Shown here: piece after piece, positions 1 through 64,000 of the stretch
How the letters are laid out: each line of letters begins with the position of its first letter
Numbering within the stretch: position 1 is the first letter of the stretch
Translations under genes and position numbers: made by a program
Assembly: GCF_015548375.1 (NCBI RefSeq)
Contig: NZ_JADMWW010000005.1
Coordinates: 1-64,000, forward strand
DNA: 64,000 nt
DNA from: Collinsella aerofaciens
GTDB taxonomy: Bacteria; Actinomycetota; Coriobacteriia; Coriobacteriales; Coriobacteriaceae
Direction of reading: 5' to 3'
Notes under the pieces: model-generated
The model's input: the letters and a program-made list of their open reading frames with translations, nothing else
Told to the model about the DNA's origin: nothing
The model's database searches: none

Positions 1-73
1 GGGGCCGCGGGGGCGTTCAGCTAACTGCGGGAATGGCCTATTTGCTCAATGTGTTCGGCTGAGATCGGAAATC

Positions 74-110
74 AACCCCACAAAGGGGACAGGCACCTTT
101 GTGGTGGTTT
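74..110. repeat. R1 palindromic repeat copy 1
   Basis: This is a short imperfect palindrome with the core AGGTGCCTGTCCCCTTTGTG in inverted orientation, bordered by CCACAAAG and CTTTGTGG. The same sequence recurs at least six more times in the window, always between genes. It lies ahead of the first gene. The role is unknown; it is of REP or small-hairpin type. Confidence 0.75.
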
Positions 111-218
111 TCGACGCTAACGGTCGACTATCTCGCGCCATGAGATTAAACTTGAATTGTTCTCTGAACATATCCATTTCTGCCTATCCTCAACAGATCT
201 TTGTCTCGAGGAGCGCAT

Positions 219-887
219 GTGAAGCCGTCTCATTCCACCGGTCGCAACGTCATCGCCATTCTCGCCATACCCATCGTGATGCTCTTCCTTATCGTCATCA
301 CGCCCTTTTCTTTTGGTATCGCCTCGCCCTTCGATCTTTGCGGGATGATCGACGCCGGCTCGCGTGCCACCTCGCTCTCCTTTGTCTGCCGTGGCGTGTT
401 CTACGAATATGCAATTCCCACCGGAAGTTGGCAGTCCAAGTTACCGTTGCTCGGCAAGGTCGACGGATGCTCCCCCTATTTCTGCCTTGAACCTCAGGCG
501 CTAAACTATCTGATCGACGACCAGCCACTCGACTCCATCACCCTCGCCTACGACTACGCACCAAACACCGATGAGCGCCACATGAACCAAGTCCTCGACA
601 AGCTGCTTGGACAGTGCGGGCTCACCGCGGAAGCCGGTCGAACCATCTATAGCAACCGGAAATTAAAGCGAACAGAACTCCGCCGTGTCGGAAAAATCAA
701 AGGGCGAAACGGGGCCGCCTACTGGGATGCCTGGGCAACACGCGACAAGGGCGAATTCGGACACAGCACCTATATGGTCACTGTCTACACCAAAGACGGA
801 ATTAAGGACAATGTTGACGATTTCGCGTCATCCAAACTCGGCATCCCCAAAACAACCAAGCCCGCCAGCCCAGATGAAATCCTGTAG
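219..887 (+). CDS. hypothetical membrane-anchored protein
   Basis: The function is not recognised. The chosen start is GTG at 219, because GAGGAG (208-213) sits just ahead; a TTG at 201 would add six residues but has no ribosome site. The 222-aa product starts with a short basic segment and one strongly hydrophobic helix (about residues 9-32, with a run of I, V, L and F). It is therefore probably a single-pass or signal-anchored envelope protein with an exported C-terminal domain. Four or five cysteines lie in the first half of that domain (residues about 36-85), which may form disulfides outside the cell. It stands alone between repeat copies, with no operon partner. Confidence 0.6.
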   Translation: MKPSHSTGRNVIAILAIPIVMLFLIVITPFSFGIASPFDLCGMIDAGSRATSLSFVCRGVFYEYAIPTGSWQSKLPLLGKVDGCSPYFCLEPQALNYLIDDQPLDSITLAYDYAPNTDERHMNQVLDKLLGQCGLTAEAGRTIYSNRKLKRTELRRVGKIKGRNGAAYWDAWATRDKGEFGHSTYMVTVYTKDGIKDNVDDFASSKLGIPKTTKPASPDEIL

Positions 888-940
888 AGACGTTCATTAA
901 CATACCGCTCAACAATCACAACAACATCGAGCTCGTTCCC

Positions 941-979
941 CACCGCCACAAAGGTGCCTGTCCCCTTTGTGGTGGTTTT
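941..979. repeat. R1 palindromic repeat copy 2
   Basis: This copy has the form CACAAAGGTGCCTGTCCCCT followed by TTGTGGTGG. It lies about 55 bp after the end of the first gene and begins a 375-bp stretch (888-1262) that holds only repeats. Confidence 0.75.
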
Positions 980-998
980 CGACTCCGGCGCTCATCTG

Positions 999-1215
999 TC
1001 TCGATCTGTAACATCTAGCGGCCGTTTTTGACCCCAGATGTTACAGATTGAGATGAAATGCTCAGCGGCGCCCGTTTATCTAAATCTGTAACAACTACTC
1101 GGCAAATAAGGGTCCACCTGTTACAGATCGAGATAAACAGAAGACACCCGAATCGATAATCTAAATCTGCAACACCAAGCCCACTTTTAACGGCCCAGAT
1201 GTTACAGATCGAGAC
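999..1215. repeat. R2 palindrome cluster, three tandem copies
   Basis: Three successive inverted repeats lie at 999-1053, 1078-1134 and 1159-1215. Each has arms of the type TCTCGATCTGTAACA and TGTTACAGATCGAGA around a 23-25-base centre that differs between copies. Two more copies occur at 61293-61431 next to an IS110 element. Arms are conserved and centres are not, so the hairpin itself or a protein site in the arms seems to be what is kept. Confidence 0.8.
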
Positions 1216-1222
1216 AGACTGA

Positions 1223-1254
1223 AAACCACCGCAAAGGGGCACCTTTGTGGTGGT
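1223..1254. repeat. R1 palindromic repeat copy 3
   Basis: This is a shortened copy lacking the middle CTGTC block, with AAAACCACCGCAAAGGGGCA facing CCTTTGTGGTGG. It ends 9 bp from the stop of the minus-strand gene at 1263, so on that strand it is the first structure after the stop codon and could act as its terminator. Confidence 0.65.
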
Positions 1255-1262
1255 CGCGTTCT

Positions 1263-1952
1263 CTACTCTTTTGCCGAGCCCGTGCTTCCCGATTCGGCGG
1301 TCCAGGGCATCTCATCCTCGAATAGCCATGTACGAGCAGATCCACCATCGCGTGCAGTCTGCGGGTCGGGCAGGCAGGTCTGGTCGTACGCGTCCATCAC
1401 GCAACGATCCAAAAAATCGATCACCTGCTGCTGGTCGCCTTCAAGAATGTAGGTCACGCCGCCATCTTGGATATAGACGCCGTCCCCACCTCCGGCTTTT
1501 GCGTATTCCGGATTGTAGTTAACGGTGCGCATCAGTTTGCCATCAGATGAATACAACTTCAGCGTTGTATAGTAGCCACCGTTCACAGAACCACGTCGGC
1601 GCTCATAGGCATCCCAACCGTCCCAGCGTTTGAACGAACGCCCGTTTAGCAAGTCCAGCGCCTGTCGGGACAACTTCTCGTCCTTGGTATAGCGAGACGA
1701 GCCAAGTTCAATCATGGGGTAGTTGCTTATGCTTAGAATGCCCGGCGTTTCCTCGATATCGAGCGTTATCTCATCGGGCTTTGTAACGTCCGAAATCATT
1801 TGCCCGGGCATCGATGCAACAAGGGACGCCATCTCAACCGTCTGCTCAACCCCACTCGGCCCATAGAAGATAAGCGAGCCAAATAGGACCACGTCCGCAG
1901 CAGCGACGACGCAAGCCACCAACAGCAACAAAACAGAAGTGCAACGCTTCAT
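1263..1952 (-). CDS. hypothetical secreted or anchored protein
   Basis: The function is not recognised. ATG at 1952 is preceded by GGAG with six-base spacing, so it is preferred over the GTG at 1964. The 229-aa protein begins MKR, then a hydrophobic segment (about residues 4-27) that ends near an FGSLIF stretch, so it is a signal anchor or uncleaved signal peptide. The rest is soluble and mixed alpha/beta. It has no lipobox and no recognised catalytic motif. A short Cys pair (residues about 187 and 194) sits near the C-terminus. It is a single gene flanked by repeats. Confidence 0.55.
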   Translation of the reverse strand: MKRCTSVLLLLVACVVAAADVVLFGSLIFYGPSGVEQTVEMASLVASMPGQMISDVTKPDEITLDIEETPGILSISNYPMIELGSSRYTKDEKLSRQALDLLNGRSFKRWDGWDAYERRRGSVNGGYYTTLKLYSSDGKLMRTVNYNPEYAKAGGGDGVYIQDGGVTYILEGDQQQVIDFLDRCVMDAYDQTCLPDPQTARDGGSARTWLFEDEMPWTAESGSTGSAKE

Positions 1953-2115
1953 CTTCAACTCCACAAACGAGAGTGTTTTGAGCTCACTTTAAAGCGCCAA
2001 CTTCATACTGTCAATTCTAGATAGCATATGAACAAAGGCGCACTCCCCCATAGAGGAGAGTTGCAACCTCGATTTTAGCGCCCTCAAGACCCAACGAGCA
2101 GCACTTAACAAGTAG

Positions 2116-2185
2116 CCCCGGTTATACCTTTCTCTGACGCGACCCTCGCGAAGCGCGTGAGCGGCAGGGAAAGGTATAACCGGGG
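2116..2185 (-). terminator. long nested inverted repeat after the hydratase
   Basis: A perfect 17-bp inverted repeat (CCCCGGTTATACCTTTC at 2116-2132, complement at 2169-2185) encloses a second GC-rich hairpin (2138-2160). It starts 16 bases after the stop of the aconitase-family gene, as expected for an end-of-transcript structure, although no T-run follows. Its architecture matches the larger nested repeat at 48891-49013. Confidence 0.55.
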
Positions 2186-2201
2186 CGGACAAGTATGTGC
2201 G

Positions 2202-4604
2202 TTACTCGGCAGCGGCCTTGAACTTGTTGTAGTTGATCAGGCAGCCGGCCTTGACGATGGCACGCTCCTCTGCCGTCATATCGGCAATATAGAGCTCAAT
2301 CTGCTCGACCGTGCCGTCGGCGCGCACCACGTAGGCGGCGATGTTCTTCAGGTCACCATCGAGCGCAGCGCGGATACCCGGCACAAAGACATAGTCGCCC
2401 ACCTCAAAGTTGGGCTCAGCCTCCATCTGGAAGGGCACCATGCCCCAGTTCATCACGTTGGAGCGATAGCGCTTGGTGGCGTACTCGTGAACGATATTGG
2501 CCAAGCCGCCAATCACGCGCTGGCAGCTCGCGGCCTGCTCGCGGGCAGAACCGTCACCAGGCTTCTTGGCATAGAGCATGGAGCCACACTCGGTCGCCTT
2601 GGCATCGGCCGCGACACCCGCGCCGGCCAGTGCCTCAAACACACCGGCAAGCTCGGCATCGAGCGCCGCCAGGTCGCCCGCGGCCTCACCGGCCACACGG
2701 CGCTTTTCCACCGCGTCGACCTCCTTGGAGCGGCCCACGTAGGCCGGGTCGCGGCGGCTGAGCGTAAACTCGGCCAGGCCCAGCGGGTTGGAGCGGAAGG
2801 AGCTCGTCTCGCCCGAGGGGATGAGCTCGTCGGTCGTGGTGACCGGGTCCATGATCTTGGAGCACACCTTGAGCAGGATATCGTCGCCGAGGGGCTCCAT
2901 CGCGGGCCACGGCTTGATGTTGGGGCCTTCGACCAGCTCGTCGGCAGGCTCCGCCTTGCCAAAGCCCCAGTACACGCGCTTTTTGTACGGCGCGTCGTCA
3001 AAGGTGTACTCGCAGGCCTCGTCCCAAGTCTCCTCGGGCAGGTCGGTCGCCGGCGTCAGGACGCCGCCGTTGGCAGCCGTCGCCGCAATGGAGCGGGCGT
3101 CCATCAGGGCTACGGCGCTCAGCTGGCCATTACCCGGCTTGGAACCCTCGCGGTTGGGGAAATTGCGCGTGGTGTGGCGAATCGAAAGGCCGTTGTTGGC
3201 AGGCGTGTCGCCGGCGCCGAAGCACGGGCCGCAGAATGCCGTGCGCACAATCGCGCCGGCCTCCATAAGGTCGTAGATGTAGCCGCGGCGTGTAAGCTCG
3301 AGTGCCACGGGCTGGCTCGTGGGGTAGACCGACAGCGAGAACTCGCCGCAGCCGGTGTTGGCGCCCTTGAGCACGCGGGCAGCCTGGACCACGGAGTCGT
3401 AGTTGCCGCCCGAGCAGCCGGCGATAACGCCCTGCTGCACGTGCAGCTTGCCGTCGACGATCTTGTCGAGCAGGCTAAAGTGCGTCTTGCCCTCGCCGAT
3501 CTTGGCGGCCTCGAGCTCCACCTCGTGCAGGATGTCCTCGAGATTCTCGTTGAGTTCGTCGATCTCAAAGCCGTTGGAAGGATGGAACGGCAGCGCGATC
3601 ATGGGCTTGATGCTCGACAGATCGACCTCGACGCAGCCGTCGTAGTAGGCAACATCGGCGGGCTTGAGCTCGCGGTAGTCGTCGCCGCGGCCGTGCATGG
3701 TCAGGAATGCGTGCGTGTCCTCGTCAGTTGCCCAAATGGAGGAAAGGCAGGTGGTCTCGGTGGTCATGACGTCGACGCCGTTGCGGTAATCGGTCGTCAT
3801 GCTCGCGATGCCGGGGCCCACAAACTCCATGACCTTGTTCTTAACGTAGCCCTTGGCAAAGACGGCGCGGATGATGGCGAGCGCCACGTCGTGCGGGCCG
3901 ACGCCGGGGCGCGGGGCACCCGTGAGGTAGATGGCGACGACGCCGGGATAGGCGACATCGTAGGTGTCGCGCAGCAACTGCTTGGCCAGCTCGCCGCCGC
4001 CCTCACCCACGGCCATGGTGCCTAGGGCGCCGTAGCGGGTGTGCGAGTCGGAACCCAGGATCATCTTGCCGCAACCGGCAAAGTTCTCACGCATAAAGGA
4101 GTGGATGACGGCGATATGCGGCGGGACAAAGATGCCGCCGTACTTCTTGGCCGCAGAGAGGCCAAAGACGTGGTCGTCCTCGTTGATGGTGCCGCCCACG
4201 GCGCACAGCGAGTTATGGCAGTTGGTGAGCACGTAGGGCAGCGGGAACTGCTCCATGCCCGAGGCACGCGCCGTTTGGATGATGCCGACAAAGGTGATGT
4301 CGTGGCTCGCCATGGCGTCGAAGCGAATCTTGAGTGCCTCGGGGTCGCCGGACGTATTGTGTGCCTGGAGGATCGAATACGCGATGGTTCCGCGCTTGGC
4401 ATCCTCGGGCGTCTTCGTAATGCCGCGCTCGGCAGCCTCGGCCGCAGGCACGACCTCGCTGCCGCCGCGCAGGTAGATGCCGTCCTCGTACAGCTTGACC
4501 ATACTGTCTCCCACTCTGCCCAAAAGATTTGGGCGCATAGCATACATTCGTTCAATATCGTGCCATAGAACGGTTGCCAGCGGGTTACGAATCTGTACGT
4601 TCAC
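2202..4604 (-). CDS. aconitase-family hydratase (YbhJ-like)
   Basis: This is an 800-aa cytoplasmic iron-sulfur hydratase of the aconitase superfamily. The three cluster-ligand cysteines are visible: Cys397 in AGCSGGNYD, and Cys458 and Cys461 in FCGPC. The GSDSHTRYG motif lies near residue 184 and an RNFPNREGS motif near 480. The C-terminal swivel domain follows from about residue 680. Length and motif spelling fit the putative hydratase group of E. coli YbhJ better than canonical AcnA/AcnB, where GSCTNS replaces AGCSGG. The substrate is therefore uncertain; citrate/isocitrate or a related tricarboxylate is possible. The start is GTG 4604 with GAGATAAA ahead. It is a single gene followed by a strong inverted repeat. 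Confidence 0.85.
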
Positions 4605-4675
4605 TTTATCTCAGTAAAGTAAAGGACGTGCCGGTCGAAGGCCGGAAGATTTTGTGCAAGAGCGTCCCTTTCGAC

Positions 4676-4702
4676 TAGTCATTTAAGAACGTCCAATGAC
4701 TA
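4676..4702. repeat. R4 palindromic repeat copy 1
   Basis: TAGTCATT and AATGACTA arms surround TAAGAACGTCC. Related copies lie at 26132-26187, 50696-50726 and 50748-50777, with the shared core AACGTCCCCAATGACTA. It is located upstream of the hydratase gene. Confidence 0.65.
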
Positions 4703-4730
4703 CCCTACCGCATCCGGAGCAAGGCAGCGC

Positions 4731-4893
4731 CGCAGGTAGAGGACGGACAGCGAGCGACGTCCAGAGCGAACAAGTTGGCATGAAAAAGGCAAGGCATAGA
4801 CCTTCTGGTCATGCCTTGCCCTTTGAATGACAAATTGTCGCTCTGGGCGGCGTGCAGCGTCAACTGGTCCGCCGTTCGTCAGAACGGCGGAAC
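4731..4893 (-). ncRNA. 3' UTR structured element, copy A (after hspR)
   Basis: Read on the minus strand, this begins at the base after the hspR stop. First comes hairpin P0 (4868-4893, CCGCCGTT/AACGGCGG). GACGCTGC follows, then outer helix P1 (CCAGAGCG pairs with CGCTCTGG, 4839-4846 with 4761-4768), inner helix P2 (ACAA..TG.CAT with ATG.CA..TTGT), and apical hairpin P3 (GGCAAGGCAT...ATGCCTTGCC with GACCAGAAGGTC at the tip). P3 is followed by TTTTT, so it can also terminate transcription. The tail is CGCTGTCCGTCCTCTACCTG. The same architecture with different P1 sequences occurs at 26202-26362 and 34391-34538. Confidence 0.75.
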
Positions 4894-5310
4894 CTACAGA
4901 TCCCCGCCGGCGCCCAGCAGCTTGCGCATGACCTGCTCGGGGTTGACTGAGCCATCACGCGGGGCCAGGGCGGTGATCTTCTTCTGCATCTTGTACTCGT
5001 GCAGCTCGTCCTCGAACTGGCGCACGCGGGCGCGGAGCTTTTCGTTCTCGCGCTCACGCTCCTCGGCACGCTCCTTCATATCGAGGATGCGCACCACGCC
5101 GGCAAGGTTGATACCCTCGTCGGTCAGTTGGTTGATGAGTTCCAGACGCTCGATATCGGCACGCGAATACAGGCGCGTGTTGCCGCCCGAGCGCTGAGGA
5201 TTCACCAGGCCCTTGGACTCGTAGACGCGCAGAGTCTGCGGATGCATGCCGGTCAGCTCGGCCGCCACGCTGATCATGTACAGCGGTTTGTTCCTATTGT
5301 CCTCGGCCAT
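4894..5310 (-). CDS. hspR: MerR-family heat-shock repressor HspR
   Basis: This is a 138-aa DNA-binding repressor, last gene of the dnaK-grpE-dnaJ-hspR group, which in actinobacteria controls that group. The MerR-type winged helix is clear: MISVAAELTGMHPQTLRVYE at about residues 12-31, followed by a GGNTRLYS segment. A coiled-coil-like stretch (about residues 78-110, rich in E, R and K) then mediates dimerisation. Known HspR proteins bind inverted HAIR sites and need DnaK as a co-repressor. No good HAIR copy was found upstream of dnaK here. The stop codon is directly followed by structured element A. Confidence 0.92.
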   Translation of the reverse strand: MAEDNRNKPLYMISVAAELTGMHPQTLRVYESKGLVNPQRSGGNTRLYSRADIERLELINQLTDEGINLAGVVRILDMKERAEERERENEKLRARVRQFEDELHEYKMQKKITALAPRDGSVNPEQVMRKLLGAGGDL

Positions 5311-5382
5311 GCTACCTGACCCCTTTCCGTCTCGCTATCGTCCATCATAAGCCCGCGGGCGCGGGCGTGCGCCACGGCCGCC

Positions 5383-6348
5383 CTAGAACGTCGCCTTGTA
5401 ACGGTTGACCTTCTCGCGATAATCGCGCGTATCGGCCTCGCGCAGCTTGGTCATGGCATCGCGCTCATCGTCGGACAGGTTCGAGGGAACCTGCACCTTG
5501 ATCTCGACGAGCAACGCACCCGTGCGGCCACGGTGCTTAACGTCGGGCGCCCCCATTTCCTTAAAGCGGAACTTCTTGCCCGTCTGGGTGCCAGCGGGCA
5601 CCTTCAGACGAACCGTCGCACCGCCGGGCGTGGGCACATCCACCGTGCAGCCGAGCGCCGCCTCGTAGACCGAGATCGGCACCTCCATGGTCACATCGGC
5701 ACCCTTGCGCTTAAACAGCGGGTGCTCCTCCACATGCGTGGTCACGACCAGGTCGCCGCGCTCGCCTCCGGCAACGCCGTACTCGCCGCGACGCTTGTAA
5801 CGCAGCTTACCTCCGTCGACCGCGCCCGCAGGCACCGAGACCGTAATGGTCTGCTGCTCGCCCGTCGAGGGAATGCGGTAGGTAACCTTGTGCGTCACGC
5901 CGCGAAACGCGTCCTCGGCCGTCACATCGACGGTCAGCGACAGGTCGCCGCCCTTGCGTGCGCGGTTGCGGCCCGCGCCCGCACCGGCAGCACCCGCGGC
6001 ACCGGCAAAGCCCGAGCCCCAGTCGCTGCCCCAGGCGCCGTTGCCGCTGAAGATGCTGTCGAAGATATCGCCCCAACCGCTCGCGCCGGCACCGGCGCCG
6101 TAGCCACCGCTATACGCGCCGCCCGCGCCCGGCATGCCGCCGAACATGAGCATCTGGTCGTACTCTTTGCGCTTCTTCTCGTCCGAAAGCGTCTCGTAGG
6201 CCTCGCTAATCTCCTTAAACTTGGCCTCGTCGCCGCCGGCATCGGGGTGATATTTTTGCGCGAGCTTGCGAAACGCGCTCTTGATCTCTTTATCGGAGGC
6301 GCTCTTGGATACGCCCAGGATGTCATAGAAGGTTTTGCCTGCAGCCAT
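5383..6348 (-). CDS. dnaJ: DnaJ-type co-chaperone lacking the zinc finger
   Basis: This is a 321-aa Hsp40 that stimulates DnaK ATPase and delivers unfolded clients. The start is ATG 6348 with GAGGAG five bases ahead. The J-domain is at residues about 5-70 with the HPD triad in KYHPDAGG. A Gly/Ala-rich linker follows (about 75-135). Two beta-sandwich substrate domains then follow without any CxxCxGxG repeats, so it is a class B (CbpA/DnaJ2-like) protein. The C-terminus ends KVNRYKATF. It lies between grpE and hspR on one strand. A GC-rich hairpin at 6424-6449 separates it from grpE, which may reduce its expression relative to dnaK-grpE. Confidence 0.92.
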
Positions 6349-6423
6349 CGTAGCTCCTCTCCTGTTACGTCCGCCGCCCATGCAGACGACGGCTCATGCT
6401 TTCATATGGCACTAGGCCAGAAA

Positions 6424-6449
6424 GGGCCCCGGGTGTTGCCCCGGGGCCC
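6424..6449 (-). terminator. hairpin between grpE and dnaJ
   Basis: GGGCCCCGGG and CCCGGGGCCC surround a six-base loop, placed just after the grpE stop. On the minus strand it is followed by TTTCTGG, a weak T-run, so it may be an attenuating or mRNA-processing hairpin within the operon and not a full terminator. Confidence 0.6.
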
Positions 6450-6456
6450 TTCTCAA

Positions 6457-7299
6457 TTACTCCTCGGTGCTCTCGGCCGTATCGGCCGCAGCATCCTCGG
6501 GCGCCGCTTCGGGCTCCGGTGCGGGGCGCTTCTCGCCACCGTAGGTCACCGTCACCATCGCGGAACGCAGGATGCGATCCGCCATGCGGTAGCCCTTCTG
6601 GTACACATCGTTGACGGTCTCGTCGTACTGCGATGCGTCCTCGACGCGACCCACAGCCTGGTGCTCGAGCGGATCGAACGCCTCGCCCTTGGGGTCGATG
6701 GGCTCAACGCCCTCGTGCGCAAACACATCGAGCAGCTTGGCATGTACCGCGTCAACGCCATCGACGAACTGCTTAAAGTCGTCGGAAAGCTCTTGGCTGC
6801 GGGCATGGTCGATCGCGCGCTCGATATCGTCGATCACCGGCAACAGCGCGGTGACAAGCTTCTCGGTCGCGCGCTCGCGCTCGGCAATGCGCTCGTTGGC
6901 GGTGCGGCGACGGAAGTTCTCCCAGTCGGCCTGCAGACGGGCGGTGCGCTCGGTGGCGTCCTTCGCCTTGTCCTCAGCGGCCTTCTGAGCCTCTGCCGCA
7001 GCATCGAGTTCATTGCGCACGTCGGCAAGCTCCTTCTGAGCCTGCTCGAACTTGAGCTTAAAGTCGTTGTCGGCGGCTTCCTCACCGGCGCGGATAGCGG
7101 CTTCCACCATCTCGTCCTCGGTCATCGTCGCCTCCTTGTTTGAATCCTCTACCTGGTTCTCGGCAGCCTCGGCGGCCGCGGCCTCATTGGCCTCGGTATC
7201 GTCAACGGCCTCTACGGGAATCTTCACGTCCTTCTCCTCAGAGTCAACGGGGGCGACGCCAGCGGCAGCCGCCTCCGTGCGAGCTTTACGGGCGGACAT
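6457..7299 (-). CDS. grpE: nucleotide exchange factor GrpE
   Basis: GrpE drives ADP release from DnaK. The 280-aa reading frame has an acidic Ala/Glu-rich N-terminus (1-58), a long coiled coil (about 60-150) and the C-terminal beta domain (about 185-255, with GVEPIDPKGEAFDPLEHQAV). A low-complexity tail ends in TAESTEE. The ATG at 7299 is two bases past the dnaK stop, so the genes are translationally coupled. A second start, ATG 7125, has a near-perfect AAGGAGG seven bases ahead and would give a 222-aa protein of typical GrpE length. Either or both may be used. Confidence 0.93.
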   Translation of the reverse strand: MSARKARTEAAAAGVAPVDSEEKDVKIPVEAVDDTEANEAAAAEAAENQVEDSNKEATMTEDEMVEAAIRAGEEAADNDFKLKFEQAQKELADVRNELDAAAEAQKAAEDKAKDATERTARLQADWENFRRRTANERIAERERATEKLVTALLPVIDDIERAIDHARSQELSDDFKQFVDGVDAVHAKLLDVFAHEGVEPIDPKGEAFDPLEHQAVGRVEDASQYDETVNDVYQKGYRMADRILRSAMVTVTYGGEKRPAPEPEAAPEDAAADTAESTEE

Positions 7300-7301
7300 G
7301 A

Positions 7302-9194
<1,893 letters not shown>

Positions 9195-9423
9195 TAGAAA
9201 TTCCCTCTCTCTTGTGCGTTTGCACCGACTCGGCGGTCTGCCGAGCGGTGTTTCGGCTTGTCTTTCAGGATGTAGTGTATCCCCTTATGGGCCGGAATAT
9301 ACAAAATCTAAGTCAATTCATATAAGATTTCTTATTGCCGAGAGTTTAGGTTCGCAAATACGCAGGTAGACACACTGTTTGAGTTCTCGGCAAATCTATC
9401 GAGATCTATGTAGAGTTGGCTGA

Positions 9424-9714
9424 GGTTTGAGCTTGGAGCCGCGCAGGAGACTTTGGGGCGACCCCGGGGAAAGTGCGTCCCGTTTTGAGCGGCGATTCTG
9501 GGATGCAGCTTCCGCTTGAAGGCTCAACCGGAAAATGCAGCCCAGTTTGAGCGTAGATTCCGGGACGCAGTTTCCCGCGGAGCGCTCAACTGGAAACTGC
9601 ATCCCGTTTTGAGAGCGAATTCTGGGACATAGTTTCCGCTAAACGTCCATCGGGAAAGCGCGTCCCAGTCTGAGCGTCAATTCCGGGTCGCGCTTTCCGT
9701 AAGCACGCTCAATC
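9424..9714. repeat. tandem array of about 62-bp palindromic units
   Basis: Four tandem units start at 9466, 9529, 9591 and 9652, with periods of 63, 62 and 61. Each is itself a hairpin of the form GGAAA..GC.TCCC...GGGA.GC..TTTCC with TTTGAGCG and CGCTCAA flanks. The array fills the middle of the gap between divergent dnaK and the ferredoxin gene. A partial single unit is found at 26097-26125. The rest of the gap (9195-9423, 9715-9833) shows nothing further beyond probable promoters. Confidence 0.8.
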
Positions 9715-9833
9715 GCCCTATATTTCAAGTCACCTTTAGCTAACATTTACGCAGCTCAACGGCCCCACCTGCACGTTTTTTAGTAAACCTTGGCATACTC
9801 GGCGAACGGTATGAAGATGCCGGTCAGAGGGTA

Positions 9834-9861
9834 TTGCAAACGGTCGCTCCCGTGGTATGTT
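9834..9861 (+). promoter_or_regulatory. candidate promoter of the ferredoxin gene
   Basis: TTGCAA (9834-9839) and TATGTT (9856-9861) are spaced by 16 bases and lie about 60 bases upstream of the start codon. This is a sigma-70-type candidate by sequence only. Confidence 0.45.
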
Positions 9862-9922
9862 TTTGCCCGAATCAAACCGGCGCGCATCGCCTGTAGCGTC
9901 GGTCAACAGAGAGGAAACTACC

Positions 9923-10108
9923 ATGGCTCATCCCGTAATTGATGCCGACGAGTGCATCGCTTGTGGCGTTTGCGTCGACTCCTGCCCCGCTGGCGTTCTG
10001 GAGCTCCAGGACGTCGCTACCGTCGCTGACGAGGACTCCTGCGTCGCCTGTGGCGCTTGCCAGGACGCTTGCCCCGCTGGCGCGATCACCGAGATCGTCG
10101 AGGAGTAA
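9923..10108 (+). CDS. 2[4Fe-4S] ferredoxin
   Basis: This is a 61-aa clostridial-type electron carrier. Two motifs are complete: Cys11, 14, 17, 21 (CIACGVCVDSCP) and Cys40, 43, 46, 50 (CVACGACQDACP). The internal pseudo-twofold repeat is obvious. Start ATG 9923 has AGAGGAAA ahead. It would serve low-potential electron transfer in the cytoplasm, for example with pyruvate:ferredoxin oxidoreductase or hydrogenase, though no partner gene is adjacent. It is monocistronic, with its own promoter candidate and a strong terminator. Confidence 0.95.
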   Translation: MAHPVIDADECIACGVCVDSCPAGVLELQDVATVADEDSCVACGACQDACPAGAITEIVEE

Positions 10109-10150
10109 CCACTCCCCCACCTGCACACTCAAAAGTACACCGTGCACAAA

Positions 10151-10185
10151 AAAGAGGCCTCCGCATCGCCGCGGAGGCCTCTTTT
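10151..10185 (+). terminator. rho-independent terminator of the ferredoxin gene
   Basis: The stem AAAGAGGCCTCCGC / GCGGAGGCCTCTTTT has a six-base loop and a closing T-run. It ends two bases before the insertion sequence inverted repeat, so the element lies right at its edge. Confidence 0.9.
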
Positions 10186-10203
10186 AATATGAGAAAGCCA
10201 TTG

Positions 10204-10522
10204 TCAATAGGCGTGTTTGTTCGAGCCCGGTTTTAAACCGGGCTTTTTCGTTTCCCGTCGGGAGGGCCCGCGCACGCTGCACGTTTAGTCGACGCTTGCC
10301 TGGCAAGCTAATATCCGCGGGCTCTTGCGGGCGCGCTGCCGGCGGTCAGCCCGGTATGTCCGCGCACCCCACCGCATTTCGATTCTCCGTCCGGCGCGAT
10401 CGTGCGAATCCAGTCTTTTGTCGGGCGCGGCCCGGGGGCTGCCCATAAAAGAGGCCGTGAACTCGCGCCGGCGATGCGTCGAGGCGCGGGCCCTCTCGGC
10501 GGGAGTCGGTTGTCGCCGGCCG
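10204..10522 (-). ncRNA. possible seekRNA/bridge RNA region of the IS
   Basis: These roughly 320 non-coding bases between the transposase stop and the terminal repeat are the place where IS1111 elements encode the guide RNA that pairs with target and donor DNA. The sequence is GC-rich with hairpin potential, including GAGCCCGG/CCGGGCTT at 10219-10244. This is an inference from family architecture only; guide loops were not assigned. Confidence 0.35.
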
Positions 10523-11632
10523 CTAGAGGATGGTCCCTTCGGACCTGCACCCGATCTCCCAGACCCAGCAGGCGAGCTCGCGCGCCACGGCGGCGTTGGC
10601 CTTGCAGGCCGGCTTGCCGGCGCGCGCGAGCGCCTCGCGGCGGCGGTGGAGCCTGGCGGTGCAGTCGTCCGCCCTCGAGCGTACCGCCGTGGGCACGTCG
10701 GTGCCGGGGGCGGGGGCCTTGGGCCTCGGGGAGCACATGGAATAGTGCCATGCGGACTCTATGAGCGCCGTGCGCGCGAGCGCGTTGCCGGCCTTGGTTA
10801 TCCCGCCGCGCCGCTCGGACTCGCCGCTCGAGTGCTCCGACGGCGTGAGCCCGCACCAGCTCGCGAAGGCCGGTGCCGAGCGGAACCTGCTGAAGGACCC
10901 GGCCTCCGCCGCGAGCCTGAAGGCCGTCAGGGTGTCGATCCCCTTGATGCAGGAGAGCGCCTCCACGGCCGGGCGCCACCGGTCGGCGCCGGCCAGCGCG
11001 ACGACCCTCCTCTCGAGCTGCCGCCTGTCCGATTCCGCGCAGCGGGCGGCCGTGACGTAGTACTCGAGCGCGTCGCGCTGCGGGCCCTCGAGCCTGATCT
11101 CGGATATCCACCTCCAGTGGGCGCGCGTCCAGGCCTTCTTCCTCGTCCCGTCGGCGTTGCGCTCGTCCCAGACGTATCCCAGCCTAATCAGGAACATGTT
11201 GAGGCGCTGCCTGGCGCGGCGGTACTCAACGGTGGCGTCGTCGAGGGCGCGGTCGAGGTCGCGGGCGGCCTCGACGGCCGCGTCCGGCAGCGGGACCTCG
11301 ACGATGTTGTGGGTGGCGAGCATGCGGGCGATGAACTCGGCGTCGCGCCGGTCGTTCTTGCGGCGCGCGTCCGCCGCCGGCCTCTGCATTTTCGAGACGG
11401 CGGCCACGGCGCAGTCGAGGCCGAGGGCGCGCAGCTCGCGCGCCATGTGGAACCCGGTGGGACCGCTCTCGTAGCAGGCCCTGGGCTCCTCGAACCCGAG
11501 GGCCCACTCCGCGATCTCGGCGGCGTCGGTGCCGAAGTCGCGGTGCACCACCTCGCCGGTGAAGGGGTTGAACGCCGCTGCGGCGACCGATCGCGCGTGG
11601 ACGTCCAGGCCGATGGAGGTAACATGGGGCAT
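10523..11632 (-). CDS. IS110-family DEDD transposase
   Basis: This 369-aa recombinase is the enzyme of the surrounding insertion sequence. The N-terminal RuvC-like fold carries the catalytic set Asp10 (GLDVHA), Glu55 (CYESGPTG), and Asp94 and Asp97 (KNDRRDAEF). The C-terminal Transposase_20 domain starts with a helix-hairpin-helix (ALSCIKGIDTLTAFRLAAEA). It continues with FASWCGLTPSEHSSGESERR and GGITKAGNALARTALIE, where the conserved serine for DNA attack is expected. The frame is intact, so the element may be active. ATG 11632 is the first start in frame. Confidence 0.93.
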   Translation of the reverse strand: MPHVTSIGLDVHARSVAAAAFNPFTGEVVHRDFGTDAAEIAEWALGFEEPRACYESGPTGFHMARELRALGLDCAVAAVSKMQRPAADARRKNDRRDAEFIARMLATHNIVEVPLPDAAVEAARDLDRALDDATVEYRRARQRLNMFLIRLGYVWDERNADGTRKKAWTRAHWRWISEIRLEGPQRDALEYYVTAARCAESDRRQLERRVVALAGADRWRPAVEALSCIKGIDTLTAFRLAAEAGSFSRFRSAPAFASWCGLTPSEHSSGESERRGGITKAGNALARTALIESAWHYSMCSPRPKAPAPGTDVPTAVRSRADDCTARLHRRREALARAGKPACKANAAVARELACWVWEIGCRSEGTIL

Positions 11633-11811
11633 GGGAAGCCTCCTCCCCGCAGGTGCGGTAAGGGCTACCGCACGGGCCGATACTCAAAGCCCATTGTGGC
11701 ACCCCGAGCCCGCGGAAAGAAACTGCAACGCGGGGGAGGCGACCCCAATGGCTTTCTCATATCGTCTTTTGTGTGATAACTAATTTGGCACCGTCGCAGG
11801 TTGAGCTCACG

Positions 11812-11928
11812 TCAGCGAAAACGTCCCTAAGCGAGCAAGGTGACGTGAAAGAGGAGGGAAGCGTACTTTGTGGTACGCGACCGACGATTGAACGTCAGAT
11901 TGCCGCTTAGAGACGTTTGCAGCGTCGG
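11812..11928 (-). ncRNA. 3' UTR structured element, copy B (after niaR)
   Basis: On the minus strand this directly follows the niaR stop. It has GACGCTGC, then P1 of 15 bp (AAACGTCTCTAAGCG at 11918-11904 with CGCTTAGGGACGTTT at 11833-11819, one U-G pair), P2 (GCAATCTGACGT with ACGTCACCTTGC) and the tail CGCTG. The P0 hairpin is absent. The tip is replaced by a GCGTAC/GTACGC hairpin like that of copy F. P1 is nearly the same as in copy C. Confidence 0.7.
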
Positions 11929-12474
11929 CTACGATAGATCGTCTTCGTAGGGCATCAGGTCTGCCAGATAACCCTTCTCCTTGAGCATGGCCTCGATCTC
12001 GTCGAGGGTCTGCTCGTCTTCTGCCGCAATGCGATGGAAGTGATAGCCGCTCGTCACCGTTAGCAGCGGAAAGCTCTTGCCGCTCTCGATATCGTGCAGG
12101 TAGCGCTCAACATCGCGACGATTGCGGATGTCCAGGTCGGCCGTGATCTTACCGTACACGCGGTGATTGACGATCACGTTGAGCACGGCGCCGCCGGCGT
12201 CGACGACACTCGTGAGCTCATCGCCTGCCTGCTCCACGCTGTGGCGAACCTTGACCAAGCGCGTGGGCACGGCGGGGCTGCTGGGGGCCTCCTGCAGCAC
12301 ATAACCACGGTTGGTGGCCACGACATCGTGCCCATCGGCACGCAGCAGGGCAATATCCTGAACCACGATCTGACGGCTCACGCCAACCTCGCGGGCAAGT
12401 GCGCTGCCCGAAACGGGCTCCTTGGCCACCTCGAGCACGTCCATGATGGCACGGCGACGCTCGCGGGCGTTCAT
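11929..12474 (-). CDS. niaR: NAD biosynthesis repressor NiaR
   Basis: This is a 181-aa niacin-responsive transcription repressor. The N-terminal HTH_11 winged helix (about residues 3-60) contains GSALAREVGVSRQIVVQDI. The C-terminal 3H domain (about 75-170) shows conserved histidines in IVNHRVYGKI and in TVTSGYHFHRI, which bind a metal ion and nicotinic acid. It is the last gene of nadA-nadB-nadC-niaR; its ATG shares one base with the nadC stop. It most likely represses its own operon through the palindrome at 15837-15880 when niacin is available. Its 3' end abuts structured element B. Confidence 0.92.
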   Translation of the reverse strand: MNARERRRAIMDVLEVAKEPVSGSALAREVGVSRQIVVQDIALLRADGHDVVATNRGYVLQEAPSSPAVPTRLVKVRHSVEQAGDELTSVVDAGGAVLNVIVNHRVYGKITADLDIRNRRDVERYLHDIESGKSFPLLTVTSGYHFHRIAAEDEQTLDEIEAMLKEKGYLADLMPYEDDLS

Positions 12475-13334
12475 TATTTACCGTCCAGCAGACGCAGGTG
12501 CTTAAGTGAGAGGTCGAGGATCGGGGCGGAGTGTGTCAGCGCGCCCGAGCTAATAAAGTCAACGCCCAGGTCGGCGAGCGCGCGGATATTGCTGGCGTCC
12601 ACGTTGCCCGAGCACTCGGTCTTGGCGCGACCGGCGATAAGCTCAATCGCGGCGGTCATGTCGTCATGGGTCATGTTGTCGAACATGATGATGTCGGCGC
12701 CGGCCTCCACGGCCTCGCGCACCATGTCCAGGTTCTCGCACTCAATCTCGACCGTCGTGGTAAACGACGCATGGGCGCGCGCCATCTCGATCGCACGCGT
12801 CACGCCGCCGGCGGCATCGATGTGGTTGTCCTTGAGCATGACGGCCGTCGACAGGTTGTAACGGTGGTTGCTGCCGCCCCCGATCTCGACCGCGGCCTTC
12901 TCGAAGACGCGCATGCCCGGCGTGGTCTTGCGCGTATCGACGAGCACGGTTTTGGTGCCCTCGAGCGCCGCGGCCATCTGGTGTGTATAGGTAGCGATAC
13001 CGCTCATACGCTGCAGGTAGTTGAGCGCCACGCGCTCTCCCGAAAGCAGTACGCGTGCATCGCCGCGCACCTGGCCCACGTGGTCGCCGGCGTGCACCTC
13101 GTCGCCGTCGGCAACATCAAACAGCACCGAGCTCTGCGAATCCAGCAGCTCAAAGGTGCGAGCGAACACATCCAAGCCCGCGATGATGCCATCGGCCTTG
13201 GCGATAAGCTCCACCGTAGCGGGACGCGCCGTGGGGCACACGCTCGCCGTGCTCACGTCCTCAAACGTAATGTCCTCGCGCAGAGCCTGCAGAATCAGAT
13301 CATCGACGACGAGCTTCATGGTAATGGGATTCAT
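12474..13334 (-). CDS. nadC: nicotinate-nucleotide pyrophosphorylase (carboxylating)
   Basis: This 286-aa enzyme converts quinolinate and PRPP to nicotinate mononucleotide, with loss of CO2, in de novo NAD synthesis. It is a type II phosphoribosyltransferase barrel. Motifs include RTFELLDSQS, the active-site region ALNYLQRMSGIAT, TRKTTPGMRVFEKAAVEIGGG (two pieces, about residues 155-175), MLKDNHI and EIECENLD. ATG 13334 has GGAGGA ahead and sits just after the nadB stop; an internal ATG at 13319 is less likely. Confidence 0.96.
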   Translation of the reverse strand: MNPITMKLVVDDLILQALREDITFEDVSTASVCPTARPATVELIAKADGIIAGLDVFARTFELLDSQSSVLFDVADGDEVHAGDHVGQVRGDARVLLSGERVALNYLQRMSGIATYTHQMAAALEGTKTVLVDTRKTTPGMRVFEKAAVEIGGGSNHRYNLSTAVMLKDNHIDAAGGVTRAIEMARAHASFTTTVEIECENLDMVREAVEAGADIIMFDNMTHDDMTAAIELIAGRAKTECSGNVDASNIRALADLGVDFISSGALTHSAPILDLSLKHLRLLDGK

Positions 13335-13337
13335 GGT

Positions 13338-14714
13338 CTACTCCTCCACGGCCTGCGTGCCGGCGGCACGGGCCAAATCATCGATTGCCAGGGCGTCTGC
13401 GCTTAGGGCGCGATGACGGCCATCGAGCGCGGGATCGCCCGCCTGCTCCACTGCGAGCGACTCGCCGGTGCGCATGTACCACGCGGCGCGACGACCCCAG
13501 ACCAGCGCCTCGAGCAGGCTGTTTGATGCAAGGCGATTCTTGCCGTGCACGCCATTGCAGGCCGTCTCACCGGCTGCGTAGAGCTCGGGCATCGAGGTGC
13601 GGCCGTCCTTGTCGACCCATACGCCGCCCATAAAGTAGTGCTGCGTGAGCGTAACGGGGATGGGCTCGTCCAAGATGTCGCGGCCGTCCTCCAGGCAGCG
13701 CGCGCGGATATTGGCAAAGTGCCCGGTCACCACATCGCGCTCGACGGGGGCAAAGCTCAGCCACTCGTGCTCGGTGCCGTCCTGCTTCATCTGCTCGCGA
13801 ATAGCGGCGGCGACCACGTCGCGCGGCTGAAGCTCGTCGGTAAAGCGCTCGCCGGCGGCGTTGAGCAAAATTGCGCCCTCGCCGCGGCAGCTCTCGCTGA
13901 TCAGGAAGGTGCGGCCCGGCTGCGGCGAGAACAGTCCCGTGGGGTGGATCTGCACGTAGTCCAGGTGCTCCATCTTAATGCCATGCTCCTGAGCAATGTA
14001 GCAGGCATCGCCCGTGAGCTGCGGGTAGTTGGTCGAATGGTCGTATACGCCGCCGATACCGCCCGTCGCCCACAGCGTGTGGCGGGCATGGATCTTAAAC
14101 GGTTCGCCGGCATGCACGCCCTCGGCGGCATTTGTCAGCTCGTCGGCGGGACGAACCGAGTTGTCCTCGTCCACGGGAACGGCAACGACGCCGGTGCACA
14201 CCGTAACGCCGTCACGCTCGCCCGTCAGGATATCGGTCATGGCTACGTGCTCCAAAATCTGCACGTTGTCCAGCTTGCGAACGGCCTGGAGCAGCTTGGT
14301 CGTAATCTCCTTGCCGGTGATATCGGCATGGAAGGCGATGCGCGGACGGCTGTGCGCGCCCTCGCGGGTAAAATTGAGGCTGCCGTCGGCCTTGCGCTCA
14401 AAATCCACACCCATCGCTAGCAGGTCGTTGATGACCGAGCGGCTCGAGCGGATCATGATGTCGACGCTCTCGCAGCGGTTCTCGTAATGGCCGGCGTGCA
14501 TGGTGTCCTCAAAGAAGGCATCGTAGTCCGAACCCTCGGGCAGCACGCAGATGCCGCCCTGCGCGAGCATCGAATCGCACTCATCGACCGCGCCCTTGGA
14601 GAGCATGATCACGCGCGTGCTCGTCGGCAGATTGAGGGCCGCGTACAGACCCGCTACGCCGCAGCCGGCAATGACGACGTCGCACTCCATATCGGGGTAT
14701 TGCTTGGTTTCCAC
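13338..14714 (-). CDS. nadB: L-aspartate oxidase
   Basis: This FAD enzyme oxidises L-aspartate to iminoaspartate, the substrate of NadA. It belongs to the succinate dehydrogenase/fumarate reductase flavoprotein family. The FAD-binding GCGVAGLYAALNL glycine loop is near residue 17. SRSVIND, RPRIAFHADITGKEI and the substrate-domain motif SCRGEGAILLNAAGERF follow. The C-terminal AGETACNGVHGKNRLASNSL is typical of NadB. The start chosen is GTG 14714 (VETKQYPD), because AGAGGA lies five bases ahead; longer frames from 14741 or 14765 are possible. The 458-aa length is slightly short for the family. Confidence 0.94.
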   Translation of the reverse strand: METKQYPDMECDVVIAGCGVAGLYAALNLPTSTRVIMLSKGAVDECDSMLAQGGICVLPEGSDYDAFFEDTMHAGHYENRCESVDIMIRSSRSVINDLLAMGVDFERKADGSLNFTREGAHSRPRIAFHADITGKEITTKLLQAVRKLDNVQILEHVAMTDILTGERDGVTVCTGVVAVPVDEDNSVRPADELTNAAEGVHAGEPFKIHARHTLWATGGIGGVYDHSTNYPQLTGDACYIAQEHGIKMEHLDYVQIHPTGLFSPQPGRTFLISESCRGEGAILLNAAGERFTDELQPRDVVAAAIREQMKQDGTEHEWLSFAPVERDVVTGHFANIRARCLEDGRDILDEPIPVTLTQHYFMGGVWVDKDGRTSMPELYAAGETACNGVHGKNRLASNSLLEALVWGRRAAWYMRTGESLAVEQAGDPALDGRHRALSADALAIDDLARAAGTQAVEE

Positions 14715-14769
14715 AGGAATCCTCTCCCTTGAATGTGACATAAGGGACCGTCCCTCATGCAACATTGTT

Positions 14770-15795
14770 CTAGCGTGCTGCGTACTCGAGCATACGGTCG
14801 AGCGTGAGCTTGGCCTGGTCGGCAGCCTCGTCCGACACGCCGATCTGCACCTCGCCCTCGCCCGTCTCCAGGCAGTGCACGAGCTTTTCGAGCGTGATGA
14901 GGTCCATGTTGACGCAGGCGGGCTGCACCGCGGGGAAGTAGAACTTCTTGCCAGTGCCCTGGCAGCGGCGCTCGAGCTCGTAGAGCACGCCGCGGACCGT
15001 CACGATAATGAACTCGCTCGCGTCGGACTCCTCGGCATACTTGATGATGCCGGCGGTGGAGCCGATGTAGTCGGCCTCGGCCAGGACGTCGGCCTTGCAC
15101 TCGGGGTGCGCCAGCACGAGCGCGTCGGGGTGGGCCTCCGTCGCGTCGACGATCTGCTCGACGGTGATGATGTGATGGCGCGGGCAGTAGCCGTTGTTGA
15201 GAATGACGTGCTTTTGCGGCACCTGCTCGGCTACGAAGCGTCCCAGGTTTTGGTCGGGAATGAACAGAATATGCTGCTGCGGCAGCTCGGACACGATCTT
15301 AACGGCGTTGGAACTGGTGACGCACACGTCGCTCCAGCTCTTGATCTCGACCGTGGAGTTGACGTAGCACACCACGGCCAGGTCGTCGCCGTACTCGGCG
15401 CGCGCCGCGTCGACCGTCTCGCGCTTGACCATGTGCGCCATGGGACAGTCCGCGCCCGGCTCGGGCAGCAGCACGGTCTTAGTGGGATTGAGCAGCTTGG
15501 CGCTCTCGCCCATAAACTCCACGCCGCACAGCACGATAGTCTGCTGCGGCAGGCTCTTGGCGAGCTTTGCCAGGTAGAAGCTGTCGCCGACGTAATCAGC
15601 CACGGCCTGCACCTCGGGCGCCACGTAATAGTGCGCCAGGATCACCGCGTCACGTTGGGTTTTTAGCTGCTGAATGGCCTCGACGAGCTCTGCGGGCACC
15701 AGTGCCGCGCGCTCCGTTGCCGTCGTTGCCGATGCTAGGCCGGCCGCGATATCGCGTGCAAGCTCCGACGCATCCATGTTCGCGCTCTGTGCCAT
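14770..15795 (-). CDS. nadA: quinolinate synthase
   Basis: This is a 341-aa [4Fe-4S] enzyme condensing iminoaspartate with dihydroxyacetone phosphate to quinolinate. The chosen start is ATG 15795, with AGAGGGG upstream. Visible motifs are LKTQRDAVILAHYYVAPEVQ near residue 50, VLCGVEFMGESAKLLNP, CPMAHMV, CYVNSTVEIK, CVTSSNA, and HPEC with PACVNMDLITLEK towards the end. Three of these cysteines hold the cluster. It is the first gene of the nad operon, 41 bp downstream of the palindromic operator. Confidence 0.96.
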   Translation of the reverse strand: MAQSANMDASELARDIAAGLASATTATERAALVPAELVEAIQQLKTQRDAVILAHYYVAPEVQAVADYVGDSFYLAKLAKSLPQQTIVLCGVEFMGESAKLLNPTKTVLLPEPGADCPMAHMVKRETVDAARAEYGDDLAVVCYVNSTVEIKSWSDVCVTSSNAVKIVSELPQQHILFIPDQNLGRFVAEQVPQKHVILNNGYCPRHHIITVEQIVDATEAHPDALVLAHPECKADVLAEADYIGSTAGIIKYAEESDASEFIIVTVRGVLYELERRCQGTGKKFYFPAVQPACVNMDLITLEKLVHCLETGEGEVQIGVSDEAADQAKLTLDRMLEYAAR

Positions 15796-15836
15796 CAAGG
15801 CCCCTCTCTTTTGGCGAATCTTGGGGCTTTAGTATG

Positions 15837-15880
15837 ACACCTAGGTTTACAGCTGACAAGACAGCTGTAAACCTAGGTGT
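15837..15880. promoter_or_regulatory. probable NiaR operator palindrome
   Basis: This is a perfect inverted repeat with 19-bp arms (ACACCTAGGTTTACAGCTG, 15837-15855; complement 15862-15880) and a six-base spacer. It is placed just upstream of nadA and about 207 bp from the divergent response-regulator gene. Position and perfection suggest the binding site of the NiaR encoded by the last gene of the nad operon. The remaining 15881-16087 shows nothing else recognisable except the ribosome site of the next gene. Confidence 0.75.
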
Positions 15881-16087
15881 AAAGTTGAAATAAAGATTCA
15901 ATCTTGGGTCGGGTCCATTTTCGAACTGGCAAGCTGAGGATAGCTGAGCTCTCGATGGCGCAGGAGGCATCTTTCGCCACCGCAACACCGCTTGGCGCGA
16001 GCTGCACGCCGTGGGGCGCAAACGGACCGCACCCCCGCAAGCGGCGCGTGCCCGATGTGGCAAAATCGAACTACTTAAGGGGGCCGA

Positions 16088-16810
16088 ATGCTCAAGATTA
16101 TTGCCTGCGACGATGATGTCGCTTTTCTAGATAGACTGCACCGGATGATCGACCGTTGGTCGACCGAGACGGGCACGGCGGTCGATGTTGCGCTCGTCAC
16201 GCGCGGCGAGGACCTGCTGGCCCGCCATGCCGCATCGCGCGCCGACATCATTCTGCTCGACATGATCATGCCGCTCGTCAACGGCATGGACACCGCACGC
16301 GAACTGCGCCAGGCCGACACCGCCGTGCGCCTGGTGTTCCTCACCTCGTCGCCCGAGTTCGCGCTGGAATCCTACGAGGTCCGCGCCTTCGACTATCTGC
16401 TCAAGCCCGTGACTTACGAACGCCTGGCGCGATTACTCGACGAGCTTTCGAGCATGCGCCCGGCGGCAACCGACGAGCTCGTGATCAAAACTTCCTTTGG
16501 CTACCACGCCTTGCGCCTGTCCGACATCGAATATGCCGAGGCGCGCAACAAGCACGTGGTCTTCCACCTGCGCGACGGACGCGATATCGAGGCACTCGAG
16601 TCGTTCCGCAGCGTCGAGGACCGCTTGGAGCAAAACGCGGTCTTCTTTAAATGCCACCGCAGCTACCAGGTCAACCTGCGCAATATCGATCACTTTGACC
16701 GCACGGACATCGTCATGCGCTCGGGCGCGTGCATCCCGCTTTCGCGCAGCTGCAAGCAGGGATTCCAAGACGCCTACTTTGCGGTGCGCTTTGAGGGCGG
16801 GAGGCGCTGA
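16088..16810 (+). CDS. LytTR-family response regulator
   Basis: This is a 240-aa two-component regulator of the AgrA/LytR type. The receiver domain (1-about 120) has the acidic pocket Asp8-Asp9-Asp10, phosphoacceptor Asp58 in ILLDMIMP, Thr/Ser in FLTSS and Lys in DYLLKPV. The LytTR DNA-binding domain (about 130-235) contains IEYAEARNKHVVFHLRDGR, FFKCHRSYQVNLRNI and IPLSR. GGGGG precedes ATG 16088. The next gene starts within its stop codon, so it is the first gene of a regulator-kinase operon. No peptide pheromone gene was found beside it. Confidence 0.93.
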   Translation: MLKIIACDDDVAFLDRLHRMIDRWSTETGTAVDVALVTRGEDLLARHAASRADIILLDMIMPLVNGMDTARELRQADTAVRLVFLTSSPEFALESYEVRAFDYLLKPVTYERLARLLDELSSMRPAATDELVIKTSFGYHALRLSDIEYAEARNKHVVFHLRDGRDIEALESFRSVEDRLEQNAVFFKCHRSYQVNLRNIDHFDRTDIVMRSGACIPLSRSCKQGFQDAYFAVRFEGGRR

Positions 16811-18087
16811 TGGTCTCCTCGGTCGAAATGATCCTTTGGGCAATCCACCACGCCACGACGCTGCTCTTTGGCGTCTTTGCCTCGGCGGCGCTGTGCGGTG
16901 TCGAGATCAACCGGCGTCATGCGCTTGAACTGGTGCTGGTCGGCGTCGTGACCGGCGCTGCCTTTTCGATCGCCAATGCCGTCGGCGGTGAGCTTTTCGC
17001 CCGCCAGGTATATCCGCTCGTCGTGCATTTGCCGCTCGTCATCTATTTGTGCGCGCGCTACCGCCTGAGCCCGCTGCTTGCCGTGCTCGGCATTACGAGT
17101 GCCTATCTGAGCTGCCAGTTCAGCAATTGGATGGGCATCGCCGCATTTGCCGCAACCGATTCTCAGATCGCGTACTATCTGGCGCGCATCGCGACCACAC
17201 TCGCCGTCTTTGCCGTCCTGTTGCATTGGGCCGGCGACATCGGTCCGCGCTTGGCGATTAAAAGCACCACCGAGCTGGGCATCCTTTTAATCCTGCCGCT
17301 CGTCTATTACGTCTTTGACTATGCCACCAACGTCTACACCACGCTGTTCCACTCGGGCTCGGTGGTGACGGTTGAGTTTTTGGCATTTGCGCTCTGTGCC
17401 TTCTATCTTATGTTTCTTGCCGTTTACCTGCGCGAATACGAAGAAAAGGAAACCGCCGAGCGAGAGCGCTGGATGCTCGAAACCCGCGACAGCGCCGCCA
17501 TCAAAGAGCTCGAGGCTTGGCGTCAATCTGGGCGCGAGCTGTCGATTCTGCGCCACGACATGCGCCACTTCCTACGCGGCCTGGCCGCTTTAATTGAGGA
17601 GGGCCACACCGACGAGGCGCTCGATCGCATCGACGAACTCTGCGAAGCCGGCGACCGCACCGCCGTACGCCGCTTCTGCGCCAACGAGACCGTAAACATC
17701 GCGCTTTCGTCATTTAACTCGGATATCAATAGAAACGGCATTACCGCCAACCTGCGCGCCGCCGTACCCGAAACCATCCACGTAGGTGACGCCGACCTGT
17801 TTAGCGTGCTCTCAAATGCCTTGGAAAACGCTATCACCGCCGCAAGCGCCGCACCCCAAGGAAAGCGATTCGTCGACTTTGACCTGCGATTAGAGGACGG
17901 CCAGCTGCTGCTGTTAGTTTCCAACACGTTTGACCGCACGCCGCGCATGGTCGACGGCATGCCCGTAGCCGGGCACACCGGACACGGCTTTGGAACCAAG
18001 AGCATTAAGCTTGCCGTCGAACGCATGAACGGCAACTGCCAGTTCCGCATTAACGGCGATCGGTTTGAGCTGCGCGCTGTGATGTAG
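16810..18087 (+). CDS. GHKL sensor histidine kinase (AgrC-like)
   Basis: This 425-aa membrane kinase is the partner of the preceding regulator. The N-terminal half (about residues 5-207) is six or seven hydrophobic helices. A linker then leads to the phosphoacceptor motif LRHDMRHF (His249). The ATPase domain has the N-box SNALENAI (about 336) and the G-box HTGHGFGTKSI near the end. Overlap with the regulator stop (ATGA) means tight coupling. The ligand cannot be predicted. After the stop, a GGCGCCG/CGGCGCC structure (18092-18143) lies between this gene and the convergent next one. Confidence 0.9.
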   Translation: MVSSVEMILWAIHHATTLLFGVFASAALCGVEINRRHALELVLVGVVTGAAFSIANAVGGELFARQVYPLVVHLPLVIYLCARYRLSPLLAVLGITSAYLSCQFSNWMGIAAFAATDSQIAYYLARIATTLAVFAVLLHWAGDIGPRLAIKSTTELGILLILPLVYYVFDYATNVYTTLFHSGSVVTVEFLAFALCAFYLMFLAVYLREYEEKETAERERWMLETRDSAAIKELEAWRQSGRELSILRHDMRHFLRGLAALIEEGHTDEALDRIDELCEAGDRTAVRRFCANETVNIALSSFNSDINRNGITANLRAAVPETIHVGDADLFSVLSNALENAITAASAAPQGKRFVDFDLRLEDGQLLLLVSNTFDRTPRMVDGMPVAGHTGHGFGTKSIKLAVERMNGNCQFRINGDRFELRAVM

Positions 18088-18151
18088 AAGTGCGGCGCCG
18101 ATCTCGAGGCGTGCCTTGCCCGCCAGGCAATCGCTCGCCGGCGCCAATCCG

Positions 18152-18727
18152 CTACAGCGGAGCGACCGCCGGAGTCAGCTGCTTGATGTAGGCCCACATG
18201 CGCTGCTTAGCGGCCTTGTCGGTGAGTGCCGCCTCAAAGCCGTCGAGCGCGAGCACGCGGCGGCCCTGCACATGGGCGACCAGGCCGGGCTTGAGCATAG
18301 CGGTATCGAAGTCGTCGATTGCCACAAGCATGTCGGCATAGGTCTCGCGCATGGTATCGGCCGCGCGATCGTCCAGCAGCAGAACCGCCTCGGGGTCCAA
18401 AGCCTCAAGCGCCTCACGGAACAGCTCGCACGGCAGAGTCTCGCCCACCGCGACCGCTCCGTCACCCACGCCGGCGACGCTTGCCAGCACGCAAAAATCC
18501 TCGGGCGCGTAGCCGATGGCCCCAAGCGCCTTGCGCAACGCCGCGCCATCCGGGCCGGCGGCAAGCTCGCCACCCGAACGCTCGGCCTCGTCCAAATCGC
18601 CTTTGACCAGCACGATCGGCGAGCACGCGTTGCCCGCGATACGCACGCCACGAACCGCAAGCGATGTGAGCTCCTGCTCGGCCGCCTGGGCGATGGCTTC
18701 TTTTTTCTGGCTTTGTGACGTGGGCAT
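18152..18727 (-). CDS. hypothetical protein, possibly UDG-like fold
   Basis: This is a 191-aa soluble protein starting at ATG 18727 with GGAG ahead; a TATAAT-like box is present near 18755. The function is not recognised with certainty. The order of its segments (VLVKGDLDEAERSGGELAAG, then GAALRKALGAIGYAPEDFCV, then LEALDPEAVLLLDDRAADT) resembles family 4/5 uracil-DNA glycosylases. In those, the equivalents are GEAPG..DE..G.PFVG, LLD.ML..IGL and P..I..LG..A. The catalytic GEAPG and iron-sulfur cysteines are missing here. It could be a degenerate or repurposed member without glycosylase activity. It is convergent with the kinase gene. Confidence 0.55.
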   Translation of the reverse strand: MPTSQSQKKEAIAQAAEQELTSLAVRGVRIAGNACSPIVLVKGDLDEAERSGGELAAGPDGAALRKALGAIGYAPEDFCVLASVAGVGDGAVAVGETLPCELFREALEALDPEAVLLLDDRAADTMRETYADMLVAIDDFDTAMLKPGLVAHVQGRRVLALDGFEAALTDKAAKQRMWAYIKQLTPAVAPL

Positions 18728-18863
18728 GCGCTCTCCAATCGTTTGCGTGCCCACCATTATATAAAAGAGCCGCCCGCGAGTGGTTGCTTTGCGGGCCGCT
18801 GGGTATAAGCAGGGTCGTACTGAGTTTTACGCGGCCGAGCCGCGTCGCATTATGGAGGTCACC

Positions 18864-19184
18864 ATGGCTGACATTAAGCAGATTACCCCCGAGAACTTCG
18901 ATTCCATCGTTAACGACAGCCTGCCCGTGCTGGTTGATTTTTGGGCTCCGTGGTGTGGGCCGTGTCGTTCACTCTCGCCCATCGTGGACGAGGTCGCCGA
19001 CGAGCTGGCCGGCAAGCTGGCCGTGGCCAAGTGCAACGTCGATGACAACCAGGACCTGGCCATGAAGTTTGGCGTCATGAGCATCCCCACGCTGATCGTC
19101 TTTAAGAACGGCGAAGAGGTTGACCGCTCGGTCGGCGCGCTGCCCAAGGCGAGGCTTCAGGCGCTGCTGGAGAAGCATCTGTAA
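18864..19184 (+). CDS. trxA: thioredoxin
   Basis: This is a 106-aa cytoplasmic disulfide reductase with the active site WCGPC (Cys31, Cys34), cis-proline in SIPTLIVFKNG, and full-length thioredoxin fold. ATG 18864 is chosen because of GGAGG just upstream. It is a single gene, with its own terminator after a 110-bp gap. No thioredoxin reductase is nearby. Confidence 0.95.
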   Translation: MADIKQITPENFDSIVNDSLPVLVDFWAPWCGPCRSLSPIVDEVADELAGKLAVAKCNVDDNQDLAMKFGVMSIPTLIVFKNGEEVDRSVGALPKARLQALLEKHL

Positions 19185-19296
19185 TACGCTTGTTACGTAT
19201 CTGCCGTCCATGAGCGGTTTTGCACCGCTCGCCGGAGTGCCGGGCGCGGCGCGGACGACCACGGATAGTATGGTAGTTACAAACGGCCCCCAGTGA

Positions 19297-19332
19297 ACGG
19301 GTGCGAGTCACACAGACTCGCACCCGTTTTCT
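19297..19332 (+). terminator. rho-independent terminator
   Basis: The stem ACGGGTGCGAGTC / GACTCGCACCCGT has loop ACACA and is followed by TTTTCTT. It lies about 110 bases after the thioredoxin stop and before the nik/hyp block. Confidence 0.85.
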
Positions 19333-19405
19333 TATGCAGCTGCGCACAGAGCGGGCGTAGTAAAATCTGAACCACTGAACTGCCCCATACAAAAGGAGAT
19401 TTTCC

Positions 19406-19654
19406 ATGCATGATGTTGGAATGAACATGAGCCAGCTTGCCATGAGCGTCAAGCAGGTCGACGACACCATCGAGCTCGCTCACGAGTGGAGCCATCAGCT
19501 GCTGCATGCGACCGAGAACTTTGATATGGAGCGCATTGGTGCCAAACTCGAGGCCGCCATGGCGGCGCTCCACGAGGCGCACGACGCACTCGAGGGCTAC
19601 GAGGAGGCCATCGAGGCCGACCATAACTCCGTTGGCTCCGTAAAGCTGGTGTAG
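19406..19654 (+). CDS. small hypothetical protein upstream of nikR
   Basis: This 82-aa protein has AAAGGAG nine bases before ATG 19406. It is almost entirely helical and amphipathic, rich in Glu, Ala, His and Met (for example KLEAAMAALHEAHDALEGYE), without cysteine. Its stop is one base from the nikR start, so the two are co-translated. The histidines and acidic side chains and the position in a nickel/hydrogenase-maturation operon allow a guess at a metal-related accessory role, but the sequence gives no proof. Confidence 0.7.
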   Translation: MHDVGMNMSQLAMSVKQVDDTIELAHEWSHQLLHATENFDMERIGAKLEAAMAALHEAHDALEGYEEAIEADHNSVGSVKLV

Positions 19655-19655
19655 C

Positions 19656-20162
19656 GTGACCGAGCACGAGCACACCTGCGGGCACGAGCATTCGCACGGG
19701 CCGACCGGCGACGCAGACTGCCGTTGCAGCGGCTCCGCCTCCGAGCTGGTCCGTTTTTCGGTCACCGCGCCCGACGACCTGTTGCGCCGCTTTGACGAGC
19801 AGATCGCGCGCCGCGGTGACGTGGCCAACCGTTCCGAGGCCGTACGCGATCTGATTCGCGCCTCGATCGCCAAGGAGCAGATGCGAACGCCCAACGAGCA
19901 GGTCATCGGGTCGCTCACCATGATTTACGACCATCACACCGGCGACCTGACGCGCCGTCTGGACGAGGTGCAGCACGACTACACCGACGAGATTGTCTCG
20001 ACCATGCACGTGCATCTGGACCACCACAACTGCCTGGAGATTCTGGCGCTCAAGGGTCGCGGCAAACGCGTCTACGAGCTGGCAGACCGTCTGCTGGGAC
20101 TGCGCGGGGTTAAACACGGCGAGCTCACCTGTGCCGCCACCGAGCAGAGCCTGGGGCTGTAA
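19656..20162 (+). CDS. nikR: nickel-responsive regulator NikR
   Basis: This is a 168-aa ribbon-helix-helix repressor of nickel uptake. The DNA-binding part is at about residues 30-75 (LVRFSVTAPDDLLRRFDEQI, NRSEAVRDLIR). The ACT-like nickel domain has all four expected ligands: His107, His118, His120 and Cys126, spaced as in E. coli NikR. The N-terminus has an unusual roughly 28-residue extension rich in His and Cys (HEHTCGHEHSHG, DCRC) that could bind metal itself. GTG 19656 is the start. It stands between the small protein and hypF, so it links nickel level to hydrogenase maturation. Confidence 0.94.
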   Translation: MTEHEHTCGHEHSHGPTGDADCRCSGSASELVRFSVTAPDDLLRRFDEQIARRGDVANRSEAVRDLIRASIAKEQMRTPNEQVIGSLTMIYDHHTGDLTRRLDEVQHDYTDEIVSTMHVHLDHHNCLEILALKGRGKRVYELADRLLGLRGVKHGELTCAATEQSLGL

Positions 20163-20191
20163 CAGCACACATTTCAATGAAGGAGGATCGC

Positions 20192-22660
20192 ATGCGGCAT
20201 GTGCATATCCATGTAACGGGCATTGTGCAGGGCGTTGGCATGCGGCCATTTGTGTATCGCGAGGCCATGGCGCATGGCATTTGCGGCTGGGTGCTCAACG
20301 CGGGCGATGGCGTGCACATCGAGGCGCATGCTTCGGTCGAGGCGCTCGACGGCTTTGTCGCCGCGCTGTCGGAGCACGCGCCTGCCGCGGCCCGCGTTGA
20401 GCATGTCGAGGTTGTGGACTTGGCAGCCAACGGTTGGGATGCCGCCAATGAAGAGGGTTTTCGCATCGTAGCATCGCAGGACCAGACCGCGCACACGACG
20501 CTCGTCTCGCCCGATATCGCCACCTGCGACGATTGCCTGCGCGAGCTGTTCGATCCCGCCGACCGACGCTATCACTACCCCTTTATCAACTGCACTAACT
20601 GCGGCCCACGCTTTACCATCATCCGATCGCTGCCTTATGACCGAGCGGCTACCTCGATGGACCGTTTTCCCATGTGCCCTGAGTGTGCCGCGGAGTATGC
20701 CAATCCGCTCGACCGTCGCTTTCACGCGCAGCCCGATGCCTGCTTTAATTGCGGGCCGCATATCATGTGGCGCGAAGCGAGCGTGGGCGATGAGCCGGGC
20801 GAAGCCGCCGCGCCGCTGGCCGTCGGCACCACGCGCGAGACCAGCGACGCCATTATCGACCGCTGCGTTGAGCTGCTGGCCCTTGGTGGCATCGTCGCCA
20901 TCAAGGGCCTGGGCGGATTCCATCTATCCTGTGACGCCTCCAACGAGCAGGCGGTAGCCGAGCTTCGCCGCCGTAAACGCCGCAGCAACAAGCCACTTGC
21001 CGTTATGGTGCGCAGCCTTGCCGACGCTGAACGCCTGTGCCATATCAGCGACGTTGAGCGCGGCTTGCTGGCCGGCAGCATTCGCCCCATTGTGCTGCTG
21101 CGCCGACGTGCTGTTTGCGAGAGCGGTGATTCTCCCGACGCCCTCGCGCTCGCACCGTCCGTCGCGCGCGACCTGCCCGAGCTCGGCGTTATGCTCCCCT
21201 ACACCCCGCTTCAGCATCTGCTGCTTGCCGCGGCAGAAGCCCGCGGTATGCACGCGCTCGTCATGACCAGCGGAAACCTGAGCGAAGAGCCCATCGAGAC
21301 CGACGACGATCTTGCCTGGGAACACCTCGTTGCCGCCGGCATCGCCGACGCGTTGCTCGGTAACGACCGCGCGATCCTCTCGCGCTACGACGACTCTGTA
21401 GTGCGCGTGGTCGACGGCGCCGTTATGCCCGTGCGCCGCGCTCGCGGATATGCACCCCAGCCGCTGCCGCTGCCGGCGCTCGACGGCGCTCCGTCCTGCG
21501 TGCTCGCCTGCGGGCCACAACAAAAGGCCACGATTGCGCTCACGCGTGAAGGGACGAACGGCGAGGCAACCTGTTTTGTGTCGCAGCATATCGGCGATGT
21601 TGAAAACGGCGGGACCTTCGATGCCTGGAACGCCGCGCGCACGCGCTTGGAAGATCTCTTTGACTTGGCGCCCGCCGCCTTAGCCTGCGATGTACATCCC
21701 AGCTATCTATCGAGCCAGTGGGCGCGCGAGCAGGCGCGAAAATGCAATCTGCCGCTCGTCGAGGTGCAGCACCATCATGCGCATATCGCGAGCGTAATGG
21801 CCGAGGCTATCGCCGCGGGCCAGCTTACAACCGACGCGCGCGTCCTTGGCATCGCCTTTGACGGCACCGGCGCCGGTACCGATGGGACCATTTGGGGCGG
21901 CGAGTTTCTTGTTGCCAGCCTTGGCGGCTTTGAGCGCGCCGCGCATTTGCGCACCTGGGCGCTCCCCGGCGGGGCGGCCTCCGTGCGCGACGCCCGCCGC
22001 AACGCCTTTGCCCTGCTCAGTGAGCTCGGCCTGCTCGAGCACCCAGGCGCCGCTCGGCTTTTGGACAGCCTCGACGAGCAAACGCGCAGCGTGACAGCCA
22101 CCATGATCGAGCGCGGCATCAACAGCCCGCGTACCAGCAGCATGGGGCGTCTCTTTGATGCCGCGGCAGCAATTCTGGGCATCTGCGACAAGGCAACCTA
22201 CGAGGGCGAACCCGCCATAGAATTCGAAGCCGCCGCCTGGCGCGCGCTCAGCAGTGAAAGTGCCTGCCCCACCGGCAATATGGCCAGCTTTTCCGTAACC
22301 GAATCATCCCGTCCGGACGACTGCCATGTTCTGAACTCCAGACCGCTTTTTGAGGCGCTTTTGGAGGGAATCAGGACCGGCGTGCCCGCCGGCAAGCTCG
22401 CGCTCGACTTCCATGTCACCATCGCACGCGCGTCGGCCCGCATCGCAAGCGAGATCTGCGTCCGTGAAGGCATCGACACCGTCGTGCTCTCGGGCGGCGT
22501 GTTCATGAACCGACTCCTGCTTCAGTTCCTCACCCGCGAGCTCAAAAGCGCAGGCCTTACTGTCCTTGTCCCCCACACCGCACCCGTCAATGACGGCTGC
22601 ATCGCCTACGGCCAAGCGGCGGTCGCAAGCGCTCGTCTTGCGCAGACAACATCGCGATAG
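20192..22660 (+). CDS. hypF: carbamoyltransferase HypF
   Basis: This 822-aa enzyme makes the cyanide ligand precursor for [NiFe] hydrogenase by transferring carbamoyl from carbamoyl phosphate to the C-terminal Cys of HypE. Four domains are in order. The acylphosphatase domain is 1-about 90 (GIVQGVGMRPFVYREA). The zinc-finger pair has CDDCLREL, CTNCGPRFT, CPECAAEY and CFNCGPHI. The YrdC-like domain is about 220-400 (LALGGIVAIKGLGGFHLSCD, MTSGNLSEEPI). The Kae1-like domain follows (HHHAHIASVMAE, GIAFDGTGAGTDGTIWGGEF, LSGGVFMNRLL). ATG 20192 has AAGGAGGA; an ATG at 20177 has none. Confidence 0.97.
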   Translation: MRHVHIHVTGIVQGVGMRPFVYREAMAHGICGWVLNAGDGVHIEAHASVEALDGFVAALSEHAPAAARVEHVEVVDLAANGWDAANEEGFRIVASQDQTAHTTLVSPDIATCDDCLRELFDPADRRYHYPFINCTNCGPRFTIIRSLPYDRAATSMDRFPMCPECAAEYANPLDRRFHAQPDACFNCGPHIMWREASVGDEPGEAAAPLAVGTTRETSDAIIDRCVELLALGGIVAIKGLGGFHLSCDASNEQAVAELRRRKRRSNKPLAVMVRSLADAERLCHISDVERGLLAGSIRPIVLLRRRAVCESGDSPDALALAPSVARDLPELGVMLPYTPLQHLLLAAAEARGMHALVMTSGNLSEEPIETDDDLAWEHLVAAGIADALLGNDRAILSRYDDSVVRVVDGAVMPVRRARGYAPQPLPLPALDGAPSCVLACGPQQKATIALTREGTNGEATCFVSQHIGDVENGGTFDAWNAARTRLEDLFDLAPAALACDVHPSYLSSQWAREQARKCNLPLVEVQHHHAHIASVMAEAIAAGQLTTDARVLGIAFDGTGAGTDGTIWGGEFLVASLGGFERAAHLRTWALPGGAASVRDARRNAFALLSELGLLEHPGAARLLDSLDEQTRSVTATMIERGINSPRTSSMGRLFDAAAAILGICDKATYEGEPAIEFEAAAWRALSSESACPTGNMASFSVTESSRPDDCHVLNSRPLFEALLEGIRTGVPAGKLALDFHVTIARASARIASEICVREGIDTVVLSGGVFMNRLLLQFLTRELKSAGLTVLVPHTAPVNDGCIAYGQAAVASARLAQTTSR

Positions 22661-22791
22661 GCTGTTTTGCCAGTCTGCGCGCCGCCGTCTCACAGGTGTA
22701 ACGCGTTTGCTCGTGACTCCCGCGAGCGCTACCATCAACTGATGGGTAATTAGGCGCCTATCCAGCGCAAAACGTATAAAAGGGGAACATT

Positions 22792-23052
22792 ATGTGCCTT
22801 GCCGTTCCCGGTAAAGTGGTCAAACGCGACGACGACCTTAAGGCGACCGTCGACATGATGGGCATCGAGCGCCCCGTTTCGCTGCGCCTCGTGCCGACGG
22901 CACAGGTAGGCGACTATATTCTCGTGCACGCCGGCTTTGGCATTCAGATTGTCGACGAGCAGGAGGCGCAGGAGACGCTCGACCTGGTCAACACCATGAC
23001 CGAACTGGTCGAAGAAGACCAGCTGGCCACCAACCCGGCGGAGGCTTACTAG
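22792..23052 (+). CDS. hypC: hydrogenase maturation chaperone HypC
   Basis: This 86-aa protein begins MCLAVPGKV, the family signature in which Cys2 contacts the Fe(CN)2CO unit and the hydrogenase large subunit precursor. It works with HypD. AAAGGGGAAC precedes the start. The stop codon shares a base with the hypD GTG. The 131-bp gap from hypF may hold a separate promoter; no clear one was seen. Confidence 0.96.
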   Translation: MCLAVPGKVVKRDDDLKATVDMMGIERPVSLRLVPTAQVGDYILVHAGFGIQIVDEQEAQETLDLVNTMTELVEEDQLATNPAEAY

Positions 23053-24164
23053 TGGCGGCCGGACAGCCGGCTCGCTCCGGTATCGACTTTTCGGCATTCC
23101 GCGATCCCAAGCTGGCTCGCGAGCTCATCGATCGTATTCATGAGCTTGTCGGCAACCGCAGCATCAACCTTATGGAAGTCTGCGGCACGCACACCGTGAG
23201 CATCGGTCGCTATGGCTTTCGCTCCATTATGCCTGCCGGGCTCAAACTGCTGAGCGGTCCGGGTTGCCCCGTCTGTGTTACCGCCAACCGCGATATCGAC
23301 CATGCAATCGCGCTCGCCAAGATGGACGGCGCCATCATCACCACCTTTGGCGACATGATGCGCGTGCCCGGGTCGTCTACCTCGCTCGCCGCGCAAAAGG
23401 CGGCGGAGCGCGATATTCGCATTGTGTACTCCCCGCTCGATGCACTCGATATCGCCGAACACAACCCCGATCGCCCGGTCATCTTTATGGGCGTCGGCTT
23501 TGAGACCACGACGCCTACCATCGCCGCCGCCATCCTGGAGGCAGACGCGCGCGGGCTGCAGAACTTCTCGGTCTACTGTGCCCATAAGACCACGCCGCCG
23601 GCGCTGCGCGCCATCGCCAACGATCCCGAGACCACTATCGACGGCTTTATCCTGCCGGGCCACGTCGCCACCATCACGGGCCTGGCGCCCTTTAGCTTTT
23701 TGGTCGACGAGTTCAATACCCCGGGTGTGGTCACGGGATTTGAACCGGTCGATATCCTGCAGGGCATCTGCATGCTGGTCCAGATGGTTGTCGAGAACAG
23801 GCCGGCGATCGACAACGCCTACCGCCGTGGCGTCAACGCAGACGGCAACCCCGTTGCGCGCCAGCTGGTCGAGCAGGTGTTTGAGCCATGCAACACCACG
23901 TGGCGCGGGCTGGGGCCGATTGCCAACTCGGGCCTTTCCATCCGCCCCGAGTTCTCGCGCTTTGATGCCCGCACTCGCTTTGACGTGCCCGTTGAGACGA
24001 CGGTCGAGCCGCGTGGGTGCCGCTGCGGCGACGTGCTGCGCGGGGCCATTACGCCGAGCGACTGCCCTCTGTTCGGCCAAGCTTGTACACCCGAGCATCC
24101 CGTCGGCCCCTGCATGGTGAGTTCCGAGGGCAGCTGTGCAGCATATTTCCGCTACCGAGGCTAA
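23052..24164 (+). CDS. hypD: hydrogenase maturation protein HypD
   Basis: This 370-aa iron-sulfur scaffold assembles the Fe(CN)2CO moiety with HypC and HypE. Motifs are MEVCGTHTVSIGRYG (near residue 38), LLSGPGCPVCVT (about 66), VFMGVGFETTTPT, and the C-terminal cluster-binding cysteines in RGCRCGDVLRG, CPLFGQAC and PVGPCMVSSEGSCAAYFRY. GTG 23052 overlaps the hypC stop. A truncated copy of the 3' UTR structured element follows its stop. Confidence 0.96.
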   Translation: MAAGQPARSGIDFSAFRDPKLARELIDRIHELVGNRSINLMEVCGTHTVSIGRYGFRSIMPAGLKLLSGPGCPVCVTANRDIDHAIALAKMDGAIITTFGDMMRVPGSSTSLAAQKAAERDIRIVYSPLDALDIAEHNPDRPVIFMGVGFETTTPTIAAAILEADARGLQNFSVYCAHKTTPPALRAIANDPETTIDGFILPGHVATITGLAPFSFLVDEFNTPGVVTGFEPVDILQGICMLVQMVVENRPAIDNAYRRGVNADGNPVARQLVEQVFEPCNTTWRGLGPIANSGLSIRPEFSRFDARTRFDVPVETTVEPRGCRCGDVLRGAITPSDCPLFGQACTPEHPVGPCMVSSEGSCAAYFRYRG

Positions 24165-24166
24165 TG

Positions 24167-24208
24167 GGTTCCGCCGCTCTAACGAACGGCGGGCCGGTCG
24201 ACGCTGCA
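24167..24208 (+). ncRNA. truncated 3' UTR structured element (copy E, after hypD)
   Basis: The P0 hairpin (GGTTCCGCCG / CGGCGG, 24168-24191) and the next conserved block GACGCTGCAC (24199-24208) are present three bases after the hypD stop. The P1-P3 part is missing. This is the only plus-strand copy, and it keeps the same orientation relative to its gene. Confidence 0.6.
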
Positions 24209-24248
24209 CCTCACCCATATAATTCCGTCCTCGATTGGAGTTTTCGAT

Positions 24249-25283
24249 ATGTCCCGTACTGCCACCGATAGCACTGTCCTGTTGGGCCACGGCTCTGGCG
24301 GCCAGATGATGAAACGCATCATCGATGAGGTCTTTTTGGATGCCTTTGGGTCGCCCGAACTGCTCGAGGGCAACGATGCCGGCGTCGCTGCGCTGCCCGC
24401 GAGCGGGCGCATCGCCATGTCGACCGACAGCTTTGTAGTCTCGCCGCAGTTCTTCCCCGGCGGCAATATCGGCCGACTCGCCGTGTGCGGAACCGTTAAC
24501 GACGTCGCGACCTCGGGCGCCAACGTGCGCTACCTCTCATGCGGTTTTATCCTCGAAGAGGGCTACCCCATGGACAAGCTGCGTCAAATCGTGCAGACCA
24601 TGGCCGAAACGGCGCGCGAGGCGGACGTGGCGATCATCACGGGCGACACCAAGGTGGTCGAGCGCGGCGGGGCCGACGGCGTCTACATCAATACCGCCGG
24701 CGTGGGCGAGGTGCCCGAGGGCGTGGCGCTCAGCGGCGCCAACTGCCAGCCTGGCGATGTCATCCTGGTGTCGGGTACACTCGGCGACCACGGTATCGCC
24801 ATCATGAGTCAGCGCGAGGGTCTGGCGTTTTCGAGCACCATCGAAAGCGACGCCGCGCCGCTCAACCACCTGATTGCCGATGTGCTTGCCGCAGCACCCG
24901 ACACACGCTGCTTCCGCGACCCCACTCGCGGTGGCCTGGCGTCCACGCTCAACGAGTTTGCCCAGGCCAGCGGCGTTGCCATGGAGGTCGACGAGGATGC
25001 CGTGCCCGTACGCCCCGACGTGCAGGCAGCCTGCGAGATGCTCGGCTATGATGTGTTGCAGGTGGCAAACGAGGGCAAGATGGTCGCCGTGGTGCCGGCC
25101 GAACAGGCAGATGCGGCACTGGCCGCCATGCGCGCCGCCCGCTACGGCGAGAATGCCGCCATCATCGGTCGCGTGCTGCCGCTTGCCGAGGACGCCCGCC
25201 CCGCCGTGCGCGTACGCACCGGCTGGGGCTCGACCCGCATACTCGACATGCTCGTGGGAGAGCAGCTGCCGAGGATTTGCTAA
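24249..25283 (+). CDS. hypE: hydrogenase maturation protein HypE
   Basis: This 344-aa PurM/ThiL-fold enzyme dehydrates the S-carbamoyl group on its own C-terminal Cys to thiocyanate, using ATP. The C-terminus is LPRIC, the exact acceptor tail. Motifs include LLGHGSGGQMMKRIIDE, STDSFVVSPQFFPGGNIGRL and GDTKVVERG. It is the last recognised hyp gene here; hypA, hypB and the hydrogenase subunits are not in the window. Confidence 0.97.
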   Translation: MSRTATDSTVLLGHGSGGQMMKRIIDEVFLDAFGSPELLEGNDAGVAALPASGRIAMSTDSFVVSPQFFPGGNIGRLAVCGTVNDVATSGANVRYLSCGFILEEGYPMDKLRQIVQTMAETAREADVAIITGDTKVVERGGADGVYINTAGVGEVPEGVALSGANCQPGDVILVSGTLGDHGIAIMSQREGLAFSSTIESDAAPLNHLIADVLAAAPDTRCFRDPTRGGLASTLNEFAQASGVAMEVDEDAVPVRPDVQAACEMLGYDVLQVANEGKMVAVVPAEQADAALAAMRAARYGENAAIIGRVLPLAEDARPAVRVRTGWGSTRILDMLVGEQLPRIC

Positions 25284-25388
25284 CGACAAAGGCTCAGGGC
25301 TATTAAAGATATTCAGATTCCAAACATGCCCGGCACGCATGCCCAGTATCATGGGGTGCGTTTTACAACTCAAGCGGCAGGAGCACCC

Positions 25389-26057
25389 ATGGCAGCAGCT
25401 TTTTCTCATGTGATCTTTGACTTGGACGGCACCATCCTCAACACGCTCGAGGACCTGGCGGCCGCCGGCAACCATACCTGCGAGGCACACGGCTGGCCCA
25501 CGTTTGCCGTTGACGAGTACCGCTACAAGGTGGGAAACGGCATGCTCAAGCTGGTTGAGCGCTTTATGCCTGCCGAGTATGCGGGCGACGGCCGTATGTT
25601 TGAGCAGACGCTTGCCGAGTTTAGGGCTTATTACGGCGATCACAAGGAGGACCACACTGCCCCCTATGCCGGCACGATCGAGATGCTCGACCGTCTGCGC
25701 GCCGCGGGCGTGCAGCTTGCCGTGCTCACCAACAAGGACCACATCTCGTCGGCTCCGCTTATCGAGAAGTATTTTGGTTCCGAGCGCTTTGCGCTGGTAC
25801 AGGGCCGTGTCGATGCGTTTCCGCCCAAGCCCGAAGCACCCGTCACGCTGCATGTGATGGAGGAGCTGGGCGCCGATCCGGCAACCACACTCTATGTGGG
25901 CGATTCGAATGTCGATGTTCTGACCGGCCACAACGCCGGCCTTAAGAGCGTGGGCGTCAGCTGGGGCTTCCGCGGCCGCGCAGAGCTGGAGGCCGCCGGC
26001 GCCGACTACGTGGTGGACACCCAGGACGAACTCGCGGCGCTGATCTTGGGCGAGTAA
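25389..26057 (+). CDS. gph: HAD hydrolase, phosphoglycolate phosphatase-like
   Basis: This is a 222-aa haloacid dehalogenase-type phosphatase. Motif I is FDLDGTILNT (nucleophile Asp, residue about 11), motif II LAVLTNKDH (about 120), the Lys motif KPEAP, and motif IV VGDSNVDVLTGHNAG. The cap insertion is helical. It probably hydrolyses 2-phosphoglycolate or a similar small phosphate ester; substrate cannot be fixed from sequence. ATG 25389 has AGGAG upstream, and the longer frame from 25326 is rejected. Confidence 0.85.
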   Translation: MAAAFSHVIFDLDGTILNTLEDLAAAGNHTCEAHGWPTFAVDEYRYKVGNGMLKLVERFMPAEYAGDGRMFEQTLAEFRAYYGDHKEDHTAPYAGTIEMLDRLRAAGVQLAVLTNKDHISSAPLIEKYFGSERFALVQGRVDAFPPKPEAPVTLHVMEELGADPATTLYVGDSNVDVLTGHNAGLKSVGVSWGFRGRAELEAAGADYVVDTQDELAALILGE

Positions 26058-26131
26058 CGAAACCGACGCGCTACGCAGTCGCGGCGATTATGCCGCGCGG
26101 AAAGCGCGTCCCGTTTTGACGCTCCAGAGCA

Positions 26132-26187
26132 TAGTCGTTGGGGACATTCTTAAACGACCGGTCAAACAAGAACGTCCCCAATGACTA
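26132..26187. repeat. R4 palindromic repeat copy 2
   Basis: Arms TAGTCGTTGGGGAC and GTCCCCAATGACTA surround a centre that can itself fold. A half unit of the 62-bp dnaK-upstream array (GGAAAGCGCGTCCCGTTTTG, 26099-26118) lies just before it. The whole of 26058-26201 contains only these repeats. Confidence 0.7.
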
Positions 26188-26201
26188 CCATGGCAACGTC
26201 A

Positions 26202-26362
26202 CAGGTAGAGGACGGACAGCGAAAACGCCCCTAAGCGAGCAAGGTGACGTGAAATGAAAGGGCGCTGACCTTCTGGTCGCGCCCTTGAAATTGAACGTCA
26301 GATTGCCGCTTAGGGGCGTTTGCAGCGTCGAGCAGTTGCGGCGTTTGGTAAAACGCCGTAAC
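26202..26362 (-). ncRNA. 3' UTR structured element, copy C (after lipoprotein gene)
   Basis: On the minus strand, P0 (26335-26362, ACGGCGTT/AACGCCG) begins three bases after the stop. GACGCTGC comes next, then a perfect 15-bp P1 (AAACGCCCCTAAGCG, 26321-26307, with its complement at 26237-26223). P2 is GCAATCTGACGT with ACGTCACCTTGC. P3 is AAGGGCGC/GCGCCCTT with GACCAGAAGGTC at the tip. The tail CGCTGTCCGTCCTCTACCTG is identical to copy A over 20 bases, although P1 and P3 differ. Confidence 0.8.
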
Positions 26363-26365
26363 TCC

Positions 26366-26923
26366 CTAGCTCATCATGGCATTCATCATCTCGTTGGTTG
26401 CGGAATCGTCGGCAGACCACTCGCCGTCGTCATTGCAGGAATACTTGAAGGTGACCTTGGTGTCCTTGGTCTTAGCAGCCTTGGTCACATCGACCATAAC
26501 CTGACCGGCCATCTTGTACAGCTCGTCATCGGAAGGCATCGAATCGAGCGCAGCGACCTTCTCCTGGTACTGGGTGGCAAAATCCTCAACGATCTGGTTC
26601 ATGGACTTGCAGGTAATGGTGACCTCGGCAGTCGCGGTGCCCTTGTCCTCGTCGACCGTCACGTCGCCGATCTTGTAGTCAAAGCCCTCGAGATAGCTCT
26701 TGGCGTACTCCTTGGGATCGATGCCCAGCTGCTCGAACTCGTCGCCCGAAGCCTCTTCCAGGCCGGCGAGGAAGTCGTCGCCACCGTTCTTGACCTCGTC
26801 AAACTGCGTCGTAAGATCCTCGGTGATGAGCTCCTCAACCGAAGGACCTCCGCAGCCGGAAAGCACAACCACGCACGCGACCAGAACAGCCATCAGGGGC
26901 ACAAGCAGCAGCTTCTTTTTCAT
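26366..26923 (-). CDS. lipoprotein of unknown function
   Basis: This 185-aa protein has a type II signal peptide: MKKKLLLVPL, a hydrophobic run, then the lipobox VLSGC with Cys24 as the lipidated residue, so it is anchored on the outer face of the membrane. The mature part is acidic, with regular E/D-K patterns and pieces such as VKNGGDDFLAGLEEASGDEF and SYLEGFDYKIGDVTVDEDKG. This fits a small mixed alpha/beta domain like those of secreted DUF proteins in Gram-positive bacteria. ATG 26923 has GGGAGGAA ahead. Its 3' end adjoins structured element C. Confidence 0.8.
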   Translation of the reverse strand: MKKKLLLVPLMAVLVACVVVLSGCGGPSVEELITEDLTTQFDEVKNGGDDFLAGLEEASGDEFEQLGIDPKEYAKSYLEGFDYKIGDVTVDEDKGTATAEVTITCKSMNQIVEDFATQYQEKVAALDSMPSDDELYKMAGQVMVDVTKAAKTKDTKVTFKYSCNDDGEWSADDSATNEMMNAMMS

Positions 26924-27102
26924 GAGATTCCTCCCAACAAGCGGCACCGCGCTTCCCGACGCGGCGCACGTCGTAACAATAAGGCCATACTAGCAGATAA
27001 CGAACACCCCAGGCAAAGCAAAGGCGCAGTCGGCTCGATTTAACGTCCGAACGGTTTACCGATCCGCCCAACGCGCAATAAAACGTTCCGCCGCATTGTA
27101 AT

Positions 27103-27133
27103 AAAAAAGGGTGGTCGAACGATTCGACCACCC
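27103..27133 (-). terminator. rho-independent terminator of the EIIA gene
   Basis: On the minus strand, GGGTGGTCGAA / TTCGACCACCC is followed by TTTTTT. It lies 26 bases after the gene's stop codon. Confidence 0.9.
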
Positions 27134-27158
27134 CAAAACACCCTTATGTTGCCGCAGC

Positions 27159-27695
27159 TTACTTGCGAACGACCTTGACGATGACATCGCCGGCGGCGAC
27201 AGCGGAGTCAGCCTCGACGGCGAGCTCGACGTCGGCGAACTCGGCGGTGTTGGACACAGCCACGACGACGCAGTCCTTGTAGCCGGCAGCGGCGATCTTG
27301 GCGCGGTCGATCTTGAGCATGGGCTGGCCAGCCTTAACGACATCGTCAGCCTTGACGAAGCCCTCGAAGCCGTCGCCGTTCATGTTGACGGTATCGACGC
27401 CAACGTGCACCAAAACCTCGATGCCGCTATCGGACTGCAGGCCCACGGCGTGACCCATGGTGACGGTCACCTTGCCGTCGCAGGGAGCGTAGACCAGATC
27501 GTCCTCGGGCCACACGGCGCAGCCCTTGCCCAGCACCTCGCCGCTAAAGACGGGATCGGGCACGTCGGCCATCTTGATGACCTTGCCCTTGACGGGCGAG
27601 CACAGCACGTCGGCGCCGGCAGAAGCAGAGATGGAGGCCGGAGCAGCGACAGCCGCGGGCTCAGCCTTCTTCTTGAACATGTCAAACAGACCCAT
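27159..27695 (-). CDS. PTS glucose-type EIIA protein
   Basis: This 178-aa phosphocarrier accepts phosphate from HPr and gives it to an EIIB domain. The EIIA(Glc) fold is clear: SPVKGKVIKMADVPDPVFSG, then His82 (TMGHAVGL) and phosphorylated His97 (EVLVHVGVDTVNMNG), spaced 15 apart as in E. coli Crr. A short Ala-rich leader (residues 10-28) precedes the domain. ATG 27695 has GAGGAG ahead. It may serve the EIIBC at 45.6-47.1 kb, which lacks an EIIA domain, and supply phospho-sugars to the two GH1 enzymes; this is inferred from gene content. Confidence 0.93.
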   Translation of the reverse strand: MGLFDMFKKKAEPAAVAAPASISASAGADVLCSPVKGKVIKMADVPDPVFSGEVLGKGCAVWPEDDLVYAPCDGKVTVTMGHAVGLQSDSGIEVLVHVGVDTVNMNGDGFEGFVKADDVVKAGQPMLKIDRAKIAAAGYKDCVVVAVSNTAEFADVELAVEADSAVAAGDVIVKVVRK

Positions 27696-27744
27696 ACGTT
27701 TTCTCCTCTTGATTAAGCGCAACGTTATGCGCATGCCTATGGTG

Positions 27745-27773
27745 ATTATAGTGCCAAATGATCAAATTGCTAA
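27745..27773 (-). promoter_or_regulatory. promoter of the EIIA gene
   Basis: On the minus strand, TTAGCA (27773-27768) and a perfect TATAAT (27750-27745) are spaced by 17 bases. Transcription would begin near 27738, leaving a leader of about 42 bases. The rest of 27774-27931 shows no gene. Confidence 0.65.
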
Positions 27774-27931
27774 GGTAAGAGCTCGAGTCGAGAGCCCTTC
27801 CAGGCCCTTCCCAAAACCTTTTCCCCCAGTGGCACTCATATTGTCGATTAATCCTCGATAAGCCCCAGGCGAACGAAAGCGTTCCGGATGCCGCCGTCAT
27901 CGACGTCGGTGGTCACGCAATCGGCTGCCTG

Positions 27932-27955
27932 TCCGGCGTTCGGCAGAACGCCGGA
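27932..27955 (-). terminator. hairpin after the first GH1 gene
   Basis: TCCGGCGTT / AACGCCGGA surround a six-base loop about 21 bases after the stop. It resembles the P0 hairpin of the 3' UTR elements but stands alone and lacks a T-run. Confidence 0.55.
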
Positions 27956-27975
27956 ACTCAATCGCCGAAACTCAA

Positions 27976-30604
<2,629 letters not shown>

Positions 30605-30720
30605 AGTGCTCCCATCGTTGATTCGGTCATATTCTGCCGTGGTTTTGATATTAGCAGGGCGGCGCGCTCGGCGTACTCTGACTTCAATGGATTTGAAAGG
30701 CCGGTTTTGGAGGAGCGTAT

Positions 30721-33321
30721 ATGGCGGCGTATTTTGAGCAGGTGCTTGGCGGCACCTACGACAACCACGTGCTTCCGTTCTTGTGGCTCAAGGGCGAGGC
30801 GCGCGAGACGATTACCGAGTATCTGGAGCAGATCGCCGGGGCGGACATCCACGAGGTTTGCCTGGAATCGCGCACGCATCCCGATTTCTGTCGCGACGGC
30901 TGGTGGTCTGACCTGCGCTTTATCATCGGCGAGTGCAAGCGCCTGGGGTTAAAGATCTGGCTGCTCGACGACGCCCACTTCCCCACAGGCTATGCCAACG
31001 GCGCGCTTGCGGGCGATGGCGTCGACCCCGCGCTCAAGAAAACCGTGCTCAAGCATCGCACGATTACGGTTGTTGGTCCCCAACCGTCCACGACTATCAA
31101 GCTCGGTAATCTCATGGACCCCACCGAGCGCTTTGTGGGCGTGGCAGCTTTTGATGCCGCTGGTGCGCCGCTCGACCTTGCGCTCGCTGTTGAGCAAGGA
31201 GACGATGGAACGCCCGCCCGCTTGCGTTTTGACGCCCCCACCGGCGTCACTACGATCGTGCTGTACGCCACCAGCCAAAAGACCGGCTTTCGCGATGAGT
31301 ACATCAACATGGTCGACGCTGCCTCGTGCCACGCGCTCATCGACGCCGTCTACGAGCCCACGTTTGAGCATCTGAGCGACGAGTTTGGCAAAACGATCTT
31401 GGGCTTTTTCACCGATGAGCCCGGCTTTATGAACGAGAAGGGCACCACGCTCGACGATGCTTCTACCAGCAGTTTTATCGGGCGAGGCGACCTAGCGCTG
31501 CCGTGGTCGAACGAGCTTGCCCACCGCCTGCGCGATGCGCTTGGCGAGAATTGGCTTGCTAAGTTGCACGGCCTTTGGACGCGCGAGGCAAACGGCGCCC
31601 AGGTTCGCCACGCCTATATGGACCTTGCTACGCAGCTCTACCGCAGCTGCTTTGACGAGCAGATTGGCGGTTGGTGCCGCGCGCACGGCGTCATGCACAT
31701 TGGCCACGTGATCGAGGACAAGAGTTGTCACACGCGCCTGGGTCAGGGCGCTGGGCACTACTTCCGCGCGGTCGCAGGACAGGACATGGCCGGTGTCGAC
31801 GTGGTCATCAACCAGCTTGCCCCCGGAATTGACCGCGGGCGCTACAGCTACTTCCACGGCGCATGGAACATGGAGTTCTTTACGTACGCGCTTGCCAAGC
31901 TGGGCTCTTCGGCCGCGCGCCTCGACCCCAAAAAGCAGGGGCGCTGCATGGCCGAGGTCTTTGGCGCCTTTGGCTGGCACGAGGGCCTGAGCGAGATGAA
32001 ATGGATTGCCGACCATATGCTCGTCCGCGGTATTAACTGGTTTACGCCGCACGCGTTTAGCATGGCGCCCTTCCCCGATTGGGACTGCCCGCCGCACTTT
32101 TACGCGCACGGCAACAACCCGCAATGGCCGCACTTTGGCCAGCTCATGCGCTATATGAATCGCACGGCGACGCTCCTTTCGGAAGGCGCTGCCGCTCGCC
32201 CCGTCGCCATTCTGTACCATGCCGACGCCGAATGGGCCGGCAACGCCATGCCCGTCGAGCGCGTGGCGGCCGAGCTCACGCGCGCGCAGATCGATTTTGA
32301 CTTTGTGCCTGCCGAGGCTTTTGAGGATGAGGGGCGTTACGAGGTTTCGATTGCCGATGGAATGCTGGCTGTTAACGGCTGTCGCTACCAGGCGTTTGTC
32401 ATGCCGGGCGCCTCGTTTATTGGCGCGGCTACAGCGGAAGAGGTGAGGCGCATGATGGCCGCGGGTGTCACGGTGCTCGCTGCTGACGAAGTGCCCGGCG
32501 CTCTTTATGACGCGGATGGCGCAGCCGATCTGGACGGGCTTACGGCAACGCCACTTGCCGATGTGGCGGACGCGCTGGCAGACGCGGGGCTGCAGACCGT
32601 TGTGACCGATAGGCCACAGCCCTGGCTGCGCGCACTTCGCTACGAGCGTGCCGGCGAGACCTACGTCATGTTGGTCAACGAGCACCCACGTGAAAGCATT
32701 TGCTGCACGGTTTCGCTTCCGCAAGACAAGTGTCTTTGCGGAACGCGCCTCGACCTGCTGAACAGCACCAAGCCCGTTGCGTTTGACGGCGTGCTGGAGC
32801 TGGCGCCTTACGAGAGCTGCGTTGTTGTTCTGGAGGCAAGCGGCGCAATCGAGCCCGCGGACTGCACCGACACGAGCACACGTGCAACGCTCGCCCTCGA
32901 CATCAGCCACCCCTGGACCGTCGCCCTCTCCCCTGCCGGCAGCGATGGAACCTTTGGCGAGCCGCAAAAGCTCGAGCGCCTGTGCGACCTCACGGCCGAG
33001 CAGTTCCCCGGCGTATGTGGTACGTTCCGCTATCGCACGTCGTTCGAGCTGGCCGACGACCTCGCCCACACCGTCATTGACCTAGGGGATGTCTACGAAG
33101 TCGCAACGCTCACGCTCGACGGACAAACGCTCGGCACGCGCATCTGCCCGCCCTATCGCTTTGCGACAGGCGCGCTTGCCGCCGGCGCACACGAGCTCGC
33201 CATCGATGTCATCAACACGCTCGACCATGCGACCTCCGACATCTTCGCCCTCACCGAGCCCGTCGCGCCCAGCGGTGTCCTCGGCCCCGTTACCCTTCTC
33301 GGGCAAAACCTGCCAAAATAA
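30721..33321 (+). CDS. large glycoside hydrolase, GH106/GH2-like
   Basis: This 866-aa protein has no signal peptide, so it appears cytoplasmic. The N-terminal barrel-like region contains FLWLKGEARETITEYLEQIA, GLKIWLLDDAHFPTGYANG and LGFFTDEPGFMNEKG (Glu233 a likely catalytic acid). A middle region resembles beta-galactosidase trimerisation folds (VAILYHADAEWAGNAMPVER). The C-terminal galactose-binding-like sandwich contains LGDVYEVATLTLDGQTLGTR. This order is known for alpha-L-rhamnosidase (GH106)-like enzymes of gut bacteria; the substrate is inferred only. GGAGGAG precedes ATG 30721. It is divergent from the AraC gene and followed by an RpiR regulator. Confidence 0.7.
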   Translation: MAAYFEQVLGGTYDNHVLPFLWLKGEARETITEYLEQIAGADIHEVCLESRTHPDFCRDGWWSDLRFIIGECKRLGLKIWLLDDAHFPTGYANGALAGDGVDPALKKTVLKHRTITVVGPQPSTTIKLGNLMDPTERFVGVAAFDAAGAPLDLALAVEQGDDGTPARLRFDAPTGVTTIVLYATSQKTGFRDEYINMVDAASCHALIDAVYEPTFEHLSDEFGKTILGFFTDEPGFMNEKGTTLDDASTSSFIGRGDLALPWSNELAHRLRDALGENWLAKLHGLWTREANGAQVRHAYMDLATQLYRSCFDEQIGGWCRAHGVMHIGHVIEDKSCHTRLGQGAGHYFRAVAGQDMAGVDVVINQLAPGIDRGRYSYFHGAWNMEFFTYALAKLGSSAARLDPKKQGRCMAEVFGAFGWHEGLSEMKWIADHMLVRGINWFTPHAFSMAPFPDWDCPPHFYAHGNNPQWPHFGQLMRYMNRTATLLSEGAAARPVAILYHADAEWAGNAMPVERVAAELTRAQIDFDFVPAEAFEDEGRYEVSIADGMLAVNGCRYQAFVMPGASFIGAATAEEVRRMMAAGVTVLAADEVPGALYDADGAADLDGLTATPLADVADALADAGLQTVVTDRPQPWLRALRYERAGETYVMLVNEHPRESICCTVSLPQDKCLCGTRLDLLNSTKPVAFDGVLELAPYESCVVVLEASGAIEPADCTDTSTRATLALDISHPWTVALSPAGSDGTFGEPQKLERLCDLTAEQFPGVCGTFRYRTSFELADDLAHTVIDLGDVYEVATLTLDGQTLGTRICPPYRFATGALAAGAHELAIDVINTLDHATSDIFALTEPVAPSGVLGPVTLLGQNLPK

Positions 33322-33341
33322 ACCCGTCTCTTTTTGGCAGG
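33309..33341 (+). terminator. hairpin overlapping the glycosidase stop (R5 copy 2)
   Basis: CCTGCCAAAA / TTTTTGGCAGG form a stem that includes the last codons and the stop of the glycosidase gene. The internal sequence AAACCCGTCTC matches the R5 copy at 29563-29596. It may terminate transcription or protect the 3' end. Confidence 0.5.
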
Positions 33342-33363
33342 TTTGGCGAGTGCGGGAGTTCGA

Positions 33364-34218
33364 ATGGATATCAAACGCAAGATTACCGAGGCGCAGGGCC
33401 TAACCCCTACCGAGCAGCAGCTCGGCATCTCGGCCCTCGCCATGGGCGAAGACATCCGCGGACTCTCCATTAAGGAGTTTGCCGCCCGCGCCAATGTTTC
33501 GGTCGCAAGCGTGCACCGTTTTTGCAAAAAGCTCGGCCTCGAGGGCTTTAAGGATCTCAAGGTCGAGCTCATCCGTCAGGCGACCGAGGCGGGTAACCGG
33601 CGCGAAGTGGACATCAACTTTCCCTTCGATGCCACGTCCACGCCTGCGCAGGTTATGGAGCGCATGGAAGGGCTCTACCAGACCACGCTGGCCGAGACGC
33701 AGGAGCTGCTCGACCCCGCACAGCTCGACCACGCCGCCAAACTGATCGCGAAGGCACGGCAGGTCGACATCTACACCGGCTCGCACAACCTCTATCCAGC
33801 GGGGATGTTCCGCGACCGCCTGCTCTCCGCCGGTAAAAGCGCGACGTGCCACGACGGTGTCGAGGCCCAGGTGCGAACGGCGCTCGCCTCGGATTCCGGC
33901 AATGTGGCGATCGTAATCTCCTACAGCGGCCTTGCGCCCAACCTCAAGGAAATCTTGCCGATCCTCAGCAGCCGACATGTTCCCGTCATTGTCATCGGCA
34001 CACCTTATTGTGCGCGCCTGCACCCCGGCTTTGCCGCCTACCTCACGGTGAGCGACCACGAGAGCATGACGCACCGCATCACGCAGTTCGCCAGCCACAT
34101 CGCCGTGCAATACGTGCTCGATTCGCTCTACAGCAGTTACTTCGCCAAAGACTACGCCCGCTGCGCCGAGTTCCTAGAGCGCTCGTTCCCCTACACCCGC
34201 CTGCCAGGACTCAAGTAG
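33364..34218 (+). CDS. RpiR/MurR-family regulator
   Basis: This is a 284-aa sugar-phosphate-sensing regulator. The N-terminal HTH_6 domain (about 1-75) includes GLSIKEFAARANVSVASVHR and FCKKLGLEGFKDLKVELIR. The C-terminal SIS domain (about 125-260) includes VDIYTGSHNLYPAGMF and VAIVISYSGLAPNLKEI. ATG 33364 with GGGAG six bases ahead is preferred to 33334. It is downstream of the large glycosidase and probably co-transcribed with or regulating it. Confidence 0.9.
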   Translation: MDIKRKITEAQGLTPTEQQLGISALAMGEDIRGLSIKEFAARANVSVASVHRFCKKLGLEGFKDLKVELIRQATEAGNRREVDINFPFDATSTPAQVMERMEGLYQTTLAETQELLDPAQLDHAAKLIAKARQVDIYTGSHNLYPAGMFRDRLLSAGKSATCHDGVEAQVRTALASDSGNVAIVISYSGLAPNLKEILPILSSRHVPVIVIGTPYCARLHPGFAAYLTVSDHESMTHRITQFASHIAVQYVLDSLYSSYFAKDYARCAEFLERSFPYTRLPGLK

Positions 34219-34250
34219 CAACAAGCGTGGATTTTCGGACACTTATCAAA

Positions 34251-34316
34251 TGAGCGTGGATAATCTCCCACTTTGAGCCCCCACACAGGCCAAAAACGGG
34301 AGATTATCCACGCTCA
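34251..34316. repeat. long perfect inverted repeat
   Basis: The arms of 19 bp (TGAGCGTGGATAATCTCCC, 34251-34269, complement 34298-34316) are perfect, with a 28-base loop. It lies after the RpiR gene, 33 bases past the stop. No other copy was seen in the window. The rest of 34219-34390 has no gene. Confidence 0.8.
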
Positions 34317-34390
34317 TTCTGGATGGTACATTTTCCTCCGTCCCCAAGGGATCCAAGCACCAGCTAAGACAACGCCGATGTCTTGGCACC

Positions 34391-34538
34391 GACAGCGAGC
34401 GGGTCGCATTTGAGACAAGGTGACGTGAAACGAAAGGGCGCTGACCTTCTGGTCGCGCCCTTGAAGTTGAACGTCAGATTGTCCAAATGCGGCCCGCGCA
34501 GCGTCGAGCTGTTACGGCGTTTGGTAAAACGCCGTAAC
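34391..34538 (-). ncRNA. 3' UTR structured element, copy D (after pyrE)
   Basis: On the minus strand, P0 (34538-34511, GTTACGGCG / CGCCGTAAC) overlaps the last base of the pyrE stop. GACGCTGC follows, then a P1 with a wholly different sequence (GCGGGCCGCATTTGGAC, 34497-34481, with GTCTCAAATGCGACCCGC, 34416-34399, one bulge and one mismatch). P2 is ACAATCTGACGT with ACGTCACCTTGT. P3 is AAGGGCGC/GCGCCCTT with tip GACCAGAAGGTC as in copy C. The change of P1 with preserved pairing is the strongest sign that the RNA structure is selected. Confidence 0.8.
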
Positions 34539-35221
34539 TACTCCCGAGCTCCGTACTGCTCGTAGTAGGCATCGATGGCGGTCTTGAGCTCGTCATCGAT
34601 GACGATCTTGCCGTCGATCTCGTGGTTGTAGAGGGTCTCGACGACCTCGGCCATGGAGACGATGCTCGCGACGGGGAAACCGTACTTGGCCTCGATCTCC
34701 TTCTGCGCGGTGGTCACGCCACCCTTGCCGACCTCCATGCGGTTGAGGGACACGATGAGGCCCTTGATCTCGACATCGGCAGCAGCCTTGACCTTGGGAT
34801 AGGTCTCGTCGATGGACTTGCCGCTGGTGGTGACATCCTCGACCATGACCACGCGGTCGCCGTCCTGGGGCTCATAGCCCAGCAGGTTGCCCTTGTCGGC
34901 GCCGTGGTCCTTGGCCTCCTTGCGGTCGCAGCAGTACTTGACCTCCTTGCCGTACAGCTCGTGGTAGGCAATTGCGGTCACGACGGCCAGGGGAATGCCC
35001 TTGTAGGCCGGCCCAAACAGCACGTCAAAGTCGTCGCCAAAGTTATCGTGGATGGCCTGGGCGTAATACTCGCCCAGCTTCTTGAGCTGGTAGCCCGTCA
35101 CGTAAGCGCCGGCGTTCATAAAAAACGGGGACTGGCGGCCGCTCTTGAGCGTAAAGCTGCCGAACTTAAGAACGTCGGACTCAACCATAAACTTGATGAA
35201 CTCTTGCTTGTAAGCCTCCAT
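34538..35221 (-). CDS. pyrE: orotate phosphoribosyltransferase
   Basis: This is a 227-aa enzyme of pyrimidine synthesis, joining orotate and PRPP to orotidine 5'-monophosphate. The type I PRTase fold has the PRPP loop RVVMVEDVTTSGKSIDE, plus SGRQSPFFMNAG, LFGPAYKGIPLAVVTAIAYH and a helical C-terminal part. GAGAGGAG precedes ATG 35221. It stands apart from other pyr genes, as a single transcription unit ended by structured element D. Confidence 0.94.
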   Translation of the reverse strand: MEAYKQEFIKFMVESDVLKFGSFTLKSGRQSPFFMNAGAYVTGYQLKKLGEYYAQAIHDNFGDDFDVLFGPAYKGIPLAVVTAIAYHELYGKEVKYCCDRKEAKDHGADKGNLLGYEPQDGDRVVMVEDVTTSGKSIDETYPKVKAAADVEIKGLIVSLNRMEVGKGGVTTAQKEIEAKYGFPVASIVSMAEVVETLYNHEIDGKIVIDDELKTAIDAYYEQYGARE

Positions 35222-35351
35222 GCGGGCTCCTCTCGTAATCGCGTACGTGCTTCACAGTTTAGCGCAGGTAGGACGTCGATGCGGGCGCGCTTTGAAGCCA
35301 TGGCGCTCTGTAAGGGCTTTGTCAGGGGCGATGATTTTCCGAACAATGGGG

Positions 35352-35382
35352 TTGACACGTCAAACCCCCTCGTCAAAAATAC
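35352..35382 (+). promoter_or_regulatory. candidate promoter/operator upstream of mgtA
   Basis: A perfect TTGACA (35352-35357) is followed after 17-19 bases by A-rich AAAAATAC, a weak -10. The -35 box is inside an inverted repeat (GGGGTTGAC / GTCAAACCCC, 35349-35369) that could be an operator. The rest of 35222-35446 shows nothing else. Confidence 0.5.
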
Positions 35383-35446
35383 CGGCGGATTGAAACGGGC
35401 ACGAGATACCCAAAGCGCGCTGCGCCCGGCCTTAAGGAGGTGTGCC

Positions 35447-35518
35447 ATGGAAGGCAGTCATAGTCGAAAAACCTGCATGTCGCCCTCGGCACGCCGCAAG
35501 GATTCCGCGCACGCATAA
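35447..35518 (+). CDS. possible 23-aa leader peptide upstream of mgtA
   Basis: ATG 35447 is preceded by a near-perfect ribosome site AAGGAGGTG seven bases ahead, and the frame ends with TAA after 23 codons. The peptide begins MEGSHSRKTC and ends with basic residues and AHA. It lies between a promoter candidate and the Mg2+ ATPase gene, 140 bases upstream of it, and an R1 hairpin follows. This resembles the layout of regulatory leader peptides such as MgtL, but its sequence is not similar. Coding is unproven. Confidence 0.45.
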   Translation: MEGSHSRKTCMSPSARRKDSAHA

Positions 35519-35541
35519 GCGCCAACAGCCGATCACCAAAA

Positions 35542-35576
35542 TCACCACAAAGGTGCCTGTCCCTTTGTGGTGGTTC
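35542..35576. repeat. R1 palindromic repeat copy 4
   Basis: This sequence, TCACCACAAAGGTGCCTGTC then CCTTTGTGGTGG, lies between the possible leader peptide and mgtA, where its hairpin could influence read-through. Confidence 0.7.
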
Positions 35577-35658
35577 GTGAGCTTGACGTGAGCGACATCT
35601 AGGTTTTTTGCAACTCAATACGACACGTACGCTAACTCCCTTCAACAAGGAGGACCCT

Positions 35659-38427
35659 ATGCTGATGCTCAAAACCGCCACGGTACTCGAAGCTATCTCC
35701 AAGCGCCGCCGCACGGCGCGCCCTGCCGCTCACACCGGCCTGTCCAAGAACACCATATTCGCCGCCACCCATAGCGCCGAGGACGCCCTCGTACTGCTCG
35801 ACGCCACGACAAACGGCCTCACCGCCGAGCAGGCAACCGAGCGCCTGGACGCCTCCGGCCCCAACACCATCGAAGCACCGACCAAGACGCTCGCCCGCCG
35901 CATCGCCGACGCCTTCATCGATCCCTTCGCCGGCATCCTCGCCGCGCTCGCGCTGGTCTCGCTCTACATCGACGTGCTCGCCGTGCCCAAGCCGCAGCGC
36001 GACCCCTCCACGGTCATCGTCATCGGCATCATGCTGCTGGTATCGGGCGGCATGAAGTTTATCCAGGAAGCCCGCAGCGGCAATGCGGCCGAGGCCCTTA
36101 AGGACCTGGTCTCCAACACCTGCTGTGCCCTGCGCGACGGCGAGCACATCGAGATCCCCTTCGACGAGCTCGTCCCCGGCGATGTGATCCGTCTCTCTGC
36201 CGGCGATATGATGCCGGCAGATGCCCGCATCATCACCGCGCGCGACCTGTTTGTGATCGAGTCCGCACTCACCGGCGAGAGCGAGGCCGTCGAGAAGACC
36301 GCTGCCGCCACCGTCGTCGAGGGCGCCGACGGCTCCGCGCTGCCACTCTCCGCCTGCAAGAACATCGTCTTTACCGGCACCTCCGTGCAAAATGGCACCG
36401 CCATGGCACTTGTCGTTGCCACCGGCTCGGACACCTACCTGGGCGGTATCGCCAAGATGCTCAACGGGCGCAACGAGAAGAGCGCGTTTGACCGCGGCGT
36501 CTCGAACGTCTCCATGTTGCTCGTACGCCTCATGCTCGTTATGGCGCCGGCCGTCTTTGCCATCAACGCCGCCACCAAGGGCAACGTCATCGACGCGCTG
36601 CTGTTCGCCACGAGCGTGGCCGTGGGCATCACGCCGCAGATGCTTCCCGTCATCGTGACCACGAGCCTGTCGCAGGGCGCCAAGGACCTCGCCCGTCGCC
36701 AGGTTATCGTCAAGGAGCTGCCGGCGATTCAAAACCTCGGAGCGATGGACGTCCTGTGCTGCGACAAGACCGGCACCCTCACAGAAGACCGCATCGTGCT
36801 CGAGCGCTACCTCAACACCGATGGCAACGAGGACGCGCGCGTGCTGCGCCATGCTTTTTTGAACAGCTTCTTCCAGACCGGCCTCAAAAATCTTATCGAC
36901 CTGGCCGTAATCGACCGTGCCGATGTGACACCCTCGACCGTCGCACCCGATTCCATGCTGGGCCAGAGCCTGCGCGACCGCTACACCAAGGTCGACGAGG
37001 TTCCCTTCGATTTCTCGCGCCGTCGCCTGAGCGTAGTTGTCTCCGATGCCCAAGGCAAAACCCAGATGGTTACCAAGGGAGCTGCCGAGGAAATGCTCGA
37101 GATCTGCTCTTTTGTCGAGGTCAACGGTATCGCCCGGCCGCTCGCCGAAGACAAGCTCGCCCAGATTCGCAAGCAGGTCGCCAATCTTAACGCCGAGGGC
37201 CTGCGCGTGATCGCCGTGGCGCAGAAGACCAACCCGCGCACCGTGGGCGAGTTTGACATCGCCGACGAGTGCGACATGGTGCTGATGGGCTTTTTGGCCT
37301 TCCTCGATCCGCCCAAAGCGAGCGCCGCGGGCGCCGTCGCCACCCTCGAGGCCAAGGGCGTGGCGGTGAAGGTCCTGACCGGCGACAACGACCGCGTCGC
37401 CGCCACCGTCTGCGAGCAGATCGGTATCGATGCGAGCAACGTTTTGCTGGGCTCCGAGATCGACGCGCTCGACGACGCCGAGCTGGCGGAGCGCGCCGAG
37501 CAGACGCATCTCTTCGCCAAGCTCTCGCCGCTGCAGAAGGCACGCCTGGTGCGCGTCACGCGCGAGGTGCTCGGCCATACCGTGGTCTTTATGGGCGACG
37601 GCATCAACGACGCCGCCGCCATGCGTGCGAGCGACTGCGGCATCTCGGTCGACTCCGCCGTCGATATCGCCAAGGAATCCGCCGACATTATCTTGCTCCA
37701 GAAGGACCTGGGCGTGCTCGAGCGCGGCATCATCGAAGGCCGTCGCACCTACGGCAACCTGCTCAAGTACCTCAAGACCACGGTGAGCTCCAACTTTGGC
37801 AACGTGCTGTCCGTGACCGTCGCGAGCCTGTTCCTGCCGTTTTTGCCCATGAGCGCCCTGCAGCTGGTGCTGCTGTCGCTGGTCTACGAGATCGTGTGCA
37901 TCGCGCTGCCGTGGGACACCGTCGACGACGCCTGGACTGCCCGCCCGCGCGCCTGGGACGCCGCGTCTATCAAGGGTTTTATGCTCGAACTGGGCCCTGT
38001 GAGCTCGCTGTTTGACATCGTGACCTTCGCCGCGCTCTTCTTTGCGGTGTGCCCCGCCGCCGTGGGCGCGAGCTGGTCCGAGCTTGCCGCCGCGGGCAAT
38101 GTTGCCGGCATGGCGACCTTTGCGGCGATTTTCCAGAGTGGCTGGTTCGTCGAGTCCATGTGGTCGCAGACGCTAGTGATCCACATGCTGCGCTCCCCGC
38201 GCCTGCCAAGCCCGCGCGACCACGCCGCACCTGCGCTGTGCGCGCTCACCGTGCTGGGCCTGGCACTTGTCACCTGGCTGCCGGCAAGCCCCATCGCCGA
38301 CGCACTGGGCCTCATGCCGCTGCCGCCGAGCTTCCTTGCGCTGCTCATCGGCATCGTCGCCGCCTATATTGCGCTGACCCAGCTGACAAAGCGCCGCTTC
38401 ATAGCCCGCCACGGCGAACTGCTGTAA
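35659..38427 (+). CDS. mgtA: MgtA-type magnesium-transporting P-type ATPase
   Basis: This is a 922-aa P-type ATPase (P3B group) that imports Mg2+ in its best-known members. The start ATG 35659 has AAGGAGG. The cytoplasmic N-terminus precedes two membrane helices. The actuator motif is LTGESEAVE (about residue 203), the phosphorylated Asp369 is in CDKTGTLTED, the nucleotide domain has VTKGAAEEM, and the hinge is VFMGDGINDAAAM. Six further helices close the protein. Wording around LVSGGMKFIQEARSGNAAEA and LSAGDMMPADARI is that of MgtA/MgtB. It may be controlled by the leader region upstream. Confidence 0.92.
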   Translation: MLMLKTATVLEAISKRRRTARPAAHTGLSKNTIFAATHSAEDALVLLDATTNGLTAEQATERLDASGPNTIEAPTKTLARRIADAFIDPFAGILAALALVSLYIDVLAVPKPQRDPSTVIVIGIMLLVSGGMKFIQEARSGNAAEALKDLVSNTCCALRDGEHIEIPFDELVPGDVIRLSAGDMMPADARIITARDLFVIESALTGESEAVEKTAAATVVEGADGSALPLSACKNIVFTGTSVQNGTAMALVVATGSDTYLGGIAKMLNGRNEKSAFDRGVSNVSMLLVRLMLVMAPAVFAINAATKGNVIDALLFATSVAVGITPQMLPVIVTTSLSQGAKDLARRQVIVKELPAIQNLGAMDVLCCDKTGTLTEDRIVLERYLNTDGNEDARVLRHAFLNSFFQTGLKNLIDLAVIDRADVTPSTVAPDSMLGQSLRDRYTKVDEVPFDFSRRRLSVVVSDAQGKTQMVTKGAAEEMLEICSFVEVNGIARPLAEDKLAQIRKQVANLNAEGLRVIAVAQKTNPRTVGEFDIADECDMVLMGFLAFLDPPKASAAGAVATLEAKGVAVKVLTGDNDRVAATVCEQIGIDASNVLLGSEIDALDDAELAERAEQTHLFAKLSPLQKARLVRVTREVLGHTVVFMGDGINDAAAMRASDCGISVDSAVDIAKESADIILLQKDLGVLERGIIEGRRTYGNLLKYLKTTVSSNFGNVLSVTVASLFLPFLPMSALQLVLLSLVYEIVCIALPWDTVDDAWTARPRAWDAASIKGFMLELGPVSSLFDIVTFAALFFAVCPAAVGASWSELAAAGNVAGMATFAAIFQSGWFVESMWSQTLVIHMLRSPRLPSPRDHAAPALCALTVLGLALVTWLPASPIADALGLMPLPPSFLALLIGIVAAYIALTQLTKRRFIARHGELL

Positions 38428-38443
38428 CAGACGGCCCTAAGGC

Positions 38444-38485
38444 AAAACCACCACAAAGGTGCCTGTCCCCTTTGCGGTGGTTTTG
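38444..38485. repeat. R1 palindromic repeat copy 5
   Basis: It sits between the convergent mgtA and lipoprotein genes, 17 and 6 bases from their stops. AAAACCACCACAAAGG pairs with CCTTTGCGGTGGTTTT. It probably acts as a bidirectional terminator. Confidence 0.75.
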
Positions 38486-38490
38486 GGGCG

Positions 38491-39168
38491 TTACGAGGCG
38501 TTGGCCAGGCGGCTCCAGAGTTCATCGATATCGATCTGGTCGCCGCCGCTCAAGTAGCCGGTTCGAATAAAAGCCTCATTGTAGATATAGATGTCATGAG
38601 CGCTATCGCCATCGTCTTCGGTGTCGTCGGCCATAATCACGTAACGGTGGCCGTCAAGCGCTTTGACCAGCCAATACTGGGTATCATCGATCGTGCATTT
38701 CTCCTGCACCATCGCCGCATCGCCAATCGCGCCGATGAGCGCCCGCTCGCCCTTCGTATAGCCGCCCACCGAGAGCAGAATCGCGATGTTTTCGTCTCCG
38801 CCGCCCGGTTCAAGCTCCTCGTACTCGGACTCCGAAAGCGGTATCGCGCTGTTCGCAAGTTCGTCCACATCGTCCGAAACCTTGGAAAAGGTAAAAGCGA
38901 AAAATCCCGCGTCATCGACGGCGCCGTAGCCCACGTTCTCGCCTTGCCACTCATAATTTTGATGTTTGAGCAGGCGCACCAGATCGGCACCAGCCAAGTT
39001 GATCGCGGCATAGACCGTCACGTTGGCATTGTCGTCCACGCAGGCGGCGTCCGCCGTGCTCGCTGCTTTGGCGCCGCCCGTTGTGCCCGAGCAGCCAGCC
39101 AGCGCGCAAGCCGCCGCGCCCGCGCCCGCCACAAAAGCCGCACGGCTCATCGTCATCTCGTTCATCAT
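38491..39168 (-). CDS. lipoprotein, paralogue of the next gene
   Basis: This 225-aa exported protein has the leader MSRAAFVAGAGAAACALAGC with lipobox Cys26. A mature domain ends YNEAFIRTGYLSGGDQIDID and ELW. The tail matches that of the neighbouring lipoprotein (EEAIKTGTF.QGG...INEFW) and loosely that of the 150-aa membrane protein at 41.6-42.1 kb (DELWRQL). These look like duplicated members of one family of unknown function. ATG 39168 has GAGGGA. Confidence 0.8.
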   Translation of the reverse strand: MMNEMTMSRAAFVAGAGAAACALAGCSGTTGGAKAASTADAACVDDNANVTVYAAINLAGADLVRLLKHQNYEWQGENVGYGAVDDAGFFAFTFSKVSDDVDELANSAIPLSESEYEELEPGGGDENIAILLSVGGYTKGERALIGAIGDAAMVQEKCTIDDTQYWLVKALDGHRYVIMADDTEDDGDSAHDIYIYNEAFIRTGYLSGGDQIDIDELWSRLANAS

Positions 39169-39203
39169 GTTCGTCCCTCGCTATGCTATTGGCCGCATCG
39201 CAC

Positions 39204-39959
39204 TTAGCCGAGCGCGCGCCCGGTCTTCTCCTGCCAAAATTCGTTAATCGTGGGGGCACCGCCGCCTTGGGTAAACGTACCGGTTTTGATGGCCTCCTCG
39301 GTAATGAGGTCCAGGCGGTAGTCGCCGTTTTCCATTGGGCTCACCATGGCAACGTGCCGCGCCATGTTGGAACCGTAGACGCACGCGATCCACGAGCCCG
39401 AGGTGATCTGCGCCCGGTCCTCAACCGGAACGGAAAAGCCCGCGATAACATCCTCGCAGCTCGAATAGCCCGCAAGCTGCAGCGTAAACATCACGGTACT
39501 CCCGGTGCCGCCCTTGTCGAGCTTTCCGATTTCGTCCTCACCGAGCCATTCGGTTGCGCCGTCCTTGCTGATATTGCAGACGCTGAGCACGCGGCCTGCC
39601 TCGTTCTCGTACATCTCGAGCGCATCTTGCCAGGTATAGCCCTGTTGCGACGCAAATTCCTGCAACTGCCAGCCCTTAAGCTCGAGCAATGCCGCGATGC
39701 TGATGTTGCGGTGTGCATCCCAGCAGTCATCCGACCACGTATCAAACGCATCCGTCGAGCCGCCGTCCGCATCCGAGCTGCCGCCCACATCGCCGGAATC
39801 GCCCGATGGCGAGCCCGCGTCCATCTTGTCCTTTACCGGGCGATCGTCGTTAAAACCCGTCGTGTCCTGCGCCTGCTGTCCACCGCACCCCGCAAGTGTC
39901 AGCAACGCCGTTCCCGCCGCCGCGACAAACGCCGTGCGCGAAATAACCGTCTCCCTCAT
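39204..39959 (-). CDS. lipoprotein, paralogue of the previous gene
   Basis: This 251-aa protein has the leader MRETVISRTAFVAAAGTALL and lipobox LAGC (Cys25). A Ser/Asp/Gly-rich linker (about 27-70) spaces the folded domain from the membrane. The domain has WQDALEMYENEAGRVLSVCN, a Gly-rich stretch, and the tail AIKTGTFTQGGGAPTINEFW shared with the neighbour. ATG 39959 has AAAGGAA; the longer frame has none. The leader has one Arg only, so a Tat route is doubtful. The role is unknown. Confidence 0.8.
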   Translation of the reverse strand: MRETVISRTAFVAAAGTALLTLAGCGGQQAQDTTGFNDDRPVKDKMDAGSPSGDSGDVGGSSDADGGSTDAFDTWSDDCWDAHRNISIAALLELKGWQLQEFASQQGYTWQDALEMYENEAGRVLSVCNISKDGATEWLGEDEIGKLDKGGTGSTVMFTLQLAGYSSCEDVIAGFSVPVEDRAQITSGSWIACVYGSNMARHVAMVSPMENGDYRLDLITEEAIKTGTFTQGGGAPTINEFWQEKTGRALG

Positions 39960-40033
39960 CGTTGTTCCTTTCCCGTTTCTTATCACGGTGCCGAGCAACG
40001 CCTCGACACCGATCCTCCCGTAGCCCACTCACG

Positions 40034-41596
40034 CTATTGACGGGGCAGCTCCGTCCAGCCAAAACCGGGCTCAAAGCCATCGCGCGTGCCGATCACGTCG
40101 CCCGAGCCGTTCACCCAAGCTTGGTCCGCCATCACCGAAACCTCGACATCGGTACCGTCGGGCCTGGTGTAATGGTTGACCCCGCGAATAGCATCGGAAT
40201 ACGAGGCCACGCCCGTTCCCACACCTGCGCTGGAGAAATTGGCCGCGCTGGCGGCCATATTCGCGGCGTGTTGACGATCGCTGCGCTCAAACCAAGCCTG
40301 CTGGTAGCTGTCGAACGCCGCCTGCTGCGAGGCATGCATCTGCTGCCAGGCCGCGAACTGCTGTTGCTGCTGGGCGATGTTCATCTGCGTGCGCTGACGC
40401 TGCTCGAGCACCATCTGCTGCTTTTGAGCGCACGCTTCGCGCGCAATCGACGGGTTGAGCCGCAGGGTCGATGCCATTGAGGCAAGCGCCGTGGAGGCCG
40501 CCTCGTCCAGACGGCCTTCCGGCGCAACCAGGCAGAAGCTGTCCCTGATACGCCACTGCAACAGGTCTGCCGCGCCCAGCTTGAACGGCGGCCCGTCTGG
40601 GCAATCGCCCTGATCCGGAGCCTGATCTTTCGCGGCGCGCTGACCCGCCGCCGCAGCCGCCTGGCGCTCGCGCAGGCGCTTACCCAGAACGCCACCGATC
40701 AGTCCGCTCGAAAGGCCCGCGCCCAGCAGTGCCTCGGCCCCGGCGGCAACGCCTTTACCCACAGAACCCGCGACTCCACCGATCGAGACTACATAGCCCT
40801 CGACCTTTGCCGCCACTGCAAGCTCGGTAGGCGCCGGGACGCCCGCGAGCCGATATCGACGCATGCGGCACTCATAGACCACATCGCTCGGTTCCATCGA
40901 AAAGCCCTGAATCGCAAAGTCGTTTGCAGCCTCGCGCTTTACGCGAGCACGCTCATGTTCAATATCGCCTGCCGCGCTCGACGGATAGGGTTGCTCGGCC
41001 ACAACCTCCGCCCGTGCGCCCAATTGCGCCGCGCAGGCTTGAGCTAACTCGTCGCACGCCGCCTCCACGTGCACAAACGCCTTGCGCTCGGTTTGCGTGG
41101 GGATACGCTTGGCAACAGCGCCCGCGTCCACGTAGCAGAGCTCGGAGCGATACATGATGCGTTCGCCCGCCGGGCCTGCCGCCGTCACGCCAACTGAAAT
41201 CGGGCAGTCGAAACTACTGCTGCGCTCAAGATGCGCCTCTTCGATACGCCAACCCCGCGGCAGCGCCACTTGCGCGAGCGCCTGGCCGCCAGAGGCATCG
41301 CATGCGGTGTGGAGCTCAAGGTCGCCGACGCGGGGAGCATCCGCTGCGGCCACGTCGCGGACCGGCGACGCGGCGTCGGCATCCTGCATCGGCACATCGA
41401 CCGGCGCGTTCGCGCTCGGCTCACAACCTTCGCCCGCGCCATCATCGGCAGCCGCCCCATTTGCGTGTTCCGCGACACCCGGGTCATCCTCAACGCTCTC
41501 AAGCCGAACACCGCAGCCCGGGCAAAATCGCACCGGCACGCCGGCGACCCGCGGCAGCTGCATCCCGCACGCCGGGCAGAATCTCAAATCACTCAT
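40034..41596 (-). CDS. zinc-ribbon protein with helical tail
   Basis: This is a 520-aa protein starting MSDLRFCPACGMQ, with a zinc ribbon formed by CPACG and CPGCG (Cys7, 10, 25, 28). A negatively charged Ala/Asp linker follows (about 35-100). A middle domain carries several beta strands and a Gly/Ala stretch (VGKGVAAGAEALLGAGLSSG) that may pass or touch a membrane. A Gln-rich region (about 415-450, with runs of Q) and a C-terminal part complete it. Upstream GAGGGG precedes ATG 41596. It is in a row with the two lipoprotein genes and a small membrane protein; a common envelope function is suspected but not shown. Confidence 0.7.
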   Translation of the reverse strand: MSDLRFCPACGMQLPRVAGVPVRFCPGCGVRLESVEDDPGVAEHANGAAADDGAGEGCEPSANAPVDVPMQDADAASPVRDVAAADAPRVGDLELHTACDASGGQALAQVALPRGWRIEEAHLERSSSFDCPISVGVTAAGPAGERIMYRSELCYVDAGAVAKRIPTQTERKAFVHVEAACDELAQACAAQLGARAEVVAEQPYPSSAAGDIEHERARVKREAANDFAIQGFSMEPSDVVYECRMRRYRLAGVPAPTELAVAAKVEGYVVSIGGVAGSVGKGVAAGAEALLGAGLSSGLIGGVLGKRLRERQAAAAAGQRAAKDQAPDQGDCPDGPPFKLGAADLLQWRIRDSFCLVAPEGRLDEAASTALASMASTLRLNPSIAREACAQKQQMVLEQRQRTQMNIAQQQQQFAAWQQMHASQQAAFDSYQQAWFERSDRQHAANMAASAANFSSAGVGTGVASYSDAIRGVNHYTRPDGTDVEVSVMADQAWVNGSGDVIGTRDGFEPGFGWTELPRQ

Positions 41597-41613
41597 CCCG
41601 TACACCCCTCATT

Positions 41614-42066
41614 TCATTGGCTGTTCTTGATGGCGGCTAGCTGTCGCCACAGTTCATCGGCACCGTCAAGGCGATATGCCGTCTTGTCGAGCACGATATT
41701 CCCGCCCTCGAACTCCACCGATTGCTCCGAGCCGTCTTCATAGACAAAGACGAGCGTGCGACCGGCATCGCTCATCCGCTCATCCACCGCACCTCCCACG
41801 GTACAATCGTCGAGCGCGGCAAAAGTCGATGCGACCAGCTCGGCATCGTCGGTCTCATAGACCGTCCGCGCCTCGCCGTCCTCGATAAGCTTGACTGCCA
41901 CCGGATCGGCAGCACAATCGTTCAGCAACGCTTGCGCGGCGTTCTTTCCCTGGTCGGCACGGGCACCAAAGCCGTATGCCCGCACAAGCGTCACCGCCGC
42001 AGCAAGGACCACCACGGCGATAAGCGCGCCCGCAATTTTATTAGACGAGCAACCACGAGACGCCAT
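41614..42066 (-). CDS. small single-pass membrane protein
   Basis: This 150-aa protein has one transmembrane helix (about residues 11-30, AGALIAVVVLAAAVTLVRAY) and an acidic external domain. Two cysteines (DCAADP, DDCTVG) could form a disulfide. The C-terminus DELWRQLAAIK resembles the tails of the nearby lipoproteins. GGAAGGGG precedes ATG 42066. Its stop is 17 bases before the zinc-ribbon gene start, so the two are in one operon. Confidence 0.75.
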   Translation of the reverse strand: MASRGCSSNKIAGALIAVVVLAAAVTLVRAYGFGARADQGKNAAQALLNDCAADPVAVKLIEDGEARTVYETDDAELVASTFAALDDCTVGGAVDERMSDAGRTLVFVYEDGSEQSVEFEGGNIVLDKTAYRLDGADELWRQLAAIKNSQ

Positions 42067-42168
42067 AGGCCCACCCCTTCCGTTCTGCTCCGCTCAACAT
42101 CACATTCATATGCCTTTGAGCGCCAAAACGGCAGGTGACAAATGTCTCATATTCATATTTTTGCAGGT

Positions 42169-42210
42169 AAAACCACCACAAAGGTGCCTGTCCCCTTCGT
42201 GGTGGTTTTG
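42169..42210. repeat. R1 palindromic repeat copy 6
   Basis: Directly after the stop of the minus-strand LuxR gene, AAAACCACCACAAAGG pairs with CCTTCGTGGTGGTTTT. Its placement again fits a transcript-end hairpin. Confidence 0.75.
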
Positions 42211-42211
42211 G

Positions 42212-43756
42212 CTAGTCTTGGGGTGTCCAGGACCAGAAGAAATTGATGAGGGCCACGCGCGAGGCGGCACCGGTCTTTTTGTTGATCGAGGCGATATGGC
42301 GGTAGAGCGTAGAACGCGAAAGGAAGAGCGCTGCCGCAACGTCCTGCACGCTGTCGTCCGATACGACCAGCGCCTCCAGTACATCGCGCTCGCGCTTGGT
42401 AAGTCCAAAGGCGGCTACAAAACCGTCGAGTCGATCGTCAAACGAAAGCTCCGGTGTCTCCAGGGACACCGTGTCGACCTGATCGGGCGCACGGCTCACG
42501 CCAAGATCGTCGGTGGCAAACGCCAGCCCGCTGTGCGCAGCCTCGGCCTCGGCACCCTGTCCAAACTGCCCCAGCAGCGAGATCGCAATGCCGACAAACA
42601 GCACGAGTACGACACCTACCGCCATTAGCACGTTTTGGCTCGAGATGATCGCCACCGCCGGCGCCGTCACAAGCATTGAGCAAATATTGTTGATGGCGCG
42701 GCCCATGCACGGCCACAAATACGACCAGCGCGCATACATCGAAATCGCGGCGAACTTCGCGGTGAAGAACACCACGAAAAAGCCCGTACCCAGGTAAAAG
42801 ATAATCGTGGCAGCGAGCGCATTGCCACCGTTGCCATCGGTGATAAGCACGAAGAACGAGAGCGTGGACAGCATGGCGGCGCACGTCATGATGATATTCA
42901 TATACGAGCGTCCTCGCAGGTCATACAGGGCGCCGGCGGCAAGCGCGCTCACAACCAGCAGCAAGCGCGGCCAGTCGCCCAGATCGATGGCGCCGGCGGC
43001 ATGCGAGGTCGTAAGACCGGCGTTGAGAGCCGCGAATACGCCGGTAAGGCAGGCGGTCGCCACCGTCAAGCGCACTACGGCACCTTGGAAGGCCGCCTTT
43101 GCCTCGGGACTATCGCGCCACTTGGCGCCATGCTCCGACGCATCGACCGATAGCTCGGCAATCTCGGCTTCGAACTCGGGCGCGGACTCATCGCGTAATT
43201 TAGCTCGGCGGGTACCGTGAAGCAGCCCAACCAGCGCAATCGCACAGGCAATAAGGACAAACTGTTGAGGAATGCCCGCAGGCATCACCATATGGTTGAG
43301 CACCTGTACCAAAATGCCCGCAGCATAAGAAACCGCCACGGCACGTGCCAGACAAGGCGTCTGCGCAAAACGCCGCGCCAGATTGGCATGAGCGGTCGAT
43401 CCGCAGTAGCCCAAGGCGCAGCACGCCACCAGACCGCCCGCAATCACAACCTGAAACTGCGCCGCCATAATCAGCAGCAGCAATGCCGACACCAGCAGCA
43501 CGCCCGTCATATCGCTCGTTGCATCGATTGCCTGGGGACGGCGATAGTACAGGAGAGGACGCACAAAATAGCCAATCACGCTCGCGCCGACGACGATGCT
43601 TTCGTAGATAACAACCTCGTTCGCTGGCACAAACTCGGCCACGCGTACGTCAAAGAAGTACTCGCCGGCCAAAAACGTGAAAAAGAAAAGCGCCAGGCAC
43701 AGAATCTCCCGTATGCCCCGGCGCAAATATGCGGTTGTGTCTCCCAGGTCCCTCAT
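42212..43756 (-). CDS. LuxR-type regulator with membrane-spanning sensor
   Basis: This 514-aa protein has about 12 hydrophobic helices (residues about 20-415) like a transporter, followed by a C-terminal LuxR helix-turn-helix (about 445-510: FGLTKRERDVLEALVVSDDS, VQDVAAALFLSRSTLYRHIA). This combination is known to be expanded in Coriobacteriia, where such genes sit beside the pathways they control. ATG 43756 has GGGGG ahead. It may control the adjacent lipoprotein cluster (38.5-42.1 kb); this is inference. Confidence 0.9.
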   Translation of the reverse strand: MRDLGDTTAYLRRGIREILCLALFFFTFLAGEYFFDVRVAEFVPANEVVIYESIVVGASVIGYFVRPLLYYRRPQAIDATSDMTGVLLVSALLLLIMAAQFQVVIAGGLVACCALGYCGSTAHANLARRFAQTPCLARAVAVSYAAGILVQVLNHMVMPAGIPQQFVLIACAIALVGLLHGTRRAKLRDESAPEFEAEIAELSVDASEHGAKWRDSPEAKAAFQGAVVRLTVATACLTGVFAALNAGLTTSHAAGAIDLGDWPRLLLVVSALAAGALYDLRGRSYMNIIMTCAAMLSTLSFFVLITDGNGGNALAATIIFYLGTGFFVVFFTAKFAAISMYARWSYLWPCMGRAINNICSMLVTAPAVAIISSQNVLMAVGVVLVLFVGIAISLLGQFGQGAEAEAAHSGLAFATDDLGVSRAPDQVDTVSLETPELSFDDRLDGFVAAFGLTKRERDVLEALVVSDDSVQDVAAALFLSRSTLYRHIASINKKTGAASRVALINFFWSWTPQD

Positions 43757-43869
43757 GGTAACCCCCACCCGCTTAGATGTCCGGAAAACCATTTTAATGG
43801 AGAACGGGTCTTACTACACACGCAATGCCGGAAGTATTACACATCAGACCTCTACCGCCCTCAACAGCA

Positions 43870-43934
43870 GTTGCGGTGGAATACGGACTGTTTACAGCCA
43901 AAAAGGCTGGATTTAGACCGTATTTCACCGCAAC
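43870..43934. repeat. R3 palindrome copy 1
   Basis: GTTGCGGTGGAATACGG and CCGTATTTCACCGCAAC form 17-bp arms (one wobble). It lies with copy 2 in the 342-bp gap 43757-44098, which has no gene. Confidence 0.8.
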
Positions 43935-43964
43935 CAAAGGAGCCCTTCTCCGATCGCGCGCTCA

Positions 43965-44029
43965 GTTGCGGTGGAATAGTTCCTGTTTGTCCGGCTGAGG
44001 GCACTTTTTAGGAACTATTCCACCGCAAC
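43965..44029. repeat. R3 palindrome copy 2
   Basis: GTTGCGGTGGAATAGTTCC and its perfect complement form 19-bp arms, ending 70 bases from the stop of the DUF4038 gene. A third copy is at 50784-50848. Confidence 0.8.
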
Positions 44030-44098
44030 TTATTGAGGGACTGGGTTGCGTGCGATGGAGAAGGGGATGGAGGGATCGGAAGTGTTGGAGCTCGGGTG

Positions 44099-45412
44099 TT
44101 AGTGCTCGGGCGTCAGGATCACCAGGGCGTCGTGCTCAAAAGGATGCTGAGCCACGCGCACGGTGCCGTCACCGTTGTCGCGGACGGGCAGCTTGGCGAT
44201 GCGCTTGTCCTCCATGTCGAGGACCGTCGCCGTCCAGTCGCGCGCACCGTCGAGCTTAAACTTGAGCGCCGTGGTACGCGGCAGGTACGTGACGACGCGA
44301 TCGCCAACGCGCGCCACACGAATGGCCTCGCGCGCGTCATCGAGCAGCTCCTGCGCCGGAACCACGGCAAGTGCGTCATCGCCAGCCGTAGCGCCCAGGC
44401 CGGCAAGCACATGCTCGATCGCGCCAAAGTCCCAAACGCCCGCAAACTGCAGGCACTCCTGCCAGCGGAACGGCATATCGAAGCCCTCGCCCAGCACCGA
44501 GCCCTGGCTCTTGCTGGTCTGCCAGTTCCAAACGCCGTGCGCGCCATAGGTCACACCTGCACTGGCGCCGGCGAGGATCGACGACCACACGCTCGCGCGG
44601 CAGTCCTGCGCGGTGAACCGCCAGTACACGTTGCGCGAGGCGCCCATCTGCTCGTAACAGGGCTCGGAGTTGACCATCGGCTTTTTGGGATAGTTGGCGA
44701 TAAAGTCCTGCGGCAGGCGCCAGGCCTCGGGCTGGCCCTCGTAGTTGTGGCCGGGCTGGAACATGTAGAAGTCCAGGCGGTCCAGGTACTGCAACGGAAT
44801 GGTGCGGTTGCCGCGGTTGATATGCATGGTGCGCAACGCTTCGGGCGCGCGCTGGACAACTTCGTCGAGGGCATCCTCGTAATAGGCGATCGCCTCGTCG
44901 CTGGTAAAGTCGGTATCGCCCGTCACCACATAGACGGGGTCGAACTCGCCCAGGTTCTCGACGACGCGGGCAACGTGGGCGCGGACCTCCTCGCGCGGCA
45001 TAACCTCGGCACCGCAACGCTCAGCAATCTTGGCGCCCCAGGTACCGGGCACGTAGTTGCACCACATAAGCACGAGCGCCGGACGAATGCCGTGTTCGAC
45101 GGCAGCGCGGCACATGGCAGCAGCGCGGTCCCAGTACACTTGGTTGGGATGGGACCAATCAAAATGTACGCCGTCCTCGCTGGCATAGGGCCAAATACCC
45201 AAATCGGGGCAGCAGCGATCCCACTGCGGCAGCGTGTTGATCTGCAGCACGTTCATGCCCTGCTCGGCGCGACGGGTCAGATAGTAGTCCCAATCGGCCT
45301 CGGTAATGCTCGTAAACGCGCTCCAGCACGTATCGGCAAACCAAAAGAACGGTTTGGCCTCGCACAAAAAGCCGTCCTGACGACCGTTAACGGTCAGCTT
45401 TCCCAAACTCAT
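44099..45412 (-). CDS. DUF4038 apiosidase-like glycoside hydrolase
   Basis: This 437-aa protein has no signal peptide. The DUF4038 barrel contains FFWFADTCWSAFTSITEADW near the start, then YYLTRRAEQGMNVLQINTLP, VYVVTGDTDF, MVNSEPCYE (probable catalytic Glu), and YGAHGVWNW. The C-terminal beta domain of about 85 residues ends the chain. Characterised relatives act on apiose- or rhamnogalacturonan-linked sugars; the true substrate is unknown. ATG 45412 was chosen because AAGGG is seven bases ahead, whereas ATG 45418 would be too near. It follows the PTS EIIBC gene on the same strand, with a terminator between. Confidence 0.85.
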   Translation of the reverse strand: MSLGKLTVNGRQDGFLCEAKPFFWFADTCWSAFTSITEADWDYYLTRRAEQGMNVLQINTLPQWDRCCPDLGIWPYASEDGVHFDWSHPNQVYWDRAAAMCRAAVEHGIRPALVLMWCNYVPGTWGAKIAERCGAEVMPREEVRAHVARVVENLGEFDPVYVVTGDTDFTSDEAIAYYEDALDEVVQRAPEALRTMHINRGNRTIPLQYLDRLDFYMFQPGHNYEGQPEAWRLPQDFIANYPKKPMVNSEPCYEQMGASRNVYWRFTAQDCRASVWSSILAGASAGVTYGAHGVWNWQTSKSQGSVLGEGFDMPFRWQECLQFAGVWDFGAIEHVLAGLGATAGDDALAVVPAQELLDDAREAIRVARVGDRVVTYLPRTTALKFKLDGARDWTATVLDMEDKRIAKLPVRDNGDGTVRVAQHPFEHDALVILTPEH

Positions 45413-45549
45413 CTGCATGCCCTTTCGTTTGATAAAGGAGTTGCGAACCGGCAGATTCTTTCGCGGTAACCCCGCGCGAAAGCCCCTGGCGCTTAGCAAG
45501 CCCCGGCGAGTAAGCGCCGCGCGCCCCCAATCAGTCTACCTTGTAAGAA

Positions 45550-45581
45550 GGGCCCCGCCGGGCTTACGCCTGACGGGGCCC
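45550..45581 (-). terminator. terminator of the PTS EIIBC gene
   Basis: The stem GGGCCCCGTCAGGC / GCCCGGCGGGGCCC has loop GTAA and is followed by TTCTTAC on the minus strand, 42 bases after the gene. Confidence 0.85.
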
Positions 45582-45622
45582 TGTCGTGTAGGTAAGGTCA
45601 TATGCGTCCGAATGGTTTGGCC

Positions 45623-47050
45623 TTAGGCCTCCATCTCGGCGAGCTCCTCCTTGGAGAAGCCAGTGGCAAAGACGACGGCAGCGGCGATGACAAAGGAGAT
45701 TGCCATACCGACGATAGCCCAGACGGTGTTCATCTGGCCACCCTGCAGGTAGTTGGTGAAGACCAGGAAGTTGGAGGCACCGCCGGCCAGGTAGTAGGTA
45801 ACACCCATGAGGCCGGAGAACACGGCGCCGATAGCACCGCCGATGAACATACCAAGCATGGTGCGACGGAAGCGCATAAGGATACCGAAGAGCGCGGGCT
45901 CGGTGACGCCGCCGGCGATGGCGGAGATGACGTAACCCAGAGCAAGACCCTTCTCGTCGGGGTTCTTCATCTTGAGGAAGGCACCGAAGGCGCAGCCCCA
46001 GACGGCGGCCATAGCGCAGTTGGTGGAAACGAAGACGAAGGGATCGTAGCCGGCAGCGATGATCTGAACCTGAGCGAGCAGGATGACGGGCATGTGCATA
46101 CCGCAGACCACGAAGAGCTGCCAGAAGGCGCCGAGGACGGCCATGACGAGCAGGATACCGATGCCACCCATGTCAGCGAGACCGAAGAGGGCGTTAGCGA
46201 TGAGGCTGCCGATCTCGTTGCCGAGCGGGGCGAGGACGATGAAGGCGATGGGGATGGTAACGATCATGGTGCAGAACGGCGTGAAGACCGTGGAGAGCAC
46301 GTCGGGCATGACCTTCTTAAAGAACTTCTCGACGAAGTAGAGGACAGGCACCGAAAGGATAATCGGCAGGACGGACTGCTGATAGTTGGCAGCGGCGATC
46401 TGAATGCCGTAGACGGAGATGATTCCGCCGCCATCCTGGGTCGCGACACTCACGACGGACGGGGCCATGAGGGCGCCGCCGAGGAGCATGCCCAGAACCG
46501 GGGAGGCGCCGAGCTTCTTAGCGGCGGCATAGCCCAGGTAGATGGGGATAAAGGTGAACGTGGCCTCGTACAGGGTGGTGTAGAGGAACGTGTAGGTCGG
46601 ATCGGTGTCAGAGAGAACGCCGAGCATGGTGGGACCGAGGACCGCAGCGATGGTGCGGAACAGACCGCCGGCCATGAGCAGCGGGATCAGCTGGGTCATG
46701 GAGCCCGACAGATAGTCGAGGATGATGTTCGGCAGGTTCTTGAGCTCGAACTTCTCCTTGGGAGCATCGAGGTTCTCGTCGACCGCGGCACCCTGCTTGA
46801 CGCCGGACATGGCGACGAACTCGGCGAGCACCTTGGGCACGTTCTGGCCGATGATGACCTGGAGCTGGCTGCCGGCGAACTGGCAACCCAGAACACCCTT
46901 GACCTTCTTGATCTTCTCCACGTCGGCCTTGTTGTTGTCCTTGAGCGTCAGACGCAGACGCGTCATGCAGTTGGTGGCGACGGAAACATTCTCCGCACCG
47001 CCCACGAGCTCGAGGACATCGGTGGCAATCTGCTTGTTATCTACTGCCAT
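45623..47050 (-). CDS. PTS beta-glucoside/sucrose-type EIIBC
   Basis: This 475-aa sugar transporter component phosphorylates its sugar on entry. The EIIB domain (1-about 85) has the phospho-Cys28 in ATNCMTRLRL. The EIIC domain is about ten membrane helices with GGLFRTIAAVLGPT, the substrate-loop motif GITEPALF-like GGVTEPALFGI, and FVFVSTNCAMAAVWG. There is no EIIA domain, so phosphate must come from a separate protein, for which the EIIA(Glc) at 27.2 kb is the only candidate in the window. ATG 47050 has GGGGAGGGG. It is divergent from the esterase gene. Confidence 0.92.
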   Translation of the reverse strand: MAVDNKQIATDVLELVGGAENVSVATNCMTRLRLTLKDNNKADVEKIKKVKGVLGCQFAGSQLQVIIGQNVPKVLAEFVAMSGVKQGAAVDENLDAPKEKFELKNLPNIILDYLSGSMTQLIPLLMAGGLFRTIAAVLGPTMLGVLSDTDPTYTFLYTTLYEATFTFIPIYLGYAAAKKLGASPVLGMLLGGALMAPSVVSVATQDGGGIISVYGIQIAAANYQQSVLPIILSVPVLYFVEKFFKKVMPDVLSTVFTPFCTMIVTIPIAFIVLAPLGNEIGSLIANALFGLADMGGIGILLVMAVLGAFWQLFVVCGMHMPVILLAQVQIIAAGYDPFVFVSTNCAMAAVWGCAFGAFLKMKNPDEKGLALGYVISAIAGGVTEPALFGILMRFRRTMLGMFIGGAIGAVFSGLMGVTYYLAGGASNFLVFTNYLQGGQMNTVWAIVGMAISFVIAAAVVFATGFSKEELAEMEA

Positions 47051-47156
47051 GGGACCCCTCCCCATATCATCGTGTGCCTACTCGTTTGGGCGTAGGCACG
47101 CCTTTGGCTCGGCGACTATAACCCCTTACGGCCACCGAACCCTTGGATACGCTGTC

Positions 47157-47514
47157 GTAAACAATGCGTTTACTGAACGTTTACGGGCTTTAGTTTACAC
47201 GGAACGTCTAATTTGTGGCAATTTTGCCGTCTGTAGTCCGGTGAACGGTAGGAAATCGGGGGTGAACGTACTTGAACGGTAAGGGATTGTCTATTTGACG
47301 CTCTGCTGCTAAATGCCTATTTACGTGGTCTTTTAATTTGGTAAACACCTCTATTCTTTGTTGACCCATCAACAAAAGCCCTGCTAAATGGTGATAAACG
47401 AATGTTTAGTAATTTGTTGAGTGTTCATTTTGACCGTTTACCGAGTTCATCTGCCTGTTCTGTAGCTCTGCATTAAACTAAACATGTTTAAGTTGTATTG
47501 CCGCTGATGTTTAC
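47157..47514. promoter_or_regulatory. AT-rich divergent control region with GTTTAC sites
   Basis: The 490 bases between EIIBC and the esterase gene are AT-rich compared with their neighbours. They contain seven copies of GTTTAC/GTAAAC (47157 reverse, 47168, 47179, 47193, 47341 reverse, 47436, 47509), four of them within 42 bases. There is also the 8-bp-arm palindrome TTTGTTGA/TCAACAAA (47357-47376) and AAACATGTTT (47480-47489). This looks like multiple operator sites for a sugar regulator serving both directions. Confidence 0.65.
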
Positions 47515-47540
47515 CACTCGCGGCGCAGAGGAGGCAGCTC

Positions 47541-48878
47541 ATGGAACTCAAATCGTGCACCTACGCAACCGTCACCACGCTGGGAGACTTTGGCCCCTGG
47601 ATCAGCAAAGTCGTGCTCGACCTGCCGTGCACCGTTCGCGCCAACGATATCGATGCGCGCACCTTCCATATATATGTAGAGCGCCATGAACGCACGGGCG
47701 AGATCCTGATGCGCAAAGAGCGCGGCGCCGACCACGCCGCACCTTCCGTAGGCTATGTCGACGTCCTCGCCGCCTATCCGTGCGATGAGTGCGGACGCAA
47801 GCTCGCCTTTGGCACCCATGTGGCGCTCGAGATCGCCGAGCAGCGCCTGACCAAGAAGATCGAGGGCAGCGTGATGGGCTCGCGCTTGCTCGACGACCAG
47901 CTGCGCATCACGCAGCTCGCGGCCCTTCCCGGCAATGACGGTGACGATCCAACCTGCGGCCTGGTCTTTGACACCTGCCGCGGCGACATCTGTCCCGCGC
48001 TCAAGGGCTGGAGCAATGCCACGCAAAAGACCGCCGTCAACGGCATCGCGCTCGAGTACGGCTTCTTTGAGCCCAGCTTTAAGGCCGAGGACTCCGCCTG
48101 CTTCAACCCCTTCGCGCCCGAAACGACAGTCGTGCCCCAGAAGGCCCCGCTCGTGGTGTACCTGCACGGCGCTGGCGAGGGCAAGGGCGCTACGCAAGGC
48201 GAGGGCGCCACGCGCGCTTATATCGGCAACCGCGTGACGGCCATCAGCCAGGCGCAGATCCAACGCTACTTTGGCGGCTTTGCCTGGGTTCTCGTGCCGC
48301 AGTCGCCCACGTTTTGGATGGACAACGGCACTGAGCAGCTCGGCCACTCCAACCAGAGCATCTACTCCCCCGTCATTAAGGCGCTCATCGACGAGTTTGT
48401 CGCCGAGCATGCCGACCGCATCGACACCGACCGCATCGTGGTCGCTGGCCTTTCCAACGGCGGCTTTATGACGCTGCGCCTGTGCGCCGACTACCCCGAG
48501 TTCTTCGCCGCGGGCCTTCCCTGCTGCGCGCCGTGGTACAACGCCACGGACGAGGACGTTGCTGCCCTTGCCAAGACACCGCTGTGGTTTACGCACTCCA
48601 AGGGCGATGAGCTCGTGATACCGCAGGAGACCGTGCTGCCGCTCACGGCTCGCCTGCGCGCTGCCGGCGCCAACGTGCATCTCACCTACTTTAGCCATGT
48701 CGAGGACCTGACCGGGCGCTACCGCGAGGCCGACGGCTCGCCCAAGAAGACGTTCAACCACGGCGTGTGGATCCATCAATTCAACGACCTGTGTTATCAA
48801 GACTTCGACGGGGGCAACGTACTCATCGACGGCGAGCCGGTGGGCTGCTGGGAGTGGTCGGCCAGGGTCGACAGGTAA
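47541..48878 (+). CDS. alpha/beta-hydrolase, esterase-like
   Basis: This is a 445-aa protein with an N-terminal non-catalytic domain (about 1-190) and a C-terminal alpha/beta-hydrolase. The oxyanion motif VYLHGAGEGKG is at about residue 210 and the nucleophile elbow GLSNGGF has Ser305. The charge-relay Asp is perhaps in HSKGDELV, and a late His in FNHGVWIHQF. It is like PHB-depolymerase/feruloyl-esterase-type acyl hydrolases. There is no signal peptide. GAGGAGG precedes ATG 47541. Divergent pairing with a PTS gene suggests deacylation of an imported glycoside. Confidence 0.8.
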   Translation: MELKSCTYATVTTLGDFGPWISKVVLDLPCTVRANDIDARTFHIYVERHERTGEILMRKERGADHAAPSVGYVDVLAAYPCDECGRKLAFGTHVALEIAEQRLTKKIEGSVMGSRLLDDQLRITQLAALPGNDGDDPTCGLVFDTCRGDICPALKGWSNATQKTAVNGIALEYGFFEPSFKAEDSACFNPFAPETTVVPQKAPLVVYLHGAGEGKGATQGEGATRAYIGNRVTAISQAQIQRYFGGFAWVLVPQSPTFWMDNGTEQLGHSNQSIYSPVIKALIDEFVAEHADRIDTDRIVVAGLSNGGFMTLRLCADYPEFFAAGLPCCAPWYNATDEDVAALAKTPLWFTHSKGDELVIPQETVLPLTARLRAAGANVHLTYFSHVEDLTGRYREADGSPKKTFNHGVWIHQFNDLCYQDFDGGNVLIDGEPVGCWEWSARVDR

Positions 48879-48890
48879 TCTATCCCATCA

Positions 48891-49013
48891 CGGGGCCGAG
48901 GGCTTACCTCTGAAAATGTCCTCGGGCATGCGGCCCGGTTGCACCACGCGCTTCGCGCTGTGCAACCGGGCCGCCCCCTGCGGAATATTTTCAGAGGTAA
49001 GCCCTCGGCCCCG
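48891..49013. repeat. giant nested perfect palindrome
   Basis: The outer arms are 27 bp and perfect (48891-48917 and 48987-49013, containing GGGCTTACCTCTGAAAAT). A second perfect 15-bp repeat lies inside (GCGGCCCGGTTGCAC, 48930-48944, complement 48960-48974), with a small hairpin at its tip. It lies 13 bases after the esterase stop. The remainder (49014-49142) has nothing beyond the next ribosome site. It could be a strong transcript-end or cruciform structure. Confidence 0.85.
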
Positions 49014-49142
49014 CTGCGTTTCCGTTGCTGTTGACCCTGGGTGAGCGCTTCCGGCGGGCCGCCGGGTCGCGGGCGATGGGGGCGTGGGTCCCGTCTTGCC
49101 TTGCGCGTAACTGGCTGAAATGATTTTGGTTGGAGCTTTCTT

Positions 49143-50654
49143 ATGACTCGCGATTTAACTCGGGTGATTGTTACTACTGATATGGAAGTCGATGATATGA
49201 ACTCGCTCGTTCATTTGGCTCTGTATCTCAACTTGCTCGATGTGCAGGCTGTGGTGTATACGGCTTCGCAGTATCACTTTCTTGGGGATGGCGTCCATAC
49301 GCTCGGCGAGGTGAATCCGCATTGGCGTACCAAGGGTCACCGTTCCTATGAGTGGGATGTGGTGCCTCATGAGCCTGATCCGCTTGCTGGGGAGCTTCGT
49401 GAGTATCGACCGTTTCCTGAGCATTGGATCGAGAGCCTCTGGAGCAATGAGTATGCCCAGGCCTGGCCTCAGCTGCAGGCTAATGCGGCCGCTGCCGGCG
49501 AGTCTCCGTTTCCCTCGCCTGCTCAGATGATTGAGCGTACGTTTGTGGGCAATGTTGCTTTTGAGGGCGATGTGCGTGAGGAGACTGAGGGCTCGCGCGC
49601 AATTGCTCAGGCGATTTTGGATGATGATCCGCGCACGCTGTGGCTGCTCAGCTGGGGCGGCATGAATACCATTGTTCGTGCGCTCATGAGCATTGCTGAG
49701 CGCTATCGTGATACGCCCGAATGGCCTTTCGTGCAGCAGCGTGTCTATCAGAAGGTGCGCGTGATGGGCGTCGCCGATGGCGTGGGGCAGGACAATTCTT
49801 GGCTCGACCATGGGCATGAACTCTTCCCCGATCTCATCTTTTGGTGTGTGCCCTATATGTATGGCGGCTACGTTGACGCCAAGATGGCTCAGCCCGATAC
49901 GCTGCCGCTGTTCCAGGCTCCCTGGCCCGAGCAGAGTCTCACGCAGGACAACGGTCCCCTCATGGCGCGCTATATGCTCTATGGTGATGGCAAGGTCTAC
50001 GAAAACGAGCCCGAGCGCTTTCAGTTTGGCAAGCATGCGCGCTTGGACTGGGGCCTGGAGGGCATGCCTGCGATGCAGTTTGAGCGCGGCGACTTTATGG
50101 CCGAAGGCGACTCAATGACCTATATCCCGCTGCTGCCGTTTGGCCTGCGCGGCATCGATAACCGCGACTTTGACACGTTGCTCGGCCGCATGTTCCTCGA
50201 CGGGCATCCCGACTCGGACGCACCTGCCGGCTTTGCAGCCATAGGCACGCCCGTCGATGGCAATCCTAATCCCTATCTGCGCGCCTATCAGGAAGACTTC
50301 GCCGCCCGCGCGCAGTGGTGCGCCCACGAGCCCGCGGCCTGCTCGCATCCGGCATATGTTGCCGAGGTCACGGGCGACATGAGCGCCGCAGCCGGTGAGC
50401 GCGTTGACCTTGCAGCGACCATCGTCGACCCCGATGGCAGGGGCTTCGATGCTCATTGGAATGTCACCATGGGACCGTCGCGCTATGCAGGCGCTCAAGA
50501 TCTGTCGCTGTGGCAGGAATGCGCGGTGAGCACCGCTTTTATCGTACCCGCCGACGCGCAGCCCGGCGACCGCTTCGTGCTCACCCTTACCGTGCAGACG
50601 CGCGCCGAGCGCCCCTGCAGCCGCTACGCCCAAGTTGCCGTGACCGTGGCATAG
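49143..50654 (+). CDS. DUF1593 nucleoside-hydrolase-like protein
   Basis: This 503-aa protein has an N-terminal domain starting RVIVTTDMEVDDMNSLVHLA, whose Asp residues recall the calcium site of inosine-uridine nucleoside hydrolases. It continues with TLWLLSWGGMNTIVRALMSI and WLDHGHELFPD. The C-terminal part (about 410-503) is an immunoglobulin-like beta domain. DUF1593 proteins occur in polysaccharide-use loci, where a carbohydrate role is suspected. Codon use is odd: the first half favours codons ending in T (gat, gct, cat) while the last third returns to the C-ending codons of neighbours. This suggests a transferred or recombinant gene. Confidence 0.85.
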   Translation: MTRDLTRVIVTTDMEVDDMNSLVHLALYLNLLDVQAVVYTASQYHFLGDGVHTLGEVNPHWRTKGHRSYEWDVVPHEPDPLAGELREYRPFPEHWIESLWSNEYAQAWPQLQANAAAAGESPFPSPAQMIERTFVGNVAFEGDVREETEGSRAIAQAILDDDPRTLWLLSWGGMNTIVRALMSIAERYRDTPEWPFVQQRVYQKVRVMGVADGVGQDNSWLDHGHELFPDLIFWCVPYMYGGYVDAKMAQPDTLPLFQAPWPEQSLTQDNGPLMARYMLYGDGKVYENEPERFQFGKHARLDWGLEGMPAMQFERGDFMAEGDSMTYIPLLPFGLRGIDNRDFDTLLGRMFLDGHPDSDAPAGFAAIGTPVDGNPNPYLRAYQEDFAARAQWCAHEPAACSHPAYVAEVTGDMSAAAGERVDLAATIVDPDGRGFDAHWNVTMGPSRYAGAQDLSLWQECAVSTAFIVPADAQPGDRFVLTLTVQTRAERPCSRYAQVAVTVA

Positions 50655-50695
50655 CAAGGACGGCGCCCACATTCGGCATGGAGTGTCCCCAACCG

Positions 50696-50777
50696 CCACT
50701 CATTTAAGTACGTCCCCAATGAGTGGCCGAAGACTGCCCCCAACGACTAGTCGTTTAAGAACGTCCCCGATGACTAC
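50696..50777. repeat. R4 palindromes, two copies
   Basis: CCACTCATT/AATGAGTGG (50696-50726) and TAGTCGTT/GATGACTA (50748-50777) each contain ACGTCCCC in the centre, like those at 4676 and 26132. Confidence 0.65.
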
Positions 50778-50783
50778 CCAGAA

Positions 50784-50848
50784 GTTGCGGTGGAATAGTT
50801 CCTGTTTGGCCTTCTATGGCCCACATTTAGGAACTATTTCACCGCAAG
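50784..50848. repeat. R3 palindrome copy 3
   Basis: The GTTGCGGTGGAATAGTTCC arm is the same as at 43965, and the partner arm carries two changes. It lies in 50655-50979, a 325-bp gap with only repeats and the ribosome site of the next gene. Confidence 0.75.
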
Positions 50849-50979
50849 TTATTTGGGGATGAAAAATGGGCCATGTGTCCCAGTTGTAGAGACTCGTTGA
50901 GCCATCTGGGTATCGTGAAAGATCGCGCACTCCCCCATCATCAAAAGTGACACACGCTACCTGTTGATGGGAGGCAACC

Positions 50980-51717
50980 ATGGGCTTCTTTGACAAGATG
51001 TTCGAGAAGAAAGAGTGCGCGATTTGCGGTACCGAGCTGGGACTCTTGGGAAAGACCAAGATCAGCGAAGGCTACCTGTGCAAAGAGTGCGCCGGCAAGC
51101 TCTCCCCCTACTTCCACGGCTATCGCTCCAGCACCGCGGACGATATCCGCGAGCAACTCGCCTACCGCGAGGCCAACGCCGAGCGCCTGGCCTCGTTCAA
51201 CCCCACGCGCACGCTCTCTGCCGGGCGCACCAACATCATGCTCGATGAGGACGCGGGCCTGCTAATCATCACTTCGCAGAGCCGCTGGCGCGACGCCAAT
51301 CCCGACATCATCGAGTTCTCACAGGTACTCGGCTGCGATATGGATATCGACGAGCATCGCACCGAGATCTATCGCGAGACCAAGGACGGCGAGCGTGAGA
51401 GCTACAACCCGCCGCGCTACGACCTGGATTACGATTTTAATCTGACCATCCACGTCAACACGCCGTACTTTACCGAGATCAACCTGCGCGTGAACGACTC
51501 CACCATCGGTCAGCGCGGTTCCATCGAATACCGCGAGGCCAAGCGCCAGGCAACCGAAGTTCGCGACGCGCTGGTACAGCTGCGCCAGGAAACGCGCGAC
51601 AGCGTCGTGGCCGCCAAGGCCCCCAAGACCGCGGTCACCTGCCCCTTCTGCGGTGCAACCACCATTCCCGATGCCAGTGGGCGCTGCGAATACTGCGGCG
51701 GCGCCATCGGCGCATAG
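50980..51717 (+). CDS. DUF4428 zinc-binding protein
   Basis: This 245-aa protein has an N-terminal CAICGTELGLLGKTKISEGY and LCKEC, the DUF4428 treble-clef-like zinc site. A beta-rich middle (about 70-195) follows. A C-terminal rubredoxin-type ribbon has CPFCG and CEYCG. It is cytoplasmic. GGGAGG precedes ATG 50980. It begins an operon with two further zinc-ribbon proteins, so it is likely part of a membrane-stress or protein-quality module; evidence is only context. Confidence 0.85.
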   Translation: MGFFDKMFEKKECAICGTELGLLGKTKISEGYLCKECAGKLSPYFHGYRSSTADDIREQLAYREANAERLASFNPTRTLSAGRTNIMLDEDAGLLIITSQSRWRDANPDIIEFSQVLGCDMDIDEHRTEIYRETKDGERESYNPPRYDLDYDFNLTIHVNTPYFTEINLRVNDSTIGQRGSIEYREAKRQATEVRDALVQLRQETRDSVVAAKAPKTAVTCPFCGATTIPDASGRCEYCGGAIGA

Positions 51718-51741
51718 CCTCCGGCACGGAAAGGACCGATC

Positions 51742-53064
51742 ATGGCCTTTGAGAGCGTCAACTATCAGTGCCCCGCGTGTGGCGGTCCCCTTCACTTTGC
51801 CAGTGCCGAGCAAAAGCTCGTCTGCGACTACTGCGATTCGCGTTTTGAAGTCGAAGAAGTCGAGGCCCTCTATCGCGAGCGCCAGGACAAGGCAGATGCC
51901 AAAGCCGATGCCGCAGCCGCGGCCCCCAAGCCTGCTGTCGACGATGCCGTGCAGGAGCTGGCTCAAAACGCCGGCTACATCTGCTCATCGTGCGGTGCCG
52001 AGCTGGTCTCGGACGGCACTGTCGCCGTTACCACCTGCCCATACTGCGGCAACTCCGCCGTGGCACCCGGCCAGCTCTCGGGCGACTTCTCACCCGACCT
52101 GGTGATTCCGTTTAAGCTCGGGCGCGACGATGTCATGGCCGCGCTCAAAGACCACTACAAGGGCAAGATCCTGCTGCCCAAGAGCTTTGTCACCGGCAAC
52201 CACATCGACGAAGTCCAAGGTGTCTACGTGCCGTTTTGGCTCTACGGTGCCCACGTGGACGGCGAAGTGCACTTCGATGCGACCAACGAGACTGTAACCG
52301 AGGAATCCGACCGCACCGTCACGACCACCGACCACTACGACGCCTACCGTAAGGGCAATATCTCGTTTGAGCGCGTGCCCGTCGACGGATCGTCCAAGAT
52401 GCCCGACGGCCATATGGACGCCATCGAGCCGTTTGACTACGACGCGCTGTGCCCGTTTTCGGTCGCGTATATGCCCGGCTACATCGCCAACCGCTACGAC
52501 GAAGATTGCGAGACCTGCAAGGCACGTGCCGAGCGCCGCATGGAGGAGAGCACGATCTCGGCCCTGCGCGAGACTGTTGTCGACGAATATGACGATGCCA
52601 CGGTCGAAAGCAAGCAGCTCGACTACACCTGGGAAGACAGCGACTACGCCCTGTTCCCCGTGTGGATGCTTTCCACTTCGTGGAACGGCAAGAGTTACCT
52701 GTTTGCCATGAACGGCCAGACCGGCCGCATGGTCGGCGAGCTCCCCTGCTCCAAGCCCAAGCTCGTCATCGCCTCGGTGCTGTTCTTTGTGATCGGGTTT
52801 GTCCTCTCCCAGATTCTCTTTATGGGTGGGAATGCCTTCGATCCGGATTACCTCACCTTTGATGTCGAGGGCATCCTCATCAACATCGTCGCGCCGTTGA
52901 TCATCGTGGTCATCGCAGACGTGCTGCTGGTAGGCCAGCTCAAGACGGCCAACGAGGCGACCCACGCCGATGAGTACTGCGGTGAGCTCGACCTGGTCGA
53001 GAAGCACGACACCTTCAGCCACACCGAGACCACCGTTGTCATGAAGGACGACAAGGACGACTAA
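51742..53064 (+). CDS. TFIIB-type zinc-ribbon membrane protein, YdjG-like
   Basis: This 440-aa protein has two zinc ribbons: CPACGG/CDYCD at residues about 10-32 and CSSCG/CPYCG near 75-98. A large cytoplasmic part follows (IPFKLGRDDVMAALKDHYKG, GVYVPFWLYGA). Two membrane helices lie towards the end (about 340-360 and 378-400). An acidic tail closes it. B. subtilis YdjG has the same plan and with YdjH recruits the SPFH protein YdjI at the membrane under PspA-type stress. The downstream gene here is an SPFH protein, which supports the match. The gene starts 25 bases after the previous stop. Confidence 0.8.
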   Translation: MAFESVNYQCPACGGPLHFASAEQKLVCDYCDSRFEVEEVEALYRERQDKADAKADAAAAAPKPAVDDAVQELAQNAGYICSSCGAELVSDGTVAVTTCPYCGNSAVAPGQLSGDFSPDLVIPFKLGRDDVMAALKDHYKGKILLPKSFVTGNHIDEVQGVYVPFWLYGAHVDGEVHFDATNETVTEESDRTVTTTDHYDAYRKGNISFERVPVDGSSKMPDGHMDAIEPFDYDALCPFSVAYMPGYIANRYDEDCETCKARAERRMEESTISALRETVVDEYDDATVESKQLDYTWEDSDYALFPVWMLSTSWNGKSYLFAMNGQTGRMVGELPCSKPKLVIASVLFFVIGFVLSQILFMGGNAFDPDYLTFDVEGILINIVAPLIIVVIADVLLVGQLKTANEATHADEYCGELDLVEKHDTFSHTETTVVMKDDKDD

Positions 53065-53112
53065 GCAATCCAACCAATACCACCCGGACTTTGACGAGAA
53101 AGGAAGATCACC

Positions 53113-54353
53113 ATGGGACTCTTGAAAGCTGGATTGGGAGCTGCCGGCGGCGTCATGGCCGACCAGTGGAAGGAATATATCTACTGCGAATCGATGCCTG
53201 CTGACGTCTTGGCCTGCAAGGGCGTCAAACGAACCGGCGGCCGCAGCTCCAACACACACGGCGAGGACAACGTCATCTCCAACGGCTCCGTCATCGCCGT
53301 CAACGACGGCCAGGGCATGCTCGTGGTGCAAAACGGCAAGATCATCGAAGTCGCACTGGAGCCCGGCGAGTTCGTCTTCGATACCGGCAGCGAGCCAAGC
53401 GTCTTTAGCGGCAACCTGGGCGACTCCATCAAGGAGACCTTCGCCAATATCGGCAGCCGCTTTACCTTCGGCGGCGACGCGGGCAAGAACCAGCGCGTCT
53501 ACTTCATTAACACCAAGGAGATTATCGGCAATAAGTACGGCACCGCCTCGCCCGTGCCCTTCCGCGTGGTCGACAACAACATTGGCCTGGACGTCGACAT
53601 CTCCGTGCGCTGCAACGGCGAGTATTCGTACCGCATCACCAACCCGCTGCTGTTCTACACCAATGTATGCGGCAACGTGACCGATAGCTACACGCGCGAC
53701 AAGATCGACAGCCAGCTTAAGTCCGAGCTGCTCACCGCCCTGCAGCCCGCCTTTGCCAAGATCTCGGAGATGGGCATCCGCTACAGCGCCATCCCCGGCC
53801 ACACCACCGAGCTCGCCCGCGCGCTCAACGAGGTCCTCTCCGCCGACTGGCGTGACCTGCGCGGCGTCGAGATCGTGAGCTTTGGCGTCAACTCAATCGC
53901 CGCCTCGCAAGAAGACGAGCAGATGATCAAGGACCTGCAGAAGGCCGCGGTCATGCGCGATCCCACGATGGCGGCCGCCAATATCGCCAGCGCCCAGAGC
54001 GACGCGATGCGTGCGGCAGCAGCCAACCCCAACGGCGCGATGGCCGGCTTTATGGGCATGGGCATGGCAGGCGGCATGGGCGGCATGAACGCCAGCCAGC
54101 TGTTCGCTGCCGCCAGGCGCAGCAGCAGGCCGCCCCGCAACCGGCTCCGGCCCCCGCCCCCGCACCGGCTCCCGCCGCCGCGCCTGCGGCCGGCACGTGG
54201 ACCTGCAGCTGCGGCGCCACCAACACCGGCAAGTTCTGCCCCGAGTGCGGCAGCCCCGCGCCTGCCCCGGCACCGGCCAAGTGGTTCTGCCCCAACTGCG
54301 GTAGCGAAAACGGCGGCAAGTTCTGCAGCAACTGCGGAACGCCCAGGCCCTAG
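53113..54353 (+). pseudogene. SPFH-domain protein, YdjI-like, frameshifted
   Basis: The first roughly 333 codons encode a YdjI-like SPFH protein: MGLLKAGLGAAGGVMADQWK, a band-7 fold with VDNNIGLDVDISVRCNGEY and EIVSFGVNSIA, then a Gly/Met-rich segment (GFMGMGMAGGMGGMNASQ). At about 54111 one base is missing. In the present frame the tail becomes a Pro/Arg/Ala-rich nonsense chain ending at 54369. Adding one C restores a Gln/Ala/Pro linker and two zinc ribbons (CSCGATNTGKFCPECG, CPNCGSENGGKFCSNCG) ending at TAG 54351-54353. This is a real mutation, a sequence error, or less likely recoding. GGAAGATCACC precedes ATG 53113. Confidence 0.85.
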
Positions 54354-54433
54354 CCCCTCTATCTGGTAATTGGCGGGGGATCCGCCGCCCCCGCTCCTGC
54401 TTCTATGGGTTTCGTTCGATTAAGGGGGACACC

Positions 54434-55276
54434 ATGAAGACAACGTTCAAAAAGTCCGTGCTCGCATTCCTGACATGCGTCCTGGCGCTCGCCTTTGCCC
54501 TGACGGGCTGCAGCGGCGGCGCCAAAGACCCCAAGGCCGACTTCGTCGGCAGCTGGGAGCTCTCGGGTGGAACCGTGGATGGCGAAGAGCTGACCGATGA
54601 GTACATGAAGATGCTCGAGGATTGGGGTGTCCACTGCGTCCTGATTCTCGATGAGGACGGTACAGGCGCCCTCGACCTGTTCCTTGAGGTTGTCGACCTT
54701 AAATGGGAGGCAAAGGACGCCACCACCGTAACGATCACCGCCGAAGATGAGTCGCACGACATGAAGCTCAAGGACGGCAAACTCATCCTCGAAGAGGATG
54801 ACGGCAACCTCGTCTTTACCAAGTCCGACAAGGATCTGTCCGGCACGGTGAAGAAGGATCGCGAGGCTGCCGAAAAGGAAGAGGAGATCGATGAGGCCGT
54901 CGAAGACGACGACGTCCAGCGCGCCGAAATCTCCCCCGCCGTCACCGTCGCCGATGACGATCTGTGCACCATCACCGTCACCGAGAAGTTCAAGGACGAC
55001 TGGGGCGACATCGGCTTTGTCGTCAACATCACCAACAAGAGCGACAAGGACCTGACCTTCTACGCTCCCAGCGGTAAGACCAACGTCAACGGCACCATGA
55101 AGGAACCCTGGTTCTCGGCTCACCTGATGCCCGGCACCAACGCCACCGAGGAATTCACGTTCTCGAGCGGCGAGCTCGATAGCCTCGACGACCTGGTCAA
55201 CACGACCATTGGCATCGACGCCTACCTGACCGATTCCTACGAGGACGTCGCCTCCTACAGCGCAACCATCGCGTAA
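54434..55276 (+). CDS. lipoprotein, DUF5067-like
   Basis: This 280-aa exported protein has lipobox ALTGC (Cys26) after a hydrophobic leader. The first domain (about 34-135) is a lipocalin-like stretch often seen in these proteins (FVGSWELSGGTVDGEELTDE). An acidic KKD/E linker (about 140-165) follows. A C-terminal immunoglobulin-like domain has IGFVVNITNKSDKDLTFYAP. Such domains bind or sense at the cell surface; no ligand can be named. AAGGGGGA precedes ATG 54434. It may belong to the preceding operon (80-base gap). Confidence 0.78.
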   Translation: MKTTFKKSVLAFLTCVLALAFALTGCSGGAKDPKADFVGSWELSGGTVDGEELTDEYMKMLEDWGVHCVLILDEDGTGALDLFLEVVDLKWEAKDATTVTITAEDESHDMKLKDGKLILEEDDGNLVFTKSDKDLSGTVKKDREAAEKEEEIDEAVEDDDVQRAEISPAVTVADDDLCTITVTEKFKDDWGDIGFVVNITNKSDKDLTFYAPSGKTNVNGTMKEPWFSAHLMPGTNATEEFTFSSGELDSLDDLVNTTIGIDAYLTDSYEDVASYSATIA

Positions 55277-55324
55277 CGGCATGTAACATCAGCCGCGGAT
55301 TGGCGGACACATCCGCGCACACCA

Positions 55325-55366
55325 GACGGGGCCGCAGGAGTTAATCCTGCGGCCCCGTCGCTTTTA
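55325..55366. terminator. bidirectional terminator between convergent genes
   Basis: The stem GACGGGGCCGCAGG / CCTGCGGCCCCGTC has a seven-base loop and is followed by GCTTTTAT. It lies between the lipoprotein gene and the end of the minus-strand response regulator. The plus strand has the better T-run. Confidence 0.85.
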
Positions 55367-55385
55367 TGCCGATGCGTACCGAGCG

Positions 55386-56006
55386 TTAGCGCTCCATGTT
55401 GGGAACAATGCTGCCCTCCGTTACCGCGTGCACGGCCAGGCGCATGATGTTGTCGTAGCCGGTCTTGTTGAGAATCTCCGAGATGCGGCGCTTGATGGTG
55501 CCCTCGCTCATAAACAGCTCGGCCGCGATCTCGCGGCGGCTTTTGCCCTCGCAGGCAAGGCGCAAGATCGACAGCTCGACATCGTCGAGGGCCGCCGTGC
55601 CCGAGAAGATGCTCTCGGGCGGCTTGGGAAACGTGCAGTAACCCGCCAGCGTGGAGCGCATCACGGCGAATAGCTCGTCGATACCGACGTTCTTGTACAC
55701 AAAGCTGTCGACGCCCGCCTCGCGCGCCTGGTCCACAAAGGTGATTTCGGGCATACCCGTCATGATAATGACGCGGCACTCGGGCAGTTGTTCTTTAATG
55801 CGCGCCGCCGCCACGATGCCGTTGGAATCATGCTCGGTGCATACGTCCATCAGTATCATGTCCGGGCGCTCCTTGAGCGCGACACCCAAGGCCTCGGAAG
55901 CATCGGCAATGGCGGAAACAACGGTCATATCGGGCTGGTCGCCAACGGAACGCGCCAGGCTCTCGCGCAGGATGGCCTGGTCTTCGACTATAAGGACGCG
56001 GATCAT
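55386..56006 (-). CDS. NarL/FixJ-type response regulator
   Basis: This 206-aa regulator has a receiver domain (1-about 125) with Asp9, Asp54 (MILMDVCTEHDS) and Lys near 104, and a LuxR-type helix-turn-helix at the C-terminus (ILRLACEGKSRREIAAELFM, SEGTIKRRISEILNKTGYDN). ATG 56006 has AAAGGAG; it overlaps the kinase stop by four bases (ATGA). It receives phosphate from the preceding gene product, and it is the last gene of a three-gene sensory operon. Confidence 0.94.
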   Translation of the reverse strand: MIRVLIVEDQAILRESLARSVGDQPDMTVVSAIADASEALGVALKERPDMILMDVCTEHDSNGIVAAARIKEQLPECRVIIMTGMPEITFVDQAREAGVDSFVYKNVGIDELFAVMRSTLAGYCTFPKPPESIFSGTAALDDVELSILRLACEGKSRREIAAELFMSEGTIKRRISEILNKTGYDNIMRLAVHAVTEGSIVPNMER

Positions 56007-57504
56007 GAGCTTCTCCTTTGAGCTGTGGCGCTGGCGTTGAGCGGGATGGACACCGCAAGCGTAAAGGGCGGGGCGGCATGGATTTCCAGACAGCCGCCCA
56101 GATCTTGCGCGACATGCCTCATACCTGGGATACCCGTTCCCTCGCGATACGATACGGGTGCAGGCGCGCCGTCGTTTGATACCGTCATGTGGGCAATGGC
56201 ACCGCCATCCGACCCCTCCTGCCACAGGCGCACTTGGACTTGGTGAGCCTGCGCATGCTTGGTGGCATTGGTCGACGCCTCGCGGATAATCTGCAAAAAG
56301 GCGGCAGCGACGTGTGCATCGTCCGGAAGCGATCCATCCACATCGATCTGCACGCTCACCAGGCCAAAGGCATGAACGATATCGCCGAGCTGCTCCGCCG
56401 GCTCGCTGTCGCCACCGCTACGCAGGTCGGCGGCAATCGAGCGCAGCAGCGGGTCAATCTGCTCGAGCGACTTGTCATCCAGACGCCCCTCCTCCAAGTA
56501 TCGATGGAGAATGGACAGGCGCTGCCCGATCACGTCGTGTACGCGGGCGCGCATACGCAGGTAGGCCGCATTGTCGGCAACCTTTTTGACTTCTTCGATC
56601 TGGGCCTGGAGCTCTTGGCCCGCAAGCTCGAGCAGGTGGTTGGCCTGCGCCAGACGGTCGTGGGCATGTGCGTACTCCGTCACGTCCAAGCCGATAATGC
56701 GCTCAAAGGGGCGGCCCGAAACCATAACCTCATCGCACGCGAACAGACGAATCTCGGAGGGGGAAACCTCGACCACCGCACGTGCCTCCCCAAAGCGGTC
56801 CAGGTCGATTCGAACGCGGTTTTTGCTGCTCTCGGGCATCTGCGCACTGAGTTTTCGAAGACCGCCCCACGCATCGCTCATGTCGTGCAGGTCGGTGGGC
56901 ATGTGAAGCTCCACAAGGTTCCTGCGCATGCAGCGATTCATGAGCAGAGGGCGGCCCTTCGAATCCAGATACAGAATGCCGACGGGGATCACGTTAATAG
57001 TCTCGATCGTCGAAAACGCCGTGATGTCCTCCTGGCGGTTGCGCACGTCCATCAAAAGCGCCGCGACGGAGCGGAACAGGAAGAACGCGCCCTCCGCGAT
57101 AAGGACTGCGGGCCACGCCGAACCCATGACGTAAACAACCGGCGGCGTCGCGGCGGCAACAAGCAGCAGCTCAACCATCATGACGGGACGACGATAATGC
57201 ACCATAAGGACTACGCCATAGGCGGCAATCGCGGCGTTGAGCCATAGCAGCGCGCCCGCCGCCTCGGCGACGACATAGAGCGGCGCCACCAGATACGACC
57301 CGCTCGACGCGAACAAGATGACGGCCGAGATAATCAAGTGCAGCACAAGGCTCGACTCATAGACGCAAATCACTTTGCGGTTGTAAGACGAACGACGCGA
57401 TGCGATGCGATGAGCGGAACATGGATGGTCTGCAGGCATGCCACCAAGGCAAAGAGCACATCGAGCGCAACGATCTGGGGAAGGATAAGCGGCATCTGCA
57501 TCAT
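56003..57504 (-). CDS. NarX/DesK-type histidine kinase with out-of-frame 5' end
   Basis: The kinase partner of the preceding regulator has five or so membrane helices, a PAS-like region (VIPVGILYLDSKGRPLLMNR), the HisKA_3 phosphoacceptor RARVHDVIGQRLSIL and a HATPase (IREASTNATKHAQ, EGTGIPGMRHVAQDLGG). The natural start is ATG 57504/57501, overlapping the previous stop (TGATG) and coding MMQMPLILPQIVALDVLFAL. That frame stops after 44 codons because a GCGAT repeat (57397-57411) has three copies. With two copies the frame runs straight into the kinase (about 498 aa). As sequenced, translation needs GTG 57511 or ATG 57439, giving proteins lacking the first helix. Confidence 0.85.
57397..57411. 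repeat. (GCGAT)3 pentanucleotide repeat in kinase gene
   Basis: Three perfect head-to-tail GCGAT units lie within the coding start of the histidine kinase. Losing one unit would change the frame by five bases and join two otherwise separate reading frames, as expected for a slipped-strand switch. Confidence 0.8.
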
Positions 57505-59303
57505 CACTCACCCGCCCGCGGCATCAGCACGATCATACGCAGCTGACCGGCCTCGCCCTCAAGACGATACGCCACGTTACGCCCCTGCAGTGCAACCTCG
57601 AGCTCGTGCGCGGCGGGCGTCTGCGACAAGTCTTCCTCGTCGTTGGAAAAGAGTGTGGCACGCAGCTCCACGCTGCACGAATCGTGTTCGCTCAGATGGT
57701 ACATGAGTGCCGGATGATCGGTGGTGTAGGCGAAAAACGCAAAGTCATACACGCAGTCGTACAGCGCGCTTACCGTACTGGCATGCATCGGACGCTGTAT
57801 GGCGATGATCGAAGCGCAGTCGACATCGATGGTGCGCAAGTCACTTGCCAGCTCGTTGGCAATGAGTTGGATGCGATCGCGGTCAAATCCGCTTTCCCCA
57901 TGCTGCGCCAACGTGAGCGAGCCCTTGCGTTTGCAATAGGCGACGAGCATCTTGGCACATTGCAGCATGCGATAGCGCTCATGCGAGGATGCCTCATCGG
58001 TTAACGGCGGCAGCGAGCCCAGCAGCCCATACATCTCATCGAGCGCGCGGGCAAGCGCCTGGTCGACATCTTTGACCAGCAAGGCCTCGGCCTCCTGGTC
58101 GGCAAGATGCGTCTTAAGATCGTAGTCGGTCGTAAGTAGCTCGTTTTGGCGCTGCAATTCCATGCGCCGGTACGCCAGCTCGCGATTGAGCTCGTTGAGC
58201 TCCGATACGTCTTGGGCGAGCAATGCCGATCCGCCTAGCAGTGGGAAGGCGCGGTACATCACATCGGGATCGGACGCCACGGTAAAGGCGTGGGCATGCC
58301 CGTGCTCCTGAGCGCGCAGCTCTTCGCGCACACCCGCCGGAATCGGCTTTGATACCGGCGTGGCATAGACTTCCTGCAGGTCGCGCGTTATAACTTTAAG
58401 ATCGAGCGGCAGGGTGGCGAAAATGTTGGCAATGCCGTGGTACGACGGAATGACGCCGCAATCGAGGCAAATCTCGAGCGTCACCACGCACAGCACGCAA
58501 TAGACGAGCGAAAAGTTGAGCTTCCATGCCCAAGGCACGCGCAGGGCGTACGAAATGGCAAAGAACGCGCCGCCCAGCAGCACGAGTGCCGCCGTGCCCG
58601 AAAAACGTCGGATACGGAAGGACGATGACCGACCCACCAAAATGAAAAAGGCGACAAAGTTAAAGGCCGTCCATATCAGAACGGCAAAATAGCCCCAGCC
58701 GTACGTGTAATCGTTACTCCAGGTTTCACTCGAGCGATCGAAATGAAAGACCTGTTGGTGAAAATCGTTGGTAAGCACAAACCCAATGAGCAGGATGGCC
58801 GCGATCCACAGGGCTGTGCGGTAGCGGCGACCCGCACGATGTTGCTCCAACCCTGCAAGGCGCAGGCCGCACAGCTGGTAGAGGAGCGGAATGAGCGTCA
58901 TGGGCACGTAGTACAGGTACCACAGCACGGTGGCATAGAACGGCGTGAACGACTTGTACTTGAGGATGACCTCGATCATCCACAAGGCGCTGATGGTGGC
59001 AACGGCAACGAGGCGCCGGCGCAAGACGTAATCCAGACAGCGCAGATAGACCAGCACACCCCAGATTGAGAACGCGACGGCAGCGAGGAGCAGCGGAATC
59101 GAGCTCGAATGGATAAGCCCGTCCACGACTTCTTTGGACACCTCGTTATAGATGGGCACGGTGTTGGAGAGCTTGGGATCGGAAGCGAATGACGCCGGCA
59201 AGACCGCCAAAAGCAGAAGAAACAGTGCGGTTATGACGCCGGCAATGACGAAGGCGCGGCGACGGTACACCAGGTGCGTTATGCCAACGAGGAATCGCGG
59301 CAT
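57504..59303 (-). CDS. multi-helix membrane sensor protein
   Basis: This is a protein of about 599 aa, with about eight membrane helices in the first 330 residues, in the style of histidine-kinase N-terminal 7TM sensors. A PAS-like and helical linker with coiled-coil features follows (ELNELNRELAYRRMELQRQN). The C-terminal region resembles a kinase/ATPase domain in outline (KRKGSLTLAQHGES, IQLIANELASDLRTI) but has no phospho-His or N/G boxes that I recognise. It is probably a ligand-sensing partner of the kinase and regulator that follow with overlapping codons. Start uncertain: ATG 59303 is adopted, and ATG 59387 is possible. Confidence 0.65.
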   Translation of the reverse strand: MPRFLVGITHLVYRRRAFVIAGVITALFLLLLAVLPASFASDPKLSNTVPIYNEVSKEVVDGLIHSSSIPLLLAAVAFSIWGVLVYLRCLDYVLRRRLVAVATISALWMIEVILKYKSFTPFYATVLWYLYYVPMTLIPLLYQLCGLRLAGLEQHRAGRRYRTALWIAAILLIGFVLTNDFHQQVFHFDRSSETWSNDYTYGWGYFAVLIWTAFNFVAFFILVGRSSSFRIRRFSGTAALVLLGGAFFAISYALRVPWAWKLNFSLVYCVLCVVTLEICLDCGVIPSYHGIANIFATLPLDLKVITRDLQEVYATPVSKPIPAGVREELRAQEHGHAHAFTVASDPDVMYRAFPLLGGSALLAQDVSELNELNRELAYRRMELQRQNELLTTDYDLKTHLADQEAEALLVKDVDQALARALDEMYGLLGSLPPLTDEASSHERYRMLQCAKMLVAYCKRKGSLTLAQHGESGFDRDRIQLIANELASDLRTIDVDCASIIAIQRPMHASTVSALYDCVYDFAFFAYTTDHPALMYHLSEHDSCSVELRATLFSNDEEDLSQTPAAHELEVALQGRNVAYRLEGEAGQLRMIVLMPRAGE

Positions 59304-59454
59304 GGCTAAGAGCCTGCCGCCCCTGGGATCCGCCACCGGCGCGGATCGGGCGGCCGCATGGCCGATATGTCGCTCGCGGGTACCCATAGTGCTTTTAGTG
59401 TACCGACAGGCAGGCTCAAAAAACGGGCCGCATGTCCCAAAATCCGTAGACGGC

Positions 59455-59493
59455 AAAGCGCCCGACGAGCACAAACTGCTCGCCGGGCGCTTT
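59455..59493 (-). terminator. terminator after the second GH1 gene
   Basis: AAAGCGCCCGGCGAGCA / TGCTCGTCGGGCGCTTT with a five-base loop lies between structured element F and the sensor operon. It can act in either direction, but only the minus strand has a gene to end. Confidence 0.65.
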
Positions 59494-59514
59494 GGTTAGG
59501 AGACTATGATTGCC

Positions 59515-61093
<1,579 letters not shown>

Positions 61094-61162
61094 TCACACG
61101 CTGCTTGTCGTGGTTTCAGTATCCCCGTAAACGGGGCGCCACCCAACGACAACAACGCAGGT

Positions 61163-61223
61163 CGACACTTCTTTTCGCACGCAGGCGCCCAGCAGCCGCC
61201 CGAGCCTGACACTTTCTGATACC
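61163..61223 (-). promoter_or_regulatory. shared upstream element of GH1 genes, copy 2
   Basis: On the minus strand, GGTATCAGAAAGTGTCAGG and TGCGAAAAGAAGTGTCG are separated by 25 bases, ending 82 bases before the start codon. This matches 29504-29563 in sequence at both ends, in spacing and in distance from the gene, while the middle differs. Confidence 0.65.
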
Positions 61224-61224
61224 C

Positions 61225-61262
61225 AACCACCAAAAAGAGGACAGGCACCTTTGTGGTGGTTT
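61225..61262. repeat. R1 palindromic repeat copy 7
   Basis: AACCACCAAAAAGAGGACAG followed by GCACCTTTGTGGTGGTTT. It is upstream of the second GH1 gene and begins a gene-free stretch up to 61751. Confidence 0.7.
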
Positions 61263-61292
61263 GGACCCGAGAGATAGTCCGCTCCGCCGGTT

Positions 61293-61431
61293 TGTCTCAA
61301 TCTGTAACAGTTAGACCGTTAAAACCGAGCCTGGTGTTACAGATCGAGATTTTCGGGCAGCCCCCTGCAGTTTGTCTCGTTCTGTAACAGGAAAAGACGA
61401 TTTAGCCTGCTAGATGTTACAGAACGAGACA
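61293..61431. repeat. R2 palindromes, two copies beside the IS110 element
   Basis: The copies are at 61293-61349 and 61373-61431; the second has perfect 17-bp arms (TGTCTCGTTCTGTAACA). The arms vary (CAATC, CGTTC, CGATC) in step on both sides. The following 61432-61480 could encode MGLIEKNLDINEDRD on the minus strand, perhaps a remnant of a disrupted gene. Confidence 0.8.
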
Positions 61432-61539
61432 GAAGGTCCCGGTCTTCGTTGATGTCGAGGTTCTTTTCGATGAGCCCCATTACAGTCAGAAATGAGCTAT
61501 TCGATACCCCGTTGATGCATTTCCCCGGTGTCGGATACG

Positions 61540-61740
61540 ATTCAAGCAAGCCCGAAAGGGCCGCCGATCGGGCGCCCGCGTACGGCCGTCTGCCCCTGCC
61601 CCGTAGAGGGCCCGGGGGGTGTTGCCGACGCGGGCGTCGCCGTTTCAGACGACTGATAGGAAACTGCCGGACCTCAGGGAAGATGGCCACAGCCAGGTAA
61701 TGTGGGTGTCGCGGGAAACGGCTTCCGATCGACCGACGAT
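61540..61740 (+). ncRNA. possible bridge RNA region of the second IS110
   Basis: The non-coding leader of the transposase contains a strong stem (CGCCCGCGT, 61574-61582, with ACGCGGGCG, 61629-61637) enclosing further GC-rich hairpins. In IS110 elements the bridge RNA is made from this position. The assignment is from architecture; target and donor loops were not identified. Confidence 0.35.
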
Positions 61741-61751
61741 TGGAGGATACC

Positions 61752-62918
61752 ATGGCCGATAACGCAGCGCCCGCGAGGAGAGCCGTCCTCGGGCTCGACG
61801 TCGGGAAGGCCTCCCACTGGGCCTGCATGCTCACCCGGGACGGGGAGGTCGCCGTCAACCGCCCCGTCGCGAACTCCGAGCATGAGCTCGACAGACTGTT
61901 CTCGCAGGTCGAAGAGGGGACCCTAGTCGTCGTGGACCAGGTCCGCAACATCGGCGCCCTGCCCATATCCAGGGCCAGGAGGGCCGGGCTCGACGTCGCC
62001 TACCTGCCCGGCATCGCGGCACATCAGGCCTCCAGGATGTTCGCCGGCGACGCCAAGACCGACGAGCGAGACGCCCACGTGATCGCCAGGACCGCCATGG
62101 GCCTGCCCGACGCGCTGCTGCCGGTCCCGGAACGCGACGGGAGCCTCGAGGCCGCGAGGTCGCTCGCCTCGCAGCGCGACCACATGGTGACGTGCGCCAC
62201 GAGGGACAAGAACCGGCTGCGCTCCATCCTCTTGGAATCCTGCCCGGCGTTCGAGGCCCTGGTGGACCCCTCGGACCCGAAGTGGCTGCGTGTCCTCGCC
62301 CGCCTCGGCGGCGCCTGGGGCGTGGCGGACGCGGGGAGGGCGTCGTTCTCCGCGCTCATGCGGGGCGCGGGCGGACCGGCGCGCACGGACGCCTGGACGG
62401 CGATAACCTCATCGACGAGGCCTCCCGAGGTCATGGTGAGGGCCGAGAACCCGCAGGTGAAGATGCTTGCAAGGCGTATATCGGAGGCGATGGAGGAGGC
62501 ATCGCGCCTCGACGCCGAGATCGCGTCCCTGCTCGAGTCGGACGACACCTACGCGTGCCTGCTGACGATCCCTGGCATCGGCCCGAGGACGGCGTCGGAG
62601 CTGACGATAGCGATCGACATATCGTCGTTTCCCGACCACGACCACCTGGCCTCGTACTGCGGCATCGCCCCGAGGAACCGCAGGTCCGGGACCTCGATAG
62701 CGTCGGTGGCGGCGTCGAGGCAGGGAAACAAGAGGCTGAAGAACCTGCTCATATTCTCATGCAACTCGCTGACGAGGAGCGCGAACAGGTTCGGCGAGTA
62801 CTACCGCGCGTGCAGGGGCCGCGGGATGTGCCACGGCGAGGCGCTGAAGGCGGTCGCGAGGAAGAGGCTGAAGGTAATCTACGCGGTCATGCGGGACAAG
62901 GCCCCCTACGCGGCCTAG
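61752..62918 (+). CDS. IS110-family transposase
   Basis: This is a 388-aa RNA-guided recombinase type protein. It has a RuvC-like N-terminus with Asp16 (GLDVGKASHW), Asp62 (VVVDQVRNIG), and Asp104 and Asp107 (AKTDERDAHV). The second acidic residue is Asp instead of the usual Glu. The C-terminal part has LLTIPGIGPRTASELTIAID, LASYCGIAPRNRRSGTSIAS and RQGNKRLKNLLIFSCNSL. GGAGG precedes ATG 61752. The frame is complete. It is only distantly related to the transposase at 10.5-11.6 kb. Confidence 0.92.
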   Translation: MADNAAPARRAVLGLDVGKASHWACMLTRDGEVAVNRPVANSEHELDRLFSQVEEGTLVVVDQVRNIGALPISRARRAGLDVAYLPGIAAHQASRMFAGDAKTDERDAHVIARTAMGLPDALLPVPERDGSLEAARSLASQRDHMVTCATRDKNRLRSILLESCPAFEALVDPSDPKWLRVLARLGGAWGVADAGRASFSALMRGAGGPARTDAWTAITSSTRPPEVMVRAENPQVKMLARRISEAMEEASRLDAEIASLLESDDTYACLLTIPGIGPRTASELTIAIDISSFPDHDHLASYCGIAPRNRRSGTSIASVAASRQGNKRLKNLLIFSCNSLTRSANRFGEYYRACRGRGMCHGEALKAVARKRLKVIYAVMRDKAPYAA

Positions 62919-63062
62919 CCCCGCAAAAATGAAAGAGAGCTGCCGCGCCGATGGGCTGGCGCCAGCATGGAGAGAATCTAGGTAGCTCAACGGAGAAAAC
63001 CGTTGACAAAACTATAGGAACACCCCCCTGAAGCCGCCCTCGACCAGTAGTCAATTTGACTG

Positions 63063-63100
63063 AATAGGAAAAAAAGGAAAAAATAGGAAAAAAAGGAAAG
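63063..63100. repeat. 19-bp A-rich tandem repeat
   Basis: Two adjacent 19-base units AATAGGAAAAAAAGGAAAR (63063-63081 and 63082-63100) run up to the ribosome site of the ATPase gene. A 6-bp-arm palindrome (AGTCAA/TTGACT) stands just upstream. Confidence 0.8.
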
Positions 63101-63107
63101 GAGACTT

Positions 63108-64000
63108 ATGACTGAAACCATCTTCTCCCCTTCATTTGGAAATCGCCCATCCTATCTCGTTGGGCGAGGAAATGTAATTTCAACATTCATCTCCGGCCTT
63201 GAACAGGAGCCGGGCAATCGAGACCGCGCCATGCTCATGCTCGGCCAGCGAGGAAGCGGCAAGACGGTTCTCCTGTGGGAGCTCGCCGATCGCGCTCGCA
63301 AGCTTGGCTTCGTCGTCGCCACGCCCACCGTTGCCTCCGAGGACATGCTCGAGCGCATTGTTGAAAAAATCCAAGAGGCGGGCGAGCCCTATGCCAACAA
63401 ACGCCATCTCCCTAAACTCACGGGCGGCAGCCTGAGCGTCTTCGGTTTCTCAGCCGGCCTTGAGTTCACGCACGATGTGCAGGAAACCAAGAGTTTCCAG
63501 TTCAAGCTCACGCAACTGGCGCGCAAACTAACCGAGCAAGGACATGGCATCCTCATCCTCATCGATGAGCTTCAGGCTAATTCGCCCGAGATCAGACAAC
63601 TTGTCACCGCTTATCAAGAACTCGTCGGCGAGAGACTCAACGTCGCACTCGTTATGGCGGGCCTTCCGGGAGCGGTCTCGGCGACGCTCAATGACCGCGT
63701 GCTGACGTTTCTCAACCGCGCTCGCAAAGTCACACTCGAACCGCTTTCAGTCGGAGACGTCGACACCTATTACCAGCGGGCTTTCGAAGAACTCGACCTT
63801 GATATCCCAAGCGATCTTCGACTAGATGCCGCTCGCGCAACCCAGGGCTCGCCCTACATGTTGCAGCTCATCGGTTACAACATCGCCAATCGTTGCCAGG
63901 CAGGAGAACGCGCAACACGAGAGCTAGTCGACGGAGCCATCGAGGCGTCAAAGGTCGATTTCGAAAACGATGTGTGCGAGACGACGCTCGCCGCGCTCTC
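63108..64000 (+). CDS. AAA-type ATPase, cut by the window end
   Basis: This is the N-terminal 297 residues of an ATPase; no stop is reached. Walker A is GQRGSGKT at about residues 46-53 and Walker B ILILIDELQ at about 149-156 with Asp153. It then has VALVMAGLPGAV, a sensor-like FLNRARKVTLEPL, and ATQGSPYMLQLIGYNIANRC. This is the pattern of orphan AAA_16/ORC-CDC6-like ATPases found near mobile DNA. GGAAAGGAG precedes ATG 63108. It begins after the IS110 element, and its role is unknown. Confidence 0.8.
   Translation, partial: MTETIFSPSFGNRPSYLVGRGNVISTFISGLEQEPGNRDRAMLMLGQRGSGKTVLLWELADRARKLGFVVATPTVASEDMLERIVEKIQEAGEPYANKRHLPKLTGGSLSVFGFSAGLEFTHDVQETKSFQFKLTQLARKLTEQGHGILILIDELQANSPEIRQLVTAYQELVGERLNVALVMAGLPGAVSATLNDRVLTFLNRARKVTLEPLSVGDVDTYYQRAFEELDLDIPSDLRLDAARATQGSPYMLQLIGYNIANRCQAGERATRELVDGAIEASKVDFENDVCETTLAAL

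Follow-up and report, generated by a model that had tools for sequence, protein, structure and literature searches.

Hairpins of about 115 bases at gene ends in Collinsella aerofaciens belong to one family, an order-wide, high-copy structured repeat of common gut bacteria that is previously undescribed in Rfam or in the open-access literature searched. It looks like a repeat that spreads, is swapped and is lost, and not like a part of particular genes. We read it as a REP/MITE-like repeat of the Coriobacteriales spreading through a single-stranded intermediate, and put the probability of this reading at roughly one half. The window—the whole 64,000-nucleotide stretch analysed here—holds five elements (A, B, C, D and F), which an earlier note had grouped as a recurrent family. 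This grouping holds: a covariance model (R2) built from 63 diverse copies, mainly from outside the window, matches exactly these five, all on the plus strand (E = 5e-26 to 4e-18). The next-best matches in the window stand at 3e-4 and worse, the first among them being these loci on the opposite strand. F, which had been listed as a subtype, does belong to the family, as a full member and not a mere subtype. The features are given below, where the model strand corresponds to the plus strand of the window and gene calls made in our scripts are heuristic (frame composition).

4728-4745, plus strand: 5' flank module of A, containing GCCGCAGGTAGAGGACG, common to many class I copies (copy comparison)
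4746-4861, plus strand (the better-folding strand): main hairpin of A, class I, A-type tip (R2 E = 1.2e-20; model R1 E = 5e-30; fold)
4866-4893, no strand assigned: hp2 of A (GGTCCGCCGTTCGTCAGAACGGCGGAAC), directly beside the hspR TAG stop (4894-4896, minus strand; HspR by NCBIfam)
11811-11926, plus strand: main hairpin of B, without hp2, ending 2 nt from the stop of a 181-aa gene (11929-12474, minus strand; R2 E = 5e-26)
26215-26329, plus strand: main hairpin of C, class I (R2 E = 1.4e-22)
26334-26362, no strand assigned: hp2 of C, 3 nt away from a TAG stop, that of a lipoprotein gene (26366-26947, minus strand; from sequence)
34391-34505, plus strand: main hairpin of D, class I (R2 E = 5.8e-23)
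34510-34538, no strand assigned: hp2 of D, in contact with the pyrE TAG stop (34538-35221, minus strand; PyrE by NCBIfam)
59544-59659, plus strand: main hairpin of F, class II (R2 E = 3.6e-18), its outer stem overlapping the TAG stop of a 6-phospho-beta-glucosidase gene (59651-61081, minus strand; gene by NCBIfam)

Elements A, C and D are composites: besides the 115-nt main hairpin, each has a second, small hairpin (hp2) in contact with the stop codon. B and F have no hp2. Read along the model strand, an element starts with a flank such as CAGGTTGGCGTAGTAA or GCCGCAGGTTGAG, followed by GTCAGCGAG, an outer stem (variable, about 15 pairs), a double mismatch of G.G and G.A and a 6-pair helix; beyond this helix the motif TGAAAGAGGAG faces GACGATTGA to give tandem G.A pairs. 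The tip loop is usually UUNN and CGCAGCGTC comes afterwards; in class I, hp2 (GTTMCG...CGKAAC) is next in line, while class II has no hp2, the outer stem there extending to the stop codon or taking it in. The main hairpin measures about 106-120 nt, mostly 114-117, and tips, stems and hp2 are modules exchanged between copies. The inner helix common to A-D and the tip common to A, C and D are as first described, and the outer helices of A, C and D, unrelated in sequence, do stay paired, with two-sided changes at 20 of 45 pairs over four copies.

Across an alignment of 63 sequences, all 29 consensus pairs change on both sides, and 94% of pair cells hold a standard pair against 63% in shuffles, none of which attains the observed values; these shuffle counts are not probabilities, since the copies are related and the structure was derived from the alignment under test. 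When partners are slid by one column, pairing in the same alignment drops to 37-45%. Pairing is thus strongly supported, with the covariation that the earlier note had made its own test of the family. Part of this covariation could come from quasipalindrome template switching and not from selection, and gene-end sequence copied into the far arm (L190/L203) points towards such switching, which leaves the strand asymmetry unexplained. At one locus in the 3' flank of the lipoprotein gene (L486), a chimeric hairpin carries arms of different subtypes and is likely a recombinant at the conserved tip.

In the genome from which the window comes, blastn recovers about 25 full copies, and model R1 gives 55 matches, or about 47 copies after opposite-strand duplicates are dropped; 36 congeners carry between 0 and 47 copies each. 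With R2, the family was found in 62 of 120 sampled Coriobacteriales genomes and in 30 of 66 genera, the richest genomes of this survey having at least 31 copies each. Named matches come from Collinsella species, one uncultured Olsenella, one uncultured Atopobiaceae bacterium and Slackia isoflavoniconvertens, and copies are fully or almost absent from many relatives, the congeners G001, G014 and G026 among them. Rfam gave no family match, whether at gathering thresholds or at relaxed ones. This holds for the Collinsella-1 RNA too (RF01700), whose likeness to the hairpin family is that it was named from the same genus. A phage, virus or plasmid origin was rejected: the phages and viral contigs searched gave no match, and the single plasmid match is a 900-kb Collinsella record.

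The earlier note had taken the hairpins for structured RNA on the sense strand of the adjoining gene, and here the results go the other way. Under RNA parameters, 127 of the 129 distinct Collinsella-set copies have their lower folding energy on the model strand; DNA parameters favour the same strand in 162 of 163 copies, including those of G102, a complete genome from another family. Isolated wobble pairs read on the model strand as G.T far more often than as A.C (104 vs 28 in Collinsella, 43 vs 6 in G102; by distinct contexts, 47 vs 24 and 31 vs 6). Internal mismatches are mostly purine.purine (G.A 402, G.G 168) as opposed to pyrimidine.pyrimidine (T.C 11, C.C 5), and a tandem U.G/G.U pair conserved in class II (columns 24-25) becomes tandem mismatches on the other strand. 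Because energies, wobble pairs and mismatches agree, sense-strand RNA is not the selected form: the fold is kept on the complement of the mRNA strand. Cytosine deamination was rejected as the source of the G.T excess, since it would be expected to hit the gene-sense strand (coding, and lagging-strand template) and so to give the opposite bias. Covariation in a hairpin that follows a gene does not by itself, then, make the hairpin an RNA of that gene.

Placement at gene ends is as tight as had been claimed and is not random. All five elements of the window start 0-4 bases from a stop codon; of 61 class I copies from Collinsella, 53 have an hp2 whose end falls at -4 to +4 nt relative to the stop, and in G102 the hp2 of 22 out of 27 copies ends between -5 and +4. 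Gene and fold are on opposite strands in class I, with few exceptions. Class II occurs in both orientations, as between a P-type ATPase gene and the following HMA-domain gene or between cysS and the next gene, and lies within operons such as pheS-pheT; many copies of the family stand between co-directional genes. In two genera the same site, between a pair of his genes, holds a class I copy (L456 of G098 and L472 of G091; gene names by inspection), and there the orientation is gene-sense, the reverse of almost every other class I copy. Further copies were seen at the 3' end of rnpB (L057, 1501-1614) and of a tRNA gene (L092, 2001-2117), both genes being identified by sequence inspection, which means that stop codons are not required. 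TAG stops are over-represented (47/61 vs 133/302, p = 2e-6, for copies that are not independent). That the element provides the stop codon, as GTAG REPs do, was rejected, since element-free hspR, pyrE and pheS orthologues end at the same place. The neighbouring genes are functionally unrelated, as the earlier note had it, which rules out a gene-specific function; they also change from genus to genus, a match in Collinsella existing for only 3 of the 28 in G102.

Such placement is what would be expected if the element acted in the mRNA, with hp2 and the long hairpin blocking 3' exonucleases or ending transcription behind the stop. The copies behind rnpB and a tRNA gene agree with this, as do the T-rich stretches that, on the gene-sense strand, follow the inner hairpin in copies of types A, C and D, ordinary T-run terminators at many element-free pyrE and lipoprotein orthologues, and long retention at some sites. 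We nevertheless consider a gene-sense 3' UTR role unlikely: the wobble and mismatch asymmetry places the fold on the other strand, T-run terminators are not depleted behind genes that have the element, terminator-like sites in a scan of the window do not exceed those in shuffles, and class II copies sit inside operons, in either orientation over the family. Neither hp2 nor class II offers a GC-rich hairpin with a T-run on the gene-sense strand. Intrinsic terminators are likewise hairpins behind genes, and T-rich stretches do follow some subtypes here, but the family has no consistent T-run, is much longer, occurs in operons and in both orientations, and in most copies folds on the non-mRNA strand.

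Could the model strand itself be the functional RNA, either as a structured antisense transcript or as the 3' end of convergent ones, acting in trans or shielding the gene from antisense transcription? C(UUCG)G is among the commonest tip loops (20/106 and 11/28), and the conserved tandem U.G/G.U pairs and tandem G.A loops would suit an RNA. A promoter for such a transcript was sought in the 120 nt upstream and rejected, promoter-like sequence being found in 0 of 148 and 0 of 35 cases, below shuffles. Many copies lie between co-directional genes, with no gene there to transcribe the model strand, and DNA parameters give the same strand preference, so that we regard this RNA as improbable.

The hairpins are also oriented by replication. 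Over five complete genomes, the model strand is lagging-sense in about 92% of copies. In G102, 39 of 40 copies flip orientation where GC skew changes sign, with the model strand lagging-sense; the corresponding counts are 32/34 in G091 and 41/45 in G098 (skew checked), 28-29/30 in G115 (without a skew check) and 29/35 in G131, a Collinsella. In the stretches sampled, only 60-65% of genes are on the leading strand, too few for gene orientation by itself to produce this polarity (p = 2e-7 in G102); part of the bias could arise if the element favours highly expressed genes on the leading strand. An orientation that depends on replication is among the known marks of mobile elements (PMC5371812). 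It might also be expected of a site for chromosome maintenance, at which a host protein acting at the fork, in segregation or in supercoiling would recognise a DNA hairpin oriented by replication; the replichore polarity in five genomes, the restriction to chromosomes and the presence in 30 of 66 genera would suit such a site. This reading is quite improbable in our judgement: the family is absent or nearly so in many relatives, congeners included, and such a site would therefore not be essential; copy numbers and sites vary widely; and in G131 the polarity of class II is weak (6 vs 3).

Turnover is visible at the pheS stop. The site is occupied in the species of the window, empty in a congener with a 98% identical PheS (the occupied/empty pair L418 and L419) and occupied again in other genera; one genome has two tandem copies there (L427) and another an apparently decayed copy. 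No clear target-site duplication was found at this one pair. Most close species have the element behind their near-identical hspR, pyrE and lipoprotein genes, in the form of different subtypes; in distant congeners these sites are empty. A separate hairpin behind pyrE (window 34249-34318, GAGCGTGGATAATCTCCC...GGGAGATTATCCACGCTC) is also seen behind pyrE or hspR in sibling species.

Variable copy number, the occupied/empty pair and the subtype swaps make a mobile hairpin family, the last of the alternatives in the earlier note, the best fit, and the high-copy, intergenic, gene-end and mosaic character of the copies is that of REP/BIME repeats. On the reading that we favour, the family would be a non-autonomous interspersed palindromic element whose copies spread via single-stranded DNA, or via RNA copied into DNA, the intermediate having to fold on the model strand. 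Copies would insert or be kept at sites with an exposed gene-sense strand, meaning the 3' end of a gene on the leading strand, where an insertion would do the least harm; recombination among resident copies would then swap stems and tips. Effects on the host gene, such as mRNA 3' end stability or, in some subtypes, termination, would be secondary. Several observations count against this spreading repeat: no transposase or integrase is associated with the copies, the phages and viral contigs searched gave no match, sites that are kept in nearly all close species (16/16 for the lipoprotein gene, most for pyrE) fit a useful function as well, and the folding strand is not on the lagging-strand template, as it would be in a classical single-strand transposon. 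Strand-specific folding, near-zero distance to the stop and replichore polarity together make a testable puzzle of how a palindromic repeat spreads and settles at gene ends.

Neither transposition itself nor a target-site duplication was seen, and a non-exhaustive search saw no autonomous copy. The two Y1 transposase genes of the genome itself are not flanked by family copies. Dependence on a RAYT was rejected, since copy-rich G091, G098 and G115 have no Y1_Tnp (PF01797); within the genus, genomes without Y1 have few copies (p = 0.002, confounded by phylogeny). A GTAG/RAYT REP was rejected too, on the length of the main hairpin (about 106-120 nt, not 20-40) and the lack of a conserved GTAG before hp2. 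REP/BIME and REPIN repeats (GTAG and CGTC superfamilies; PMC3733652) resemble the family in being interspersed palindromes mostly downstream of genes, often touching stops, with mosaic arrangement and compensated stems. They are 20-40 nt long, whereas the family here has a fixed length of 115 nt, conserved G.A loops, no GTAG tag beyond the stop codon itself, replichore polarity and a presence in genomes without Y1 transposase; the main text of the REP survey (PMC3733652) does not mention Actinobacteria. MITEs (RUP, NEMIS, ERIC) are likewise short, non-coding, multicopy elements with inverted ends beside genes, but the present family is one hairpin throughout and confined to gene ends, and no related autonomous transposon or target duplication was found. 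IS200/IS605 elements share strand-specific hairpins and an orientation that mirrors replication direction (PMC5371812); unlike them, the family has no gene and no TnpA requirement, and an IS200/IS605-type single-strand transposon was rejected because the model strand is lagging-sense, that is, the leading-strand template. A new kind of mobile element, entering directly behind leading-strand stop codons through a folded single-stranded (possibly RNA) intermediate and a putative enzyme, the directions of gene and replication together setting its orientation, is a speculative option that we hold to be doubtful.

Several other repeats were seen in the window. A second, shorter palindrome family (CCACAAAGGTGCCTGTCCCCTTTGTGG) occurs at 67-113, 935-981, 35534-35580, 38440-38486, 42165-42211 and 61219-61265, and related GGGGAC-containing hairpins, such as TAGTCATTGGGGACGTTCTTAAATGACTA, stand beside A and C. 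Both resemble REP-type repeats, with two Y1_Tnp genes at other places in the genome as candidate partners. Four tandem hairpins with a period of about 62 bp (GGAAAnTGCGTCCCGTTTTGAGCG...) lie at 9468-9701, with a single relative at 26093-26119. Hairpins of the form AGTTGCGGTGGAATAGTTCC...GGAACTATTCCACCGCAACT at 43869-44040 and 50783-50859 make a further repeat family, similar arms being found beside L008 and L024. Repeats TCTCGATCTGTAACA...TGTTACAGATCGAGA are present near both window ends (993-1231 and 61289-61433), and 48891-49013 is a palindrome with 60-nt arms that are 82% complementary and 3 nt apart.

Follow-up and report, generated by a model that had tools for sequence, protein, structure and literature searches.

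The window, a 64 kb stretch of Collinsella aerofaciens DNA from a draft genome of 60 contigs (2,455,383 bases, 99.99% complete), carries a three-gene unit on its minus strand that comprises a HisKA_7TM membrane protein, a sensor kinase and a LuxR-type response regulator. The nearest named matches of the kinase belong to C. aerofaciens strains and to uncultured Collinsella, at 85-88% protein identity, and a further named match is found in C. bouchesdurhonensis at 68%. The features of the unit are as follows:

57504..59474, minus strand: upstream gene, the HisKA_7TM partner (Pfam), whose stop overlaps the kinase start
57509..57511, minus strand: candidate start GTG 57511, weak Shine-Dalgarno pairing (-2.6 kcal/mol, spacing 2)
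57370..57504, minus strand: helix-1 open reading frame, 44 codons from ATG 57504, closed by a premature TGA at 57372-57370
57437..57439, minus strand: candidate start ATG 57439, weak Shine-Dalgarno pairing (-2.8 kcal/mol, spacing 2)
57397..57411, minus strand: ATCGC array of three perfect units, the period-5 run extending to 57412; third unit private among the genomes examined
57371..57373, minus strand: in-frame GTG 57373, overlapping the premature stop as GTGA; no Shine-Dalgarno pairing found
56003..57396, minus strand: rest of the sensor kinase, open and conserved, with predicted TM2-TM5, PAS-like segment, dimerisation helices and HATPase_c
55386..56006, minus strand: downstream gene, the response regulator, with Response_reg receiver and GerE (LuxR-type HTH)

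Pfam matched no ATPase domain in the HisKA_7TM protein (57504-59474) or in its L005 copy, and the C-terminal half of the protein has no match in Pfam or NCBIfam. The unit thus presents a 7TM sensor region without a matched kinase domain, lying directly upstream of a separate membrane kinase. In the kinase itself, HATPase_c was found in all nine aligned members at E<=1 (best 7.3e-7), the window kinase scoring E 4.6e-5 and 24.3 bits, slightly under the curated cut-off of 26.4. HisKA_3 gave no Pfam match in the window kinase or in the aligned members; an invariant motif surrounds His320-Asp321 of the L002 kinase, which we take to resemble an H-box. As in NarX/DesK-type systems, a cognate LuxR-type response regulator adjoins the kinase, and the nearest solved structure by sequence in the PDB is DesK (E 1.2e-6), in a match confined to the cytoplasmic end of the kinase. 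Bacillus subtilis DesK shares with it a C-terminal catalytic region and the pairing of a multi-pass membrane sensor with a LuxR-type regulator, DesR being of that type. Unlike DesK, the present kinase appears to have a PAS-like segment after its membrane part, as judged from a low-confidence model, and it is accompanied by a separate HisKA_7TM partner gene. The AlphaFold model of a relative's kinase, computed with nine sequences, is of low confidence (mean pLDDT 61.3, pTM 0.33) and was therefore used solely for the rough order of helices, tentatively placed at residues 7-26, 28-35, 40-65, 81-101, 106-114 and 118-166. A PAS-like segment and then a catalytic region may follow, these domain names being read, with low confidence, from the order of the elements.

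The kinase gene is interrupted close to its start. A preliminary description of this DNA had pointed to a short repeat that puts the first hydrophobic helix and the remainder of the kinase in different frames, and all of the coordinates it gave are borne out. ATG 57504 shares bases with the upstream gene's stop (57506-57504), giving TGATG, and the frame that this ATG opens runs for 44 codons, with its last base at 57370; the start homologous to that of the relatives' kinases is ATG 57501. This frame contains, at 57397-57411, three perfect units of GCGAT (read as ATCGC on the minus strand), which belong to a period-5 run of 16 bp or 3.2 units. The premature TGA is reached because of the frameshift, and downstream of the array the kinase frame continues without a stop over more than 460 codons. 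Removal of one unit does join the helix to the kinase, since two units give read-through into a protein of 498 aa; more generally, the helix is in the kinase frame with 2 or 5 units and out of it with 1, 3 or 4. The two alternative starts that had been proposed, GTG 57511 and ATG 57439, are indeed in the kinase frame. When a relative's intact kinase was used as a protein query, the locus was split, residues 1-36 matching 57394-57501 and residues 30-497 matching 56006-57409, and this two-frame split in an independent protein search goes beyond chance.

The tract alone is less striking than its effect. When the 64 kb window was simulated 60 times with a first-order Markov model, a pentamer of at least three units appeared in 7 of the simulations, so that such a tract is unremarkable in itself, or only mildly unusual. 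It is also the sole pentamer array of at least three units in 394,505 bases, a survey sample comprising the window itself (64 kb) and an aligned region of about 66 kb from each of five relatives, and there is therefore no sign of these genomes using such arrays. The window holds no homopolymer of 8 or more bases (2.4 expected) and no dinucleotide run of at least 5 units (3.5 expected), a scarcity that may mean that tracts liable to slip are avoided in this MutS-less lineage.

Comparison with relatives can reveal which form of the tract is the older one. A DNA search of 43 genus genomes, one per species, gave matches in 26, of which 23 (the window's own genome included) matched across most of the query; G014, G016 and G022, with short weak matches, were left out. 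Nine named loci are, for the most part, apparently the same genomes as those of the DNA search and were counted once. In the multiple alignment the extra 5 bp are absent from all 22 relatives with a full-length homologue, and they are absent as well from L007, apparently an additional strain. An intact kinase of 497-500 aa, with the helix in frame, is present in 21 of the 22. The remaining relative, C. aerofaciens D31t1_170403_C12 (G003, L075), also does without the extra 5 bp but has a TAG at kinase codon 24, within helix 1; its sequence at the site is identical to that of L004 and its kinase frame is otherwise open. From this distribution the two-unit, in-frame form can be read as ancestral, and the window as carrying a derived, private tandem duplication. 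The relatives' period-5 run measures 1.6-2.6 units and is often imperfect (2 to 2.6 units in 19/22, fewer than 2 in 3/22), so no slippage-prone tract is conserved.

These results bear directly on the proposal in the preliminary description that slipped-strand gain or loss of one ATCGC unit acts as a phase switch, toggling helix 1 within the population. Its structural half stands, in that the array puts the first helix out of frame here and relatives have it in frame; its functional half, the switch, finds no support. The frame arithmetic works, the lineage lacks MutS, and a sensor kinase, FlgS of Campylobacter jejuni, has been described as phase variable (PMC3930126). Like flgS/flgR and other simple sequence repeat contingency loci, as far as they are described there, the locus has tandem units inside a signalling gene, and the frame changes when one is gained or lost; unlike them, it has three units only, and none of the 22 relatives carries a longer array. 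Two phase-variation surveys set their pentamer cut-off at five or more units (PMC6321876, PMC5953494), above the three seen here. A tract kept and length-variable among relatives is likewise not what we find, the third unit being present in none of the 22 and the tract imperfect in several. Searches of the literature by title or abstract returned no report of phase variation in Collinsella, searches on Collinsella mutation rate, frameshift or within-host evolution gave nothing useful, and no further copy of the locus was found in viral contigs or plasmids. With three units only and no longer tract in any relative, we therefore regard an evolved switch as very unlikely; a plain mutation suffices.

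Sequence divergence can also be used to place the event in time. Over the 33 codons of the helix frame, comparison with 21 relatives gave pS of 0.33-0.54 and pN of 0.054-0.089, and the rest of the kinase gave dN/dS of 0.106-0.156 against the same relatives, similar to the 0.106-0.189 found for that part among eight pairs of relatives; the more distant G012 was left out of these comparisons. Since pN is low relative to pS, the helix frame has been under purifying selection for most of the divergence and was in use until recently, and the frameshift is therefore recent. The continued conservation of the helix frame is also what a switch would call for: it fits a recent mutation and a part-time-off allele equally well, and a population containing ON cells would lead one to expect it just as much.

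How unusual such a lesion is can be judged from the surrounding genes. Across about 66 kb around the locus in the window and five relatives, we counted as private any break that was present in one genome and contradicted by all five others. The window has two private frame breaks (54111 and 57406), G001 and G023 have one each, and G002, G017 and G006 have none. The second break of the window, 3.3 kb from the array, results from the loss of one base at 54111-54112 within an SPFH/Band 7 gene (53113-54369). This deletion shifts the cysteine-rich C-terminal part of the SPFH/Band 7 gene out of frame. Four other candidates were set aside: the difference at 16080 falls shortly before an ATG, and G017, G001 and G023 read there as the window does; the missing base at 16884 belongs to G023; and breaks flagged at 39977 and 57403 did not recur in a stricter test that took only the longest open reading frame per place. 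With breaks in the window and in two of the five comparison genomes, private frame breaks are ordinary in these genomes, and a plain recent mutation is enough to account for the one in the kinase.

The repair background is compatible with such events. MutS had no match in any of the 43 genus genomes (a control search recovered it from 11 of 14 named genomes), and none was obtained for NucS in the window's own genome (0/1; control 7/14). The search for MutL by PF13589 returned general ATPase matches. All Coriobacteriia analysed in one study were without MutS and NucS (PMC5290159). This background makes uncorrected slippage plausible, although it is not specific to the kinase locus.

A more trivial origin of the third unit would be an error of assembly or consensus, the true genome having two units. 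The genome is a draft of 60 contigs, the array is known from the assembly alone, and the second private frameshift lies only 3.3 kb away, at 54111; against this, two of the five comparison genomes have private breaks of their own. At 16 bp the array would, moreover, fit inside a short read, and also inside the usual assembly word, and duplications of 5 bp are untypical of base-calling errors. We consider an error of this kind very unlikely.

What we think probably happened, with good though incomplete confidence, is a recent slippage mutation that lowered expression of the kinase or cost it helix 1, and not the evolution of a switch. The codons of a conserved Leu-Ile-Ala-Ser-Arg-Arg segment give rise to an incidental two-copy ATCGC repeat, to which recent replication slippage would have added a third copy, in this genome alone. 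The resulting shift of +5 cuts the kinase after its first transmembrane helix, so that the normal start no longer gives a full-length protein. At most, some kinase without helix 1 might still arise, through reinitiation at the GTGA overlap or initiation at a weak start further downstream. One sensor input would then probably be lost or weakened, with the response regulator remaining intact. As slippage can undo a tandem duplication, loss of one unit could in principle revert the lesion; nothing points to reversal at the rate of a switch.

The shorter kinase deserves consideration in its own right, as the product of an internal start or of reinitiation, with its altered sensor input being tolerated or even selected. 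A hint in this direction, which counts against simple loss of function, comes from G003, where the nonsense codon falls in the same helix and the frame beyond it stays open, as though loss of helix 1 were tolerated via a shorter protein. Both kinase breaks, that of the window and that of G003, are independent and fall before residue 45 of 497, which simple loss of function does not predict; with two events, too few to decide, and the clustering in helix 1 noticed post hoc, we treat it as a lead only. The overlap of the premature stop with the in-frame GTG 57373 could permit reinitiation, but Shine-Dalgarno pairing is weak or absent at 57511, 57439 and 57373, both of the first two falling short of the -6.4 kcal/mol of the normal start. 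GTG 57289 has better pairing (-5.5 kcal/mol), and a start there would also drop the second helix. In DesK, a five-TM analogue, TM1 and TM5 carry key sensing elements (PMC6879721). If the present kinase works like DesK, a form lacking helix 1 should, by analogy, be a poor sensor.

Mycobacterium tuberculosis, to our knowledge also an actinobacterial lineage without MutS, offers a useful comparison. Its essential-gene indels cluster at gene ends, and alternate starts have been suggested to rescue the N-terminal ones (PMC8339072). The resemblance lies in short gene-breaking indels that are possibly reversed. The two cases differ in that scars were shown there in 5977 isolates (PMC8339072), whereas the present set has one genome per species and no scar is seen in the kinase gene. 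We regard a tolerated or selected helix-1-less kinase as an unlikely but not far-fetched reading. A variant that combines it with the switch, in which pentamers of 2 to 3 units would slip often without mismatch repair and toggle helix 1, the GTGA yielding a helix-1-less kinase at three units so that the sensor response is altered instead of silenced, strikes us as very improbable.

The lesion may also belong to a wider pattern. Counting the window's own genome, one or other of the sensor genes is broken in 3 of 23 genomes. The gene affected is the kinase in the window and in G003. In G004 it is the 7TM gene, where an internal stop at residue 315 of the HisKA_7TM partner (L063; also L002) is accompanied by an intact kinase and regulator. 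Stops at residues 25 and 27 of the L010 7TM gene lie upstream of its likely true start and so were left uncounted. It is possible that the whole sensor module is being lost in the clade, the three-unit allele then being an early pseudogene, and this reading, which overlaps with a recent slippage mutation as we describe it, we entertain seriously while stopping short of favouring it. Besides the three broken genomes, it draws on the finding that a full-length kinase homologue occurs in just 23 of the 43 genus genomes. Set against it are the response regulator, full length and intact in all 23 genomes, and the low dN/dS of the kinase throughout; the 7TM count, in addition, is to be read with the coverage of that gene, which begins only at about residue 159 in most genomes and at residue 283 in G023.

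Were the switch real after all, signalling in a genus common in the human gut would be subject to heritable toggling at this locus, and very short repeats could act as contingency loci in lineages without mismatch repair. As it is, the case illustrates that a switch may be suggested by one genome on its own and yet find no support once relatives are compared. The locus marks a two-component sensor pair in Collinsella in which 3 of 23 genomes have a break, the regulator being retained.
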